DNA of 64,000 nt from an uncultured Opitutales bacterium (lineage in GTDB: Bacteria > Verrucomicrobiota > Verrucomicrobiia > Opitutales > Intestinicryptomonadaceae): assembly GCA_944389195.1 (NCBI GenBank), contig CALXLM010000025.1:1-64000 (forward strand), written 5' to 3'. Both the position numbers and the translations under genes were made by a program. The notes below the pieces were generated by a model. The model searched no databases and was not told the origin of the DNA. It worked only from the letters and a program-made list of their open reading frames with translations. Below are positions 1 through 64,000 of this stretch, one piece after another. Each line of letters begins with the position of its first letter. Position 1 is the stretch's first letter.

Positions 1-6
1 CATAGA

Positions 7-45
7 CGAAAAATCCCTCAACCGGCTTAACCGCGAATTGAGGGA
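7..45 (-). terminator. Rho-independent terminator
   Basis: An 8-base inverted repeat (TCCCTCAA at 14-21 with TTGAGGGA at 38-45) is followed, when read on the minus strand, by a run of five T. It lies just downstream of the minus-strand gene that ends at 71 and would end its transcript. Confidence 0.6.
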
Positions 46-70
46 CGCTCAAAAGTAAAAATCAAAGAAT

Positions 71-295
71 CTACATAGGAATAAATTTTCCAAACGCACG
101 GCACTTGGCATGCTTGAAAATATAATTTAACAGGAATAAAAAGAATATGAACCCGATAAAAATAAACAGGCCAAGCATTATTGAAATTATGAGCTTACCA
201 ATTTCCGGGGGAATTGAAAGCACCAAAAAAAGCACTCCCGATACTATAATCAACGAGATAAAAAAGTATAAGGCTGTTTCTTTAATGCCTTTCAT
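71..295 (-). CDS. Small two-helix membrane protein, unknown function
   Basis: A 74-residue protein. After a short N-terminus (MKGIKETAL) it has two long hydrophobic stretches, about residues 8-28 and 34-57, and then a short basic tail (KHAKCRAFGKFI) that would remain in the cytoplasm. I recognise no family. Support for its being real is the clean hydrophobic pattern and a good minus-strand terminator 26 bases past the stop. The ribosome site before the ATG is weak. It stands alone, divergent from dps, with 333 bases between the two starts. Confidence 0.45.
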   Translation of the reverse strand: MKGIKETALYFFISLIIVSGVLFLVLSIPPEIGKLIISIMLGLFIFIGFIFFLFLLNYIFKHAKCRAFGKFIPM

Positions 296-526
296 CGTCC
301 AAATTATCGCATAGAAGTTTCACACATCAACAAAAATCGGACGGCAAATGGCGGATGAAAAGTTTGCGCATATGAATGGATATGAAGGTGCAAGAAGAGT
401 AAATTTAAACATTTTTTTATATTTGTTAATATAAAAAGTCGCGTACTACGATTGCGAGGAAAGGGGGATACGATAGAACTTTGCCGGTTTTGCAGGGCGT
501 AATTTTATTTGCATAATAGGAATATA

Positions 527-540
527 TTAGATTAATCTAA
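527..540. promoter_or_regulatory. Perfect 14-base palindrome upstream of dps
   Basis: TTAGATTAATCTAA equals its own reverse complement. It lies about 90 bases before the dps start, in AT-rich DNA, and upstream of a possible -10 element (TATAAA at 573-578). The form (short AT-rich dyad before an iron/oxidative-stress gene) suits a Fur- or DtxR-family operator, but the factor is unknown. Confidence 0.4.
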
Positions 541-628
541 CTTTTTTCTTTATCTTTTTAATTTAATTTCGATATAAAAGCGAACTCTGAAAATAAAACA
601 GTAAACATACAACTAAAAGGAGTAAAAT

Positions 629-1060
629 ATGAAAGATAATCTGAATAAGTTTTTGTCTAATTTGGCGGTTATGACGTTCAAATTACACAATCTTCATTGG
701 AATGTGGTAGGTATGAATTTTGTGCAGCTGCACGAATACACTGAGTCCCTCTACGACCAGACGTTTAAGCAGTTTGACGAAGTTGCAGAAATGCTTAAAA
801 TGAGGGGAGAATCTCCGCTTGTAAAACTCGACGACTATAAGAAAGGTGCAACTATAAAAGAAATAGAGGCAAAGGCGTTTACAGCCGCTGAAGTTGTGGG
901 CATACTAAAATCCGATATATCTGAAATGGCGGCTTTGGCCGATGAAATCAGAAAAGATGCAGCGGGCGCCGACGATTTCAAAGTATCCACTGTTTTTGAG
1001 GATTATTTAAAATCTTACGCAAAAACCTTGTGGTTTCTTGACGCAATGTCAGTAAAATAG
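629..1060 (+). CDS. dps: Dps family ferritin-like iron-storage / DNA-protection protein
   Basis: A 143-residue protein, short for Dps (usually 150-170) because it has almost no N-terminal tail. The Dps signature is clear: LHNLHWNVVG at 19-28, then a second conserved segment. The inter-subunit ferroxidase ligands are all present as His23, His35, Asp50 and Glu54, with the same spacing as E. coli Dps (His51, His63, Asp78, Glu82). Members form 12-subunit cytoplasmic shells that oxidise Fe(II) with peroxide. A strong ribosome site (AAAGGAG) precedes the ATG. The lack of a basic N-terminal tail suggests weak DNA binding and mainly iron/peroxide detoxification. It is monocistronic, with its own terminator and an upstream palindrome. 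Confidence 0.93.
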   Translation: MKDNLNKFLSNLAVMTFKLHNLHWNVVGMNFVQLHEYTESLYDQTFKQFDEVAEMLKMRGESPLVKLDDYKKGATIKEIEAKAFTAAEVVGILKSDISEMAALADEIRKDAAGADDFKVSTVFEDYLKSYAKTLWFLDAMSVK

Positions 1061-1087
1061 TTAACACAGTTTTAAATTTTTTAGTGC

Positions 1088-1123
1088 AAACGGCGGCCGG
1101 GTTGTAAAGCCCGCCGTTTTTTC
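1088..1123 (+). terminator. Rho-independent terminator of dps
   Basis: The arms AACGGCGG and CCGCCGTT flank a short loop and are followed by six T. It lies 28 bases after the dps stop. Confidence 0.85.
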
Positions 1124-1517
1124 ATGTTTCGAAATATTGTGTTTGGGGGTATTGATATTGCCTCTATTTGTCGAACGCTGTAAAATTTCGCAACGGGCCC
1201 TTTTTTTAACCCATGTGCCTGCTTATATGTATTTGGGGCGGGCTGGGTGGCAATACGCGGTGGCAATTAGGAACAAACTACCGCGTTTTAAAGTCGGATT
1301 CTTATGGGTGTGGCGCCGGGCTGAAAATCTTGTTTTGTTGGCGGCGGCAAATTTCGCGCCTAAATCAGAGGGCAGAATTGCCGTTTGCGGTGGCACGGTT
1401 TTTGGGCTTGTTTTGATAGGCGACTTATCAAAATCTGTCGGTAGTCCAGATGCGCTCGGGAGAAAATCCTGCCGTGAAAAGTCGGCATGGCGGCGCATGC
1501 GGACATCGCGCGGAATT
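1124..1517. other. Spacer without a recognisable gene
   Basis: About 390 bases between the dps terminator and the first operator. Open frames exist on both strands, but their translations are rich in Arg, Cys and Trp, match no family I know, and lack ribosome sites. No RNA gene or repeat was seen. It may hold a promoter for the following operon. Confidence 0.5.
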
Positions 1518-1532
1518 GGTAAACAGTTTACT
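1518..1532. promoter_or_regulatory. Candidate LacI-family operator O1
   Basis: GGTAAACAGTTTACT contains a perfect 13-base odd-centred palindrome, GTAAAC-A-GTTTAC (1519-1531). Nearly the same 15-mer recurs at 5911-5925, in front of the transporter gene of the same locus and just behind the LacI-type gene. Odd- or even-centred dyads of this size are typical LacI-family sites. Confidence 0.6.
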
Positions 1533-1577
1533 AAATCCGGGGCTTAAAAGGCTTGCGCAATGCGTCCGGATTTTTTT
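1533..1577 (+). terminator. Terminator-like hairpin in the leader of the catabolic operon
   Basis: AAATCCGG (1533-1540) pairs with CCGGATTT (1566-1573), with a GC-rich loop and four further T after it. It sits directly downstream of operator O1 and 53 bases before the first start codon. It could stop transcripts arriving from upstream or act as an attenuator. Confidence 0.45.
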
Positions 1578-1629
1578 ACTTAAATGTAGAGATTTGTTCA
1601 ATTGCACAAACACCGTTGGGGAAAGCATA

Positions 1630-2166
1630 ATGACTACAAGAAGAGAATTTATAAGGAACGCCGCCGTTTTTTCCGCAGGGGCGGCTTTATACGGGTGCGG
1701 GAATCCGCCAGAGGGGCCGTTTAGCAAAAACGAGCGCGATTGCCTCATAGCGATGGCCGAGCAGATAATCCCTGCCGATAAAATCTACGGCGGGGCAACC
1801 GATGCCGGAGTAATTAATTATATTGAGAATTGGGTGACGCGCTATTGGCCCGAAACGCTGCCCCTTTACAAAAAGGGGGTAGAGAGCGTGCAGAGGGCTT
1901 CGCGGCGCATGCATTCGAAAGATTTTCAGGACCTCGATTTTGCGACGCAGACCCGCTTTATGGAGGCGATGGAGGGGGCGAAATTAGACGCCAAAGACTG
2001 GTCCATATCGCCGCGCGCCTTTTTTGACGAAATATTGATACGCTCAATGCAGGGTTTTTACGGGTCGCCGCGGCACGGGGGCAACAAAAACTTTATGTCG
2101 TACCGCATGCTCGGCATGGACATGCCGGTTGTGACGGGGCAAAATAGGTACGGGGGAAATTCGTAA
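1630..2166 (+). CDS. GMC dehydrogenase small subunit (gluconate 2-dehydrogenase subunit 3 family), Tat lipoprotein
   Basis: A 178-residue protein. The start at 1630 is chosen because a twin-arginine signal follows at once: Arg4-Arg5-Glu-Phe-Ile, a hydrophobic stretch, and a lipobox-like ALYGC with Cys23. The rest resembles the gluconate 2-dehydrogenase subunit 3 / hitchhiker family, including a segment LIAMAEQIIPAD and an aromatic-rich C-terminus. In characterised FAD-dependent gluconate, fructose and glucose dehydrogenases this subunit carries the Tat signal and exports the folded catalytic subunit, which has none. Its stop overlaps the start of the next gene by one base, so translation is probably coupled. 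It would be anchored in the periplasm. Confidence 0.85.
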   Translation: MTTRREFIRNAAVFSAGAALYGCGNPPEGPFSKNERDCLIAMAEQIIPADKIYGGATDAGVINYIENWVTRYWPETLPLYKKGVESVQRASRRMHSKDFQDLDFATQTRFMEAMEGAKLDAKDWSISPRAFFDEILIRSMQGFYGSPRHGGNKNFMSYRMLGMDMPVVTGQNRYGGNS

Positions 2167-3848
2167 TGGCTTCGGAGATAGTTCATCCAAAAACGGAAGT
2201 CGTTGTTGTAGGCGCGGGCGCCGGCGGCGGCATTGTGGCAAAGCAGCTTGCCGTGCGCGGCGTAAAGTGTATCCTTCTCGAGCGCGGAGACTGGCCGATT
2301 TACGACGAAAATTCAAACGACGAGCTTATAAACCAGCGCACTCACGCGATAAGGGCCATTCACGGCCCCGATACGAGAAAATTTCCGAGGGCGGTGTCCG
2401 ACGGAAAGGGGGGAGTGAAGGCGGCAGACCCGTGGTGGCCCGACCATACAGTAGTTGCCGCGTGCGTGGGTTCAGGAACGGTGACTTATGGGGCGATGGG
2501 GTGGCGTTTTATGCCGCAGGATTTCCGCCTCAAATCGACTTACGGCGCCATTGAGGGGTCGGCGCTTGAAGATTGGCCCATCTCGTACGACGATATCGAG
2601 CCATATTACGAACAGGCGGAATACGAAGTGGGCGTTTCCGGAGATATGTCCACAAATCCGTATGCGCCGCCGCGCAAAAAGCCGTTTCCTATGCCGGCTT
2701 TCGAATATAACTGGGAGGATGAAAACATAGTTATTCCGGCAATAAAGCGCCTCGGTTTGCACCCGTTCCCGATACCGATGCTCCGCAATTCGGTGCGCTA
2801 TAACGGGCGCGCGGCATGCATACGCAACCACACGTGCTGCGGTTATATGTGCCCTTGCGACGCAAAGAACGGCACGCAAAACACGGTGATACCCGTGGCG
2901 CTAAAAACGGGGAACTGCCAGCTGAGGACAAATTCCTTCGCGTACGAAGTTGTCATGGAGGGGCGCCGCGCTGTGGGTGTAAAATATTTCGATCTTGACA
3001 AGAACTCGCACTTCCAGCCCGCCGACGCCGTCGTGATAGCCGCGTCGGCTACGGAAACCGCACGGCTCATGTTCCTTTCAAAAAGCAAATTGTTTCCGGA
3101 CGGATTGGGAAACCAGAACGACATGCTCGGGCGCTGCATACACAGCCACATATACTGCGGCGCATGGGGGCTTTTCGACCGCGATGTGGAAAGGGAATTG
3201 GGGCCGGGCGCAACCGTCGCATTTTCCGATCTAAACCATATACCCTCTAAAAACATATTTGCGGGAGTGCTTTGCTCCGAATTTTACATGCTGCCTTGGG
3301 CGCGTTCGAAAGTTATTCCGCCGAATACGCCGCGTTGGGGAATCGGGCACAAGCAGCACATGATTAAAAACTACCGCCGCATGATCCGCATTGTCGGGCC
3401 CGTGCAGGAGATACCGATGTACGAGTCGCGCGTCGGCATAGAGCCTCGTTTGAAAGATTGGTTCGGGTTGCCGGTGTACAGGGCGATGCCGGGCGGCAAA
3501 AAACATCCGCTTTCGCTTGAGCAGACTAAAATCATGACGGAAACGGCAGCTGCGGTATTAAAGGAGGCCGGTGCGAAAACCGTATGTAAGGAGGGCGAAA
3601 AGGTTTACCTTAATTACGGAAGCGTGGGCGGGCAGCACCAGGCAGGTTCGTGCAGAATGGGGAACGATCCTAAAAAGTCGGTTGTGGATCCGCAGTGCAA
3701 GGTCTGGGATACTGACAACGTATGGATAGGCGACGGTTCGGTACACGTCAGCAACGGCGGATTCAATCCGGTCTTGACTATAATGGCTCTCGCTTTCAGA
3801 ACCGGGGAAAACGTTGCAAAATCGCTCGGCAAAGGAGGGGCTGCGTAA
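2166..3848 (+). CDS. GMC family FAD-dependent sugar / sugar-acid dehydrogenase, catalytic subunit
   Basis: A 560-residue GMC oxidoreductase. The FAD-binding Rossmann motif GAGAGGG is at 16-22, and the C-terminal GMC domain has the likely active-site His491 (in HQAGSCRMG) and Asn534 (in FNPVLTIM). Five cysteines cluster at 218, 224, 225, 229 and 231, where FAD-glucose and fructose dehydrogenases hold a [3Fe-4S] cluster used to pass electrons to cytochrome. There is no signal peptide, which fits export with the Tat subunit encoded just upstream. The start overlaps the previous stop by one base and the stop overlaps the next start. Likely reactions include oxidation of gluconate, an aldose, or the C3 hydroxyl of a glucoside; sequence alone does not decide. 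Confidence 0.88.
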   Translation: MASEIVHPKTEVVVVGAGAGGGIVAKQLAVRGVKCILLERGDWPIYDENSNDELINQRTHAIRAIHGPDTRKFPRAVSDGKGGVKAADPWWPDHTVVAACVGSGTVTYGAMGWRFMPQDFRLKSTYGAIEGSALEDWPISYDDIEPYYEQAEYEVGVSGDMSTNPYAPPRKKPFPMPAFEYNWEDENIVIPAIKRLGLHPFPIPMLRNSVRYNGRAACIRNHTCCGYMCPCDAKNGTQNTVIPVALKTGNCQLRTNSFAYEVVMEGRRAVGVKYFDLDKNSHFQPADAVVIAASATETARLMFLSKSKLFPDGLGNQNDMLGRCIHSHIYCGAWGLFDRDVERELGPGATVAFSDLNHIPSKNIFAGVLCSEFYMLPWARSKVIPPNTPRWGIGHKQHMIKNYRRMIRIVGPVQEIPMYESRVGIEPRLKDWFGLPVYRAMPGGKKHPLSLEQTKIMTETAAAVLKEAGAKTVCKEGEKVYLNYGSVGGQHQAGSCRMGNDPKKSVVDPQCKVWDTDNVWIGDGSVHVSNGGFNPVLTIMALAFRTGENVAKSLGKGGAA

Positions 3849-4843
3849 TGAAAAAGATGGCGGTTTTATATGTTGTCATAATATTGGCGTTTATCTTTGC
3901 GCTGTCGTCGGGGGCGTATGTGGCGTGGAACGTCGCCGATCCGGAATATACGTGCGCGCAATGCCACGAAATAAAACCGACGCATGAAAAGTGGTCTAAA
4001 TCGGCGCATGCCGACATTTCATGCTATGAGTGCCACGGTACGGCCATTTCCAACGGAATACACAGCCTTAAGGAAAAGTTGGGAATGGTGGTTTCGCATT
4101 TTGCCAAGGACGTGGAAAACCGCGATATAAAGATGACGGAAAAACAGGTGCTCGACGTCGCATCGCGCTGCGTAAACTGCCACCGTGCCGAATATTCGCA
4201 ATGGAAGTCTGGGGCGCATTCCACGACCTATGCGAATATATTCGAGGATAAGGTTCACAACCGCGCCGAAAAGCCATACTGGGAATGCCTGCGTTGCCAC
4301 GGCATGTTTTACGACGGAAACATTAAGGATCTCATGGATTTAGATGGCGGTCCGGACGATTGGAAAATAAAAGACCGCAGCCAGTGCGCAGTTGCGGCGG
4401 TTCCGTGTTTGGCATGCCACCAGATCCATATGGAAAAGAAGCGTCCTCCGGATTTCAAAAACTGCGCTGTTTCCGAAACGCCGCCGGATTCTTCGTCGAA
4501 GTTGTCTTTTTATGCGCGGGCCGAAAGGTCGCACATACCGGCTGCTTGCCTTACGCCGATCAAGATGTATCTTGGCGGCGGCGAGATAAAAAACAGTGCG
4601 GATCCCGCGCATGTATTGTGCCAGCAGTGCCACTCTCCAAACTGGAAACATGAGGCCGGTTCCTCGGACGACCGCACGCCGGTGGGGGCGCACGAGGGCA
4701 TGAGCTGTCTGGCGTGCCACAATCCGCACTCAGGAAGCGCCTCGGCGTCTTGCGCGAAGTGCCACGACGTTTCTTTGGAAAAATACAGGTTTAAAAAGGG
4801 CAAATGCCCCCAGTTTATAAACAAGGCAAAAAAGACCTCATGA
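3848..4843 (+). CDS. Membrane-anchored octahaem c-type cytochrome (NapC/NirT-like N-terminus)
   Basis: A 331-residue protein. One N-terminal membrane helix (about 4-26) is followed by eight CxxCH haem sites at Cys36, 59, 108, 147, 187, 258, 287 and 302. The first part resembles NapC/NrfH quinol dehydrogenases; the remainder is unlike the usual tri- or dihaem cytochrome subunits of GMC dehydrogenases. The start is the ATG overlapping the stop of the GMC gene. By position it should accept electrons from the GMC enzyme on the periplasmic side and pass them to quinone or to other periplasmic carriers; the direction is not determinable here. The gene ends in an ATGA overlap with the LacI-type gene. 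Confidence 0.85.
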   Translation: MKKMAVLYVVIILAFIFALSSGAYVAWNVADPEYTCAQCHEIKPTHEKWSKSAHADISCYECHGTAISNGIHSLKEKLGMVVSHFAKDVENRDIKMTEKQVLDVASRCVNCHRAEYSQWKSGAHSTTYANIFEDKVHNRAEKPYWECLRCHGMFYDGNIKDLMDLDGGPDDWKIKDRSQCAVAAVPCLACHQIHMEKKRPPDFKNCAVSETPPDSSSKLSFYARAERSHIPAACLTPIKMYLGGGEIKNSADPAHVLCQQCHSPNWKHEAGSSDDRTPVGAHEGMSCLACHNPHSGSASASCAKCHDVSLEKYRFKKGKCPQFINKAKKTS

Positions 4844-5892
4844 GTTCGGAAAAGCCCGTAAGCATGCGCGATATCGCCGAACGCCTCGGAATATCGAAAG
4901 GATCGGTGTCTCTGGCGCTTAACGATTCGAAGAAAATATCCGACAAGATGAAGGCGAAGGTAAGAAAACTCGCCCAAAAGCTCGGATATAAGCGCAACGC
5001 TCTCGTATCGAGCGTAATGGCCGGGCTAAAAGGTTCGAAGCATAACCAGTTTCTTGAGACCATAGTTTTAATAAACGCAAACAAATCGAGCGACGCTCCT
5101 CAAAAATATCCGATTTTTTCGAAATATATAGCGGGAATCCGTGCCGAGGCGAAAATACTCGGATACGCCGTTTACGAAGTATGGCTTCACGACAAGCGTT
5201 TAAATCCGTCGAAACTCCAGCGTATTCTATTGTCGCGAGGTATCAGAGGGGGAATTATAATGGGGCATGTGGGCGACAACATTCTTCCCGATAAATTCGC
5301 TCCAATATGGCAGAACTTTAAGTTTGTTTCGGCGGGGCTTAAGACGTTTAATCCGATACTCGACTTTATTTCCGCAGATAAATTTCTGATAGCCCACTAT
5401 GCCACCAAGAAAATATTGGAGCGTGGATACAAGCGCCCGGCGCTTATTTTGTCGGAACATATAGACGAGCTTGTCGAGGGCAGGTTTGTCGGCGGATTTT
5501 TGCGAGCGCAGTTGGAGTTGCCCGAAAAGGACAGGATACCTCCGTTTTTGCAGATTTCAGAGGCCGAAAAAAATCCGCAAATTCTATACGATTGGCTTTC
5601 CGAACGCAAACCTGACGTAATATTCTCGATATCTAATTCTACGAGCGAATGGTTTGCAGAGCGCGCCACGGCGGTGCCGCAGGATTTGCCCGTGATACAT
5701 CTCGAAAGAAAATACGGCAAAAACGAGTGGGTGGGCATAGATCAAAATTACGAGATGGTCGGCCGCATAGCGGTCCGCAAGCTTTTTACGGCGCTGAATG
5801 CGCCGGTGTATTTGAAGGATGCCGACGTCCGCACGGCGACCATAGTTCTTCCTAAATGGAACGATCCAGTAGTTCTTAAACCGAAGGCCTGA
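4840..5892 (+). CDS. LacI family transcriptional regulator
   Basis: A 350-residue protein. The N-terminal helix-turn-helix (MRDIAERLGISKGSVSLALN, about 9-28) and hinge region are typical LacI; the rest is a periplasmic-binding-protein-like sensor domain. The ATG at 4840 overlaps the previous stop (ATGA) and is preferred to an earlier in-frame ATG at 4804, which lies inside the cytochrome gene. Its place in the middle of the catabolic locus, and two matching 15-base dyads at 1518 and 5911, suggest it represses the dehydrogenase operon and the transporter operon until a pathway metabolite binds. Confidence 0.92.
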   Translation: MSSEKPVSMRDIAERLGISKGSVSLALNDSKKISDKMKAKVRKLAQKLGYKRNALVSSVMAGLKGSKHNQFLETIVLINANKSSDAPQKYPIFSKYIAGIRAEAKILGYAVYEVWLHDKRLNPSKLQRILLSRGIRGGIIMGHVGDNILPDKFAPIWQNFKFVSAGLKTFNPILDFISADKFLIAHYATKKILERGYKRPALILSEHIDELVEGRFVGGFLRAQLELPEKDRIPPFLQISEAEKNPQILYDWLSERKPDVIFSISNSTSEWFAERATAVPQDLPVIHLERKYGKNEWVGIDQNYEMVGRIAVRKLFTALNAPVYLKDADVRTATIVLPKWNDPVVLKPKA

Positions 5893-5910
5893 CGGGTTTC
5901 TATCCGTATA

Positions 5911-5925
5911 GGTAAACAGTTTTCC
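5911..5925. promoter_or_regulatory. Candidate LacI-family operator O2
   Basis: GGTAAACAGTTTTCC matches 13 of 15 bases of the dyad at 1518-1532, including the first 12 in a row. It is an imperfect palindrome with one mismatched arm position around a central A. It lies 81 bases before the transporter start. A possible -10 element TATAAT is at 5958-5963, so the site would fall upstream of or within that promoter. Confidence 0.55.
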
Positions 5926-6005
5926 AAAAATCATGCAATGCGTTGTTGAAGGGCTCGTATAATCGGTATAAAAAATAAAATACTTTTTTAACTATGGAGA
6001 ACGAT

Positions 6006-7268
6006 ATGGACGATACTCGCACAAAAGATTATTACAAATGGTTTTTGCTTCTGTTTTTATGGGTGGCTTTTTTCCTCCACCAGGGTACGCGCCAGATTTA
6101 CAACGCGATTCTTCCGCAAATACAAAATACTTTCGAGGTCGATTCCGTAAAAATGGGCATAGTCGGAACCATTTTTACGCTGACATACGGAATATGCGCG
6201 CCGCTTTCGGGCTTTGCCAGCGATTTTCTTAAAAGAAAATGGATGGTCATAGTGGGGCTCGGAGTTTTCTGTTCCGGCATATTTTTGTCGGGCTGGGTGA
6301 CGTGCATCGGAATGATGATAGTATTTTACGGGCTGCTCAACGGCGCCGGACAGGCGTTCTATTATCCGGCCGCGTGTTCGCTGCTCGGACAGCTCCACGA
6401 AAAGACGCGCGCCACCGCTCTTGCCATTCACCAGACTGCGCTTTACGCCGGAATAGTAATCTGCAGCTGCGTTTCGGGACTTTTTGCCGACATACCTTCG
6501 ATGGGAAGCTTTAACGGGTGGAGGATCCCGTTCATACTTTTCGGCGGGATAGGCATATTGTGGGCGTTTATGCTTGTATTTTTGATGCGCGATACAAAGC
6601 CGGTTGCTTGCCCGAAGGACGGCGACGCTCCTGCAAAGGCTTCCTTTAAGGACGCATTCTTGGTGATGTTCCGCAAGCCCGCCGCAATGTCGCTGGCTTT
6701 GGGGTTCGGCATGATGGTGTATGTTGATTGCGGCTTTAAAACGTGGATGCCGACGTTTCTTCAGGAGCATTTCCATATGGACGCGGCCGTCGCCGCGACG
6801 AACGCCGTTGTATGGCATTATGTGGGCGCCTTTATAGGCGTCATGGCGGGCGGGCGGATAACCGACAGGCTTGCCCCGAAACGCCGTACCATTCGTTTTG
6901 AGGCGAATATAGCCGGCTTGATTTGCGGCGCGCCGTTTATATATCTCATGTCGAGCACGCCGTCCGAAACACTTTGCTGTCTGGGCATGCTTGCGTTCGG
7001 CGTATGCCGCGGGATTTACGACTCAAATCTTTTCGCCTCGCTTTTCGACGTGGTTGCGCCGCGTTATCGGGCGTCGGCTTCGGGGCTCATGCTGTGTTTT
7101 GCATTCATAATCGGCTCTTCGGCTCCGATGGTTCTGGGCTGGATACGCGACAATTTCGGAATGAATTACGGAATAGCGTCGCTTTCGGCGTTTTATCTTG
7201 CCGGGGGCGTGATTATCTTGCTGGGGCGCAATTTGTTTTTCAACCGCGATTTTGAAGAGGTAAAATAA
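6006..7268 (+). CDS. MFS transporter, probable sugar-acid or organic-anion permease
   Basis: A 420-residue protein with 12 predicted membrane helices. The start at 6006 is chosen over an in-frame ATG at 5994 because GGAGA (5996-6000) sits at ideal distance before it. The first half shows the order of a major facilitator carrier, with the loop between helices 2 and 3 reading GFASDFLKRKW; the family looks closest to the anion:cation symporter / hexuronate and sugar-phosphate groups. Given its neighbours, it most likely imports the product of the periplasmic GMC dehydrogenase or the parent sugar acid. It heads a second block of the locus preceded by operator O2. Confidence 0.85.
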   Translation: MDDTRTKDYYKWFLLLFLWVAFFLHQGTRQIYNAILPQIQNTFEVDSVKMGIVGTIFTLTYGICAPLSGFASDFLKRKWMVIVGLGVFCSGIFLSGWVTCIGMMIVFYGLLNGAGQAFYYPAACSLLGQLHEKTRATALAIHQTALYAGIVICSCVSGLFADIPSMGSFNGWRIPFILFGGIGILWAFMLVFLMRDTKPVACPKDGDAPAKASFKDAFLVMFRKPAAMSLALGFGMMVYVDCGFKTWMPTFLQEHFHMDAAVAATNAVVWHYVGAFIGVMAGGRITDRLAPKRRTIRFEANIAGLICGAPFIYLMSSTPSETLCCLGMLAFGVCRGIYDSNLFASLFDVVAPRYRASASGLMLCFAFIIGSSAPMVLGWIRDNFGMNYGIASLSAFYLAGGVIILLGRNLFFNRDFEEVK

Positions 7269-7292
7269 AAAATAAAGGAAAGTGCCACACAT

Positions 7293-8084
7293 ATGGAATA
7301 TTCAGATGACATTCAGCTAAAAAAACGCTTTGATTTGACTGGGCACAGGGCGTTTGTGACGGGATCTGCCAGGGGAATCGGCAGGGCCATAGCGCTCGGT
7401 CTGGCCGAATACGGGGCGCGCGTCATACTGCACGGCGTCGCGGAAAGCCAAAAGTTGGGAAGCGCGCTCGAATCGGTGCGCAAATTGAGCCCAGACAGTT
7501 TTTCGGTGACGGGCGACCTCGGCGATCCCAAGGTTCCCGCAAAAATAGCGGAGCAGATAAGCGCAAAATGCGAGCTTCCCGACATATTTGTCGCGAACGC
7601 CTCTGTTCAGTTCAGAACGCCTTGGAATGAAATTCCGCTTGAAGAGGCTCTTTTGCAGATGCAGGTTAATTTCCATTCCACGCTCATGTTGGCGCAGTTG
7701 TTCTATCCCGTTATGAAGGCCCAAAAGTGGGGACGGATAGTGGCGGTAGGCAGCGTTCAGGAATTTCGCCCGCATCCGCAGATGGCGGTGTATGCGGCGA
7801 GCAAATCGGCGCAGGAAAACCTTGTGAGAAATATAGGAAGGCAGATTGCCTGTGAGGGCATTACAGTAAACAACATTTGCCCCGGGGTTTTTGCAACCGA
7901 CCGCAACGACGCGGCTCTTTCGGATCCGGTCTATGCCAAACAGGTCACCGACTGCATACCGACGCATACGTACGCAGAACCCGCCGATGCGGCGGGGGCG
8001 GCGGTCTTGCTGTGCTCCGAGGCCGGACGGTACATTACGGGCGCAAATATCGTAATCGACGGCGGATTGAGGCTTCCGGGCTAA
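7293..8084 (+). CDS. SDR family NAD(P)-dependent oxidoreductase
   Basis: A 263-residue classical short-chain dehydrogenase. The cofactor motif TGSARGIG is at 23-30, NAS at 102-104, and the catalytic Ser154, Tyr167 and Lys171 are all in place; the family C-terminus (GANIVIDGG) is intact. It resembles gluconate 5-dehydrogenase / FabG-type enzymes. Twenty-four bases separate it from the transporter gene. In this setting it could oxidise a 2-keto-3-deoxy sugar acid or reduce a keto sugar acid; the substrate is not shown by sequence. Confidence 0.88.
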   Translation: MEYSDDIQLKKRFDLTGHRAFVTGSARGIGRAIALGLAEYGARVILHGVAESQKLGSALESVRKLSPDSFSVTGDLGDPKVPAKIAEQISAKCELPDIFVANASVQFRTPWNEIPLEEALLQMQVNFHSTLMLAQLFYPVMKAQKWGRIVAVGSVQEFRPHPQMAVYAASKSAQENLVRNIGRQIACEGITVNNICPGVFATDRNDAALSDPVYAKQVTDCIPTHTYAEPADAAGAAVLLCSEAGRYITGANIVIDGGLRLPG

Positions 8085-8137
8085 GGGCTATTTTAAACCG
8101 GTGTTAAATTTAGGCTTAAATTCAACAAAAAATAGAT

Positions 8138-8893
8138 ATGTCTGAACAAAAAGAAGATAATATGCTTCAAAAAGAAGCAAAAATGATGAAACTTGAAAAT
8201 CTAATCCGCGAAAGGGAGGGAATTTCCAAGGTGGAATTTCCGGTTCCCGTCAAGGAGCTATTGCAGCGTTATGAAGCCCTTTATACGGGCGCCATCAACG
8301 ACGTTATGCGGGAGTTTTGCATGCTTAACCAAGCTCTGCCTCACCGCATAATACCCCTCCGGCCTGAACGCACGGTTGCGGGGGTCGCTTTCACCGTAAA
8401 GAGCGCCCCCAATGTAAAAATTACAGGCGAAATGACTTTCCGCAGCGAAATGCTCGACGCCATGCATGAAGACGCGTTTGTGGTGTGGGATACGAGCCTC
8501 GACGAGGAAGCCACGCTTTGGGGCGGTGTTATGACCGCCACAGCTGTGGGCAAGAAAGTGCGCGCCGCATGCATCGACGGCGGAATACGCGACACGCACC
8601 AGATACTGGAAAAGGATTTTCCGGTGTTTTACAGGTACAGGATTTCCAACGGAAGCCTTGGGCGCTGCCTTATCACGCACTATCAGATTCCGATAAAAAT
8701 CGGGAATGTCACAATCAAGCCCGGAGACATTATAATGGGCGACATTGACGGCGTTCTCTGCGTTCCCCGCGAGATTGCCTGGGACGTTCTCGTGCGCGCC
8801 GAAGAGATCCGCGAAAATGAAAAGAAGATTTTTTCGTGGGTCAACGCTGGTGAATCGATAGATTCCATAACCAAAAAGGGAGGCTATTTCTAA
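8138..8893 (+). CDS. RraA-like aldolase / decarboxylase family protein
   Basis: A 251-residue protein of the RraA / 4-hydroxy-4-methyl-2-oxoglutarate aldolase family, once annotated as dimethylmenaquinone methyltransferase. The family core is present: Gly129-Gly130 and then ACIDGGIRDT at 144-153, with Asp147, Arg151 and Asp152 matching the metal and substrate site. Catalytic members split 2-keto acids by metal-assisted retro-aldol cleavage or decarboxylate oxaloacetate. The likely role here is the last, carbon-splitting step of the pathway. The start is uncertain: ATGs at 8138, 8162 and 8183 are all possible and none has a strong ribosome site. Confidence 0.82.
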   Translation: MSEQKEDNMLQKEAKMMKLENLIREREGISKVEFPVPVKELLQRYEALYTGAINDVMREFCMLNQALPHRIIPLRPERTVAGVAFTVKSAPNVKITGEMTFRSEMLDAMHEDAFVVWDTSLDEEATLWGGVMTATAVGKKVRAACIDGGIRDTHQILEKDFPVFYRYRISNGSLGRCLITHYQIPIKIGNVTIKPGDIIMGDIDGVLCVPREIAWDVLVRAEEIRENEKKIFSWVNAGESIDSITKKGGYF

Positions 8894-8925
8894 ACGGCAG
8901 CCGCGCTGCCTAACATGGGACGGAA

Positions 8926-10248
8926 ATGAAAATCGATCCATCATCATTGAAAATAACGGATATGCGCTTTGCCGACATCGACGGAGCGCCGAAACGTTGC
9001 ACTCTAATAAAGCTCTATACAAACCAGGGGCTTGTCGGATACGGAGAAGTGAGGGACGCATCGAGCAGGACTTATGCGGCCATGCTCAAGAGCCGGATAC
9101 TCGGGGAGAATCCGTGCAACGTCGAAAAAATATTCAACCGCATAAAGCAGTTCGGAGGCGATTCGCGCCAGGCGGGCGGCGTGTGCGGCATAGAGGTGGC
9201 GTTGTGGGATTTGGCGGGAAAGGCCTGGGGAGTTCCCGTATGGCAGCTCCTCGGCGGGAAATACCGCGATAAGATCCGCATATATTGCGATACCGACAGC
9301 GAAGGCGGCGGCAGGGACATGGGGAAAGCACTTAAAGAGCGAGTCGCCCAGGGGTACACCTTCCTCAAGATGGACTTGGGAATTGAGCTTCTAATGGACG
9401 TTCCCGGTGCGTTGTCTGCTCCGCTCGGATTCCTCGAGAAGATGCGCGAGTACAAAAAGACAGTGTTCACCACGCCGCACGGTTCGATAGACCCCCGCGC
9501 GATGCGAGGAGAGGCGTACGATTTGTTTAACACCGCCCACCCCTTTACAGGCATACACATCACTGAAAAGGGGCTCGACTATTTAGAGCAATACATGGCA
9601 GATTGCCGAGCGGAGGTCGGGTACGAAATTCCGCTGGCGATAGACCATTTGGGACATATCCCGTTGGAGGATTGCATAAAGCTCGGCAGAAGGCTTGAAA
9701 AATACAATCTTTCCTGGATGGAAGATCCCGTTCCGTGGCAGTATACCGACCAGTATGTAAGGCTGGCCAACGCCACGACGACGCCGATAGGCACGGGGGA
9801 AGACATCTATCTGAAAGAGGGATTTATGCCGTTATTAAAGTCGGGCGCTCTTGCCGTCGTACACCCCGACATACTCACAGCGGGTGGAATTCTCGAAACG
9901 AAAAAAATCGGAGACCTCGCAGAGGAATACCATACTGCGATGGCGATTCATATGGCCGAAAGTCCGATAGCCTGCATGGGCGCGGTCCACGTTGCGGCCG
10001 CCACGCGCAACTTTACGGCCCTTGAAGTCCATTCGGTCGATGTTCCGTGGTGGGATAGCCTTGTAAACGGGCTTCCGAAGCCGCTTGTCAAAAACGGCTA
10101 TATTGACGTTCCGACGTCTCCGGGATTAGGCATAGAGTCGCTTAACGAGAATCTTATAAAGGAAAAGCTCCACGAGGACTTTCCTGAGGCCTGGGGGGAC
10201 ACCTCCCAATGGGACAAGGAGTGGTCTAACGATAGGCGCTGGTCCTAA
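8926..10248 (+). CDS. Mandelate racemase / muconate lactonizing enzyme family sugar-acid dehydratase
   Basis: A 440-residue enolase-superfamily enzyme. The N-terminal capping domain leads into a barrel with a likely catalytic Lys148 (in FLKMD) and metal ligands Asp240 (in AIDHLGH), Glu266 (in MEDP) and Glu292 (in GTGED); His342 follows in AIHMAES. Asp followed directly by His differs from the usual KxK racemases, and the stretch between Lys148 and Asp240 is about 45 residues longer than usual. These enzymes commonly dehydrate aldonic or uronic acids to 2-keto-3-deoxy acids. It is the last gene of the locus, followed by a strong terminator. Confidence 0.85.
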   Translation: MKIDPSSLKITDMRFADIDGAPKRCTLIKLYTNQGLVGYGEVRDASSRTYAAMLKSRILGENPCNVEKIFNRIKQFGGDSRQAGGVCGIEVALWDLAGKAWGVPVWQLLGGKYRDKIRIYCDTDSEGGGRDMGKALKERVAQGYTFLKMDLGIELLMDVPGALSAPLGFLEKMREYKKTVFTTPHGSIDPRAMRGEAYDLFNTAHPFTGIHITEKGLDYLEQYMADCRAEVGYEIPLAIDHLGHIPLEDCIKLGRRLEKYNLSWMEDPVPWQYTDQYVRLANATTTPIGTGEDIYLKEGFMPLLKSGALAVVHPDILTAGGILETKKIGDLAEEYHTAMAIHMAESPIACMGAVHVAAATRNFTALEVHSVDVPWWDSLVNGLPKPLVKNGYIDVPTSPGLGIESLNENLIKEKLHEDFPEAWGDTSQWDKEWSNDRRWS

Positions 10249-10303
10249 CGTGAAATGGGGGCGCGTTTGGGGATTCTTTTGCCGAAAGCGTTTTGCCTGG
10301 CGC

Positions 10304-10337
10304 AAAAAAACCCGCTCCGAATTAGGAGCGGGTTTTT
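10304..10337. terminator. Bidirectional rho-independent terminator
   Basis: CCCGCTCC and GGAGCGGG flank a six-base loop, with seven A before and five T after. It serves the plus-strand catabolic locus and the minus-strand gene run that ends at 10340. Confidence 0.9.
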
Positions 10338-10339
10338 GC

Positions 10340-11179
10340 TTATTCGACGATTTTTATTTCAAATTTCAGCTCTTTTTTAAACAGCTTGTGCAGAATGGAC
10401 AATACAGATAAAAACGCCATTAAATACGTCGGATTATCCGCCTTATTGTAGGCCCAGTTTAGTTTTTTTTGGCTCAAGCCGGCGGGGAAAATCCGGAATA
10501 GGGCGCGCGCGAACTTCATCAAATCGGCGTCGTATTTGTTGCAAAGCGAGCCGCAGTTGGGCGCGGACAAATCCTGGTGTTCTTTTGCCCAATCGATACG
10601 GGCTTTTATGGGGTCGGAATTGAATTCCGCGCCGGGCAGTTTAAACACGGCCGAAAATATGAACGCGCCGTCCGATAGTTCGGTCTTTCTATAAGAATGC
10701 GAGATATCCCGGGCGCTTTTTTCAAAAACTTTCCCTCCGCGCATGAATCTTACAGATTCGACAAAATCGAAAATAGCCCTTCCGTCAAGCGGCCCGGACC
10801 CCGCGTTCATGGCGAGCGCTCCGCCTATTTCGCAGGGAGCGCTCGCAAGGTAATAGCATGCGTCGCGCCGTTCGGCGAAGGCCCGTTTTAAAAAATCCAT
10901 CATTCTAACAGACGACGACACGAGAAATCTGTCGCTTCCGATATATTCGATTTTCTTTTCGAGCGCGTTTTTGAGAACGAAGGCTTTTATATCGGAGTTT
11001 TTAAAAAATACGTTTGAACCGCCTCCGAGAACAAACGGCGAAAGTCCGTTGCGTTCCGCAAATTCGAATGCTTCGGCGGCTTCGTTTTCCGAGCGGATGT
11101 CGGCATAGTATTTTGCGCTGTTCAATGTTCTGAAGCAGCTTAGGGTTTTGCCGCGGTATTTCTTTATTTCGAGAGGCAT
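10340..11179 (-). CDS. murB: Divergent MurB-like UDP-N-acetylenolpyruvoylglucosamine reductase
   Basis: A 279-residue protein with the MurB fold order. The FAD loop reads LGGGSNVFF (51-59), the second loop APCEIGGALAMNAG (usually GIPGTVGGAVAMNAG), and SYRKTEL follows. The C-terminal domain is weakly conserved: the usual GSxFKNP with its catalytic Ser reads GSLCNK, and the usual HxNFIVN reads KLNWAYN, although a late Glu (FEIKIVE) remains. The product reduces the enolpyruvyl group in peptidoglycan precursor synthesis if active. It begins one base after purN ends. Either a divergent housekeeping MurB or a specialised paralogue is possible. Confidence 0.72.
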   Translation of the reverse strand: MPLEIKKYRGKTLSCFRTLNSAKYYADIRSENEAAEAFEFAERNGLSPFVLGGGSNVFFKNSDIKAFVLKNALEKKIEYIGSDRFLVSSSVRMMDFLKRAFAERRDACYYLASAPCEIGGALAMNAGSGPLDGRAIFDFVESVRFMRGGKVFEKSARDISHSYRKTELSDGAFIFSAVFKLPGAEFNSDPIKARIDWAKEHQDLSAPNCGSLCNKYDADLMKFARALFRIFPAGLSQKKLNWAYNKADNPTYLMAFLSVLSILHKLFKKELKFEIKIVE

Positions 11180-11180
11180 T

Positions 11181-11777
11181 TTATGCGTCGCCGATTTTTA
11201 TTTTGCCCTCGGATATGTCTGCGATGACTTGCGGCAGAAGCTTGTGTTCGGCTTCGTGCACCAATTTTTCGAGATTCTCCAAAGAGCAGTTTTCAGGAAT
11301 TTCCACGGCCGATTGCGCTATTATTTTTCCGCCGTCGAGAGAATTGTCAGCAAAGTGCACCGTGCATCCGCACACTTTCACGCCGGAGTCGTAGGCCTGT
11401 TTTATCGCATTTTTCCCTTTGAACGACGGTAATAGGCTGGGATGAAGGTTTATAATGCGGTTCTTAAACGCTTCTATAAATTCCGGCGGAAGTATTCTCA
11501 TGAACCCGGCGAGGACTACGAGTTCGGCTTTTGCGCTGTTTAATGCGGATATGTATTCCGAAACGCTTTCTCGGCAAAAGCCCTTGGAGCCGTCTTTTTG
11601 CGCGCCGATAAACGCGCAGGGTATTCCGAATTTCCGCGCCACTTCAAGCGCGGGCGCTTGGGGATTGTCGCTTATGAGGCATACAGGGCGCGCGTTTGCC
11701 AGCGCGCCATCCCGCGCGCGCTTAAATACGGCTTCGGCATTTGACCCCCTGCCGCTTGCGAGTATTGCGACGTTCAT
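11181..11777 (-). CDS. purN: Phosphoribosylglycinamide formyltransferase (PurN)
   Basis: A 198-residue protein of normal length. The phosphate loop GRGSNAEA (9-16) and the catalytic triad Asn110, His112 (in NLHPSLLP) and Asp148 (in DNSLDGG) are intact. It transfers the formyl group from 10-formyl-tetrahydrofolate to GAR in purine synthesis. Its ATG overlaps the stop of the upstream membrane-anchored protein by one base, and murB follows after one base. Confidence 0.95.
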   Translation of the reverse strand: MNVAILASGRGSNAEAVFKRARDGALANARPVCLISDNPQAPALEVARKFGIPCAFIGAQKDGSKGFCRESVSEYISALNSAKAELVVLAGFMRILPPEFIEAFKNRIINLHPSLLPSFKGKNAIKQAYDSGVKVCGCTVHFADNSLDGGKIIAQSAVEIPENCSLENLEKLVHEAEHKLLPQVIADISEGKIKIGDA

Positions 11778-12514
11778 TACATTATGTCGTTGGACAGTAT
11801 TCCGAGACTGTTGGATATAAACGGTGCGTTGGCTTTTTCAAAAGACTCCCTTATTTCTTTGAGCGCCTTTGGAAAATCCGAAATATCCGTAAGCCTGAAA
11901 GAGTAGTTCATGTTCATCTTCCATGTTATTTTGTCGTTAGATGCGCTGGTCGAATAGTCGGTGTAGTAGGCGTTCTTAATTTTTAAATCCAAAAGCTTGA
12001 GAGTCGGCTTTCCGCTGTCTTCGCTGGCCGACGTGATTTTTAGAATATTTACGATAAACTCCGGAAGGTTGCTTGCCGAGTTGTTGAGCCTTACGCAGTT
12101 GAGAAGCGAAATGTCTGCGGAGATCGCCGACAGCTTGAACTGTCCCTTCAGCAAATCTGACGGTGAAAGTATCATGGCGATTTTTTCCGCAATAAGGAAA
12201 ATGTCAACATCTGAGCCGGAGGCGTTTTTGTTTTTTTGTTCGCGGGCGTCGTATATTTCCGGGTTTGTTATTCGCAATCCGGTTATTTCGCATTTTCCGG
12301 TAAACAGGTTTACATATATGTTTTGAGCGGAAACGTTAAACCCCGTGGAGGATTCAATATTGTTTTTTACAAGCGAAACCGCCCAAATGGAGAATATGAC
12401 AAATGAGAAGCCTGCTGCCAGCGCGCCTATGAGCAGTATGGACAATATGGACGAAACAAGGCACCCGAACGGCTCGTTTTTTATAAAAGTTAATATTTTA
12501 TGCAATAGGCTCAT
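11777..12514 (-). CDS. AsmA/DUF748-like membrane-anchored protein, unknown function
   Basis: A 245-residue protein. One membrane helix (about 22-48) anchors a soluble domain that would lie in the periplasm. The segment after the helix, with an INxxTGFNVSA-type turn and a run of alternating hydrophobic strands, recalls the N-terminal repeat of AsmA-like/DUF748 proteins, but this is a weak likeness. It heads a three-gene minus-strand operon with purN and murB and overlaps purN by one base. A link to envelope biogenesis is possible from fold and neighbour (murB) only. Confidence 0.6.
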   Translation of the reverse strand: MSLLHKILTFIKNEPFGCLVSSILSILLIGALAAGFSFVIFSIWAVSLVKNNIESSTGFNVSAQNIYVNLFTGKCEITGLRITNPEIYDAREQKNKNASGSDVDIFLIAEKIAMILSPSDLLKGQFKLSAISADISLLNCVRLNNSASNLPEFIVNILKITSASEDSGKPTLKLLDLKIKNAYYTDYSTSASNDKITWKMNMNYSFRLTDISDFPKALKEIRESFEKANAPFISNSLGILSNDIM

Positions 12515-12563
12515 TTTTTACAATCTTCCGATTCGTCGCGGAAAACGCAAACATAAATTTGCC

Positions 12564-12583
12564 AAAAAAAACGCGTTTCGCGC
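12564..12583 (-). terminator. Weak terminator after priA
   Basis: On the minus strand a short CGCG-AAA-CGCG hairpin is followed by eight T, about 60 bases past the priA stop. Confidence 0.4.
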
Positions 12584-12641
12584 CCCCGTCTGGGTGAAAA
12601 AAAACTTTCAGGCGCGTGTTAAAATGCGCTCTTTTGATCGG

Positions 12642-14873
12642 TCATAGGAGGGAAAGCGGGTCGACGTCAAGGGTATCCTCAACGTCTCCGTCAAAATTAA
12701 AGTCTTTTTTTAGTTCTGCGATTGCGCGCACGACGGGTTTTACGTTTTTGCAGAAATACCATATATGCCATCTGTAGTAGTCTTCGCTGCGTTCGAGCGG
12801 GGCGGGGGCGGGTCCCCTTATTTGGCATATATCACCGAATTTTTCTGTGGCTTTTTTTGCCCATTCCTCCGTATAAAATTCAAGTTTTTGTTCGCTGCGC
12901 GAACGGAATATGTGGCGCACGAGGCGCATGACCGGCGGGTATGAGTAATCGCGTCGGTTGGCAAGCTCCTCCTCGAGGAAGGACTCCATGTCGTCTCGTT
13001 TGGCGTATTGTATGGGAGCCGCCTCCGGCTGCATCGTTTGTATTACGACTTCGCCGTCTCCGTCTCCGCGTCCGGCGCGGCCTGCGACCTGAACGATAAG
13101 CTGGTATGTTTTTTCCCCCGACCGGAAATCGGGCATGTGCAAACTTATGTCGGCGTCGACTATCCCCACGAGCGTCACCCTCGGGAAGTCGAGCCCCTTG
13201 GCAATCATTTGCGTCCCGATGAGTATATCGAGTTTTCCCGTCCTGAAATCTCCGAGTATTTTGCGGTAGCTGTCCCTCCGCTTCATGGCGTCCCTGTCCA
13301 TGCGGGCAATACGCGCCGACGGAAATATCGCCGCGATAGCATCTTCGAGCTTTTGCGTTCCGTGTCCGCGCCATTTGGCCTTCGGAGAGCCGCATTTCTT
13401 GCACGCGTTCGGGGCGGGAGCGGTGTATCCGCAGATATGGCATTTTATTGTGCCTTCGCGTTTGTGCCATGTCATGCTTACCGAACAGTGGGGGCACACT
13501 TCGACATTCCCGCAGTCGGGGCATTTGAAAACTTTGGAATAACCGCGGCGGTTTAGAAAAAGTATCGTTTGTTCCCCTCTGTCGAGCCTCGATGCGATTT
13601 TTTCGCATAGAATGCGCGACAGGAGAGTTCCGGGTTTTTCCCTTCGCATGTCGGCAATATGCACAAGAGGCAGTTTGCAGTTGTCAACTCGGTTTGCGAT
13701 GCGGGAGACCGCGTATTTCCCGCGCGACACGTTGTACAGCGTTTCGAGCGAGGGCGTGGCAGAGCCGAGAACGCACACGGCGCCGCATAATTTCGCCCTC
13801 AACACAGCCGCGTCGCGCCCGTTATAGCGCGGATTTTTATCCTGCTTATATGCGCCGTCGTGCTCCTCGTCGACTATTATAAGCTTTACATTTTTCATCG
13901 GCGCGAATACGCAGCTGCGCGCGCCCACAACAACTTTCGCCTTTCCGGAGGCGAGGGCGCGCCATGCGTCGAACCTTTGCCCGTCGCTCAGGTTGCTGTG
14001 CCACACGACGAGTTCGTACGAGCCGAGCCTCGCGCGCAAACGCCCCACCGTCTGGGGCGTAAGCGCTATTTCCGGAACGAGAAAAATGCACGATCCGCCC
14101 TTGTCAAGAGTTTCACGCATTGCCCGCATGTAAACCTCTGTTTTCCCGGAACCGGTCACGCCGTAGATAAGGCGCGTCTTAAATGTTCCGGAATTCACAT
14201 CTTCCAAGACGGCATCTAATGCGCTTTGCTGTTCTGCGTTTAGTTTGTGCGGAGACGAAGGAGCCGCTTCCGCTTCGGCGAGTTCGTCGGCATACGCTTG
14301 TCGCATCACGAGGCGGTTTTGAACCGAAATGAGACCTTTTTTAGCAAGAGCCTCTATCGATTGCGACGACGCCCCCGTAATTTTTATGAGCGCGGATTTT
14401 AATATGGGTTCCGGATCCCCCGAAAGGTATTCGCACACTGCGGCCTGCATGGGGGCGCGCTTGCGCAAAGCCGCGGCGACGTCCGGAGGCACCGGGCCTA
14501 AGAGGGCAACTTCCGGAGCCTCCAACGCCGTTTTTCCCGCGCGGACGACCGCCGGTATCATGCTTTCGAGAACGCTCTGCATTCCGCAGCCGTAATAGTC
14601 GCGCATCCACGCCGCGAGTTTGAGGAGGTCGGGGGTCAGTGCGGGTTCGTCCTGCACTTTATGCAGTATTTTTTTCAGCTTGAATTTTTCAGGCTTAAAT
14701 TCGGACGCGTCGAAAAGTTTTGCGACTATGCCGCACGCGGATCCCCCCCTTAACGGTACGCGGACCATGCAGCCTTCGGATATGCCGAGTTCCACGGGCG
14801 CAAGATACGTAAGCTCGCGTTCGATTCCGCTAAATAGGACGACGGACGCCGCCGTGTTTTTTTCAAGGTTCAT
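12642..14873 (-). CDS. priA: Primosomal protein N' (PriA helicase)
   Basis: A 743-residue protein. Order: N-terminal DNA-fork-binding domain (about 1-110), winged helix, superfamily 2 helicase with Walker A GVTGSGKT (238-245) and box DEEH, then the zinc-binding cysteines (CPDCG, CPHC, CHICG, CKKCG) characteristic of PriA, and the second helicase lobe with QMIAKGLDFP and QVAGRAGR. It restarts stalled replication forks. Its start lies 11 bases inside the preceding secreted-protein gene, so it is the last gene of a long minus-strand run. Confidence 0.96.
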   Translation of the reverse strand: MNLEKNTAASVVLFSGIERELTYLAPVELGISEGCMVRVPLRGGSACGIVAKLFDASEFKPEKFKLKKILHKVQDEPALTPDLLKLAAWMRDYYGCGMQSVLESMIPAVVRAGKTALEAPEVALLGPVPPDVAAALRKRAPMQAAVCEYLSGDPEPILKSALIKITGASSQSIEALAKKGLISVQNRLVMRQAYADELAEAEAAPSSPHKLNAEQQSALDAVLEDVNSGTFKTRLIYGVTGSGKTEVYMRAMRETLDKGGSCIFLVPEIALTPQTVGRLRARLGSYELVVWHSNLSDGQRFDAWRALASGKAKVVVGARSCVFAPMKNVKLIIVDEEHDGAYKQDKNPRYNGRDAAVLRAKLCGAVCVLGSATPSLETLYNVSRGKYAVSRIANRVDNCKLPLVHIADMRREKPGTLLSRILCEKIASRLDRGEQTILFLNRRGYSKVFKCPDCGNVEVCPHCSVSMTWHKREGTIKCHICGYTAPAPNACKKCGSPKAKWRGHGTQKLEDAIAAIFPSARIARMDRDAMKRRDSYRKILGDFRTGKLDILIGTQMIAKGLDFPRVTLVGIVDADISLHMPDFRSGEKTYQLIVQVAGRAGRGDGDGEVVIQTMQPEAAPIQYAKRDDMESFLEEELANRRDYSYPPVMRLVRHIFRSRSEQKLEFYTEEWAKKATEKFGDICQIRGPAPAPLERSEDYYRWHIWYFCKNVKPVVRAIAELKKDFNFDGDVEDTLDVDPLSLL

Positions 14874-16251
14874 TTTTCGAGTTTATGGCGCGGTAAAAGT
14901 CGCCGTAATAATTTAGCGATTCTATATCGATGCGCGCCAAAATTTCTATTTTGCCGAGAGCTATGTCGGCCGTGACTACGGAATCGGCGATGTCTGCGCG
15001 TTTCTTGAGCCTTCCCCCAAGCAATGTTAATAGAGACCTTACGATGGATTTGTTGTTTACAACAACCACTATGTCCGAATCGTCCGATGCGTACTTTTTT
15101 AGGGGAAAACGTCTGTTTTGGCACTGCGATTTTATCCTGCCGGCAGCGTGTTCTAAAAGACTTTTGTCGGAGGCCGATATGCGGTATCCGTCAGCTTCTG
15201 CAGAGTAAATATTTTTCGCATTTCCCAAAGATGCAACGGCAACGGCGCATGCGCATCTGTCGGCTGTTAAGGCAGAGCTTTCTGCAGCATAATCAGCGGA
15301 AATACTATCCCCTGCGCTATGCGCCGCCGTTTTCTGATTTACGGAATTTGCAAGTTTCGTTTCTTCTGCTTTTAACGCGCTTACGCCCAAAATTTGCGGA
15401 GTTCGGGCAAAGTTTATGGAGGCCGCGAAAGTGCCGCGGCTTTTACAAAGAAGCGATTCGCATTCCGCCGCAATTTCAGGAGTGAGGAAACTTTTAAAAA
15501 TATCTTTTCCGATTGACTTTACGGTGTCGGGAAGAATGGATTTTAATATTATCGAGATTTCGGCGTCTTGGCTTATAAAAGCCGCTTCCGCCGAGTTTTT
15601 TTCGCGCCGTACGCCGTTTACGTTTTCGTATAAAGGGGAGCCTTTTTTCAGCCTTATCGTTGCCGATACAATTAGGTGCGACGCATCGTCGTCAAGCCGC
15701 GCCGACACGGACTCTATGTCGGGAACTGCGGCGGCAAACGCGCCCTTTGTGAATGTGTCGAATTGTTTTGCTGCCATTTCTACTTCGGCAATGGCGGTCG
15801 TCTTTTTTATCGCGGCTCCATGCGCGTATTCTATGAACATTCCGGCATCGACGCCTTCTGCATTTACGGGCAAAAATGAAAAGTCGCCCTTTGTATGGAC
15901 TTTCAATTTTTGCATTTGCAAGACTTCCGCAATTCTGGAATCGGGCTGCATTTTTATTCCGACTACGTAAACCGGTTTTTCGGAATCCGTGTTGAAGCCG
16001 CATACGACAGCGCAGTCGTTTGTGGAAATCCCTTTAAAATCTGGATATCCGAAGTTCATGAGGGCCAGCGATGCGCGCATTTCAAGTTGGGGGTCGGGAT
16101 ATATTTTTCTGAAGAGCTCCGCCAGTTTTGAGAAGAGAAACTTTGGCGCGCGCGTTCTCAGCACGAAATCCGCCTCGGGCGCAGGGGTGGGGGCGGCAAA
16201 GGCCGCATACGCCGCCGCGAACGCAATTAGTGTAAGGCACGCCCTTTTCAT
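14863..16251 (-). CDS. Secreted protein of unknown function
   Basis: A 462-residue protein. The start at 16251 is chosen because it gives a clean signal peptide (MKRACLTLIAF..., cleavage after AFA near 19) and overlaps the permease stop by four bases (ATGA). The mature part is a mix of alpha and beta segments without a motif I know; it is rich in Ala and Lys and keeps a low cysteine content. It sits between an oligopeptide permease and priA, overlapping priA by 11 bases. A periplasmic role is supported by the signal only. Confidence 0.6.
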   Translation of the reverse strand: MKRACLTLIAFAAAYAAFAAPTPAPEADFVLRTRAPKFLFSKLAELFRKIYPDPQLEMRASLALMNFGYPDFKGISTNDCAVVCGFNTDSEKPVYVVGIKMQPDSRIAEVLQMQKLKVHTKGDFSFLPVNAEGVDAGMFIEYAHGAAIKKTTAIAEVEMAAKQFDTFTKGAFAAAVPDIESVSARLDDDASHLIVSATIRLKKGSPLYENVNGVRREKNSAEAAFISQDAEISIILKSILPDTVKSIGKDIFKSFLTPEIAAECESLLCKSRGTFAASINFARTPQILGVSALKAEETKLANSVNQKTAAHSAGDSISADYAAESSALTADRCACAVAVASLGNAKNIYSAEADGYRISASDKSLLEHAAGRIKSQCQNRRFPLKKYASDDSDIVVVVNNKSIVRSLLTLLGGRLKKRADIADSVVTADIALGKIEILARIDIESLNYYGDFYRAINSKNEP

Positions 16252-18536
16252 TTTTCCTTTTTCGGGTCGGCGACGTCGCGCAGTATGTCTCCGAGCATGT
16301 TGAAAGCCAGAACTGTTGCAAATATTGCCACACCCGGGCTTAAAAGCCACCAGAATCCCAGCATTAAGACTTTTGTGTCGTTTTGTGCCTGTGCGAGCAT
16401 CAGACCCCATGACGCCGACGGCTCCTGAATTCCCAATCCGAGAAACGACAGCGCGGCTTCGCCCAAAATATAGCCCGGAATTGACAGCGTAGCCCCAACT
16501 ATGAGATAGCTTAGAACGTTGGGCAAAAAGTGTTTCAATATTATTTTAACGGGCGATTCCCCCATGGATTTTGCGGCCTGAACGTATTGGCTTCCGGCAA
16601 GCGAAAGCGACATGCCCCTTATGACGCGCGCCGTAGATGCCCAGCCGAAAAACGAAAGAATTATTACAATCATCAGGTACATTTGCGCGCTGTCGAAATG
16701 CGGCGCGAGTGCCGAGCGCATGGCTAAAAGAAGATACAGCCCCGGGACGGCCATCAGAAATTCCACAAACCTCATAGAAATAAAGTCGAATGTACCGCCG
16801 AAATATCCCGCAAGGCCGCCGACGATGAATCCTATGACCATGGTTATGGCTATCCCGATAAACCCTATGCTAAGCGATATTCTGGCTCCGTAAAGCAGCC
16901 GCGAGAATATGTCCCGTCCTGTGGAGTCGGAACCGAGCAGAAATATTCTTGCGTCGGGTTGGTCGGAGTCGGCGGAGAAAAGTTTTACGTTAAAAGGTAT
17001 GAGCCCGAAAATCTTGTAATCGTTGCCCTCCACCGGCGCAAAAAACCTTACCTTTATTCCCTTTCCCTCCACCGGCTTGTATTTGGCGACGCTCGGATCG
17101 ACATTCTCATATACTTTGGCGTAAAGGGCCCCGTCTTTGAAAAAGAGTCCCGTAGGCGGATGGAAGGATTTGTCAAGGCATTGGCGGGTAGGCTCGTAGG
17201 GCGCTATCACGGGCGCAAAAAGAGCGGCGATATACATCGCGCCAAGAGCCGCCAAAGCGGCGGCCCCGCGGATGTTTTTCAAGGTCGGGCCGAGCAGGTT
17301 TTTGCAGAAAAAAATTCCGGCCCAGGCAAGGCCCGCTACAAGAAGAACGCAAAGGACTGCAACGGCGAAAAATATAATCCATGTGGCGCCGGTTTTGATA
17401 GCCTCGAAAAAGTCCGGGAATTTTTCGGACACGAACGTCGCGAAAACGACGATTAATATTACTGCCGCAAAGAATGCCGCAAGTTTCGAATAGGGTATTT
17501 TTTCGTTGTCGAGTCGTATCCTCGGGTCGGTCGCGGCCAGAAGAATGTCGGCGACGAGCTGTCCGACAACGAGCATGGCGCATCCCATGATTACGCCCGC
17601 CATGACCACGTATTGGTCCTGTTTGACAATAGCCGCGTAGATTAGCTGCCCCAATCCGGGATAGTTCATGACGTTTTCTACAAGAAGGGCACCCGACAAC
17701 AGCCCGGCAAACGCGAATCCGAAAGATGTCACAATCGGGTTTATCGCGTTTCTGAGGACGTGTTTAAACATGACGGCGTTTTCAGAAAGGCCCTTGGCGC
17801 GGGCGGTGGTGACGAATTCGGCTTTTGAATAGTCCAAAAAGTTTCCGCGCATTACCCTCATCATCGACGCTATGCCTCCGAGCGAAAGGACTACCGTAGG
17901 AAGCACGAGATGTCTGGCGTAATCGGCGAACTGCTGCGGCACGGACATGAAATCGTGCATGATTGAAACTTGTCCGCCAGTCGGAAACAACCCGGTAGTT
18001 GCCGCAAAGAGCACCGCAAGCAGCGCGAGGAAAAAATACGGTATGCTGAGCGCCGCGTATGACAGGAACGCGGCGGTTCTGTCGAAAAATGAATCGCGTT
18101 TTACGGCAGCCAAGACGCCGAGCGGCACCGCTATTGCGTATGTGAGAAGGGTGCTTGCCAGCGCGAGCCACAAAGTGGGCATGAGGCGCTGCCCGATAAG
18201 TTCGGTCACTGGAATTTTGTAGCTCCATGAATATCCGAAATCCGGGGCTCCGAAATATACAGGCGGTTTGCCCTCGCGCATGCCCTCCGGAAGCAGGAAA
18301 GATGTTTTTATCGGCGATACGCCGTTAAGCCAGCGCCCGTATTGTACATACCACGGCTTGTCCAAACCCAGTCTTATTTCCTCCTGCTTGACAATTTCGG
18401 GGCTTATATCCTTTGAATTTCGCGCTTCGCTTAAAAAATCGCCCGGAGCCAGATACATAAGCAAAAAAACCATAAGGCTTATTCCTATCATTAATGGAAT
18501 AAGCGACAATAGGCGTCTGGCTATAAACCTTGTCAT
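16248..18536 (-). CDS. Fused DppB-DppC-type peptide/nickel ABC transporter permease
   Basis: A 762-residue protein that joins both permease subunits of a peptide-type ABC importer. Residues 1 to about 340 are DppB-like (start MTRFIARRLLSLIPLMIG; EAA loop FVTTARAKGLSENAV), residues about 450-762 are DppC-like (LGSDSTGRDIFSRLLYG; EAA loop YVQAAKSMGESPVKI). Between them lie about 100 residues with two extra membrane helices, which would keep the second half in the right topology. A solute-binding lipoprotein is encoded just upstream, but no ATPase gene is in the window. The reading frame is uninterrupted, so this is a real fusion. Confidence 0.92.
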   Translation of the reverse strand: MTRFIARRLLSLIPLMIGISLMVFLLMYLAPGDFLSEARNSKDISPEIVKQEEIRLGLDKPWYVQYGRWLNGVSPIKTSFLLPEGMREGKPPVYFGAPDFGYSWSYKIPVTELIGQRLMPTLWLALASTLLTYAIAVPLGVLAAVKRDSFFDRTAAFLSYAALSIPYFFLALLAVLFAATTGLFPTGGQVSIMHDFMSVPQQFADYARHLVLPTVVLSLGGIASMMRVMRGNFLDYSKAEFVTTARAKGLSENAVMFKHVLRNAINPIVTSFGFAFAGLLSGALLVENVMNYPGLGQLIYAAIVKQDQYVVMAGVIMGCAMLVVGQLVADILLAATDPRIRLDNEKIPYSKLAAFFAAVILIVVFATFVSEKFPDFFEAIKTGATWIIFFAVAVLCVLLVAGLAWAGIFFCKNLLGPTLKNIRGAAALAALGAMYIAALFAPVIAPYEPTRQCLDKSFHPPTGLFFKDGALYAKVYENVDPSVAKYKPVEGKGIKVRFFAPVEGNDYKIFGLIPFNVKLFSADSDQPDARIFLLGSDSTGRDIFSRLLYGARISLSIGFIGIAITMVIGFIVGGLAGYFGGTFDFISMRFVEFLMAVPGLYLLLAMRSALAPHFDSAQMYLMIVIILSFFGWASTARVIRGMSLSLAGSQYVQAAKSMGESPVKIILKHFLPNVLSYLIVGATLSIPGYILGEAALSFLGLGIQEPSASWGLMLAQAQNDTKVLMLGFWWLLSPGVAIFATVLAFNMLGDILRDVADPKKEK

Positions 18537-18545
18537 TTGCGTTTT

Positions 18546-20393
18546 TTATTCTTGCCCGTCCGATTTGTAAAGCTCGTCGATGTTCCATATTATGGAGCCC
18601 AGGGGCGGAATGCGCACATTGCGCCATTCGCCCGATATGCCCGAATAGCTCATTGGCGTGACGAGATAGAGCAGGGGAAGCTCTTCGGAGAATATGGACT
18701 GCATTTCAAAAATCAGGCGTTTTCTGGCTTCCGGATTCATTTCGATTTCCTGTCGGTCCATAATTTCGTCAATTCTCTTTTCCCATTCCGTTGCGGGGGA
18801 TTTCTGCCGCGGGTTCCATACGTGCAGAAAACCGTCGGAACGGTATATTGCCTTTCCGCCGGAAGGGTCTCCGCCTCCGGTGAACCCCATCATGGCCGCT
18901 TCGTAGTCGAAAGTGTTGTCTATTTTGGATATGATTGTTCCAAAGTCCAAAAATTTTAGCCTTACATCGATGCCGACCGCCTTCATGTTTTCGACAAACG
19001 TAGTGGCCATCACAGTGGAGTTTTGGGAGCCGTCGGCGACTATGAATTCAAACTCCACCGGATTTCCACTGGAATCGGAGAGCCTGCCTGACGAATCGTA
19101 TTTGAAGCCGGCCTCGAGAAAAAGCCTGCGAGAGTTTTCCGGAGAGTAAACGTATTTTTTCGTCTTCGGGTTGTGCCATTTTTTGTTTGCAGGGCTTATT
19201 ATGGAGTTGAGCTTTTGCGCCCGCGAAAACCACACGCTTTTTATGAGGCCGTCCCTGTCGATTGCCGACATTACCGCATGCCTAAATTTTTTGTTCGAAA
19301 ACCATTTGAATTTGTAGGGCTTAATGTATGGAACGCCTTTTTCATTTTTGCCGGGATTTTGGTTGAACCAAACAAAGGATATGCTCGAATCGGGGCCGCG
19401 TTCGTATATTTTGAAGCCGTACGTTTCGGCGTATCTCGAAACCCACGCGTAGTCGTTTGCGCCCACTTCCGCGGCGTCGCACTGCCCAGTGGCGAACAGA
19501 ATGGTTGAGGTGTTTGCGTCGGCCACAAATTTGTAAATGAGAAAGTCAAGATAGGGGAGTCTGTTGCCTTTTTTGTCGGCCCGCCAATAGTGCGGGTTGG
19601 GCTGCATTACGAGCCTTTCTCCGGGTTTGTACGAAAACAGCATGAAGGGCCCCGACGAAACTATTTCAGAAGGGGAATTTATCGCTGTTTGCGTTGACCA
19701 TGCCTGTTGCAGCGAGCCGTCGTCAACCGCTTTTTGGAGTTTGTGTTTCGGAAGTATTTCAATAAATCCTATGTCGTTCAGAAAGGGGGCATAAACCTTT
19801 TTGGTTTTGAACTCTACTATGTACTTTCCGATTTTTTTATATTTTATCGGTTCGCCGCCAATTGTGTATTGGCCGGCGTAGCGAGACGGATATTTTAAAA
19901 GGGGACGCTTTGTGGTTTTGTCGAGCTTGGGATTTCCGGATTCGTCGAGCTGCGGCTCGAAAATCGCATCGAACGTAAAGACGACGTCGTCCGCGGTTAT
20001 TTCCCTGCCGTCGGAGAATCTTACGCCTTCGCGCAACTTAAAAGTGTAGGTTTTGCCGCCGTCGGATATCGTCCAAGACTCGGCAAGCGCCGGTACGACC
20101 TCCTCTTTTATGGGGTCGTATGTCACCAGAGGCGACAGCATTAGGGATATTGCCTGCGACGAATACGCGTCGGTGGACATTAGCGGGTTGAAAGTCTTGG
20201 GCTCCTGCGCAGCCGCGAGCACAAACACCCCGCCGTACTGTCCGGGTTCGCATTCGGCGGTTTCTATTCCCTTCGGAAGCGGAAATTTACCCCTTTCTAT
20301 TTGCGGGGGTTCGGAACACGACGAAAGCAACGCAATCGCCGCCGCGCACAGCGTTGCGGCCAGCGGTTTTATGGGTGTTCCTATGATTTTCAT
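18546..20393 (-). CDS. Peptide-type ABC transporter solute-binding lipoprotein (SBP_bac_5)
   Basis: A 615-residue family 5 solute-binding protein. A lipoprotein signal ends at Cys26 (LLSSC). The family pattern is clear: FNPLMSTDAYSSQ, then LAESWTISDGGKTYTFKLR and VRFSDGREITADDVVFT. It would bind a peptide or similar oligomer in the periplasm for the fused permease nine bases downstream. Its ATG overlaps the tatC stop by four bases. Confidence 0.93.
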   Translation of the reverse strand: MKIIGTPIKPLAATLCAAAIALLSSCSEPPQIERGKFPLPKGIETAECEPGQYGGVFVLAAAQEPKTFNPLMSTDAYSSQAISLMLSPLVTYDPIKEEVVPALAESWTISDGGKTYTFKLREGVRFSDGREITADDVVFTFDAIFEPQLDESGNPKLDKTTKRPLLKYPSRYAGQYTIGGEPIKYKKIGKYIVEFKTKKVYAPFLNDIGFIEILPKHKLQKAVDDGSLQQAWSTQTAINSPSEIVSSGPFMLFSYKPGERLVMQPNPHYWRADKKGNRLPYLDFLIYKFVADANTSTILFATGQCDAAEVGANDYAWVSRYAETYGFKIYERGPDSSISFVWFNQNPGKNEKGVPYIKPYKFKWFSNKKFRHAVMSAIDRDGLIKSVWFSRAQKLNSIISPANKKWHNPKTKKYVYSPENSRRLFLEAGFKYDSSGRLSDSSGNPVEFEFIVADGSQNSTVMATTFVENMKAVGIDVRLKFLDFGTIISKIDNTFDYEAAMMGFTGGGDPSGGKAIYRSDGFLHVWNPRQKSPATEWEKRIDEIMDRQEIEMNPEARKRLIFEMQSIFSEELPLLYLVTPMSYSGISGEWRNVRIPPLGSIIWNIDELYKSDGQE

Positions 20394-21760
20394 GCGGTTT
20401 TGTCGTCGCCGGCCCGGCTTTCGCCTCCCGTTTCCGGTTTGGCGGGCGTTTCGTTTAAAGACCAGTCGGGAGACATAAAACTCGTATCGACGCGGTTTAA
20501 ATTCCAGTCGGGAGCGAAGTCGGGAACGGGATGTTGCGGCGTGTCGTAGTCCATGTATGGATCCAGCGGATAGTTTTCGTCGTCGAATTCGTATCCGTAG
20601 GATTCCATGTCGTCGTCGATTTTATTGGGGTCGTAGTCGTCCGGTATGGATTCCTGCCCGTAGCGCGACTTGTCGATTTCAAATTCGGCGGCTTCCTCCG
20701 CCTTTTCTGCTTCTGCCTCCGCAATGCGTTCCCGCGCCATCGCCCGGATATACTCCTGCCGCTCCTTCTCGTCTTCAATTTCCTCTTTGCGCTCACGTTC
20801 GGCTTCGCGGCGCAATTTGTTTTTGCGCATTTTTGCGCCTAATCTGAGCGCTATTTCGTACATCAGATAGAGCGGGATTGTGAGGGATACCTGCGTTATG
20901 AAATCGGGCGGGGTGATTACGGTGGCGAAGATCAGTATGATTAAAAACACTATTCTGCGGTTTTTCTTTAGCCATTCCACGTTTAGGACGCCTAGATATA
21001 TGAGAATGACCTGCAATAGCGGAGCCTCGAAAACCACCCCCACCGCGAGCGTCAAAAACAGAACCATGCTGTAATAGGACTGCGCGTCGGGGAACATCTC
21101 CATCTGCATCGACTCGGACATGTACGACATGAACGCTATTCCCATTGGCAGCATGAATCCGAATGCGAAAGCAACCCCCACGCAAAACAGAATTATGGCG
21201 GCTATAATACCCGGGCGCAAAAGCTTCTTTTCCTCCCGCGTCAGCCCGGGCGCCACAAACTGCACTACGAAATAAAGCATTACCGGAAACGATATTCCGA
21301 GCGCCCCGAGAAAACTTACATAAAACCATACTATTATCGGGGTCGCAAAAGTCATCGAACGCAGCTTTATGGAATCATACCAGTTGTCTTTGCCGTCCCC
21401 CAGCAGGACGGTTTTTTCGTCTTTTGCCACGATATAGTATGGCCCGCTGCGCTTTGCGCGTCCGCTTTCGGCGTTTGCGGACGCGCTTGTGGGGGTCTCG
21501 TCCACAAGATAGACGGGGCCGATTTTCTCGGGGGCGTCGCGTTTTTCCCCTCCTATGCTCAAAAATTCCGTCGAGGCAATTATCTTTTTTGCCGCGTTGA
21601 GCGGATACAGCATGACGGTGTTGAAATATGAAAATCCGCAACCGACGACAATTAGGGCGACGACAAACACAAGCAGCGATTTTAAAATGACTCCGCGCAT
21701 CTCTTCGAGATGCTCCAGAAACGTCATTTCACCTTCGTTGTCGGTCTTTTTTGGGGCCAT
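20390..21760 (-). CDS. tatC: TatC with enlarged first periplasmic loop and long acidic C-terminal tail
   Basis: A 456-residue TatC, against about 250 usually. The signal-peptide-binding motif FLEHLEEMR is at 14-22 and the second conserved Glu is in VVFEAPLL. Six helices are visible. Two additions stand out: an insert of about 55 residues in the first periplasmic loop (about 72-130) and a C-terminal tail of about 140 residues (after 315), first a charged coiled-coil-like stretch of Arg/Glu and then an Asp/Tyr/Pro-rich part in the cytoplasm. It is the central receptor of the twin-arginine pathway, needed by the GMC small subunit. tatA/B are not in the window. Confidence 0.93.
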   Translation of the reverse strand: MAPKKTDNEGEMTFLEHLEEMRGVILKSLLVFVVALIVVGCGFSYFNTVMLYPLNAAKKIIASTEFLSIGGEKRDAPEKIGPVYLVDETPTSASANAESGRAKRSGPYYIVAKDEKTVLLGDGKDNWYDSIKLRSMTFATPIIVWFYVSFLGALGISFPVMLYFVVQFVAPGLTREEKKLLRPGIIAAIILFCVGVAFAFGFMLPMGIAFMSYMSESMQMEMFPDAQSYYSMVLFLTLAVGVVFEAPLLQVILIYLGVLNVEWLKKNRRIVFLIILIFATVITPPDFITQVSLTIPLYLMYEIALRLGAKMRKNKLRREAERERKEEIEDEKERQEYIRAMARERIAEAEAEKAEEAAEFEIDKSRYGQESIPDDYDPNKIDDDMESYGYEFDDENYPLDPYMDYDTPQHPVPDFAPDWNLNRVDTSFMSPDWSLNETPAKPETGGESRAGDDKTA

Positions 21761-21785
21761 CGGAGTATGTTGCGTTTTTTTGCTG

Positions 21786-24233
21786 TTATGACGCCCTCAA
21801 TTTGCGTTTTTTGGAAAGTTCGGCGCATATGGCGTCAAACACCCCGTTGACCTCGTCTGTCTGCAGGGTCTTTTCCGCAGACCTGAACGAAAGCGCGTAG
21901 GCGAGGCTTTTGCATTCCTCACCGACTCCCTTTCCCCTATATATATCGAAAAGTTCCACGGATTCCAAATCAAAACCTTTCCCCTTCAATTTCTGTTTTG
22001 CGATTCGGCGTATTTCGGATTCGACATCTGCGGCGTTCTCTTCGTTCCCGACGATGATGGCTACGTCGCGGGAGGCGGCTGGGAACTGGCTGAAAGGCCT
22101 GAATTTCTCGGAGCCTTTTTTTGAGCGTCCAGCCACTTCGGGTTTAAACGCTATTTCGCCGGCGTAAACGGTGCGTCCAATTCCCAAATCGCGCAGGTGT
22201 GCGGCGCTGATTGCGCCGAACCTTACAGTAAAGCCCTCCCGCTTTTCCGATCCGAACGCAGCGGAGAACCCCTCCTGCCACATGGGTTCGCGCGAGGCTT
22301 GAAAATTGAACCGCGACGCGTCTATGCCGAGAACGCCGAGAATGTCGCAGGCGAATTCCTTTGCGGTGAAAAAGTCGGGAGAACCGCGTTTTTCCCAAAC
22401 TCGCTTTGAAGGGTCGGGCGCGATTGCGAAGGCGGTGGCTGCCAATTCGCAAATTTCTCCGCCCGCGTCGGGACGGAATATTTTTCCGTTTTCAAAGAAC
22501 CCATAAAAGTCGTTTCCGTTCGATATGTTCAGAAGCACCGTGTCGAGCAGCCCGTCCAACAGGGAAGGGCGAAGCGAGTCCTGGTCGGACGTTAGGGGGT
22601 TTGCAAGCTTCAAATATTCGGTGTTGGCGTGCGTTTTCGATATTTTTGCGCTGTCCCTTAGAGTGTAGTTTTGACATTCGTTTAGGCCGCGGGCCGCCAG
22701 AAAGTCGGCAACGGCGCAGTTGTATTTGAAAAGCCGGTCGTCGTCGCGCAATCCGGCGGTTCCCGCCATTTCTGTTTCCGGTATTTTTTCGGTTCCGTAT
22801 ATTCTGACGAATTCCTCAACCAAGTCGATCGGGCGGTCCACTTCGCTCCTGAACGACGGAACGCAAACTGACAATTTCTCCCCGCATGCCGAAACGCCGA
22901 AACCGAGCGATTCGAACGCTTTTACTGCGTCCTCCTGTGAAATCTCGAATCCGAGCCTGTCGATCATGTATGGGATTGCAATTTCCACGATTCTGTCTCC
23001 GCGGGGCGCATTCCCAACTTTGCAAGTCGTTTCGCATACGCTTCCTCCGGCGGTTTCCAGAATGAGATCAACAGCCCTGCGAGAGGCTTCCAGCGTTGAT
23101 TGCGGATCGACATCGCGCGCAAACCTATACGACGAATCGGTGTTGATTGCGTATTTGCGGCTTGTTGCGCGGACGTTTCCAGGGTTGAAATATGCCGATT
23201 CTATTACGACGTCCAAAGTGTCGTCCGTCACTTCCGAATCGAGTCCGCCCATTATTCCTGCAAGGGCTACAGGCCCTTCGCCGTCGCATATAAGGGTGGC
23301 CTCAGGCGTAAGGGAGTGCTCCTTGCCGTCGAGAGTGCGGATTTTTTCCCCATCCAAGGCTTGGCGCACAGAAATCTTTTTGCCGCGGATTTTTGAGGCG
23401 TCGAAGGCGTGCAGCGGCTGCCCGTACTCCATTAAAACATAGTTTGTGACGTCCACGACGTTGTTGATGGACCTGAGCCCCACCGATTCAAGGTCGCGGC
23501 GCAGCCATTCCGGGCTTGGGGCTATTTTTACGCCCTTAATCGACGCGGCCGTGTAAAGCGGGCAGTTTGCGGTTTGCGATTCTACCGATTCAAGAAGCGC
23601 TCCGTCCGGCTTTTCGGAATATAGGGGGGTGTATTTCAGTTCGGGTTTTTTTAGCTTTCTTCCGAACTTTGCGGCTATTTCGCGCGCCACACCGATGTGG
23701 CTGAGGCAGTCTCCGCGGTTTGCAGTAAGCTCGATTTCAAAAACCGTGTCGGAGTCTTTAAATACGTCGTTTATTGGAGTTCCTATTTCCGGCCGTTCCG
23801 CAAGTATCAAGAGCCCGCTGTGGTCGGTTCCCAGTCCGAGCTCGCGCGCCGAGCACATCATTCCGTTGCTTTCAACGCCGCGCAGGCGGGAAACCTTTAT
23901 CTCGAAAACTCCGCCGTCCGGCGCTGGCAATTTAGCACCGGGAAGCGCAACCGGAACGCGGTCGCCGACCTTATAGTTTGTGGCTCCGCACACTATTTGT
24001 ATCGGTTCTTTTACGGAATCGACCCTTACCATGCATACGCCCAGCTTGTCCGCATTCGGGTGCTGCTCCCTGCTTAGAATTTCGCCCACGATGACATCGT
24101 TGAGGGGCTTTAGGCCGATAGTCTCTACATTTTCGACTTCGAGCCCCAACATGGGCAACGCTTCGGCGATTTCGTCGGCGGAAAGGTCGGAAATATCCGC
24201 GTATTTATTTAACCATTTTAAGCTGATTTTCAT
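21786..24233 (-). CDS. pheT: Phenylalanyl-tRNA synthetase beta chain
   Basis: An 815-residue protein of normal bacterial length. Order: N-terminal tRNA-binding EMAP-like domain (about 40-150), B3/B4 editing domain, B5 domain, catalytic-like core, and the C-terminal anticodon-binding domain with FSQFPAASRDVAI. It pairs with PheS in an alpha2-beta2 enzyme that charges tRNA-Phe. It follows pheS by 24 bases and precedes tatC by 25. Confidence 0.97.
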   Translation of the reverse strand: MKISLKWLNKYADISDLSADEIAEALPMLGLEVENVETIGLKPLNDVIVGEILSREQHPNADKLGVCMVRVDSVKEPIQIVCGATNYKVGDRVPVALPGAKLPAPDGGVFEIKVSRLRGVESNGMMCSARELGLGTDHSGLLILAERPEIGTPINDVFKDSDTVFEIELTANRGDCLSHIGVAREIAAKFGRKLKKPELKYTPLYSEKPDGALLESVESQTANCPLYTAASIKGVKIAPSPEWLRRDLESVGLRSINNVVDVTNYVLMEYGQPLHAFDASKIRGKKISVRQALDGEKIRTLDGKEHSLTPEATLICDGEGPVALAGIMGGLDSEVTDDTLDVVIESAYFNPGNVRATSRKYAINTDSSYRFARDVDPQSTLEASRRAVDLILETAGGSVCETTCKVGNAPRGDRIVEIAIPYMIDRLGFEISQEDAVKAFESLGFGVSACGEKLSVCVPSFRSEVDRPIDLVEEFVRIYGTEKIPETEMAGTAGLRDDDRLFKYNCAVADFLAARGLNECQNYTLRDSAKISKTHANTEYLKLANPLTSDQDSLRPSLLDGLLDTVLLNISNGNDFYGFFENGKIFRPDAGGEICELAATAFAIAPDPSKRVWEKRGSPDFFTAKEFACDILGVLGIDASRFNFQASREPMWQEGFSAAFGSEKREGFTVRFGAISAAHLRDLGIGRTVYAGEIAFKPEVAGRSKKGSEKFRPFSQFPAASRDVAIIVGNEENAADVESEIRRIAKQKLKGKGFDLESVELFDIYRGKGVGEECKSLAYALSFRSAEKTLQTDEVNGVFDAICAELSKKRKLRAS

Positions 24234-24257
24234 TTTGAAATTTATTCCGTTGGCGGT

Positions 24258-25301
24258 TTAGTAGGCGAACTGTTTAAGGAAGCGGGTGTCGTTTGAATAG
24301 AAATGGCGGATGTCGTCTATGGAGTGCATAAGCAGGGCGATGCGCTCCACGCCTATGCCGAACGCATATCCGCTGAAGGTGTCCGGATCGAGGCCCACGT
24401 TGGAAAGCACGTTGGGGTCCACCATGCCGCATCCGAGAATCTCTATCCAACGGTCGCTCAGCCTTCCGAGGTCGGAGGCCATAAAGTCGACTTCGAAGCT
24501 CGGTTCCGTGAACGGGAAGAAACTCGGGCGCAGCCGCGTCTTTGCGGATGAGCCGAACAGGTTTTTAAATAGATAATCCAGCGCCGATTTTAGGTCGGTA
24601 AGCTTTACGTTTCTGTCGACGTATAGGCCCTCTATCTGGTGGAAATTGGCCGAGTGGGTGGCGTCCACAGTGTCGCGGCGGAAGGCCCGTCCCGGGGCGA
24701 GTATCTTTATCGGCGCTCCCTCCTTTATCATGGCTCGGATTTGGACCGACGAAGTATGGCTGCGCAGAATGTAAAGTTCGTCGGAATGTTTTGACACGTT
24801 CGAGGCCCTCGTGTTGCGCGGCATAAAAAGCGTGTCCTGCGCGTCGCGCGCCGGGTGGTCCGGCGGCGTGTTTAGGGCGTCGAAGCAGAACCATTCGGTT
24901 TCCAGGTCGGTTGCCTCGGCAACGGTAAATCCGGCGCGTTTGAATATGTCGCAGATTCTCCTCACAGTTATGGTTAGCGGGTGTATGGTGCCTTTGGCAA
25001 TGTCGATTGTCGGCAGGGAAATATCGGGTTTTTCGCCGAGAGCCGTCGCCATTTCCTCGCTTTCTATTCTCGCGTAGGCGTTTGCTATCAAAGGTTCTAT
25101 TTCGCGTTTTGCGGCGTTAATAAGCTTGCCTGCGGCGGGGCGGGCGCTTTTGTCGAGCGTTGGAATGAGTTTCATCAGCGCGGTGAGCTCGCCGTTCGGA
25201 CCCGTTATTGAGGCGCCGATATTGGCGACCTCCGTTTTTGTTTTTGCCGCCGGCAGAGCGCTTTTCGCCTTTTCCAAAATATCGTTGATTTTATCTTCCA
25301 T
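24258..25301 (-). CDS. pheS: Phenylalanyl-tRNA synthetase alpha chain
   Basis: A 347-residue protein. An N-terminal coiled coil (about 1-90) leads into the class II catalytic core: motif 2 around GRAFRRDTVDATHSANFHQIEG and motif 3 near the C-terminus, GIGVERIALLMHSIDD. It is the catalytic subunit paired with PheT. It has no rplT directly upstream as in many bacteria; a 3.7-kb secreted-protein gene intervenes. Confidence 0.97.
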   Translation of the reverse strand: MEDKINDILEKAKSALPAAKTKTEVANIGASITGPNGELTALMKLIPTLDKSARPAAGKLINAAKREIEPLIANAYARIESEEMATALGEKPDISLPTIDIAKGTIHPLTITVRRICDIFKRAGFTVAEATDLETEWFCFDALNTPPDHPARDAQDTLFMPRNTRASNVSKHSDELYILRSHTSSVQIRAMIKEGAPIKILAPGRAFRRDTVDATHSANFHQIEGLYVDRNVKLTDLKSALDYLFKNLFGSSAKTRLRPSFFPFTEPSFEVDFMASDLGRLSDRWIEILGCGMVDPNVLSNVGLDPDTFSGYAFGIGVERIALLMHSIDDIRHFYSNDTRFLKQFAY

Positions 25302-25424
25302 AACTAATTCTTTCCCCGCCTTTTTTCCCGCGGCGGGACTTTATAAAATTAAACCATACAAATCAATTTCGCCGCGCGGATTTGGCAAGCATTTTTTATC
25401 CCCGCAGCCCTTTGTCGCTGGGCG

Positions 25425-25485
25425 CAAAAACGACGAAGCGCCGCGCCGGACCCCCCCGTGCGTCGGGCGGTTCGGCGCGGCGCTT
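25425..25485 (-). terminator. Strong rho-independent terminator
   Basis: A perfect 13-base stem (25436-25448 with 25473-25485) is followed on the minus strand by a T-run at 25430-25426. It lies 52 bases after the DUF4091-type gene and isolates it from pheS. Confidence 0.75.
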
Positions 25486-25536
25486 CCCGGGCGGGCGCGC
25501 GGGGAAAAGGCCTTTGCGGCGCTTTCTGCCGGCAGA

Positions 25537-28500
25537 CTATTCCGACAGCCGCTCTATGTGGCCTGCGACTTCCTCCCTGAGCTTCTCCACCACTTCGGGG
25601 TTCGGCAGGAGTTCAACCGAGCGGGTTCCCCGCGCGTTCGGATACACGGCCAGCGACTTTACCTTCTCAAGTGTTTCGAGCGCCGCTTTGTCGCCGCTCT
25701 TTGTGGCGAGCTTTTCGAGCATGGTGTAGTATTCGTAGTCTTCCTGCCCGTCGCGAACCGATTCGAACCTGATTGACGGGAATATTTCGTTGCGCCCGAT
25801 TATTTCGCCGGAATACAAGAAATATCCGTCTCCGTTCGGATAGCGCGTGCGGTTGCGCACGTCCGGAGCCGGGAAGCTTATCCTGTCGTAGTGCATGCCC
25901 CATTTGAAGGGGTTGCGCGTGTACCAGTCCACTCCCCAATATTCGTACCCCTCAAAGCCGCCCGCATAGCAGAATATGGACATTATCCTTTCCTGCGCGC
26001 AATAGGGCGTGTTTATGCAATAGTTGCCGTCTGTGGTGAAGAGCTTTTTCTCGCCCCTTTTGTTTATTTCTGCGATATCCGACGGCGTCCTTTCGGACGA
26101 CATGTCGATGCCCCATGTGTTTATCCCCCCCGCGAGCATGGGCGTGTACGCCCACGTGCTCGAGTAAAGCATGGCTTTGGGTTCGACGCTCTTTACCAAT
26201 GAACAGTACGCCTTGACCATGTCGGCAATTCCGTCGACGTCGCAATGTGGTTCGTCGCATACGTACCAAAGAAAATTGTCGCGCCAGCCTTTTTTATCGA
26301 GATGGTCGTATATTAGTTTCACCCGCGCTTTGAGTTCTGCGGTATATTCTGGACGGAACTTTTTCAGGTCGGCTCCGGGGTAGGGGAAAGAGCCTTCGTA
26401 TGGGGCTATCGGCTTTTTTAGGGAATTGTCGTCCCTATATATTCTGCTGAATCTGTTTGCAAAAGCGAACGACGATATCTGCGGCAGATACATCATTTTT
26501 ACGCCGAGCTTGCCGAACGACTCCTCGCAGAACGCGTCGAATTCCGAAAAATCGGCCGCAAGCTTTCCGTCGCGCATAAAGAATTTTATTTTCGGCGGTA
26601 TGTCCACGGTGGTTCTGTATTTCGCCATAAACTCCTGCAGCTGCATTAGGTCGTAGAATTTGCTCGTAATTCCCGGAGCTTTTACTTCGGCCCTCCAGCC
26701 GCCGTTGAATCCGCCTCCGCGCGCGTCGAATATGGCAGTAAGCCCCGCCTTTTGGGGAATGGCGAATTTTCTTACCGTCACGGTATAAGGTATGCTCGCA
26801 ACGGTTTCGCCGCCGTCCGTGAAAGATACGGACCCTTCGTATTCGCCGTCGGCGGTGTTTTCGTCGGCATGGAAAGTAAGCCATACTGATTCCGTGCTCT
26901 TGCTGTCGAGGTCGATATGGTTTTGGGATACCAGAGGGTCGGGGTATTCCTCTATCATTGAGTTGCGCGGAATGCAGCGCTCGTTGTATTTCACCCCGTT
27001 AAAAATCTGGTATGCGCTCGGAGCGTCGCACACGATGTTGAGCGCCACCGATACCTTGGGGGCGCCCAAACCGGTTTTCCCCGCGCCCGTTTCCCCGCCC
27101 GCGCCCTTCAATTTCGGAGCGGGCGCGGAGATTTCGAGCCTGCGCTTCTTGCCGTTTGTTCTGACAGCCAGCTGCAGGTTTTCGTATTCGTTTTTCGCGA
27201 GCGATATTGCCGGAATTTTTTGGACCGACGGCGGCGAAAAAAACTTAAAAACCTTTATTATCGGGCTTACCTGCCATGCCGCGAAATATTCAGGCCCGCT
27301 GTCGGCAAGCGATTCATAGCGGAATTTCGACGCCCTTATAGACTCTCCGGCGAACATGCCGTCTATCATTACGTTCCCCTTGCCCCCTATGAGCGCGTCG
27401 ACCCATATTCGGTCGCCGTCTTTTGAGGTCAAAAATCTGGAAGATGCCACCCAATCCCCGGAGGAAAAAACTGCGGAATTGCGGTAGGAGGTGTTTCCGC
27501 CGTTGATGATAAGAAAACGCGGAAGGCCTATGTCGCGCGGCTCCCCGCACGATTTTACCCATGCTATGCCCGCGTAGGTTTTGTTGGGTTTTACTTTTAT
27601 TTCCTGCCTCAGCCCGAAATAATCGTTCGGCAGTTTTGGACGGTGCGCTTTCTTCTTTCCCGACGATGCTCCCGCGGGGAATTTGAATCCGCCGGTAGCC
27701 TCGTCTTTTATGTGCTCGTTGAACTTTATTCGCAGGGCGCGTTTGCCAAAAAGCCCCCCGTCCACAACCGCAATCTCGCCGGAGTTTTCGGCTTTCGACA
27801 TGCGAAGCGCCCAGTCTTGGTCCATGCCGCTTTCAAAGCTTGGATTTTTTATGAGATTTGCTTTGGAGTTGAGAATCGCTTCAAAACCTGACGAGTCGTC
27901 CCTGTTTTTTACGTCGGAGACCAAATCGCTTAAAATATAGCTCGCCTGTTTTGAGGCGGCAACCTTTGCGGCGCGGTTTTTCCTGTTTTCTGATATGTAA
28001 ATATTGTATTGGGTTTCGGTATTGGGCGCAATGGGGTCTAACGGGAATATGATGTCCTTGTTGAGCAGCGCGCTTGGAATTTCCCTGCCGTTTTTGTAAA
28101 CCTTAAAGTCGGAGGGCCTGAAATTGCCGCGCGACACGATATTTATTGGGACTATGCCTATCGCATCTCCCGTAGCTTCGCCGGTCAAATTGAAGAACGA
28201 GGCGGTCGCGCGAAGGTTGAATTTGTCTTTGGGAGCCTCCCAGTCCTTTTCAGCAGAATCTTTTGACAGCTTAAGCTTTTCCGTCCGGTGCGCTTTTAGG
28301 GAGTACTTTTCAGTTTGAGAATCCCTCAATATTTTAACGTTGTCGAAATATCCCTCTCCGGATTTTATGTCCGCAACAGCCGAAAAGGCGGCCCCTGTGG
28401 CGCCTTTCGGCACTTCTGCGACAAGCGTGAGCTTTTGCCAGTCGGAAGTTCCCGTCAACATTTTGCCGCTTCTGACGACCTTGAATTTTCCGTCTTTAAA

Positions 28501-29229
28501 GTTGAATATAAGCGCTATTCCAACGCCACCGCCTTCGCCCGCCTCGACCGAGTCGGTGCGTACGTACGCCGAAACTTTTATGGCGTTTCCTTCGGTCAGC
28601 ATGTCGGCTTTGGGATACATTCTGCGCGAGGCGGATTCCGGTGTGTCAATCCTGAGCGGAAGCTTGTAGGAGTAGGGCGACAAATCGTCACGCACGGTTC
28701 GGAGCGACTTCCTTCCGCTTTTTGCGTATTTTTGGGAAAGTGCGTCTGCCGGAATATTCTTTCCGTTTCGGTACGTCCACCCGAGTGGAAAGGATTCCCC
28801 GTTTTCCGAGTCGAAATTTTCGCTTTTGTTGAACAGATAGTAGCTGTCCGGAGGTTCGATGGCGTCGGGGTTGTCGAAATAAACCCACACGCTTGCTTTT
28901 GATTTTGCGGGGCAATCGGCGGGTATCACCAGGCAGGATTTCTTATTCAGCCTCTGGGTGTCTGGGAAAACCGCGAACAGTAGTTCTTTGCCGTTTTCTG
29001 ATACGACCCTTATGGACGCCTTGTTTTGCCCCGAAATGCCGAGCGTTTTTGCCGCAACTTTTATCGGATAGGCTTCGAAATCCGAGTCGGTTTTGTTTTC
29101 GATTTCCAGCTTTACGCGCTTTGCGGCCGGAGTGCCCCCGTCGAGATACAGCGGGTAGTCCCACGGCCTTGCATGCGCGAAGGCATATAACATCAAAAAT
29201 AGTACGGCGAAATTAAACGTTCTCTTCAT
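25537..29229 (-). CDS. Large secreted DUF4091-type glycoside-hydrolase-like protein
   Basis: A 1230-residue protein with a signal peptide (cleavage after AHA near residue 20). The N-terminal beta-rich part includes PLYLDGG and carbohydrate-binding-like domains (roughly 20-330 and 480-690). The C-terminal third has a barrel-type region with FLWYVCDEPH, which holds a likely catalytic or binding Asp-Glu pair, followed by the DUF4091 signature near the end (YEYWGVDWY, YPNGDGYF, RDGQEDYEYY). DUF4091 proteins are found in polysaccharide utilisation loci and are presumed glycosidases. A good ribosome site (GAGGAAAG) precedes the ATG. A paralogue is encoded at 39596. It lies between rplT and pheS with its own promoter region and terminator. 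Confidence 0.82.
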   Translation of the reverse strand: MKRTFNFAVLFLMLYAFAHARPWDYPLYLDGGTPAAKRVKLEIENKTDSDFEAYPIKVAAKTLGISGQNKASIRVVSENGKELLFAVFPDTQRLNKKSCLVIPADCPAKSKASVWVYFDNPDAIEPPDSYYLFNKSENFDSENGESFPLGWTYRNGKNIPADALSQKYAKSGRKSLRTVRDDLSPYSYKLPLRIDTPESASRRMYPKADMLTEGNAIKVSAYVRTDSVEAGEGGGVGIALIFNFKDGKFKVVRSGKMLTGTSDWQKLTLVAEVPKGATGAAFSAVADIKSGEGYFDNVKILRDSQTEKYSLKAHRTEKLKLSKDSAEKDWEAPKDKFNLRATASFFNLTGEATGDAIGIVPINIVSRGNFRPSDFKVYKNGREIPSALLNKDIIFPLDPIAPNTETQYNIYISENRKNRAAKVAASKQASYILSDLVSDVKNRDDSSGFEAILNSKANLIKNPSFESGMDQDWALRMSKAENSGEIAVVDGGLFGKRALRIKFNEHIKDEATGGFKFPAGASSGKKKAHRPKLPNDYFGLRQEIKVKPNKTYAGIAWVKSCGEPRDIGLPRFLIINGGNTSYRNSAVFSSGDWVASSRFLTSKDGDRIWVDALIGGKGNVMIDGMFAGESIRASKFRYESLADSGPEYFAAWQVSPIIKVFKFFSPPSVQKIPAISLAKNEYENLQLAVRTNGKKRRLEISAPAPKLKGAGGETGAGKTGLGAPKVSVALNIVCDAPSAYQIFNGVKYNERCIPRNSMIEEYPDPLVSQNHIDLDSKSTESVWLTFHADENTADGEYEGSVSFTDGGETVASIPYTVTVRKFAIPQKAGLTAIFDARGGGFNGGWRAEVKAPGITSKFYDLMQLQEFMAKYRTTVDIPPKIKFFMRDGKLAADFSEFDAFCEESFGKLGVKMMYLPQISSFAFANRFSRIYRDDNSLKKPIAPYEGSFPYPGADLKKFRPEYTAELKARVKLIYDHLDKKGWRDNFLWYVCDEPHCDVDGIADMVKAYCSLVKSVEPKAMLYSSTWAYTPMLAGGINTWGIDMSSERTPSDIAEINKRGEKKLFTTDGNYCINTPYCAQERIMSIFCYAGGFEGYEYWGVDWYTRNPFKWGMHYDRISFPAPDVRNRTRYPNGDGYFLYSGEIIGRNEIFPSIRFESVRDGQEDYEYYTMLEKLATKSGDKAALETLEKVKSLAVYPNARGTRSVELLPNPEVVEKLREEVAGHIERLSE

Positions 29230-29530
29230 GGCTTTCCTCTAATGACAATGACTTTCCCAATAAGTTATCGATAAGGTTTGCGTTCATAATTTATTCTCAA
29301 TTTGCAAAAAAGCAAAATCAAGCGCAAACAGCGCAAAAAAAGCAAAACTGTTTAATTGCCCCAAACATTTTTTTTCGAACTTTTTTTAAAGGATTCCAGG
29401 CGCTTTAAAGGGCGGTTTTGAGCGGCGCATAAGCCCCGCCCATGCCTCCTTCGGCTATGCCCCGGAGCGCGAATCTTGCGCACACCGCGATTTTGGACCG
29501 AAAAAAGCTGCCGGGCTGTTTATTGCCGAC
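29230..29530. other. Spacer holding the promoter region of the DUF4091-type gene
   Basis: This spacer between the secreted-protein gene and the rplT terminator is AT-rich near 29270-29400, with A/G-rich minus-strand sequence and repeated GCGCAAA and GCAAAA words (29320-29347). No gene is evident; the part from 29400 to 29520 is GC-richer and without recognisable structure. Confidence 0.45.
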
Positions 29531-29560
29531 AAAAAAACCTCGGATTTCATCCGAAGTTTT
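29531..29560 (-). terminator. Rho-independent terminator of rpmI-rplT
   Basis: On the minus strand AACTTCGGAT and ATCCGAGGTT pair around GAA and are followed by a run of T. It ends the ribosomal-protein operon 60 bases past rplT, so pheS-pheT are not simply read through from it. Confidence 0.8.
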
Positions 29561-29620
29561 AACGCCTTTAATTAAAGGCCTTTGCCCGCTAATTGGCGGT
29601 GCGCAAATTTGGCATAAAAA

Positions 29621-29980
29621 TTACTTTTTTATGGAGTCGGCCACTTTTTTGATAAGGGCCGCAAATGCCGCTTCGTCGTTGATTGCCAGCTCCGAAAGCT
29701 GCTTTCTGTCGATTTCAATATTGAGGGATTTCAGTCCGGCCACAAATACGCTGTATTTCAAGCCGGCCGCCCTACATGCGGCATTGATGCGCGTTATCCA
29801 AAGGCTCCGGAAATCGCGGCGGCGGACCCGCCTGTCGCGGTAAGCGTATTTTCCCGCGCGCTGAACGGCGTCTTTTGCATAGCGGAAGAGCCTGGATTTA
29901 TTTCCGAAGTACCCTTTTGCAGCTTTAAGCGTGCGCTGTCTGCGTTTGCGCGACGCAACCGATGTATTTACTTTTGGCAT
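29621..29980 (-). CDS. rplT: 50S ribosomal protein L20
   Basis: A 119-residue protein with the L20 pattern: basic N-terminus (KRRQRTLKAAKGYFGNKSRLFR), RDRRVRRRDFRSLWITRINAA, and the C-terminal globular part. It binds 23S rRNA early in large-subunit assembly. It follows rpmI by 76 bases. Confidence 0.98.
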   Translation of the reverse strand: MPKVNTSVASRKRRQRTLKAAKGYFGNKSRLFRYAKDAVQRAGKYAYRDRRVRRRDFRSLWITRINAACRAAGLKYSVFVAGLKSLNIEIDRKQLSELAINDEAAFAALIKKVADSIKK

Positions 29981-30056
29981 GTTTTTTGTCTCCTATATTT
30001 TTATTTGCCTGGGGGTCGCCTTCACCCTTTCGGCGGTTTTGTTGTTTTGCTTCTAA

Positions 30057-30248
30057 TTACGCGAACGGGATCGCCTTTTTAACGTTGGCCGCCACCCCGG
30101 GGGCCACCGCTTTGTCGTGCGCCATTGCGCGCTTCTGCTTTATTGATTTGGCGCTCAGAAGGTGGCGTTTGCCGGGACTTCTGCGAAGCACTTTGCCCGA
30201 ACCAGTAATCTTGAAGCGTTTGACTATCGATTTTTTTGTCTTTTGCAT
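30057..30248 (-). CDS. rpmI: 50S ribosomal protein L35
   Basis: A 63-residue protein, typical L35 (KTKKSIVKRFKITGSGK and GKRHLLSAKSIKQKR). In most bacteria infC precedes rpmI; here rpmI is the first gene and a divergent gene follows, so infC is elsewhere. Confidence 0.97.
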   Translation of the reverse strand: MQKTKKSIVKRFKITGSGKVLRRSPGKRHLLSAKSIKQKRAMAHDKAVAPGVAANVKKAIPFA

Positions 30249-30494
30249 TTCTTGTCTTCTAAGAAAATTTAAAGCGAATTATTCAATACAAAAAAAGCCC
30301 CCTGTAAAGTAAAAAATTAAAAAAATGTCCGCTTAAAAGCAGCGCACAGAGTATATTTTTGCCGCGAAGCAAAAAAAACGTTTCAATTGCAACAAAAAGC
30401 CTTAATAATTGTCATAAAAAACAAACCATGAAGATAACCGCAGGGATTTGCGTCGCGTTTCCCTTCCGGAGGAGTAAATAGGGCGCCCGAATAA

Positions 30495-31064
30495 ATGAAA
30501 GCTGTAATTTTGACATTCTGCATCGCTCTTCTGATTTGCGGCGTTCGGGCCGGAACCGTAAAGTCCGGTTCGGCGGGAGTGGTGATTTTGCCCCAAAATC
30601 CCTTTAAAACAAAAGTGACATACCGCGACATACGCGGAAACGTCATCGGCACGTACTCTCCGACAAAAATAGAGCGTGTTATTTACAGCGATACGGACGG
30701 GAACGTCACTACGGAAATGTCGCCGCAGTCCTCTCTATGCACGTTTCCTCCTCCTCCGCCTCCAAGAGTGGGGCAGCACGGGAAAGATCCTTTTGGGGGA
30801 GCCGGCGGGGCTTCTGCCTCGGGAAGGCCTCCGCCGCCTCCTCCGGCAAAAGCCGGGCAGGGGAATTTGGGCGTGAAAGATCCTTTTAGCGCACATTCCG
30901 GCGGAGCTTCGATTTCTCAAAGTGTTTCCGGAACCCAAAAAAGCGCTTCGGTATCGGCCGCAAAGGAAAAGTCGGGGTCTTCTGATGCGCGTGAACAGCC
31001 TGGTTCGTCCGCTTCGGCTTCCGGCAGCACGTCTGCGGAAAAGCCCCGGCAAGAGACCGAATAA
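30495..31064 (+). CDS. Secreted protein with proline-rich tandem repeat, unknown function
   Basis: A 189-residue protein. A signal peptide covers residues 1-19 (cleavage near VRA). A folded-looking part (20-80) with RDIRGNVIG and SDTDGNVTT precedes a low-complexity tail. The tail holds two copies of a unit of about 27 residues: six prolines, then a GQ turn, KDPF and GGAS (85-109 and 112-141), followed by a Ser/Ala/Glu-rich end. Six prolines in a row twice would need EF-P for translation. A GGAGGAG sequence lies about 20 bases before the ATG; an in-frame TAA directly before the ATG excludes a longer start. No family recognised. Confidence 0.6.
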   Translation: MKAVILTFCIALLICGVRAGTVKSGSAGVVILPQNPFKTKVTYRDIRGNVIGTYSPTKIERVIYSDTDGNVTTEMSPQSSLCTFPPPPPPRVGQHGKDPFGGAGGASASGRPPPPPPAKAGQGNLGVKDPFSAHSGGASISQSVSGTQKSASVSAAKEKSGSSDAREQPGSSASASGSTSAEKPRQETE

Positions 31065-31137
31065 AAGATTGTCCGCCTAACCGACGGAAGTGCCGCCGTT
31101 CAACAGGCGCTGTTTAATAGTTTTTATTCTCTATCCG

Positions 31138-32010
31138 CTATTCTATATTTTGCGTCTGTTCTCGTATCCTCTCGAGTTCGTTTTTCAAGTCTATGGCGAT
31201 TTTTGTGACTTCGAGGGAGTTTGCTTTGCTCGCTATTGTATTGATTTCGCGACCCATTTCCTGGCAGATAAAGTCCATCTTGCGGCCTACGGGGTCTGTT
31301 TCCTCCATAGCCGACAAAAATTGGTCTATATGGCTTTTAAGCCTGGTTGTCTCTTCGCAGATGTCGCACCTGTCGGCGAAAATGCATATTTCTTTCAATA
31401 CGCGATCGTCGTTTGTATCGAGCTCAAGGCCGGCGTTTGCGAGCCTTTGAAGGAGCTGTTCCCTATACTTTTGCGGAGCGTCGCGAGATGCTTTTTCAAC
31501 CGCGCAGACCATTTCGTAAACCGCCTGCAAGCGCATTTTTAGGTCTGATTTCAAGGTTTCGCCCTCGGTCCGCCTCATGTCGTCGAGGCGCATGGCGGCC
31601 TCCTCAAAAGAGGGCTCTATCTCTTTCCATAATTCCTCCCAATCGGCGGAGGAGTTGCCGACGGATAGCATTTCTGCGATTTTTATGACGAGATCCGCCG
31701 TGGGCTCGAATTTTACTTCGAAAGCGCTGCAGGTCTGTTTAAGGCGGTTGAATATTTCATGCAGGCGGGGGTCGTCGAGTGGAATGTCGGTGCCCTCCTG
31801 CCGGTTTTCCGCCCTTACGGACACCGATATTTTGCCGCGGGTGACCGTTTTTTTTAGGGTTTGGGCCATTAGCCGCTCCATGGGGGCCCATTCGCGCGGC
31901 ATGGATACCGACAACTCCATTCCCTTTTTATTGACAGATGAGATGTCGATTGAGATGTCATAATTCGCGCAGTGTTTCTTTGCGCGGCCGAAACCCGTCA
32001 TGCTTTTCAT
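31138..32010 (-). CDS. YicC/YloC family endoribonuclease
   Basis: A 290-residue protein with the family ends intact: MKSMTGFGRA at the start and GREINTIASKANSLE and LKNELERIREQTQNIE near the end. Family members are metal-dependent RNases linked to stationary-phase RNA turnover. It follows ilvD by one base. Confidence 0.95.
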   Translation of the reverse strand: MKSMTGFGRAKKHCANYDISIDISSVNKKGMELSVSMPREWAPMERLMAQTLKKTVTRGKISVSVRAENRQEGTDIPLDDPRLHEIFNRLKQTCSAFEVKFEPTADLVIKIAEMLSVGNSSADWEELWKEIEPSFEEAAMRLDDMRRTEGETLKSDLKMRLQAVYEMVCAVEKASRDAPQKYREQLLQRLANAGLELDTNDDRVLKEICIFADRCDICEETTRLKSHIDQFLSAMEETDPVGRKMDFICQEMGREINTIASKANSLEVTKIAIDLKNELERIREQTQNIE

Positions 32011-32011
32011 T

Positions 32012-33847
32012 TTACAGCCTTCTTACCGCTCCGTCCGCGGCGGACGATACGGATTTTGCGTAGAATTGAAGGGCTTTGGATATTTTTCTGTCCCGTTTGG
32101 GCTTGTAGGCCATGTCGCCCTTCGCCTTCATCTTTTGGCGGCGGGAATCCATTTCTGCGTCCGAAATCTCGAGCGAAATTGTGCGGGCCGGAATGTCGAT
32201 TGAAATGATGTCGCCGTCTTCCACGAGGGCGATGTCTCCTCCGTCGGCCGCTTCGGGCGAGGCATGGCCTATCGAAAGGCCGCTTGTTCCTCCGGAGAAA
32301 CGCCCGTCGGTGAGAAGCGCACAAACCTTGCCGAGGCCCATGCTTTTCAAATGGCTTGTGGGATAGAGCATTTCCTGCATGCCAGGGCCGCCTCTGGGGC
32401 CCTCGTACAGGATTACGACGACGTCGCCGGGCGAAACTTTCCCGCCGCGTATTGCCAAACTTGCCTCCTGTTCGGAGTCGTAGACCTTTGCGGTTCCCTT
32501 AAACCTGAGTATCGACTCGTCGACGCCGGCTGTTTTGACTATGCAGCCGTCGAGGGCTATGTTTCCCTTTAAAACGGCGAGCCCGCCGTCTTTGCTGAAA
32601 GCGTTTTCAACCGAGCGGATTGCTCCATTTTTTCTGTCTGTATCCGGTGCGTCATAATAGTTGTCCTGCGACCATGCCTCGGTGCTATGCGCGTTTCCGG
32701 GGGCTGCAAGGAAGAATTTTTTTGTTTTGGGGCCGCACGATGGCGACATGATATCGTTTGCTTTTATCGCGGCGCCCAGTGTTTTGCCGCAAACGGTCTT
32801 GGCCTTTGTGTCGATGAGTCCCGCCCGCGCGAGTTCCCCCATTATCGCCATGATGCCGCCTGCGCGGTGCACGTCTTGAATGTGGACTTTCTGGGTACTT
32901 GGGGCTACTTTGCAAATGCAAGGCGTGGTTCTGGATAGGGCGTCGATATCCGACATTGAGAAATCAACTTCCGCCTCCCTCGCTATGGCGAGAAGGTGCA
33001 GCACGGTGTTGGTGCTTCCGCCCATTGCGATGTCGAGTTTCATGGCGTTGAGGAACGAGTTGCGCTTTGCAACTGAACGCGGAAGGACTGAGTCGTCTCC
33101 GTTTTCATAGTATGCCTTTGCCATTTCTACGATCCTTTTGGCCGCTTTTTGAAACAGGCTTTTGCGGGCTTTGTGGGTGGCGACCAATGTCCCGTTCCCG
33201 GGAAGCGCCACGCCGATAGCCTCCATTAGGCAGTTCATTGAATTTGCCGTAAACATTCCGGAACACGAGCCGCATGTGGGGCATGCGTTGCGTTCCATAA
33301 TCATGCTGTCGGCATCTGATACATTGGGGTTCGCGCCGGCTATCATGGCGTCGATCAGGTCTAATTTGCGCTCTCCGTCCGACAATTTCGCTATTCCGGC
33401 TTCCATTGGCCCCCCGGACACGAAAATCGTCGGGATATTCATTCTCATCGCCGCCATCATCATGCCGGGCGTGATTTTGTCGCAATTTGAAATGCAGATG
33501 AGCGCGTCCGCACAGTGCGCGGCGCACATGTATTCTACGCTGTCGGCTATGAGTTCCCGCGAGGGCAGCGAGTAAAGCATGCCTTCATGGCCCATCGCTA
33601 TTCCGTCGTCTATGGCGATGGTGTTGAATTCGCGCGCTATGCCTCCCGCTTTAGCAATTTGCCCGCACACGAACTTTCCGATTTTATCGAGGTGCACGTG
33701 TCCGGGCACGAACTGCGTGTACGAGTTGGCGACCGCTATTACCGGTTTGCCGAAGTCTTCCTCTTTTACGCCCGTAGCGCGCCACAGAGCGCGCGCTCCG
33801 GCCATGTTTCTGCCGTTAAAGCTTTTTTTTGAATTGTATTCTGGCAT
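32012..33847 (-). CDS. ilvD: Dihydroxy-acid dehydratase
   Basis: A 611-residue protein (E. coli 616). The start at 33847 ([21 protein letters not shown]) matches the family. The iron-sulfur cysteine motifs CDKITPGM and [19 protein letters not shown], and the late PSCGPKT and GRFSGGTSG, are intact. It converts 2,3-dihydroxy-isovalerate and -methylvalerate to 2-keto acids in branched-chain amino acid synthesis. Confidence 0.97.
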
Positions 33848-34347
33848 GGTTCTAATGTTTTTCGTTAGAAATAACGGTTCGCATAAAATCACTGCTTGGC
33901 GGGTGCGTCAACAAAAGTTTTACGCCGTTCCAACCTTTGCTTTTTCTTAATGGCCGCCGAAGCGCCGAGGCGGCTTTCCCCGCGGTTGCCGTGTTTTGGA
34001 ATGCGGCGGAGCCCGGCGCGCGGTTGCAGTTTTTAAACGGGAAAATAAATACCGGCGGACTGCTTTAATGCGGCGCGCCGGCGTTTGCCGTGCACATGGC
34101 AATGGGGGCCGGGCGATCGGGCTTGGGTTTAACTTTTTTTAAATGCGTGTTTTCTTTGCAAGTGGGGCCGCGCGTTTCCAAAACCGCGCGTGGCGCCGCG
34201 GCCGGCCGTTTTCGTAGCCGCTGAATTTTCTGCCGCCGGTTAAAAAAATCGGCAGTTATTTTGCGGCCGTTTATGCGAACTTGGAAGTTTTTTTGTTGTA
34301 AGGGGGAATTTTTCTTTCATTATTCTGCGGATATAAAATTTAATAAG
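33848..34347. other. Divergent promoter spacer, no gene seen
   Basis: A 500-base spacer between ilvD (minus) and scpB (plus). It is unusually GC-rich in the middle (33950-34220) and AT-rich at both ends. Short GC stems occur, but no RNA gene, terminator pair or coding frame can be supported. Confidence 0.45.
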
Positions 34348-35334
34348 ATGGCTTTCAATCTGAAGAAAATTTTGAGGGCACTTTTGTTGTCCACGAGCGA
34401 CGCGCTGACTATCAAGGATATTCAGGCGGTCGTTGCGCGCTACCACTCGGAGCAGGAAAACCTGAGAAAGTCGGCCGCATCGAGAAGCGGGGGTGTATCC
34501 GGAGAGGCGCGCGAAGAAAACGCCGGGGAAACTGGCGAATATTCGTCTTCCGGCATAGAGGCCGGCGAGCAGGCTGAGATAGAGGACATCATGGCGCAGG
34601 TCCCGACGCTTCTTACCGCCACGCAAATCCGCGAGGCCATGGAGGAGATTGCCGCGGAGTTCGAAAGCGGCGACGACGTCTGCCGCCTGCTTCAAAGCGC
34701 GTCCGGCTTCAAGCTTGCAATATCTAAAGACTACGCCGAGTGGGTAAGGCTCCTGAGAAACGATCCGCGGCCGCAGAGGCTTACGCGAGCCGCGCTTGAA
34801 ACTTTGGCGATAATAGCCTACCGCCAGCCCGTCACACGCGCGGAAATAGAGGCAATCAGGGGTGTGAATGCTGACGGGGCAATCACGCGCCTCACTGAAA
34901 AAGACCTTATTTATATTAGCGGCCGCGCTGATCTTCCGGGGCGCCCGATACAATTTTCTACCACGCAGAATTTTTTAGATTTTATAGGAGTAAGCTCCAT
35001 AGAGGAGCTGCCCGCTTCCGACGTGCTCAGTCCCGGGCAGATATCTGAATGGATACGCCGCGCAAGCTCGCCGTCAGACATAGCCGAAAAGGATGTGGGG
35101 CTTCCCTCTAACGATGCCGAACACAACAGCCGGCGCATGGAATTGGACGCCGAGGGCCGGCAATACGTCGAAAGCGTCCCCGAGTCGGAGTCGGAGGCGC
35201 TTGAGGCCAAAGATTCGCAACATGTCGGGGCGGAGCATTTCCCTTACGGCGGCGCCGAAAGCGCGGAAAGCCGGGATGGGTTCGAGCCCGAAAGCGGCGA
35301 CGATGCCGGCGTAAATTCAAAACAGGAAATTTGA
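34348..35334 (+). CDS. scpB: Segregation and condensation protein B
   Basis: A 328-residue protein, longer than the usual 180-220. The start at 34348 (MAFNLKKILRALLLSTSDALT) fits the family. Two winged-helix domains are visible; the core motif AIIAYRQPVTRAEIEAIRGVNAD lies near 180. An acidic Ser/Gly/Glu insert (about 35-75) interrupts the first domain, and an acidic tail of about 90 residues follows the second. It partners ScpA and SMC in chromosome condensation. The stop overlaps the pheA start by one base. Confidence 0.92.
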   Translation: MAFNLKKILRALLLSTSDALTIKDIQAVVARYHSEQENLRKSAASRSGGVSGEAREENAGETGEYSSSGIEAGEQAEIEDIMAQVPTLLTATQIREAMEEIAAEFESGDDVCRLLQSASGFKLAISKDYAEWVRLLRNDPRPQRLTRAALETLAIIAYRQPVTRAEIEAIRGVNADGAITRLTEKDLIYISGRADLPGRPIQFSTTQNFLDFIGVSSIEELPASDVLSPGQISEWIRRASSPSDIAEKDVGLPSNDAEHNSRRMELDAEGRQYVESVPESESEALEAKDSQHVGAEHFPYGGAESAESRDGFEPESGDDAGVNSKQEI

Positions 35335-36395
35335 TGGACAAGGACAGCATAAGGAAAAAAATCGACTCTATCGACACTGAAATTTTGGACTTGCTGACGG
35401 CAAGAATTTCGTGCGCAAAAGAGATAGGAAAAATGAAGTCGGAAAACGGCGAAGACGTGTACGTTCCGAGCCGTGAAATCATAGTGTTTAAAAATATTCT
35501 GGCAAAAAACAGCGGGCGCATAGACGAATCCGCTTTGCGGGCGATATACAGGGAGATAATATCTGCGTCGATATCGGCGGAAAAAAAGCTGATGGTGGCC
35601 TACCTTGGCCCGAAAGCCACCTTTACCCAGCAGGCGGCTGTAAAAAATTTCGGCTCGAGTGTGGACTATCGCCCGATGCCGTCCATTCCCGACGTATTCG
35701 CCTCTGTTGAAAGCGGCGACGCCGATTACGGCGTGATTCCGATTGAAAACTCCACAGAGGGAGCGGTTTTCCACTCTATGGATATGCTGCGCGACAGCTC
35801 TTTGTATATTGTCGGCCAAATATACATGCCCATAGAACATTGTCTTATTTCCCGCGGAGCGATAGACGACATTAGAAAAGTCTGTTCTAAAGACCAGGCA
35901 ATAGGGCAATGCCGCGAATGGCTGCGCCGCAATTTAAGCGGAATCGAGATAGAATACGTCGAAAGCACGACCGTAGCCGTCAAAATGGCGCGCGACAATC
36001 CGGACATCGCGGCCATAGGCAGCCTTATCGCCGCGGAATATTACGGGGTGCCTGTCATCGAGCACGGCATACAGGACAAGAAAAACAACCAGACTCGCTT
36101 TCTTGTCATAGGAAAGAACTTCACGCCCCGTTCGGCTGGCGTAAGATATAAAACGAGCCTCGTGCTTTCCGTCAACGACCGTCCCGGAGCCTTGTACGAC
36201 ATGCTTTTGCCGTTCAACAGAATGAACATCAACCTGACTCGGATAGAGTCGCGCCCGAGCAAACAAAAAGTTTGGAGCTACTACTTTTTTATAGATTTCG
36301 AGGGGCATTGGGAGGACGAGAATGTGCGCGCGGCAATTGCTGAGCTTCAAAAGACCCTGCCCATGGTTAAATGGCTCGGCAGCTATCCCATGTGA
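35334..36395 (+). CDS. pheA: Bifunctional chorismate mutase / prephenate dehydratase
   Basis: A 353-residue P-protein. Order: AroQ chorismate mutase (about 1-85, with IRKKIDSIDTEILDLL), prephenate dehydratase (about 88-270, with YLGPKATFTQQAA and GVIPIENSTEGAV, TRFLVIG), then an ACT regulatory domain with the Phe-sensing ESRPSK. The ATG at 35334 has AGGAAA before it and overlaps the scpB stop. It makes phenylpyruvate and is probably inhibited by phenylalanine. Confidence 0.97.
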   Translation: MDKDSIRKKIDSIDTEILDLLTARISCAKEIGKMKSENGEDVYVPSREIIVFKNILAKNSGRIDESALRAIYREIISASISAEKKLMVAYLGPKATFTQQAAVKNFGSSVDYRPMPSIPDVFASVESGDADYGVIPIENSTEGAVFHSMDMLRDSSLYIVGQIYMPIEHCLISRGAIDDIRKVCSKDQAIGQCREWLRRNLSGIEIEYVESTTVAVKMARDNPDIAAIGSLIAAEYYGVPVIEHGIQDKKNNQTRFLVIGKNFTPRSAGVRYKTSLVLSVNDRPGALYDMLLPFNRMNINLTRIESRPSKQKVWSYYFFIDFEGHWEDENVRAAIAELQKTLPMVKWLGSYPM

Positions 36396-36652
36396 TGGCC
36401 GAAAGATTCAAAGTGCGTGTTGTTCCGAACGCCCCCAAAAGCGCCTGCGCGGGTTTGTACGGAGACGCGGTCAAGATTAAAGTTGCCGCGCAGGCGGTCG
36501 AGGGAAGGGCGAATGCCGAGCTTGTGAGGTTTATTTCCAAAAAGCTGGGAGTGGGGCGTTCCGGCGTCAGGATTTTGCATGGGGAATCTTCGCGCGACAA
36601 ACTCGTGGAAGCCGACGCGCAAAATTGTTTCGAACGTCTTTTGCGCGGATAG
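36395..36652 (+). CDS. DUF167 / YggU family protein
   Basis: An 85-residue protein of the YggU family (VPNAPKSACAGLYGDAVKIKVAAQAVEGRANAELV, shown here as scattered conserved residues rather than one motif). Function unknown. The ATG overlaps the pheA stop by one base, so scpB-pheA-DUF167 form one operon. Confidence 0.9.
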   Translation: MAERFKVRVVPNAPKSACAGLYGDAVKIKVAAQAVEGRANAELVRFISKKLGVGRSGVRILHGESSRDKLVEADAQNCFERLLRG

Positions 36653-37088
36653 CGCTTGGGCGTTTTTTAGGCTTAAAGGCGGCGCCTGCGCGCTTATTGC
36701 GGCAAATTCGGAATTTAGAGGCCTTGGCGCCCCGCGGCTTTCACGGCGGCATGGCGGAGGGCTTTTAGGCGGGCGTTTCTCAAATGCGTCTTTGGGTTTA
36801 AAAAAAACGGATCTGGTTTGGGGGTAGTGGGCGCTTCCTTAATGCGAGGCATGCTTTTGCGTTTAAAACTTGCGCTTTAATCGGGCGGCAAACGCATTGC
36901 AGCGTCGGCAGGAGCGTTTTTAGTGTAGATGCCCCGGCGTGTTTTTATCCGCAATTTTCGTTCGGCTTTGGAATTGTAAGGCGGCATGCTTAAAAAGTCG
37001 GCGCCATAAAAGAAAATTCTGGTCTAAAAAATCGGCGCCAAATGAATCCATGCACGCGGATTTTTGGGGTTGACCCGCGGAAGAAGCA
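36653..37088. other. Spacer between convergent genes, with an 18-base direct repeat
   Basis: No gene or clear terminator is visible in this 436-base region. It holds an imperfect direct repeat, TAAAAAGTCGGCGCC at 36991-37005 and TAAAAAATCGGCGCC at 37025-37039, 34 bases apart. Confidence 0.45.
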
Positions 37089-37736
37089 TTATTGGTCGAA
37101 AAATCTTGCGGACAGGAAATTTATAAGAAGTTTGGCGACTTCGTTTTTTGTCCCTTTCCTAAAATCCACGACTTCTCCGCTGCGCAATATGAGATCTATT
37201 TTGTTCGTGTCGGAGGCGAATCCGGTATCTATGCCGCCGACGGCGTTTGCCACAATGCCGTCGAGATTTTTTTGTTCAAGCTTTTCCTTGGCGTATTCCA
37301 AGACGTTTTGGGTTTCCGCGGCAAAGCCTATTAATATCCGCCCGTTTTTTATTTTTGAAAGCTCGAGAAGAATGTCCGGAGTGCGCTCCAATTCGGGGGA
37401 AAGGTTTATTTCGTCTTTTTTTGCCTTTTGCGCGAGCTTTTTTTTGGGCCTAACGTCGCTCACGGCGGCCGACATTATCAGAATGTCGCATTCGTCGAAA
37501 AATTTTTTGCAGGCCTCAAACATGTCCTGGGCGCTTTCGACCCTGAGCGTCCTTGCGCCTTCAATGTCAGGCAGGGGCGACGGGCCGAGTATCAGCGTCG
37601 GCTCCCATCCCTTGTCTTTTGCAGCCTTTGCGATGGCCCAACCCATTTTTCCAGTGGACGGGTTGCTTATAAAGCGCACCGGGTCGAAATATTCGCGCGT
37701 CGGCCCCGCAGTGACTAGGCATCTAATTTTTTTCAT
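37089..37736 (-). CDS. coaB: Phosphopantothenate-cysteine ligase (CoaB domain only)
   Basis: A 215-residue protein corresponding to the CoaB half of bacterial CoaBC: TAGPTREYFDPVRFISNPSTGKMG near the start, SAAVSDVRPK (about 98-107), IGFAAET and a late basic loop (FRKGTKNEVA). The CoaC flavoprotein half is missing, so decarboxylation must be done by a separate protein. The ATG at 37736 is preferred to a longer TTG start. It joins cysteine to 4'-phosphopantothenate in coenzyme A synthesis. Confidence 0.9.
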   Translation of the reverse strand: MKKIRCLVTAGPTREYFDPVRFISNPSTGKMGWAIAKAAKDKGWEPTLILGPSPLPDIEGARTLRVESAQDMFEACKKFFDECDILIMSAAVSDVRPKKKLAQKAKKDEINLSPELERTPDILLELSKIKNGRILIGFAAETQNVLEYAKEKLEQKNLDGIVANAVGGIDTGFASDTNKIDLILRSGEVVDFRKGTKNEVAKLLINFLSARFFDQ

Positions 37737-38035
37737 GGAAGAAATATTACACAAAGTTTCAAATATAAAAAGTTTTTTTTAAATCCGCCATTTATGCTTT
37801 ATCGGCCGCGCCGCCGAAGGGCGGAAGTCTGGGCGTTCGCGGAATGTTTTTAGGGATTACCGTAAGTGTTTTTTTGCGGACCCCATGGTTATAAGGTTCC
37901 GCTTGCGGCTTTTACGGCGGCTTTTAGACCGGCGGTAAATTGCGTGTGCGCCTCTTTTGGCTTGTCTTATTTTTCTTATAGTGCAATCTCCGGGATTTTA
38001 CTTTAAATAAGAAAACCAAAGGTGGCTCCGTAAAA

Positions 38036-38902
38036 ATGCAGCGCTGTCCGGAAAGTTGCAGCAAGAACAAAGCGGCGATGCTTTCAGTGTTCGCCGCCGC
38101 GGGGCTTGTCGCGTTTAAAATGGCGGTTGCCGCGGCTACGGGCAGTTTGGGCATACTTTCCGAAGCGCTGCATTCTGCGCTCGATTTCGTGGCGGCCGCG
38201 GTGACGTGGGTCGCGGTAAGGCTTTCCGACAAGCCCGCCGATAATGAGCATAATTTCGGCCACGGCAAGATAGAGAATTTTTCCGCGCTCATAGAGGCTT
38301 TGCTTTTGCTCGCTACTTGCGTCTGGATTATTTACGAGGCCGTTTCGCGCCTGGTCGGCGGCCATTCTGAAATAGAAGTTGGTTTTTGGAGCTTTGCGGT
38401 TGTCATAACGTCTATACTTGTCGACATAGGCCGCTCGCGCGCGCTCATGAAGGCCGCAAAGAAATACAAAAGCCAGGCGCTTGAAGCCGATGCGCTCCAC
38501 TTTTCTACGGATATTTGGAGCTCGGCTGTGGTCCTTTTCGGGGTTGCGGGCTCGTTTTTCGGATTTTATTCGGCCGACGCGATTGCCGCTCTGGCCGTTG
38601 CAATAATAGTAATTTGGGTGTCGATACGGCTTTCCGTGAGGGCGGTTGACGAACTGCTCGACAGGGCGCCGGACGGCTTGCGGGAAAAGGTTTCGCATTT
38701 GATTGGCGGAGTTGACGGCGTGATAAAATCCCACGATTTGCGCGTAAGGTCTTCCGGGGGGCAGTATATTATAGACGTAAACATACACGTGGCGCCTTCA
38801 CTTACGATAGTCGAAGCGCACGAAATATCCGAACGCATCGAGAAGGTGCTGCGTTCAAACATCGGGAAGTCCATTATCAACGTCCATGTCGAGCCGGATT
38901 AA
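38036..38902 (+). CDS. Cation diffusion facilitator family metal efflux transporter
   Basis: A 288-residue CDF protein. Six membrane helices occupy about 12-205; metal residues appear in SEALHSALDF (helix 2) and the HNFGHGKIENFSAL loop, with DALHFSTDIW in helix 5. The C-terminal cytoplasmic domain (about 210-288) has the expected HDLRVRSSGGQYIIDVNIHV. It probably exports Zn, Fe or Mn by proton exchange. Confidence 0.94.
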   Translation: MQRCPESCSKNKAAMLSVFAAAGLVAFKMAVAAATGSLGILSEALHSALDFVAAAVTWVAVRLSDKPADNEHNFGHGKIENFSALIEALLLLATCVWIIYEAVSRLVGGHSEIEVGFWSFAVVITSILVDIGRSRALMKAAKKYKSQALEADALHFSTDIWSSAVVLFGVAGSFFGFYSADAIAALAVAIIVIWVSIRLSVRAVDELLDRAPDGLREKVSHLIGGVDGVIKSHDLRVRSSGGQYIIDVNIHVAPSLTIVEAHEISERIEKVLRSNIGKSIINVHVEPD

Positions 38903-39038
38903 CAGCGCCTTCGCGCGCTGATGCCCCGATCGCTTTTGCAGCCGGGTTTCGGGAGGATTTAAACGCGCCGCGCCGCCGCAGGCCGCAGGCAATCCGGGTC
39001 CAAGCCTGACTTTTAGGGCGTGGAAACAAAGCTCGCAG

Positions 39039-39563
39039 CTACCATTTCTGCCAATGTACTTTCGCCTTGTCGTAGCGCGGAGCTTCGAGCTCGGGAGATT
39101 CCGCCGGGTAGCCGAGTATTATCAGGGCCATCGGAGCGATGTTTTTAGGCATTCCGAAGAATTTTCTAAACGCGTCCATTCTCTCCCTTTCGGGGGCTAT
39201 TCCGCACCAGCACGTGCCGAGTCCTATTTCTTCGGCGCGCAGCAGAATATTTTGGGCGGCGGCGGAACAGTCGTATTCGTAATATCCGCCGCACGGAGTC
39301 GAAAATTACGCGTCCAAATCTCCGCATACGATTATTGCCGCGCCCGCGTCGGCGAGCGATTCGCAGTACGGATGGATTTCTGATATGCCGCGGACGGTTT
39401 CTGGATCCGTCGCCACAACAAACCTCCACGGCTGCTTGTTCATGGCCGACGGAGCGTGCATTGCGGCGTCGAGCACATCTTCAATCTGTTCTTTTGTCGC
39501 GCGCCTTTTGGGGTCGTAGGCTCTTATCGAGCGGCGCGCAAATATTGCCGATTTTTTATTCAT
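39039..39563 (-). pseudogene. Nitroreductase family protein interrupted by one in-frame TAA
   Basis: The first 85 codons encode a typical nitroreductase N-terminus (FARRSIRAYDP, HAPSAMNKQPW, AAIIVCGDLDA). A TAA at 39308-39306 then interrupts the frame, after which the same frame continues for 88 codons with the matching C-terminal half: YYEYDCSAAAQNILL, EEIGLGTCWCGI, ALIILGYPAE, up to a TAG at 39041-39039. Nothing else is lost, so this is a very recent nonsense mutation, a sequencing error, or a site of readthrough. The intact family uses FMN and NAD(P)H. The two halves together are 174 residues, close to the family norm. Confidence 0.85.
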
Positions 39564-39595
39564 ATACGTTTATTGTTTCTAAAAGACTTAAATTC

Positions 39596-42500
39596 CTAAT
39601 CGTTTTTTTGCAAGCGCTCAATTTCTGCGGCGACGCTGTCGCGAAGCTCCTGAAACGCGTCGGGGTCAGGAAGGAGCTCCGCCGATTTTCTCCCTCCGGC
39701 GTTTGGATAAACGGCCAACGATTTAACCTTGCCGAGGAGCTCTGCGGCCTTTTTGTCGCCGGTCTTTTGCGCGAGGCTTTCCAAAATTCTATAGTATTCG
39801 AAATCCTCCTGCCCGTCGCGGGCTGCCTCCAATCTCACAGACGAATATATGTCGTCCTTCCCCATGAATTCGGCGCTGTATGCGAAATAGCCGTCCCCGT
39901 TCGGATAGCGGTTGCGCCTGATATTTTCCGGGTCGGAATCGCTGATGCGGTCTTTGTGTATCGCCCATTTGAATGGATTTTGGGTATTCCACAAAACGCC
40001 CCAATATTCATAGGCCGTAAACCCGCCCGCGAAACAGTACAGCGATATTATGCGCTCCTGGGCGTTGTAGGGGGTGTCTATGCAGTAGTTTCCGTCGGTC
40101 GTAAATATTTTTATTTTATTTTTTTGCGCGTCTATGTTTTTTATTTCTTTTGGTGTCTCAGCCGCGGACATGTTTAATCCCCATGCGTCTATGGCGTCTT
40201 TTAGTGTGTCTGTATAGGCCCATGTGCTCGAATAAAGCTTAATTTCAGGCGCGACGCTGCGGATTATGGAGCAATAGCTGTTGAGCATGTCGGCTATCGG
40301 TTTCCGCCAATAGTAGGGTTCGTCGGATACAAAAAATATAAAGCGGTTTTGCCAGCCCTTTTTGGCGATGTGCGAGTAGACGCATTCCACTCTCGACTTT
40401 GTGTACGAGGCGAATTCCGGCGAGATTTTTGAAAGGTCCATGCCTTCGTATGGCCATTTCCCGTCTATGGGCTTTATAATTTTGCCGGCGCATTTTACGG
40501 GAAAAAGAGGCCGTGCCCAGTTGAGCATTTGTATGGGGATAGGCAGGTATAGCAGGGGGACTTTTTGAATGTTCAGGGCGATGTTGCAAAATTCGTCGAA
40601 TTTAGTAAAGTCTCCCTCAATAGAGCCGTCGGGCAGTTCGCTGAATTTCGCGCGGGGGGGCGTGTCGAGCGAGAGGCGCTTTTTTGCCATAAATTTTTGC
40701 ACCCTTTCCCTGTCGTACGCCCTTTTGCGCATTCCCGGCTCAAGCGTTTTTGCGCGCCAGCTCCCCCAGAATCCGTCTCCAGATTGGTATGAGAACATCG
40801 CTCCGAGGTGGGATTCTTTCGGAATCGCAAAGTTTCTTACCGTCACTTCGTACGGAAGAGCGGCGATCGTTTTGCCTTCTTTTTTAAATTCCACCACCCC
40901 TTCGTATGTTCCGCTTGCATCGCCTTCTCCTGCTTCAAACGTTATGAACACCGATTCAGTGCTGCATTTCGGCAAGTCGAGCGATTTCTCCGGCAATATC
41001 GGGTCGGGATAGTATTCGAGCATCGAATTTGGGGGTATGCAGCGCTCGTAGAATTTAAGATGCGAAAAATTTAAATAGTTGCTGACGCTGTCCGTGGCCA
41101 CATGGCCGACGACCCCGATTTGCGGGGCGGAGAGCGACGTTTCGGGATTCCCCTTTAACTTCGGGGGCTGCGCCACGATCGACACCCCCTTCACGCCGAC
41201 GTTCGACCTGACGGCTATTTGCAGGTTTTCGACTTCGTTTTTAGCCAGCGAAATCTTGGCTTTTGCAGGGCTTAACGGAGGGGCGAAAAATCTGAAAACC
41301 TTTACGATAGAGTTTACCTGCCATGCGACAGTTTTTTGACCTTCTTTTAGGTCGAGTGGGGTGGAGTAGTCGAATTTTTCGGCGTTTATGCATTCGCACA
41401 AAGCCGCGCCGTCAAAAATATGGTCGGTTTTATCGCGGTTGACGATGATAAACGATGCTGTGGCGTTTTTGTACGGGTTTTTCAGCCTCACGGCCTGAAC
41501 CTCCCATTCGCCGTCGCTTTTTAGGGCGGGGTCTTCACGGACGTCTCTCTTTCCCGAGGCGTCTGATATTTTCAGCACTGGAGCGCGCACGCCGCCGCCT
41601 TCGCCGATTTTTTTTGCGCATATTATGGCTATGTATGTAGTGTCGGGTTTTATGGGCACGTTTTGCTGGAGCCCGGGATAGTTGGGAATGCTTTTGTCTA
41701 TCTTAAGGCGCATCGCCTTGTCTCCGAATATGCCTCCCTCGACGATTGACACCACTGGACGGCTGTTGGAGCGGTATGACCAGCCTTGGTCTCCGTTTTC
41801 AAAATTCGGGTTTACGAGTAAGTTGCGGGTTTTTGAAAAGAGCTTTTCAAAGTCTTTCGGGTCGCTTTTGGCTCTTATTTCGGCGATCTGGTCGCTCGGA
41901 AGGTCGCTTGCCTGCTTTGCGCCCGAGGTTTCCGCGTTTGCGTTTTTGCGGTCGGAGCGCAGGTATATATTAAATTGTGATTCTGTTTTTGGGGTGATTT
42001 CGTCGACGTTTAGGATCATCAGGTCGCCGAAAATGGCGAATTGCACAGGACGTCCATTTTTGAACACCTTGAAGTCGGTTTTTCTGAAATTGCCCTGGGT
42101 TATCCTTTTTATGGGCATTGCTCCCAATGCGTTCGTTATGGCGGAATCGCCGAGATTAAAAAACGAGGCCGTTATGCGCGTGTTGAATTTTGCGCGCGAA
42201 ACTTCCCATTTTTTTGGAGCGGCATCGCACGCCAATTTTAGCGATTCTGGTTCGCCTATTTGACAGGAAAAATCCTCCGGGGCGGAAACTTCTTCGATTT
42301 TAAAGTCGTCAAAAAAAACGTCGGCGCCGCCGCATTTGCTTTTTGTCTTTACGACAAGCCTGTTATAGCCCTTGGGAACTTTTATCTTGGCGCGCATGGG
42401 CGTCCAATCGCAATTTCCGCTTATCGTGTTCGTGCTGAATATTATTTTCTTTAAATCGTTTTTTGCGGGGTCTTTTGACCTTTTTAAAAATGAGAGTTCC

Positions 42501-43192
42501 GAATCTCGATACAGTACGAAGTGGACCCCTATGATGTTGGAGCTTTTTTCCTTGAGCATGTTTTTTACCTTCGCATATCCGGTAAATTCGTAGGACGCTC
42601 CCTCATTTACTTGCATAACGCGGCGCAAGGCGCTCCAATTTTCCCCGAAGGTTCCGGCTTTAATATGCGCCGACCTCTTGCCTCCGCGGGCCTCGCTTTC
42701 TGATATTTCAATAGGGTCGTGGAGCGTTATTTGCCCGTCGCTCCAGCGCCGGAAAACCTCAAATTCACCGTCTTCGAAATCTTCGTTTACAATCCCGTAG
42801 GGATAGAAGTCAGGCACTTCGACCGCGCGGGCGTTGCCAAAATAGCACCAAAGGGATATCTTAGACTTCGGAGGGCAGTCGAAGGGTATCGTGACTACCG
42901 CGTCCTCCGGGATTATTTCGGAATAGGGGGATATTGAAAATAAAAGTTCGCTTCCGCGCTGAGATACGATTCTTACGGAATCCCGGCGCTGCCCCGACAA
43001 GCCGAGTTTTTTGGCGGGTATGAAAAGTACGCGCTCTTCGATATGCTTGTCAGAGTTGTTGCTGACAGAGATTTCCACGCGGTTTTCTGCGGGTTGCCCA
43101 CCGTCGAGATAGAGAGGGAAATGCCACGGAGTTTTTGCGTTTGAAACAAAGGGGATTACAGATAAAAAAGCAAGAATCGTAAGTCTTAACAT
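39596..43192 (-). CDS. Second large secreted DUF4091-type protein (paralogue of 25537-29229)
   Basis: A 1198-residue protein. The start at 43192 gives a signal peptide (MLRLTILAFLSVIPFVSNA). It is collinear with the protein at 25537: PWHFPLYLDGG at the mature N-terminus, the beta domains, FFVSDEPYYW in the barrel region, and the DUF4091 end (YEYWGVLW, YPNGDGYFAYS, RDGQEDFEYY, SLAVYPNAGG). The closest parts look roughly half identical by eye. Presumed to act on a polysaccharide outside the cytoplasm. It is flanked by the broken nitroreductase and htpG. Confidence 0.82.
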   Translation of the reverse strand: MLRLTILAFLSVIPFVSNAKTPWHFPLYLDGGQPAENRVEISVSNNSDKHIEERVLFIPAKKLGLSGQRRDSVRIVSQRGSELLFSISPYSEIIPEDAVVTIPFDCPPKSKISLWCYFGNARAVEVPDFYPYGIVNEDFEDGEFEVFRRWSDGQITLHDPIEISESEARGGKRSAHIKAGTFGENWSALRRVMQVNEGASYEFTGYAKVKNMLKEKSSNIIGVHFVLYRDSELSFLKRSKDPAKNDLKKIIFSTNTISGNCDWTPMRAKIKVPKGYNRLVVKTKSKCGGADVFFDDFKIEEVSAPEDFSCQIGEPESLKLACDAAPKKWEVSRAKFNTRITASFFNLGDSAITNALGAMPIKRITQGNFRKTDFKVFKNGRPVQFAIFGDLMILNVDEITPKTESQFNIYLRSDRKNANAETSGAKQASDLPSDQIAEIRAKSDPKDFEKLFSKTRNLLVNPNFENGDQGWSYRSNSRPVVSIVEGGIFGDKAMRLKIDKSIPNYPGLQQNVPIKPDTTYIAIICAKKIGEGGGVRAPVLKISDASGKRDVREDPALKSDGEWEVQAVRLKNPYKNATASFIIVNRDKTDHIFDGAALCECINAEKFDYSTPLDLKEGQKTVAWQVNSIVKVFRFFAPPLSPAKAKISLAKNEVENLQIAVRSNVGVKGVSIVAQPPKLKGNPETSLSAPQIGVVGHVATDSVSNYLNFSHLKFYERCIPPNSMLEYYPDPILPEKSLDLPKCSTESVFITFEAGEGDASGTYEGVVEFKKEGKTIAALPYEVTVRNFAIPKESHLGAMFSYQSGDGFWGSWRAKTLEPGMRKRAYDRERVQKFMAKKRLSLDTPPRAKFSELPDGSIEGDFTKFDEFCNIALNIQKVPLLYLPIPIQMLNWARPLFPVKCAGKIIKPIDGKWPYEGMDLSKISPEFASYTKSRVECVYSHIAKKGWQNRFIFFVSDEPYYWRKPIADMLNSYCSIIRSVAPEIKLYSSTWAYTDTLKDAIDAWGLNMSAAETPKEIKNIDAQKNKIKIFTTDGNYCIDTPYNAQERIISLYCFAGGFTAYEYWGVLWNTQNPFKWAIHKDRISDSDPENIRRNRYPNGDGYFAYSAEFMGKDDIYSSVRLEAARDGQEDFEYYRILESLAQKTGDKKAAELLGKVKSLAVYPNAGGRKSAELLPDPDAFQELRDSVAAEIERLQKND

Positions 43193-43420
43193 AGACTTTT
43201 GCCTAACAAAAACACCCGCCACGGTCAATTAAAAAGTGCGTTTGCTTACTCGCACTCCGAACCAACAAAAAATAGAAGGGCGAGTTATTTGGAGCTTCTT
43301 TAGCCGGTTTTGCGGAAATGCCAAACGTTCGCACCAGTCTGGGCTTCATTTAAACGAACGTGTAGATATAGATATGCGCCGGACAGCGCGCTTCTGCCCT
43401 CCGGCAGGCAGGAGAAAGTA

Positions 43421-43455
43421 AAACCGCAGGCGCAAAATGCCGCCTGCGGCTTTTG
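43421..43455 (-). terminator. Rho-independent terminator of htpG
   Basis: On the minus strand CCGCAGGCG and CGCCTGCGG pair around an eight-base loop and are followed by four T. It lies 18 bases past the htpG stop. Confidence 0.8.
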
Positions 43456-43472
43456 TCGCTGCTCGGTGAATT

Positions 43473-45302
43473 TTAGGGCTTAACTTTAGCGAGGATTTCG
43501 TTCATTCGCTTGGCCATGCTTCTCGGATTTTCGAGAAGCCCCGCGGAAAGCAGGGCGTTGTCGTACAGCTGGTCGAGGACGAGCTTTGCGAGGGATTCAT
43601 CCGAACTTCTCAGAGAGTTTAGGTTCTTTATCACCTCGCTTCGCGGATTGATTTCAAGCTTTACCGGCGAGGGCGGAAGCGGCGAATCGGGATTCATGGC
43701 TTTAAGCATCATGCGCATTTGCGGTGTGATGCCGTCGGTATTGAGCGCGGCTATCGGGCTGTCAACAAGCCTTCCCCCGCTTGAAACTTCCGACACCTTT
43801 GAATCGCCCAACGCGGATTTTATCCAGTCTTTTAACGGTGTCAATTCCGCGTCGGGAAGGGGGGCTACATCCGATGAAGAGGGCGCGTCTCCGAGCGCGA
43901 TATCGCTTGAATCCACACTCGCAAACGGTTTTTCGTCGAAAGCCCCGAGGTTCCCCGTCAAGAAAGCGTCGATGGGGTCGTACATATACAATACTTCAAG
44001 TCCGCGCGCCGCAAAAGCCTCGACGTAGGGGGCGCTTTCAATGGTTTTTCTGTCGGCGCCGCACGCGAAGAATATGTCCTTTTGGTCGCCCTTCATTCTC
44101 GACACGTAGTCTTCAAGCGAGACCTTTGTGCCGTCGGGGTATAAGCTCGACTCGAAGCGGAGCAGTTTTGCAAGTTCCGCCCGGTTTTCAAAATCCACGG
44201 CGGCGCCCTCCTTGAGGAAAGTTCCGAATTTTTTAAAAAACAGCTCGTACTTTTGTGCGTCTTTTTTAGCCGTTTCGGCAAGGTGTTTCAGAAAGCGTTT
44301 AAGAACTACCCTTCCGAGCTTTTTGACAAGGCCGCTGTCCTGCATGCTTTCACGGGATATGTTTAACGGAATGTCGGAACTGTCTATCACGCCCTTAACA
44401 AAGCGCATCCACTCGGGGAACAGCCCTTTGGGAGACGGGTCTATGAGCACCTTTTTGCAGTAAAGCGATACTTCGCATTCCGTTTTTCCGAAACCTAACC
44501 TTTCGGGATTTTCAGAGGGGACGTATATGAGGGCATTGAGTTCGACCGGGGCGTCCGCTTTAAAGTGCAGCCAGTCGGTAGGCTTGTCGTACGAGTGCGT
44601 TTGAAATTTATAAAAATCTTCGTATTGCTCCGGGGTTATGTCGGATTTTGCCTTAAGCCATATGGCTTGGCGCGTCTTCAGCTCCTCGTCGCCGAGGAAG
44701 ATCGGGAAATCTATATAGGCGCTGTATTTTTCCACAATCGACCTTATCCGCGCCGTTTTTGAGAATTCCGAGTATTCCTTTTTAAGGTGGGCCACTATTT
44801 TTGTTCCGCGCTCGGATTTGTCGAAATCCTCTATGGCGAAATTTTCATCGCCCGAGCACGACCAGTGGAGTCCGCAGCCGCTCTCGCTTTTTGTATAGAC
44901 GTCCACTTTGTCGGCAACCATGAATACGCTGTAAAAGCCCACTCCGAACTGGCCTATCAAGCCGTCTCCGATATTGCCCTTACTTTCTTTCAAGGCTTCT
45001 ATAAACGCCTTTGAGCCGGAATGGGCTATCGTCCCGAGGTTAGAAATGAGTTCGTCCTCGGTCATGCCTATTCCGAAATCCTCTATGGAAAAGAGATTTT
45101 CCTTTTCGTCGGTCGCCAGCTTTATCTTCAGTTCGCCTTCCGGTATCTTTTCGTCGGAGGCGAGCTTGCCCAGGCGCAATTTTTCAGAGGCGTCCGAGGC
45201 GTTCGAAACCAGCTCCCTGACAAAAATCTCCTTGTCGGTGTAGAGCGAGTTTACAACAATATCCAATACCTGTTTTACTTCCGCTTTAAATTTGTATTCC
45301 AT
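43473..45302 (-). CDS. htpG: Molecular chaperone HtpG (Hsp90)
   Basis: A 609-residue protein of normal length. The ATPase domain shows ELVSNASDA, DFGIGMT and GQFGVGFYSVFMVAD; the middle domain has the catalytic Arg region (LNISRES), and the C-terminal dimerisation domain ends normally. It is divergent from iorA with 186 bases between starts. Confidence 0.97.
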   Translation of the reverse strand: MEYKFKAEVKQVLDIVVNSLYTDKEIFVRELVSNASDASEKLRLGKLASDEKIPEGELKIKLATDEKENLFSIEDFGIGMTEDELISNLGTIAHSGSKAFIEALKESKGNIGDGLIGQFGVGFYSVFMVADKVDVYTKSESGCGLHWSCSGDENFAIEDFDKSERGTKIVAHLKKEYSEFSKTARIRSIVEKYSAYIDFPIFLGDEELKTRQAIWLKAKSDITPEQYEDFYKFQTHSYDKPTDWLHFKADAPVELNALIYVPSENPERLGFGKTECEVSLYCKKVLIDPSPKGLFPEWMRFVKGVIDSSDIPLNISRESMQDSGLVKKLGRVVLKRFLKHLAETAKKDAQKYELFFKKFGTFLKEGAAVDFENRAELAKLLRFESSLYPDGTKVSLEDYVSRMKGDQKDIFFACGADRKTIESAPYVEAFAARGLEVLYMYDPIDAFLTGNLGAFDEKPFASVDSSDIALGDAPSSSDVAPLPDAELTPLKDWIKSALGDSKVSEVSSGGRLVDSPIAALNTDGITPQMRMMLKAMNPDSPLPPSPVKLEINPRSEVIKNLNSLRSSDESLAKLVLDQLYDNALLSAGLLENPRSMAKRMNEILAKVKP

Positions 45303-45488
45303 GTTTTGTATAAAAAATTAGCGCCGGCTGCAAATAAACACAACCGACTTTAACCGGTCAAAATCGGCGTCTAACGCGATTAATTAAGTCTAATATGGAG
45401 ATTTTTTCGCCCGTTAAAAGGTTTTTTTAAGAAAATATTTTAAATATGGTGTTGAACATTTCCGCAAAAAGTAAATTATTAAAAAAAT

Positions 45489-47081
45489 ATGCCTAAATTT
45501 GAAAAGAAACTTTTAAGCGGCAACGAAGCCGTGGCTTTGGCGGCATTCCATTCAGGGTGCGCGCTCGGGGTGGGATACCCGGGCACGCCTTCGACTGAAA
45601 TACTCGAAAATTTCTCGCTTCTCGGGGGAAACGCGGAATGGGCCCCGAACGAAAAAGTCGCCGCGGAGGTTGCCCTCGGCGCCGCTTTCGCCGACGCGGC
45701 GTCTCTGGCGACGATGAAACACGTCGGGTTTAACGTGGCGCAGGATTTGTTTTTTACAGCATCGTACAGCGGAGTGCAGGGGGCGTTTGTGGCGGTTGTC
45801 GCCGACGATCCGGGCATGGCGTCGAGCCAGAACGAGCAGGATACCCGCTCGCTGGCGTACGCCGGAGGCTTGCCGGTTCTTGAACCGTCCGATTCGCAGG
45901 AGGCGTACGATTTTACAAGGTTGGCATTCCGCCTTTCCCGCAGATGGGGAATACCGTTCATTCTTAGAACAACCACCCGCATAGCGCACAGCAACACGCC
46001 GGTAGAATACGATTTGGATTCGTTGGAGCCTTTGCATAGCGCAAAATATCAGAAGGACATTTCCACGCACGTGATGGTTCCGGGGCATGCGAAGCCTTCT
46101 CATTTGCGTTTGCGCAGAAAGTTGGCGGAAATATTGAAATGGAACGAGTCTGACGAGTCTCCAAATATGGTTGTCGAGGGGAAATCTTCCGAGCTTGGAA
46201 TCATCGCAAGCGGCGTTGCGTTTCAACATGCCATGGAGGCTGCTCCCGATGCGGGTTTTTTCAAGGTGGCGCTTTCCCACCCGCTTCCAGTAAATAAGAT
46301 TTCCGAGTTTTCAAAGCGCTACAAGCGCTGCGTGGTGATAGAAGAGGGAGATCCGTATATGACGACCCTTCTTCTCGCCGCCGGGGCAAATGTGGAGCCG
46401 AGGGACGAGGTGTGGCGTTTTGGGGAATTCAACAGCGACAGGGCGAAAGCTCAAATCGATGGAGCGACCGACTATTCCGAACCCGCCGTAAAGTCGAAGC
46501 CTCCGCAGCTTTGCAAAGGATGCCCGCATGTGTACAGCTTCAAGCCGCTTGTGGATTTGAATTGCATAGTTTCGGGCGACATAGGCTGCTATACGCTTGC
46601 GGCGATGAAGCCCGTAAGCGGCATGGATCTTCAGATATGCATGGGGGCTTCGATAGGCATGGGCTTAGGGCTGCGGAAAGTTTTGCCGGAAAGCGAGGCG
46701 CGCAGGGTTGTCAGCGTCATAGGCGACAGCACTTTTATGCACAGCGGCCTGACGGGTCTGCTTGAAATGGTTTACAACCCGCCGCCCACGGGCCATGTGG
46801 TTGTCGTTCTCGACAACTCCACAACGGCTATGACCGGGCAGCAGGAACATCCCGGGACCGGCAGGAAACTCGACCATTCCCCGGCGCCGCACACCGTGTC
46901 CATCGCCGACGTGGCGAAAGCAATAGGCGTTCAGAATGTGGAGTTTTTCAACCCTGTCAGGGACGCCGAAAAAATAACTGAATATTTGAGGGAAAAACTC
47001 GCCACAAACGAGCTTACGCTGATAATATTGAAGCAGCCGTGTTTGCTTGCGGCTGCAAATTTGGCAAAAATGAAAGCATAG
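45489..47081 (+). CDS. iorA: Indolepyruvate ferredoxin oxidoreductase alpha subunit, short form
   Basis: A 530-residue protein. The pyrimidine-binding domain (start LLSGNEAVALAAFHSG) and the thiamine diphosphate domain (CKGCPHVYSF, SGDIGCYTLA, GDSTFMHSG, DNSTTAMTGQQEHPGTG) are intact. The C-terminal ferredoxin-like domain with two CxxCxxC clusters found in the classical archaeal enzyme is absent: the frame ends right after ILKQPCLLAA. It oxidatively decarboxylates aryl pyruvates to aryl-acetyl-CoA with ferredoxin. Four bases separate it from iorB. Confidence 0.94.
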   Translation: MPKFEKKLLSGNEAVALAAFHSGCALGVGYPGTPSTEILENFSLLGGNAEWAPNEKVAAEVALGAAFADAASLATMKHVGFNVAQDLFFTASYSGVQGAFVAVVADDPGMASSQNEQDTRSLAYAGGLPVLEPSDSQEAYDFTRLAFRLSRRWGIPFILRTTTRIAHSNTPVEYDLDSLEPLHSAKYQKDISTHVMVPGHAKPSHLRLRRKLAEILKWNESDESPNMVVEGKSSELGIIASGVAFQHAMEAAPDAGFFKVALSHPLPVNKISEFSKRYKRCVVIEEGDPYMTTLLLAAGANVEPRDEVWRFGEFNSDRAKAQIDGATDYSEPAVKSKPPQLCKGCPHVYSFKPLVDLNCIVSGDIGCYTLAAMKPVSGMDLQICMGASIGMGLGLRKVLPESEARRVVSVIGDSTFMHSGLTGLLEMVYNPPPTGHVVVVLDNSTTAMTGQQEHPGTGRKLDHSPAPHTVSIADVAKAIGVQNVEFFNPVRDAEKITEYLREKLATNELTLIILKQPCLLAAANLAKMKA

Positions 47082-47085
47082 CGAA

Positions 47086-47556
47086 ATGGACAAAGTGACA
47101 AACATACGCATAGCCGGCTTGGGCGGCATGGGCGTTTTAAAGGCGTCTCTGATTTTGAGCGAACTCCTTTTTGAGGAGGGATACGACGTTAAAAAAGCCG
47201 AAGTGCACGGAATGTCCCAAAGGGGGGGCTCTATATCGAGCGATGTGCGTTTCGGCAAAAAAGTGGTAAGCCCGATGATAGGTTCGGGCAAAATAGATTT
47301 TTTGCTTTCGCTTGAACCCGAATGGTCGGACGTCCACAAAAATTCGCTTGCCCGCGGAGGGGTTGTAATATCGCCGGCCGATTTCGATGTCTCAAAACTC
47401 AAGAGCGCAAAATCTATAAACGTGGCGGCTCTCGGGGTTTTAAGCAGGCATCTCGACATACCGGAGGGGCGCTGGCTTGAAACCATAGCGAAATTCTTTC
47501 CCGAAAAGCTGCGGGAAGCCAATGCGGAAGCGTTTATGCTCGGAAGAAACTCGTAA
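47086..47556 (+). CDS. iorB: Indolepyruvate ferredoxin oxidoreductase beta subunit
   Basis: A 156-residue protein, shorter than the usual 190 or so. The gamma-type domain motif GLGGMGVLKASLILSELL and EVHGMSQRGGS are clear. It partners IorA. The PaaK-type gene follows after 13 bases. Confidence 0.93.
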   Translation: MDKVTNIRIAGLGGMGVLKASLILSELLFEEGYDVKKAEVHGMSQRGGSISSDVRFGKKVVSPMIGSGKIDFLLSLEPEWSDVHKNSLARGGVVISPADFDVSKLKSAKSINVAALGVLSRHLDIPEGRWLETIAKFFPEKLREANAEAFMLGRNS

Positions 47557-47569
47557 TAGCAGGTTTGAA

Positions 47570-48901
47570 ATGGTGCAAAATTGGAACGATAAAAACGGAA
47601 ACTTCAACACGGCCAGCGCAATGGATTTTCTCCCGCGCGAGCAGTTGAAATTTATACAGAGCCAAAGGCTTTCGGCGATGGTTCAGCACGCCTACAACAA
47701 TGTGTCTCTGTACAGAAACAGAATGGACGCAAAAGGGGTGAAGCCTTCGGACATAAAATCGATAGACGACGTGTCGAAGCTGCCCTTTACGGAAAAAAGC
47801 GATCTCCGCGACACTTATCCATACGGCCTTTTTGCCGTTCCTTCAAGCGAGGTTGTGCGCCTGCATGCTTCGAGCGGCACAACCGGCAAGCCGATAGTCG
47901 TCGGATATACGGAGGACGACATGGAAGTCTGGAAGACGTCGGTAATGCGCTGTCTGCTCATGAGTGGAATCAACCGCGGAGATTTCGTGCAGGTATGCTA
48001 CGGGTACGGATTGTTCACCGGCGGACTCGGAGCGCACGGCGGCGCGGAAAACTTGGGTTGCACGGTAATTCCGGCGTCAACCGGAAACACCGAACGGCAG
48101 CTGATGATAATGAGGGACTTTGGCACAACCGCCATATGTTGCACGCCAAGTTATTTCATTCACCTTATCGAGGAGGCCCCAAAATACGGAATAGACATGA
48201 AAAGCCTTCCCTTGCGACACGGAGTTTTCGGGGCGGAACCGTGGTCTGAACAGATGAGAAATTACGTCCAAAAAAACACAAACGTCGTCGCAAACGACAT
48301 CTATGGGCTTTCGGAAATAACCGGCCCGGGCGTAGGATGCGAATGTTCGGAGCAAAACGGTCTGCACATTCTTGAGGACAACTACTATCCGGAAATAGTG
48401 GATCCCGATACCGGTGAGGTTCTTCCCGACGGCGAGGAGGGTGAGCTTGTTTTGACGACGCTCGCCAAAAGGGCCATGCCTATTTTGCGCTACCGTACCC
48501 ACGACATAACGTCAATAATAACCATGCCTTGCAAATGCGGCAGGACTTTGCGCCGCATACGCAGAATAGGGCGGCGCAGCGACGACATGTTTATCATACG
48601 CGGCGTAAACGTATTCCCGTCGCAGATAGAGGTGGCGCTGATGAGGGTGGAGGAATGCACTCCGAATTACAGAATAATACTGGAGCGCCAGAAGGAGCTC
48701 GACACGGCGACGGTCGAGGTGGAAGTCGGCGAAGAGCACTATACGGACAGCGTTTCCGAATTGGACGCCCTCCGCAAGAAGATAAGGACGTCGATAATGA
48801 ACATAGTCGGCATCAAAATTGAGGTGAAGATTGTGGAACCCAACAAAATTCCGCGCTCGCAAGGCAAAGCGAAGCGCGTTATTGACAACCGTAAAATTTA
48901 A
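47570..48901 (+). CDS. Phenylacetate-CoA ligase (PaaK family)
   Basis: A 443-residue adenylate-forming enzyme. The start at 47570 is chosen over an ATG at 47522 that lies inside iorB. Key motifs: ASSGTTGKPIVVGYT (P-loop), YGLSEITGPGVG, and the C-terminal RGVNVFPSQIE with Lys in the last segment. Next to iorAB it most likely interconverts aryl acids and their CoA esters; in the degradative direction hydrolysis of the CoA ester could recover ATP. Confidence 0.94.
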   Translation: MVQNWNDKNGNFNTASAMDFLPREQLKFIQSQRLSAMVQHAYNNVSLYRNRMDAKGVKPSDIKSIDDVSKLPFTEKSDLRDTYPYGLFAVPSSEVVRLHASSGTTGKPIVVGYTEDDMEVWKTSVMRCLLMSGINRGDFVQVCYGYGLFTGGLGAHGGAENLGCTVIPASTGNTERQLMIMRDFGTTAICCTPSYFIHLIEEAPKYGIDMKSLPLRHGVFGAEPWSEQMRNYVQKNTNVVANDIYGLSEITGPGVGCECSEQNGLHILEDNYYPEIVDPDTGEVLPDGEEGELVLTTLAKRAMPILRYRTHDITSIITMPCKCGRTLRRIRRIGRRSDDMFIIRGVNVFPSQIEVALMRVEECTPNYRIILERQKELDTATVEVEVGEEHYTDSVSELDALRKKIRTSIMNIVGIKIEVKIVEPNKIPRSQGKAKRVIDNRKI

Positions 48902-48917
48902 CGATATACAACTTGAC

Positions 48918-49304
48918 ATGAGATTGAAACAATTATCGGTATTTTTGGAAAACACTCCCGGCCATCTGGAGAAGGTGTGCAAGGTTTTAGCCGAAGCGGG
49001 CATAAACCTTCAGACGATCACGATTGCCGAAACAAAGGATTACGGCATAGTTCGCGCTATCGCCGACAATCCGGAAAAAGCCGCCGACACTTTGAAGGAT
49101 AACGGCTTTTTTGCCAAACTTGTGGAGGTATTGGCGGTTGAAGTAGATGACAAACCGGGAGCGCTTGCCGACATTTTAAAATATGCTGCGGAAGTCGGAC
49201 TAAACATAGAGTACATGTACGCTATGACCAGGCCAATGAACGGCAGACCGGTTATGGTTATGTCCTTTAAGGATATAGACGCGGCCGAAAAAATATTCGG
49301 TTAG
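48918..49304 (+). CDS. Tandem ACT domain protein
   Basis: A 128-residue protein of two ACT domains (about 1-65 and 70-128): LSVFLENTPGHLEKVCKVLAEAGINL and VDDKPGALADILKYAAEVGLNI mark the two ligand loops. The start at 48918 is chosen as the first ATG after the ligase stop. ACT domains sense amino acids. As the fourth gene in the iorA-iorB-paaK run it probably tunes aryl-acid metabolism by an aromatic amino acid. Confidence 0.9.
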   Translation: MRLKQLSVFLENTPGHLEKVCKVLAEAGINLQTITIAETKDYGIVRAIADNPEKAADTLKDNGFFAKLVEVLAVEVDDKPGALADILKYAAEVGLNIEYMYAMTRPMNGRPVMVMSFKDIDAAEKIFG

Positions 49305-49319
49305 CGCGGCGCAGACGTT

Positions 49320-49856
49320 ATGGCAAACAAGACAAAACGTCAATCCGGGATAACGCATAGGGTGTTTTTGGCGTTCTTGGGCGTGTCGTTTTTTGCGTTG
49401 GCCTACATAAACCTGACGAGTCAGGAAAATTTGAGGCTCGTTGCGGAGCAGTTCCCCGAGGTTAACATATCGTTAAGGAAGGCGTTTGTGGAGGGCTACA
49501 AAATGTCTATGTCATTGGCTGTGTTTTTCGCTGACATAATCCTTGTGGGGCCGTTTGCCTGGCTGAGTTATTTTAGCGACCATATATCTCCCAAGCGCAC
49601 CCAGGCAATGCGGAACGTCAGCTTCTTTGATCTCGGAATTCTGCTTGCAACAGACTTTACGCTGGCAGTCATAGCCTTCAATTTTACCATTGTCAACGCA
49701 GTGGATAAAAATCCGGTAAAAATTATAGATTCCGCATTTCTCTGGGTGGTGACTGCCGCCGGTTTTGCGGTTTGTCTTGTGGCCTCACTGTTTAAGATTT
49801 ATTCGTATAATTCAGACCAGCGCAAAGCGCTGAAAAACTATATAATAAAGTTTTGA
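49320..49856 (+). CDS. Membrane protein of unknown function
   Basis: A 178-residue protein with four hydrophobic helices (about 13-30, 62-84, 100-122 and 138-160) and a basic tail. No family recognised. It lies 15 bases behind the ACT gene and may belong to the same transcript. Confidence 0.7.
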   Translation: MANKTKRQSGITHRVFLAFLGVSFFALAYINLTSQENLRLVAEQFPEVNISLRKAFVEGYKMSMSLAVFFADIILVGPFAWLSYFSDHISPKRTQAMRNVSFFDLGILLATDFTLAVIAFNFTIVNAVDKNPVKIIDSAFLWVVTAAGFAVCLVASLFKIYSYNSDQRKALKNYIIKF

Positions 49857-50125
49857 CCTTTGGCGCGTTTTGTTGTCGGGGGAACATGGCGTTTGCGGAC
49901 AAATGGAGTTGCGCTGATTCTGCCATACACAAATTCGCCTTGCCGTTTTGCCGCCAAGTGGTGAGAAGCGAAGAGTTGTTCCCAAAGCGCGCTGCGGCTC
50001 GAAAGTCGGACTTTAGTTTCGGAATAGCGCGTTTTAAGTAGTTTTTAACTTTAAAAACGCGGGATTTTGCCGTTTTTTTTTGGTCTTGAAAAAAAAATTT
50101 TTATATATTTGTTCGTTCAACGGCA

Positions 50126-51487
50126 ATGAGAATTTCAAAACGCATACAAATCTTTTATAGAATACTGTTTTCGGCAGCCATGCTATTGGGAGCTGTCCTT
50201 AACTGCACGGCCCAGAGTCCGTTTTCAGCGCTTGCGGGCGCAACGTCCCCGCAGGCGGAGGCGTCCGATTCGGAAATAAATAATTCGGAATCGGAATATA
50301 CTTCTCCCGAGTTGATTGCTCAAAAAATAAGGGAGAAGAGCCTTAGCGACGCCAAGGAGCTTCACTTTATGGCGAGATCCACAGTGCAATTCATACGGGA
50401 GAATATTTCCGAGGATTTCGCCGATTTTTTGTCGAAGAAATATTTCGGGATACGTGGGGTGGTTGTTCTTCTTTCCGTTCTGATAGTGGGCTTGGCTTGG
50501 GCCTTGCAGCGCTTCGTAATAGCCTTTATATTCAGATTGCTGCTGCGCACGAAAAACGGTGATACCGTAAAGGCGAGCAGGTTGATACTGTCGCGTTTGC
50601 GTTCGCCGATATCGTGGTTCGTTATTTTGATGGCGCTCGACGCCGCAATTCTTCTGCTGTCGCGCAATCCCGACGTCATATTTTTTGCGCGCCGGGTTTC
50701 AACGGTTCTGTTTTTCGTGCTTTTGTGTTGGGCGCTTCAGATATTGTCGGACGCGCTTTTCAAAATCGCCGAGGAACGCGTGGCCATAAAATATGCCGCG
50801 ACAAAAAATCTCCTATTTTTAGGCAACCGCATAATGCGGTATGCAATTTATACGATAACTTGCCTCGTCATACTCGACACTCTCGGGGCAAACATAACGG
50901 CCGTGGTGGCGTCTCTCGGAATAGGAGGCGCGGCGCTGGCTTTCGCATCGAAGGATACGATAGCCAACTTTTTCGGATCTATGTCGCTCATCATAGACAG
51001 GCCCTTTGTGGTGGGGGATTGGATTTCCGCCGCGGGTGTAGAGGGTATAGTCGAATTTATAGGGTTCCGTTCGACAAGAATCAGGACATTTCCCCGTACG
51101 GTTGTGTCTATTCCAAATTTTGTTCTTGCAAACGAAACTGTCGAAAATTGGTCCAAGCGGAACAAGCGTCGGGTGACGATGACGGTTGGTTTGACATACT
51201 CTACCACCGCAGAGCAGATAGTACAGATTGTCGAAGACATCAAGACGCTGCTAAAAAACAACCCCAAAGTCGACAGCTCGGATGTCAGGGTTAATTTTTC
51301 GGGGTTCGGAGACTCTTCGTTGGATATTTCGATCCTCTATTATGTTTTCGAACTTGATCCGATACCCTTTGGGGAGGCCGTTCAAGACGTTAATATAGAT
51401 ATAATGCGTGCCGTGCAAAAAAGGAATTTGTCTTTCGCGTTCCCCTCGCGTTCGCTTTACGTTGAAACCTTGCCCGAGAAAAAATGA
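50126..51487 (+). CDS. Mechanosensitive ion channel (MscS family)
   Basis: A 453-residue protein. A signal peptide or first helix (about 8-30) leads to a periplasmic part, then three membrane helices. The pore helix (GIGGAALAFASKDTIANFFGS) and the beta domain start (IIDRPFVVGDWI) are typical MscS. It relieves osmotic pressure. The gene stops in an ATGA overlap with the phosphoesterase gene. Confidence 0.93.
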   Translation: MRISKRIQIFYRILFSAAMLLGAVLNCTAQSPFSALAGATSPQAEASDSEINNSESEYTSPELIAQKIREKSLSDAKELHFMARSTVQFIRENISEDFADFLSKKYFGIRGVVVLLSVLIVGLAWALQRFVIAFIFRLLLRTKNGDTVKASRLILSRLRSPISWFVILMALDAAILLLSRNPDVIFFARRVSTVLFFVLLCWALQILSDALFKIAEERVAIKYAATKNLLFLGNRIMRYAIYTITCLVILDTLGANITAVVASLGIGGAALAFASKDTIANFFGSMSLIIDRPFVVGDWISAAGVEGIVEFIGFRSTRIRTFPRTVVSIPNFVLANETVENWSKRNKRRVTMTVGLTYSTTAEQIVQIVEDIKTLLKNNPKVDSSDVRVNFSGFGDSSLDISILYYVFELDPIPFGEAVQDVNIDIMRAVQKRNLSFAFPSRSLYVETLPEKK

Positions 51488-52656
51488 TGAATATCGTCCG
51501 CTTGACAATCCAGCTGCCTATGGTTGCGCTGCTTGCGCCTTTGTCGGCTCTTTGCGAAGTAAAGATAATCAGCGGCCCTGTTGTACAATATACGACCGAG
51601 AATTCCGCAACTATCGTATGGGCTACAAATGTTGACGCCGTATCGTGGGTGGAGGCAATGCCCGACGACGGAAGTCATTTTTACGCGGAGGAACGCAAAA
51701 AATATTTCGATTCTCCGCTGGGTAAAAAACAAATAGGGAAAGTTCACAGAATAAAGCTTGACGGATTGAAGAAAAGCTCCACATACAACTATCGCGCGTT
51801 TTCCAAAGAGGTGGTTGACGTAAAGGGCGTTAAAGTTTTTTACGGCGATGTTGCCTCTACCCGGGTATATAAAGCTATTCCACCGTCATTTAAAACGTTT
51901 GACGATTCCTTAGAAGAGCTTGCATTTTCGGTCGTAAACGACATACACGAAAAGTCCGATCTGCTTAAAGCGCTTTTAAAACACGTTCCCAAGGAGGCCG
52001 ATTTTCTTATATTTAACGGTGACATGGTAAATTCGATGTCGTCGCCGTCGCAAATTTACGACGGATTTTTCAGCGCCGCGGCGGCGGCTACAAATTCGTC
52101 GAAGCCGATATTTTTTGCCCGCGGAAACCATGAGGCAAGAGGGCCAATTTCCGATAAATATTCCGATTATTTTCCCACACCTACGGGGAAACCATACTAT
52201 TCGACGAAAATCGGCGAAACATTCTTTATATTTCTTGACTCAGGGGAGGACAAACCCGACAGCGACATAGAATATTACGGCCTCGCTGATTTCGACAAAT
52301 ACCGAATAGAACAAGGCGAGTGGCTTAAGTGCGTAGTCGAAAGCGACGCTTTTAAAGCGGCGCGCCACCGCATCGTAGTCACGCATATACCTCCGGCCTG
52401 GGGCGAATGGCACGGTTCGCGCCACTTTCGGAAGGTTTTCGCTCCTATACTCAATGGAAGAAATATCGACGTATATTTAAGCGGGCACCTCCACAGTCAC
52501 AAGTTTTACCCGGCCGGCGAAGTTTTCGATGCTCCCACGGTGGCGAATTCAAATTCCGAAATCATGAATGTAAAAATTCGCAAAGACGGCATAACACTGA
52601 GTTTTTGCGACGCCGGCGGCAAAAAAAAGCGTCCCGACATTGTTATAAAGAAATAA
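51484..52656 (+). CDS. Secreted metallophosphoesterase (calcineurin-like, purple acid phosphatase type)
   Basis: A 390-residue protein with a signal peptide (cleavage near ALCE). An N-terminal fibronectin-like domain (about 25-120, with TTENSATIVWATN) precedes a metallophosphoesterase domain: VVNDIHE, FNGDMVN, ARGNHEARG, VVTHIPP and LSGHLHSH give the metal ligands. The start ATG overlaps the mscS stop; a second ATG follows at once. It hydrolyses a phosphoester or anhydride in the periplasm. Confidence 0.9.
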   Translation: MMNIVRLTIQLPMVALLAPLSALCEVKIISGPVVQYTTENSATIVWATNVDAVSWVEAMPDDGSHFYAEERKKYFDSPLGKKQIGKVHRIKLDGLKKSSTYNYRAFSKEVVDVKGVKVFYGDVASTRVYKAIPPSFKTFDDSLEELAFSVVNDIHEKSDLLKALLKHVPKEADFLIFNGDMVNSMSSPSQIYDGFFSAAAAATNSSKPIFFARGNHEARGPISDKYSDYFPTPTGKPYYSTKIGETFFIFLDSGEDKPDSDIEYYGLADFDKYRIEQGEWLKCVVESDAFKAARHRIVVTHIPPAWGEWHGSRHFRKVFAPILNGRNIDVYLSGHLHSHKFYPAGEVFDAPTVANSNSEIMNVKIRKDGITLSFCDAGGKKKRPDIVIKK

Positions 52657-53159
52657 CCGCAGCTCTCATGTTGTGGGTGGTAGCGCGTTTTTACATAAAT
52701 CCGCTATAAGCGTGGGCTTACGGCCGGAGCATCGTCGTCCCAATATATTCGCGCAAGATTAGATGAGGGAAATATGCGGAAAATATTTCGTTAAGTAATA
52801 TTATATGCGCCCGTATCCGTAATACGCCAGGAAGACGCTTTTTCGAATTGTGCATGGAAGGCGATGAATAAAGTAATAAACATCGTCAAAATCCGAAACA
52901 GCATGTCTGATGTTTATTTGCACGCATAGGCGGAACTTTAGGCTGATTAAATATGTGAAAAAGAAAAAGGCTTCGGTTTTGCGGGCTTACGCGGTTGTTT
53001 ATATGTTAATTGCGGATTTTCAGCAATCTTTGCCTGCATTTTTTGTTTATATATTTTTCGATTTGAATTCGCCGCCACGTGAACGACAAAATTTTGCCGC
53101 ATGCTGTTGCCGTTAGGCATGCAAAAAGCGCACCATCTTGCGCAGTTGTCCGCATGGAA
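52657..53159. other. Spacer without a recognisable gene
   Basis: About 500 bases between the phosphoesterase and the Fur-type gene (convergent). It is AT-rich from 52740 to 53080. A 68-codon frame at 52910-53116 lacks a ribosome site and family likeness. No terminator or RNA gene was evident. Confidence 0.45.
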
Positions 53160-53594
53160 TCATGCTATAGTTCGGCGTTTCCTTTTTGCGCAATCGGGGC
53201 AAACGCCGTTAAAGGTGATGCTGATGTCGGAAATCCCAGTTAATGACTTTGGAAGTTCAATTGACGAAATATCGACGTCCAGTATTTTACCGCACCTTGA
53301 ACATAAAAAATGGCCGTGCCTTTCCGACGCGTATTCGTATTTTTTTGCACCGGGAACCTCTACTTTTCTTATGTATCCGGCTTTTTCGAAGTCACCGAGA
53401 ATCCTATAAACGCTTTCCTCGCGGAGTTCGGGATTATTTTTTGATATTAAACTCATTATATCCTCCACGCTCAGATGCCTGCGGGCCCCATGAAAAAGCC
53501 CATATACAATTTTGCGTTGAAGGGTCCTTCTAAAGCCCGCCTTGCGGCAAAATGAGGTGAAGGTGTCTTCAAATGTCTTTCCGTCGTTTTTCAT
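53160..53594 (-). CDS. Fur family regulator, PerR-like
   Basis: A 144-residue protein. A winged helix (about 15-85, with EESVYRILGDFEKAGYIRKVE) and the Fur metal domain: HGHFLCSRCG (His93, His95, Cys98, Cys101) and CPDC (Cys132, Cys135), which form the structural zinc site. It stands divergent from catalase with 235 bases between starts, which argues for a peroxide sensor (PerR-like) that controls the catalase and itself. Confidence 0.92.
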   Translation of the reverse strand: MKNDGKTFEDTFTSFCRKAGFRRTLQRKIVYGLFHGARRHLSVEDIMSLISKNNPELREESVYRILGDFEKAGYIRKVEVPGAKKYEYASERHGHFLCSRCGKILDVDISSIELPKSLTGISDISITFNGVCPDCAKRKRRTIA

Positions 53595-53613
53595 CTGCCC
53601 CGTATGATGCGGC

Positions 53614-53650
53614 TTTTATAAAATAATTGCAAGTTTTTTATAAATAATAC
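53614..53650. repeat. Imperfect AT-rich direct repeat in the fur/katA spacer
   Basis: TTTTATAAAATAAT (from 53614) and TTTTATAAATAAT (from 53636) repeat about 22 bases apart, i.e. two helical turns, between the regulator start and the predicted catalase promoter. Each resembles half of a Fur-family site. Confidence 0.35.
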
Positions 53651-53679
53651 TTGACTGCTATTGTTAATTATTTACATTA
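53651..53679 (+). promoter_or_regulatory. Predicted katA promoter with embedded 7-1-7 operator
   Basis: TTGACT (53651-53656) and TACATT (53674-53679) with a 17-base spacer form a sigma70-type promoter. Inside it TGTTAAT-T-ATTTACA (53662-53676) is a 7-1-7 inverted repeat with one mismatch, the arrangement of Fur/PerR sites. It would let the divergent PerR-like protein block the promoter. Confidence 0.5.
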
Positions 53680-53829
53680 AACCCAAAAAAACAGGGCTTT
53701 TCGGGATAGGGAAGGGATAAAAAATTTCGGCGATAGGTATACTCCCTATATCCAGAAGGAACTCCGCTACGGGCGAGCCAACGTTTTTTTTGCAAACTTA
53801 TTTTAAAACTGAAAATGAAAGGAAACAAT

Positions 53830-55269
53830 ATGGAAAAAGACAGACTGACAAATAACTTCGGCATGCCGATTCCCGACAATCAAAATTCCAGAACCGCGGG
53901 ACCGAGAGGCCCCATGTTAATGGAGGATGTTTGGTTTCAGGAAAAAATGGCCAACTTCAACCGAGAGGTCATACCCGAGAGGCGAATGCACGCAAAGGGT
54001 TCGGGCGCATTTGGAACTTTTACTGTCACAAGGGATATTACAAAGTACACGCGGGCCAAACTCTTTTCGGAGATCGGCAAAAAAACCGATGTGTTTGTGC
54101 GTTTCTCAACGGTGGCGGGCGAACGCGGAGCGGCGGATGCCGAAAGAGATATTCGCGGTTTTGCCGTGAAATTTTACACTGAGGAGGGCAATTGGGATTT
54201 GGTCGGAAACAATACTCCCGTATTTTTCCTGCGCGACGGACACCATTTCCCCGACTTGAACCACGCCGTAAAGCGCGATCCCAAGACCAACATGCGGTCA
54301 GCTAAAAATAACTGGGATTTTTGGACGAGCCTGCCAGAGGCGCTTCACCAAATAACCATTACCATGGGCGACGACGGTATTCCCGCCTCATACCGCAATA
54401 TGCACGGATTTGGAAGCCACACATTCAGCATGTACGACGCCAATCTCAACTTGGTATGGGTAAAATTTCACTGGGTGTGCCAGCAGCCGATAAAATTCCT
54501 TACCGATGAGGAGGCCGAAGCGGTAATTGCAAAAGACCGCGACAGCAACCAGCGCGATCTTTTCGAACACATCGAAAAGGGCGATTTTCCCAAATGGAAG
54601 CTCTGCATTCAAGTAATGACGCGCGAACAGGCTAAAAATATGCCGTATAACCCTTTTGATTTGACGAAGGAATGGTATACGGACGAGTTCCCTCTCGAGG
54701 AGGTCGGCATTATGGAATTAAACCGAAATCCAGACAATTATTTTCAAGACGTTGAGCAGGCGGCGTTTAATCCGGCAAACGTGGTGCCAGGAATAGGGTT
54801 TTCGCCAGACAAGATGCTGCAGGCGCGTTTGTTCGGATACGGAGACGCCCAAAGATACAGGCTTGGAGTAAACCATTATCAAATTCCGGTTAACCGACCG
54901 CGCTGCCCCGTCACGGGATATTCCCGCGATGGGCAAATGCGCGTTGACGGAAACCACGGCGCCAAGACTTCCTATGAGCCAAATTCATACGGGGCATGGA
55001 CAGAACAGCCCGATTATAGGATTCCGCCCACGCAGGTGTGCGGCGACGGCGACTCTTGGAATTTCCGGGAGGACGACGACGATTATTATTCACAGCCCGG
55101 CAGGCGTTTTCGGGCAATGACGCCGGAACAGAAAGAGAGGCTTTTTGCAAATACGGCGCGGGCTATGGGAGACGCCCCGGAGTTTATAAAACGCCGCCAT
55201 ATAGAAAACTGTTCGAAGGCCGATCCGGAATATGGGAAAGGAGTGGCAAAGGCTCTCGGATTGGAGTAG
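53830..55269 (+). CDS. katA: Haem catalase, clade 3 type
   Basis: A 479-residue monofunctional catalase. The start at 53830 is chosen because AGGA lies seven bases before it; an ATG at 53815 is upstream of that. Catalytic His54 (in [12 protein letters not shown]), the Asn in [11 protein letters not shown], and the proximal haem Tyr in [13 protein letters not shown] are present. The short size fits clade 3 enzymes. It removes hydrogen peroxide in the cytoplasm. A Fur/PerR-type gene is divergent. Confidence 0.96.
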
Positions 55270-55283
55270 CAGCATTTGATGCA

Positions 55284-55317
55284 AAAAAAGCGCCCGCCGA
55301 AAATGGCGGGCGCTTTT
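55284..55317. terminator. Rho-independent terminator of katA
   Basis: AAAGCGCCCGCC and GGCGGGCGCTTT flank a six-base loop, with A-run before and T-run after. It can also serve minus-strand transcripts from 55444. Confidence 0.9.
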
Positions 55318-55443
55318 AGTTTGTCTGAAGAAGGGTTATCGCGCGGTACCGGAAGTTTTTGCTGTTTCCAATAAACTTATTTAATTTATGTGTGTGGATG
55401 TATTCTTATTTGGCGGCGGCGCTTTTATAAGTAAATTGAAATT

Positions 55444-55962
55444 CTACTTATTCCAGGGCAGTTTCCTCAATAGGGACGCCATGGTGCATGTATTGGATAT
55501 TCCTGCGTATATCAGTCCGCATCCGACAAATGCTGGAATAAGCGCGAAAGCCGCATTGAAAAGCACGGCTAAGACACTTCCCAATAAAACTATAGAACCG
55601 GCTGCGATGCGAACCTGCCTTTCCATTGATATTGCAGCGCTTTCAAAGACAGCATCCTGCCTGCCGGCGAGCGACGATATCCCGCCTGATATTATCGATA
55701 CGTTGGGATATCCGGCATTTTCAAGCTTTTCAGCTGCTTTGCTTGCGCGCATTCCGCTCTTGCAAAGCACATAAACGCATTCACCTTTCAAGCCGTAATC
55801 CTTTATGAAATCATGGGCGTTAAAGCGCGGCAGTTCGATAAAGTAGTGCTTGCGTTTCAGGGCGGTTTCGGAATGTTCGTTTCCGTTTCTAACGTCGAGA
55901 ATCACTGCGTCGGCGGGAAGATTGTCGTAGTCGGTTTGATTTTTATATAATTTATTGTCCAT
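55444..55962 (-). CDS. Rhodanese with membrane anchor (YgaP-like)
   Basis: A 172-residue protein. A rhodanese domain (about 5-110) with active-site Cys67 in CKSGMRA is followed by two membrane helices (about 118-160) of the DUF2892 type, as in E. coli YgaP. It transfers sulfane sulfur at the membrane. It follows the CoADR-rhodanese gene by three bases in the same operon. Confidence 0.9.
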   Translation of the reverse strand: MDNKLYKNQTDYDNLPADAVILDVRNGNEHSETALKRKHYFIELPRFNAHDFIKDYGLKGECVYVLCKSGMRASKAAEKLENAGYPNVSIISGGISSLAGRQDAVFESAAISMERQVRIAAGSIVLLGSVLAVLFNAAFALIPAFVGCGLIYAGISNTCTMASLLRKLPWNK

Positions 55963-55965
55963 TTT

Positions 55966-57603
55966 TTATTTTGAATTTAAGGCTTTCCATGTCAGATACC
56001 CGCCCGAAAGATTTGCGGCGTTGAAACCGTTTTGTTTTAATATGCGTTCGGCTATGTATCCCCTTAGCCCGACTTGGCACGAAGCCACTATGAGGCGGTT
56101 TTTGTCAAGTTCATTCAGGCGTTTTCTCAGTTGCCCGAGCGGTATGTTCACGGAATTTGCAATCTTTCCGTTTGCGACTTCAGGAGGTTCGCGCACGTCG
56201 AGAACGAGCGCGTTTTCAGGAATTTCGTCCGCGTAAACCGGAGTCGATTTGCCAGTTAATACGTTTGAGGCAATATATCCCAGGTAATTTACGGGATCTT
56301 TTGCGGAACTAAACGGAGGCGCATATGACAGCTCCAATTTTCCGAGCGTGTCGGCCTTTAAACCGTTATACATCGCCTGGGCGATTGTGTCTATCCGCTT
56401 GTCAACGCCCTTTTCGCCTATGATTTGCGCCCCGTATATCGCGCCGTCTTCCGAAAAAATAAGTTTTATGTCCATGCGCGCGGCCCCCGGATAATACGAT
56501 GCGGAGGAAGACGGGTGCGTGTATATTTTAAGGTATTTTTTCCCCGAAGATTTCAGGCGTTTTTCAGTCATACCGACGCTTGCGGCTGTGTATTTGCCGA
56601 GTTTTAATACTGAGGCGCCGTATGTACCCTTATAAACGCTGTCTATTCCGGCGATATTGTCGGCGACTATCCTTCCCTGTTTGTTGGCTGGGCCGGCAAG
56701 GGGGATATGCGTCTTTGAATTGAATAGGGGTTCGTCAATTTCTACCACGTCGCCGGCGGCATATATGTCTGGATCCGACGTGCGCATGTGCTCGTCCACT
56801 TTTATGAATCCGTCTTTCGAACATTCGATTCCTGCTTCAAGCGCAATGCCGGAATTAGGCTTAATGCCGGTAGATGAAATAACGATGTTTGAGAAAATTC
56901 GTTCGCCGTCGTCCAGAACCGCCACTACGCCGCCGTCGGCGTCTTCGTATTTTTTTACGACGCGCCCGAAAATTACGTTCACCCCCATTCCTTTCAGCTC
57001 GTCCGCCAGAGGAATGGCCATTTCGGCGTCGAAAACGGGCAATACGTGCGCGCTGCGCTGTACGAGCGTGACTTCTACGCCCCTGTGCCTTAGATTTTCG
57101 GCTGTTTCCAAACCGATAAAGCCTCCGCCGACAATCGTCACTTTTGGGGATGCGTTTTTTGCAAGCATCGACAAGATATCGTCCATATCCGACATTGTCC
57201 ATAAATGGCGGACTTTGACGTTGTCGTCGCCTTCAGTTTTGGGAGTGTAGGCTCTTGCGCCTGTCGCTATGACGAGTTTGTCGTAGTCTTCCAGATGTTC
57301 ACCGTCGCTGCCTTTGACAAGAACGCGTTTGTTCGTTCTATCAATGGACATTACTTCGGAGGAAACTTTAACATCTATATTAAACCATGCGGAAAATTTT
57401 TCAGGTTTTGTGAGTATAAGATCGCTTCTGTCAGCGATGACGCCGCCGATATGGTACGGCAGGCCGCAGTTGGCGTAGGAGACGTATTTCCCTCGCTCAA
57501 GAATGGTTATTTGCGCGGTTTCGTCCAAGCGTCTTAGCCTTGCGGCGCAACTTGCGCCGGCGGCCACTCCGCCGATTATGACAATTTTTTTAGGCTTGTT
57601 CAT
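55966..57603 (-). CDS. CoA-disulfide reductase / rhodanese fusion (CoADR-RHD)
   Basis: A 545-residue protein. The flavoprotein part has GGVAAGAS (11-18), redox Cys46 in SYANCGLPYHIGG, and the NAD motif IVGGGFIGLETAEN. A C-terminal rhodanese domain (about 450-545) carries the active Cys in SCQVGLRG. The enzyme type reduces CoA disulfide or CoA persulfide and polysulfide with NAD(P)H. The start at 57603 fits homologues; an ATG nine bases upstream is possible. Paired with the membrane rhodanese gene it suggests sulfide or persulfide handling. Confidence 0.94.
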   Translation of the reverse strand: MNKPKKIVIIGGVAAGASCAARLRRLDETAQITILERGKYVSYANCGLPYHIGGVIADRSDLILTKPEKFSAWFNIDVKVSSEVMSIDRTNKRVLVKGSDGEHLEDYDKLVIATGARAYTPKTEGDDNVKVRHLWTMSDMDDILSMLAKNASPKVTIVGGGFIGLETAENLRHRGVEVTLVQRSAHVLPVFDAEMAIPLADELKGMGVNVIFGRVVKKYEDADGGVVAVLDDGERIFSNIVISSTGIKPNSGIALEAGIECSKDGFIKVDEHMRTSDPDIYAAGDVVEIDEPLFNSKTHIPLAGPANKQGRIVADNIAGIDSVYKGTYGASVLKLGKYTAASVGMTEKRLKSSGKKYLKIYTHPSSSASYYPGAARMDIKLIFSEDGAIYGAQIIGEKGVDKRIDTIAQAMYNGLKADTLGKLELSYAPPFSSAKDPVNYLGYIASNVLTGKSTPVYADEIPENALVLDVREPPEVANGKIANSVNIPLGQLRKRLNELDKNRLIVASCQVGLRGYIAERILKQNGFNAANLSGGYLTWKALNSK

Positions 57604-58068
57604 TGTTTGCATAAATCGGTTGTAAACTTAAGAATCCGCAGTACATTAACAAGATTTTTCTATGTTATAAAGCATATTAGGCTTTTACTTGCGAAATGAT
57701 ACTAGTTGTTTCATGTAAAATAGTTCGGTGGTTTTACGCAAATTTTAAGGCTATATCTGAAACGCATATTGAAGATAAATACGCAATGGGCAGGGTGTGC
57801 GGTTTTAATGCTGCTGGTCGGCATGGATTAAATCAATATTGGACACATGAACCCGGTTAAAATATTTCTTTTGATTTTTTATGCGCCATTCTTTATTTTT
57901 GCCACCGTAATTTTTTGTATGTTTTACAGTACAACCAAATTAAAAATAACAGCTATTCCATGAAATTGTCTGCAATTTAATTTTATTAGCAAATAAGTCC
58001 ATATTTTGCCGCCACTGTTTTTAATTATGATTGAATTTTACGGAACGATTTTTTCAATTTAAAACAAA
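57604..58068. other. AT-rich spacer with one possible tiny membrane peptide
   Basis: A 465-base AT-rich spacer where base composition falls compared with the left part of the window. A 38-codon frame at 57847-57963 (MNPVKIFLLIFYAPF...) encodes one hydrophobic helix but has only a weak ribosome site, so it is noted and not called. Promoters for the divergent genes on both sides should lie here. Confidence 0.4.
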
Positions 58069-59283
58069 ATGAACATACTGCAAATAAACACGGTATGCAA
58101 TTCCGGTTCAACGGGAAGGATAGCCGAACAAATCGGCATTGAAATCGCTCGCCGCGGTTGGACAAGCCATATAGCATACGGAAGAAAAGCACTTAAAAGC
58201 CAATCTAATCTCATTCCCGTCGGGGCAAAATGGCACAGATATCCCAACGCGCTGTGGACTCGGATATTCGATTCCGACAGTTGCCTTTCCAAGTTGTCAA
58301 CTTTGCGATTCATAGAGAAAATAAAAGAAATAGCCCCGGATATCATACATTTACACAATCTGCACGGATATTACTTGCATGCTCCAACCCTTTTAAATTT
58401 CCTTGGAGAATACGGCAAGCCGGTTGTGTGGACACTCCATGATTGTTGGGCGATTACGGGGCATTGCACGCATTTTGAACTTTGCGGTTGTCTAAAATGG
58501 AAATCAGGCTGCGGCGATTGCCCGCAAAAACGAGAGTATCCGGCTTCGTGGTTTGCAGACCGTTCGTATGAAAATCACGCGGAAAAAATATCGTTGATTT
58601 CAAAAATACGGAATCTGACTTTTGTACCCGTGTCCGGTTGGCTCGGCAACTTGGTTAAATCATCAAAAATACCGAATCCTAAAATTAAAGTGATAAGAAA
58701 CGGTATAGACTTGTCGTCTTTTTGCCCGGAAAACGCCTGCGTTGATGTCGGATTTATACCGGATCGCAACCGTAAGATTGCATTATTCGTATCAAATATT
58801 TGGAATGATAGAAAGGGATTTTACCTTATACCGAAATTTTCGGGTTTACTTGGAGAAAATTTCCAATGCGTAGTGGTCGGAGTGACAAAAAAACAGGCTA
58901 ATTTACTTGAAAAATACGGAATAAAATCCATCGGGAAAACCCAGAATATAGCGGAACTCGCCGGACTTTATAAACTTGCGGACGTATTCGTGAACGTGAG
59001 TTTTGAAGAATCGCTTCCGACTGTAAATATGGAGGCAATAGCTTGCGGAACGCCTGTGGCTGCATTCAATGTGGGCGGGACTCCTGAGACTATACCGAAT
59101 GAAAAAATAGGAATAATGGCGGAAAAAGGCAATTTGACAGACTTAAAAAAAGCCGTAATAAAACTTGCAAGCGCAGATAGAAGTGAAATTAGAAATTTGT
59201 GTTTGCAGGAGGCAAAAAACAAATTTGACGCAAAAAAAACCTTTAAAGAGTATATTTCGCTATACGAGCACATTTTAGAATAA
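58069..59283 (+). CDS. Glycosyltransferase family 4 protein
   Basis: A 404-residue GT-B glycosyltransferase. The N-terminal nucleotide-fold domain starts NILQINTVCNSGSTGRIAEQIG; HLHNLHGYYLHAP and WTLHDCWAITGHC follow; the C-terminal domain has the donor-binding EESLPTVNMEAIACGTPV and NVGGTPE. The likeness is to WcaL/colanic-acid type enzymes. A cysteine-rich stretch (CGCLKWKSGCGDCPQ) may bind a metal, as in that subgroup. Probable role: surface polysaccharide. Base composition is lower in G+C than genes to the left. Confidence 0.92.
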   Translation: MNILQINTVCNSGSTGRIAEQIGIEIARRGWTSHIAYGRKALKSQSNLIPVGAKWHRYPNALWTRIFDSDSCLSKLSTLRFIEKIKEIAPDIIHLHNLHGYYLHAPTLLNFLGEYGKPVVWTLHDCWAITGHCTHFELCGCLKWKSGCGDCPQKREYPASWFADRSYENHAEKISLISKIRNLTFVPVSGWLGNLVKSSKIPNPKIKVIRNGIDLSSFCPENACVDVGFIPDRNRKIALFVSNIWNDRKGFYLIPKFSGLLGENFQCVVVGVTKKQANLLEKYGIKSIGKTQNIAELAGLYKLADVFVNVSFEESLPTVNMEAIACGTPVAAFNVGGTPETIPNEKIGIMAEKGNLTDLKKAVIKLASADRSEIRNLCLQEAKNKFDAKKTFKEYISLYEHILE

Positions 59284-59336
59284 CATATTTATATATTGAC
59301 ATCGGTGTCTTTTGGTTTGATTTTCGTCTTTTACTA

Positions 59337-60317
59337 ATGAATATACTAATAACAGGCGCTTGCGGGTATATCGGAAGCCATTTTACCAATCTTTTGTCGG
59401 CGTCCGGAGAGCGCAATCTTTTTGCCATAGACAATTTGTCTACCGGATTTAAAAATTCAATTCCGGGTTCGGTTGAACTTTTATGTTGTGATCTTGAGAA
59501 TACGGGAAATATCGAAGATTTTATTCGCGGAAATAAAATAGATGCGATATTTCATTTCGCAGGAAAAATAATAGTTCCGGAATCGGTAAGGAATCCGTTT
59601 CTTTATTATACGTCAAACACTTTCAATACTTGCAATTTGGCAAGTATCGCAGCCAAATCAGGGGTTAAATACTTTATATTCTCAAGCACGGCTGCCGTTT
59701 ATTCGCAACCTCCCGACAATCGTCCTATCGATGAAAATTTCCAGACTAATCCGTTGTCCCCATACGGAGCTTCAAAATTAATGTCTGAAAGGATTATTTC
59801 TGATATTTTTGCAAATAAAAATGTTAAATATGCGAACCTTCGCTATTTTAATGTGGCGGGAGCGGCTTTAGACGGTTCTAACGGGCAGCGTTCTCCAAAT
59901 AGCGCACATTTAATTAAAATGTGCTGTAAGGCCGCTTTGGATAAAAACTTTATTTTAGACGTATTCGGCAACGATTTTAATACGAAGGACGGAACGGGCG
60001 TGAGAGACTACATTCATGTAGAGGATTTGGCAAACGCCCATTTGAAGATTTTTGACTACTTAAAAAATGGAGGTGTGTCCCAAGTGTTTAATGTAGGGTA
60101 CGGCAGGGGACATTCTGTTTTTGACGTGATAAAATCCGTAGAAAGGGTTTCAGGGACAAAATTAAAATATCAGATAAAGCCGAGACGCTCGGGCGATGCT
60201 GCCGAAATCGTTTCCTCCAATAAAAAAATCACTTCTCTTACGTCGTGGAGGCCGAAATTTGACAATCTGGATATCATCACAAAAACCGCTTTGGATTGGG
60301 AGAAAAAATTACGTTAG
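59337..60317 (+). CDS. galE: UDP-glucose 4-epimerase
   Basis: A 326-residue extended SDR. The cofactor motif TGACGYIGSH (6-15), SSTAAVYS with the catalytic Ser/Thr, and YGASK (Tyr-x3-Lys) are present, as is the late GYGRGHSVFDVI. It interconverts UDP-glucose and UDP-galactose, here probably for the neighbouring glycosyltransferase. It lies 53 bases behind that gene in the same AT-rich tract. Confidence 0.93.
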   Translation: MNILITGACGYIGSHFTNLLSASGERNLFAIDNLSTGFKNSIPGSVELLCCDLENTGNIEDFIRGNKIDAIFHFAGKIIVPESVRNPFLYYTSNTFNTCNLASIAAKSGVKYFIFSSTAAVYSQPPDNRPIDENFQTNPLSPYGASKLMSERIISDIFANKNVKYANLRYFNVAGAALDGSNGQRSPNSAHLIKMCCKAALDKNFILDVFGNDFNTKDGTGVRDYIHVEDLANAHLKIFDYLKNGGVSQVFNVGYGRGHSVFDVIKSVERVSGTKLKYQIKPRRSGDAAEIVSSNKKITSLTSWRPKFDNLDIITKTALDWEKKLR

Positions 60318-61243
60318 CCATACTCTGTTTGCAAATAACATAGAAATACCAATTTTTCCCGGCGGATTACTTGTTCCGCTATAAGTATTTTAATTTTGCA
60401 TAAGAATTTTCATGCCAACGGATCGGCATATTTGACGGCTACGCGGAAAAAATGGTTGCGCGAGTTACTTTTGTTTTGTGTTAAAATTGGAAATTTATAT
60501 CGAGGATATACAGTGATTCTATTGCGGCTTCATGCAGGTGTTCAAAGAAATTTTGTGGCATATCCGTAGTCGATTGCAAATAAGATGCGTACAACGGTAA
60601 GAGATAGGCGAGTGCAAAATTTAGGAAGAGCGTGTTAATACGGCACTACACAATAAGAAGACCAAACGGATTCAAGACGCAAACGGCACTTTATAATTGG
60701 TTTGGTTGAACAATAAAAAAAACCTGTTTTCATAAAGTATGTAAACGTTGAAGCAGCTATATTGGTTGAATAATTTGGATATGGGACATTAATTAAATGA
60801 TTATACCTTTGTTTGCAGTATAAATATGGATTAATGTTTGGATAAAGAATATTTTTTATTTGCAACGAAACGTGCCATATAACAATAGTCGGACTTCATA
60901 AGTTTTATAGTAATCCGAACTATCGTCTAATTTTTATGTTTTGATAATAGTTTATTAACTCTTTCAATGCAAAGAGTAATTACCTTGTTAAAAACACCGA
61001 AAGATTTTGGGAATGTTATTTTTGCTTTGTCCGGTGTATTCGGGGGAGTTCCATTTCTTTTTACAGCTATGCGTGGCATGTCGGTTCCCATGAAAAAATA
61101 ATCTTTCCGTGCAAGTGTAGATTATTATTAAGACGCTTTAAACTTAATGTTAATCGCACATTAGCGTTCGGCAAATTTATCTGCTAAATTTGATAGCGTA
61201 TTCGGATTGACGCAAAACGTCCGGAAGGTTTTTTGTTAACTTC
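60318..61243. other. 925-base AT-rich gap with a small hairpin and a 44-codon frame
   Basis: No known gene is seen. A frame at 60967-61101 (MQRVITLLKTPKDFGNV..., 44 residues, one hydrophobic stretch) has its ATG in the loop of a perfect 7-base hairpin (ACTCTTT at 60958-60964, AAAGAGT at 60971-60977). It has no ribosome site and may be chance or a gene remnant. Other frames here are short. A weak GC hairpin (GCGGA/TCCGC near 60363-60380) behind galE may end its transcript. Confidence 0.4.
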
Positions 61244-63886
61244 TTATCTTGCAAATTCAGCATTGCCTTTGCCTAAGCGCAAAACACGGTTGTCTCCACC
61301 TTTCATATTCAGCGTGATTTTGGGGCCGACGCCCAACTTTTCCCCCGTAAGAGCGTCGAATATTTCCTTATCGGATTTTACATCGATTTCTACTGGACGC
61401 ACAGCATTATCTTTACCGAGCGCCGTCACAGAAACGTATGCGCCGTTTGCATATACCGACATCGGTATTTTGGCATACATATGGGCTCCGGAAATTTTTA
61501 TCATGTGCCAATAAATCTGGAACGGTATGTCGGCTACTCCGCAAAACAGGTGTTTGCCGCGCAATACTACAGCCGGCATGCCGTTTTCGTAAACGGCCAA
61601 AACCGTGTCTCCCTCAATGAGTTTCGGAGAGAGGAGGGGTCTTACGGCATCCTTAAAGCCGAATGCCTTTTCAAGGCCAATTTTTCTCCCTTCGGCCGTC
61701 GGATTAAGGACGGCATTTACGTTGTCTTTTACAAGCTCTACTTCAAATCCGGTAGCCTCTTTTACTGATTTTGTCGAGAAATCTTTTTGGTCGAGGTCTA
61801 TATAACCGGGAATCCATACGAATATCGCCGCGCAATTTTTTGTTTTCTGCCGCATGGCTTCGCGACGTTTGGCGTCGAGGGCAAACTCGATTGGAAACAC
61901 CGCAAGTTTGGGGGTTAGGCGGGGAGCGTCTGAAATAAAATCCTCGAACAAGTAATATCCAATCGGAAGAGGGCATTTCCCAAGAAGTGAACGGCTCAAT
62001 CTGAGTGAATCCGTGGTAAGGCGAGGTGTTCCGGCTACTCCGCCGTAGTGTACTGAACGTTCGTCGGCGATGACTGCGACTTCCGGATTATATGGAATCG
62101 GATTCTCAATCATATCTTTTTCCATGGCTTCTAATCGGGGAATAAGTTTCCATAGATCCGGGTCGCAATACCAACCCGTGCCCGCCAAATCCATCCACCA
62201 GCATCCCTGATTGCGTATGGCTTGCCGCGCCATGTCGCGCTGAAGAACGCTTATAGTGTCGGAGAGATTCCTCAATTCGCGGCCGAGCCCGGTGACTTTC
62301 TGCTGCGTTTGCGGCGTGCGGTGCGTTCTGATATCCTCCTCGTCGAACCATATTTTACCGTGGCGGGCGATAGTTTCCACCGCTCCCATGGAAAATCCGG
62401 GATCGCCAAGATCCCTGTCCGTATAGGAGACGGGTCCTGTAAGTATGTCGAAATATGGAGAGTTGACAACCCTCCACAATCCGTAATGCCCCGTGTTGGA
62501 CGGCCCTTTGTTTTTTGCCCCGGAATATTCGCAGGTATAGCCGTAAAATAGCGCGGAAAGCTTGTTTGGGGCTTTCTCCCTGATTATTTTAGCCAAATGT
62601 TCCACCGTGTCCACCATCTCGTCCTGTAGAAAGGCGTTGTAGTCGGCTATTTTTGCCTGACTTTTCGGATTCAACAGATAGAGGGCGCTTGAGCGTTCTT
62701 CGCGCGACGGAACTTCCACTCCTACAATGGTCGCAGATCCGTCGTTCCAAGCCTTTTTAAGGTTTTCGTCGGTCCCATATTTTTTTGCAACCCATTTCTT
62801 CCATGCGTTCGCGGCGGATTTATTGAAGCCGTACCAATGCTTATTCCATGTTGTGGGATAGTACCATTCGCTGGATCCTCCGCCTCCGGGGTGGTAGCCC
62901 ATGATATTTTTGCCGTAATTTTCTTCGCAAAAATCAATAATCATTTTTAGAACTTTTGAGGCGTCGTTTCTAAAACGTGCTGAAGAAACGCATGGGAAAT
63001 GCTCCTTGAATCCGTCTGACCTGGTGATGACATCGTCTGGATATTTTTTCAACCACCAATCGGGCGGGTAAAATCTGATTCTCAACAGTATTTTCGCATC
63101 GGGATTGGCCGCTATAATTTCGTCGAGAGCACCTTTTAGATTGTTGAAATTATATGATTTCCCGTCTTCTGGTATGAAATCCTCCGCTTGTACGGGGAAT
63201 GTTATCATATCTACTCCTGCGTCCTTTGCGAGTTTCGTTTGCAAGCCCACAAACGAACGTATCTTAGGCTCAAACAATTTCCCGTTTTCGGATATGTACA
63301 TATCGAAATCAAAAGTTTTTCCGCCTTTGATTTTTATGTTGATTCTGTACGCTTTGTCGCCGTTTAAATTAATCCCGCCAAATATTGCGGAAGACTTTTT
63401 GTCTGACAGCGACTCAATTTTAAGGGCGTCGGTTCCGTCTGGCATTTTTTCGAAAGTAAGGGACGATTTGCCTTTCGAAAGGATTTTGATTCTTCCGTCC
63501 CTGTTTTTTACGTCAAATTCGTATATTTTTTCCCCGGTGTCGGATTCCACTATTTCGAGCGCGGCAATACTATAATGCAGGGGGCCTTTGGGAACGTCTA
63601 TGCGTATTTCGCCGTTTTCCAACCGCCTGCCTGTTTTAGGAATTTCCACAAATGTTTCCACCCAATTCAGATAGTTAAACGCCGTTCTTTTTGTGGGTGA
63701 ACCCAGCAAAAAATACGTTGGAGATACATACAACATTCGCGCGCGGACGGGTTTGCCGTCAATGGTGATTCGGGGAACTCCGCCTATATTTTCCACTTTG
63801 TATGAATGAACGTTTTGCTTTGAACAGCCGTAGAGCAACATCAGTGAGGCGAGAAACAAAGATAAAATAAATTTATTACCTAACAT
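61244..63886 (-). CDS. GH42-like (clan GH-A) glycoside hydrolase lipoprotein
   Basis: An 880-residue protein with a lipoprotein signal (Cys21 in LLYGC). A beta-rich N-terminal domain (about 25-210) precedes a TIM-barrel part with RIRFYPPDWW, the likely acid/base Glu340 (GYHPGGGGSSEWYY) and a likely nucleophile Glu516 or Glu517 (IWFDEEDIRTH). A GH42-type trimerisation-like domain and a C-terminal beta domain follow. The exact substrate is unknown; a galactoside or similar is possible. It faces the periplasm or cell surface and is encoded next to galE and a glycosyltransferase. Confidence 0.82.
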   Translation of the reverse strand: MLGNKFILSLFLASLMLLYGCSKQNVHSYKVENIGGVPRITIDGKPVRARMLYVSPTYFLLGSPTKRTAFNYLNWVETFVEIPKTGRRLENGEIRIDVPKGPLHYSIAALEIVESDTGEKIYEFDVKNRDGRIKILSKGKSSLTFEKMPDGTDALKIESLSDKKSSAIFGGINLNGDKAYRINIKIKGGKTFDFDMYISENGKLFEPKIRSFVGLQTKLAKDAGVDMITFPVQAEDFIPEDGKSYNFNNLKGALDEIIAANPDAKILLRIRFYPPDWWLKKYPDDVITRSDGFKEHFPCVSSARFRNDASKVLKMIIDFCEENYGKNIMGYHPGGGGSSEWYYPTTWNKHWYGFNKSAANAWKKWVAKKYGTDENLKKAWNDGSATIVGVEVPSREERSSALYLLNPKSQAKIADYNAFLQDEMVDTVEHLAKIIREKAPNKLSALFYGYTCEYSGAKNKGPSNTGHYGLWRVVNSPYFDILTGPVSYTDRDLGDPGFSMGAVETIARHGKIWFDEEDIRTHRTPQTQQKVTGLGRELRNLSDTISVLQRDMARQAIRNQGCWWMDLAGTGWYCDPDLWKLIPRLEAMEKDMIENPIPYNPEVAVIADERSVHYGGVAGTPRLTTDSLRLSRSLLGKCPLPIGYYLFEDFISDAPRLTPKLAVFPIEFALDAKRREAMRQKTKNCAAIFVWIPGYIDLDQKDFSTKSVKEATGFEVELVKDNVNAVLNPTAEGRKIGLEKAFGFKDAVRPLLSPKLIEGDTVLAVYENGMPAVVLRGKHLFCGVADIPFQIYWHMIKISGAHMYAKIPMSVYANGAYVSVTALGKDNAVRPVEIDVKSDKEIFDALTGEKLGVGPKITLNMKGGDNRVLRLGKGNAEFAR

Positions 63887-64000
63887 AATTATAAGCGATG
63901 CAGATAAGTTGTCTTTATTAATACGGCGCAGTTTTGTAAAGACAAAAGAGTGTGGATATTTTTAACGACAATATAAACCGGATTTTTTTATCCAAATATT

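Follow-up and report, generated by a model that had tools for sequence, protein, structure and literature searches.

A LacI-family protein of an uncultured Opitutales bacterium is a probable class I activator that acts from odd operators 20 bases upstream of the −35 element

The LacI-family protein encoded within the window (the whole 64,000-nucleotide stretch analysed here) probably acts as a class I activator at composite promoters, switching on genes for sugar breakdown. The protein would bind two 15-base operators at its own locus, each of which would form part of a composite promoter element of the form RGTWAACNGTTWACY-N20-TTG-(about 20)-TAnnnT, and a LacI dimer centred approximately 62 bases upstream of the transcription start would recruit RNA polymerase. 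The predicted targets are the dehydrogenase–cytochrome–lacI operon, activation of which would amount to positive autoregulation, the MFS–SDR–RraA–enolase operon and a pair of secreted GH10 enzymes encoded elsewhere in the genome. The probable inducer is a sugar, or a sugar acid, that is set free from a GH10 substrate.

The original prediction described twin operators framing a catabolic locus and its lacI gene, and the sequence bears out this arrangement. Operator 1 (GGTAAACAGTTTACT) is located on the forward strand at 1518–1532, with its centre at 1525, and operator 2 (GGTAAACAGTTTTCC) on the same strand at 5911–5925, with its centre at 5918. The two 15-mers share 13 of 15 bases, and operator 1 contains a perfect, odd-centred palindrome of 13 bases (1519–1531). 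As had been claimed, the former precedes the dehydrogenase operon and the latter lies between lacI and the transporter gene. Both in the window and in the aligned sites described below, the operator is an odd palindrome of 15 bases with a C-N-G centre. A forward-strand −35 element, TTGCGC (1553–1558), begins exactly 20 bases past operator 1 and is followed by a weak putative −10 sequence, TACTTA, near 1577–1582. Similarly, TTGAAG (5946–5951, forward strand) begins exactly 20 bases past operator 2, with TATAAA at 5967–5972 as the candidate −10 element.

A ferritin-like/Dps gene (629–1060) precedes four forward-strand frames (1630–5892) that overlap or abut one another. The first, gdh3 (1630–2166; PF13618, E = 9.5e-21), encodes a gluconate 2-dehydrogenase subunit 3-like protein with an N-terminal RR-type signal (TTRREFIRNAAVF). 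It is followed by genes for a GMC-family FAD dehydrogenase (2166–3848; PF05199 and PF00732), a multihaem cytochrome c whose N-terminus is NapC/NrfH-like in profile searches (3848–4843) and the LacI-family regulator (4840–5892). Since the cytochrome gene and lacI have a 4-base overlap, lacI is downstream of operator 1, and a predicted control site stands before the gdh3–GMC–cytochrome–lacI unit, as in an autoregulated local regulon. The second block, also on the forward strand, spans 5994–10248 and encodes an MFS transporter (5994–7268; PF07690), the start of which may be at 6006, with GGAG at 5996–5999; an SDR oxidoreductase (7293–8084), whose best NCBIfam matches include gluconate 5-dehydrogenase; an RraA-like aldolase family protein (8138–8893; PF03737); and a galactonate dehydratase-like, enolase-superfamily sugar-acid dehydratase (8926–10248; PF13378, with NF010624 below its cutoff). 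Together, the GMC dehydrogenase, the gluconate-dehydrogenase-type small subunit and the NrfH-like multihaem cytochrome of 1630–4843 resemble an unusual respiratory sugar dehydrogenase. In-frame TAG codons occur in the GMC dehydrogenase homologs of L083 and L085 (G014:C108 and G001:C54); these codons could reflect decay of the respiratory module in some relatives or errors of assembly.

A DNA-inserting hinge leucine and an even, CG-centred operator are usual, although not universal, in the LacI/GalR family. The 4840–5892 protein departs from this pattern, as its hinge, read against CcpA, is NALVSSVMAGLK, with Val or Met where LacI has Leu (L56). It does have a LacI helix-turn-helix (PF00356, E = 5e-10; 39.4 bits against a cutoff of 27) and a periplasmic-binding-protein-like sensor domain (PF00532, E = 7e-5; 22.9 bits against a cutoff of 22.2), and its weak homologs in the PDB are LacI proteins. 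Judged by these profile matches, membership of the LacI/GalR family is clear despite the departure in hinge and operator.

When sites were aligned on the operator, a TTG was found exactly 20 bases past the palindrome, on the side of the target gene. In a set of sites collected regardless of promoters, this spacing is present in 14 of 17, as well as at both window sites, and the TTG is in most cases followed by a weak −10 element. In an operator-only set, TTG occupies offset 21 in 15 of 34 oriented flanks, with counts of 0–3 at every other offset; against a background of 1.4% per position this gives p ∼ 2e-19, or ∼ 1e-12 on 13 independent promoters. Base frequencies across 41 sites display AAA just past the operator and TTGA at +21 to +24, although part of this set was found with TTG in the query, so that the height of TTG there is biased, unlike the 15 of 34 in the operator-only set. 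A −10-like TAnnnT lies 18–22 bases past the TTG in 20 of the 41 sites, compared with 8.5 in shuffles. Counter to the activator reading, the lacI-proximal site of G017 has no TTG at +21. An alternative TTG offset, shifted by 5 bases, was tried and rejected: it gave fewer matches, and these were mostly operators failing the TTG rather than new sites.

In many targets an ATG is found 35–40 bases past the TTG (for example L100 4882, L102 5364, L096 4871 and L093 4999), which suggests that transcription starts at or just before the ATG and that the operator centre lies at −62. Leaderless or nearly leaderless transcripts are therefore likely in this Verrucomicrobiota genus, but for some targets only, because across these genomes TTG shows just a mild general bump approximately 35 bases ahead of ATGs.

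LacI is the textbook repressor, and the original prediction had tacitly treated the two sites as repressor operators. This part of it is probably wrong, as judged from promoter geometry: a LacI-type repressor operator would overlap or follow the promoter, whereas both sites stop 20 bases short of the −35 element, and the fixed N20-TTG recurs in relatives and paralogs. If transcription starts about 35 bases past the TTG, the operator centre falls near −62, as in a class I promoter. Moreover, a fixed −35 register across unrelated promoters is required for contact with RNA polymerase and not for repression. It is improbable that the protein is instead an ordinary LacI repressor, looping between sites or blocking the alpha subunit from upstream until released by inducer. 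Repression is the mode of most known LacI-family members, a loop could form between two sites that are 4.4 kb apart on the same operon, and some lacI-proximal sites in relatives are at repressing positions. However, neither window site overlaps a −35 element, a −10 element or a start, most target promoters of relatives have a single site, and the −35 distance is fixed to the base in more than ten unrelated promoters and in a second paralog, a register for which a repressor has no need.

Across the 2.37-Mb genome, the sole sites with no more than one mismatch to GGTAAACNGTTTACC are the two window 15-mers (reversed control, 1). Eleven further sites have two mismatches, and six of these are inside genes and without the promoter element; the scan did not turn up the equally good intragenic matches that would have spoken against the original prediction. 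One two-mismatch site, C2:34489 (GGTAAACAGTTTTCT), is positioned between a divergent GH10–GH10 pair and a melibiase-like gene, and there the spacing marks the GH10 side and not the melibiase side. Another, C40:114699, precedes a gene for a 688-residue protein with a signal-like N-terminus. Motif counts within the window and reversed-pattern counts in the single genome were discarded as tests, since signal and chance are told apart by position and spacing but not by such counts. The 15-mers could conceivably be a chance likeness of two AT-rich palindromes, as the degenerate motif is at chance level within the window (7 seen against 6.6 expected, with up to two mismatches), but this is already refuted by the N20-TTG spike and by relatives that keep the sites in matching positions, and its probability is negligible. 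The pair stands above chance because it is conserved in relatives and because of its exact 20-base distance to TTG.

In the genome with a 90% LacI ortholog (G017), lacI and the MFS gene are each preceded by a site, and a GH10 pair has a perfect one. In the genome with an 86% ortholog (G007), a perfect site is found directly before lacI (L047 9251), the counterpart of operator 1, and a site also precedes three GH10 genes. Operator 2 recurs with identical sequence and place in both genomes. In the four genomes with orthologs of 57–61% (G013, G011, G002 and G010) the operon reads lacI–MFS–SDR–RraA–enolase and the operator is RGTTAACNGTTAACY or a close variant. The recognition helix differs alongside the operator, SKGSVS becoming SKAAVS or SKCAVS where TAAAC becomes TTAAC, and in G013, G011 and G010 GH10 genes lie directly before lacI. 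G006 and G008 are without a close lacI ortholog, and here the element sits at the enolase ortholog itself.

The third site of the bacterium's own genome precedes two GH10 genes. Because ortholog sites are conserved, a GH10 site is present here and GH10 genes adjoin lacI in distant relatives, the predicted regulon, comprising GH10 enzymes, the transporter, sugar-acid enzymes and lacI, is taken to be real; it also includes GH10 and other genes that lie outside the window. The claim of one regulon over both transcription blocks agrees with the sites before both, which are kept in relatives, and predicted autoregulation is consistent with the place of lacI downstream of operator 1 and with the site directly before lacI in G007. 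Elsewhere in the genus the dehydrogenase–cytochrome module is a separate locus. No site was found before the GMC module in G017, G007, G006 and G011, where the module stands elsewhere. The absence runs counter to the activator reading; it also suggests that this lineage captured the module, placing it between the operator and lacI.

The genome encodes five lacI homologs. A paralogous LacI has a different odd palindrome, RYGCAACNGTTGCRY, which occurs exactly once in each of eight genomes and, in six of the eight, adjacent to the gene of the paralog or to the same target gene. At these loci (L221 1501, corresponding to G000:C23:4216, and L217, L219, L220, L223 and L224) it lies between the paralog and a divergent secreted enzyme gene (FERGMGIGGWLTNYKR), and is followed, towards the enzyme, by N20-TTGAC at five of the six; at the sixth (L219, in G008) the distance is 21 bases. 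A third composite, ACTTTACAGTAAAGT-N20-TTGAAA, adjoins a G007 paralog. Within the family 40 composite sites were found, compared with none in the reversed control, and the composite is present in 10 of 12 genomes with LacI homologs and in none of seven without (Fisher p = 0.0007, without phylogenetic correction). A whole LacI subfamily in this Opitutales family, including paralogs with different half-sites, may on balance consist of dedicated class I activators with an odd 15-base operator exactly 20 bases from the −35 element and an ATG often 35–40 bases past the TTG, leaderless or nearly so. A perfect palindrome, TTTTATCGGATAAAA, followed by N20-TTG occurs in two species, in neither of which a predicted gene follows closely (L055 16445, reverse strand; L053 16163, forward strand); it is possibly another regulator's site or belongs to an RNA gene.

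The presence of so many homologs also bears on which protein uses the operators. Another LacI paralog, or several, could use the sites, the encoded LacI being one user of an operator shared by the family. The five homologs are in keeping with this, as are the composite sites of G006, one of them before an enolase gene despite the lack of a close ortholog, and sites at amylase and adhesin-like genes near other lacI genes in G007 and G017. It is nevertheless an unlikely alternative, as the best two sites of the genome flank this lacI, the third precedes GH10 genes, which neighbour the lacI ortholog elsewhere, and the genome's own C23 paralog has a distinct motif. Single sites are not assignable to one protein with certainty, because several LacI paralogs have nearly identical half-sites.

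Beyond this family the composite occurs no more often than expected by chance, with 43 matches in 254 genomes of the order's other families and ∼ 73 in the reversed control, which rules out a wide spread of the operator through the order. A search for N20-TTG at the lacI genes of other families instead turned up palindromes close to the ATG of lacI. In other Opitutales families these are odd palindromes, ACTTGACNGTCAAGT or RCTTTACNGTAAAGY, approximately 20 bases before the lacI ATG (L194 1467, L202 1476, L203 1476, L206 1485 and L212 1485), a placement that would be one for self-repression. In G008, a lacI ATG follows one site after 10 bases. Counter to activation, this site and the palindromes of other families fit repression of lacI itself, and such self-repression may coexist with activation or be ancestral.

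If class I activation is confirmed, this clade would show a repressor family turning into an activator family. The operator-N20-TTG rule makes promoters and sugar regulons of uncultured Opitutales predictable and, where two genes diverge, identifies the controlled one. There are precedents for LacI-family proteins that activate, and odd operators, though known, are rare. Searches of the literature on LacI operators in Verrucomicrobia returned nothing relevant, and Verrucomicrobia are absent from the text of Ravcheev et al. (2014; PMC4052901). Within the reach of these searches, a LacI clade with one rigid activator geometry is new, as is any LacI regulon for this lineage of uncultured Opitutales.

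The closest likeness in mechanism is to CcpA of Bacillus subtilis, a LacI/GalR protein that activates ackA, pta and ilvB from palindromes upstream of −35 in a helix-face-dependent manner (PMC3463425). CcpA, however, acts chiefly as a global repressor, binds even cre boxes with a CG centre and uses HPr-Ser-P as cofactor (PMC3463425), whereas the system described here would be a local regulator with an odd-centred operator and a single rigid spacing at almost every site. Two further members of the LacI family, PckR of Rhizobiales and Cra/FruR, activate some promoters by prediction or demonstration, but these are dual global regulators of central metabolism with other motifs (PMC4052901). In its geometry the predicted promoter resembles the class I CRP promoters of Escherichia coli, such as lac, where the site is centred at −61.5 (PMC6301791): the centre near −62, set by an inferred start, is upstream of a separate −35 element, although the two protein families are unrelated. 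Finally, the locus has the makings of the LacI-family regulons of RegPrecise, namely a local sugar regulon, autoregulation and a regulator gene beside its targets (Ravcheev et al., 2014; PMC4052901). It differs in its motif, as the LacI-family motifs there comprise 96% even palindromes, typically centred on CG, and 4% odd ones (PMC4052901), the latter being the class to which the 15-base palindromes with a C-N-G centre belong.
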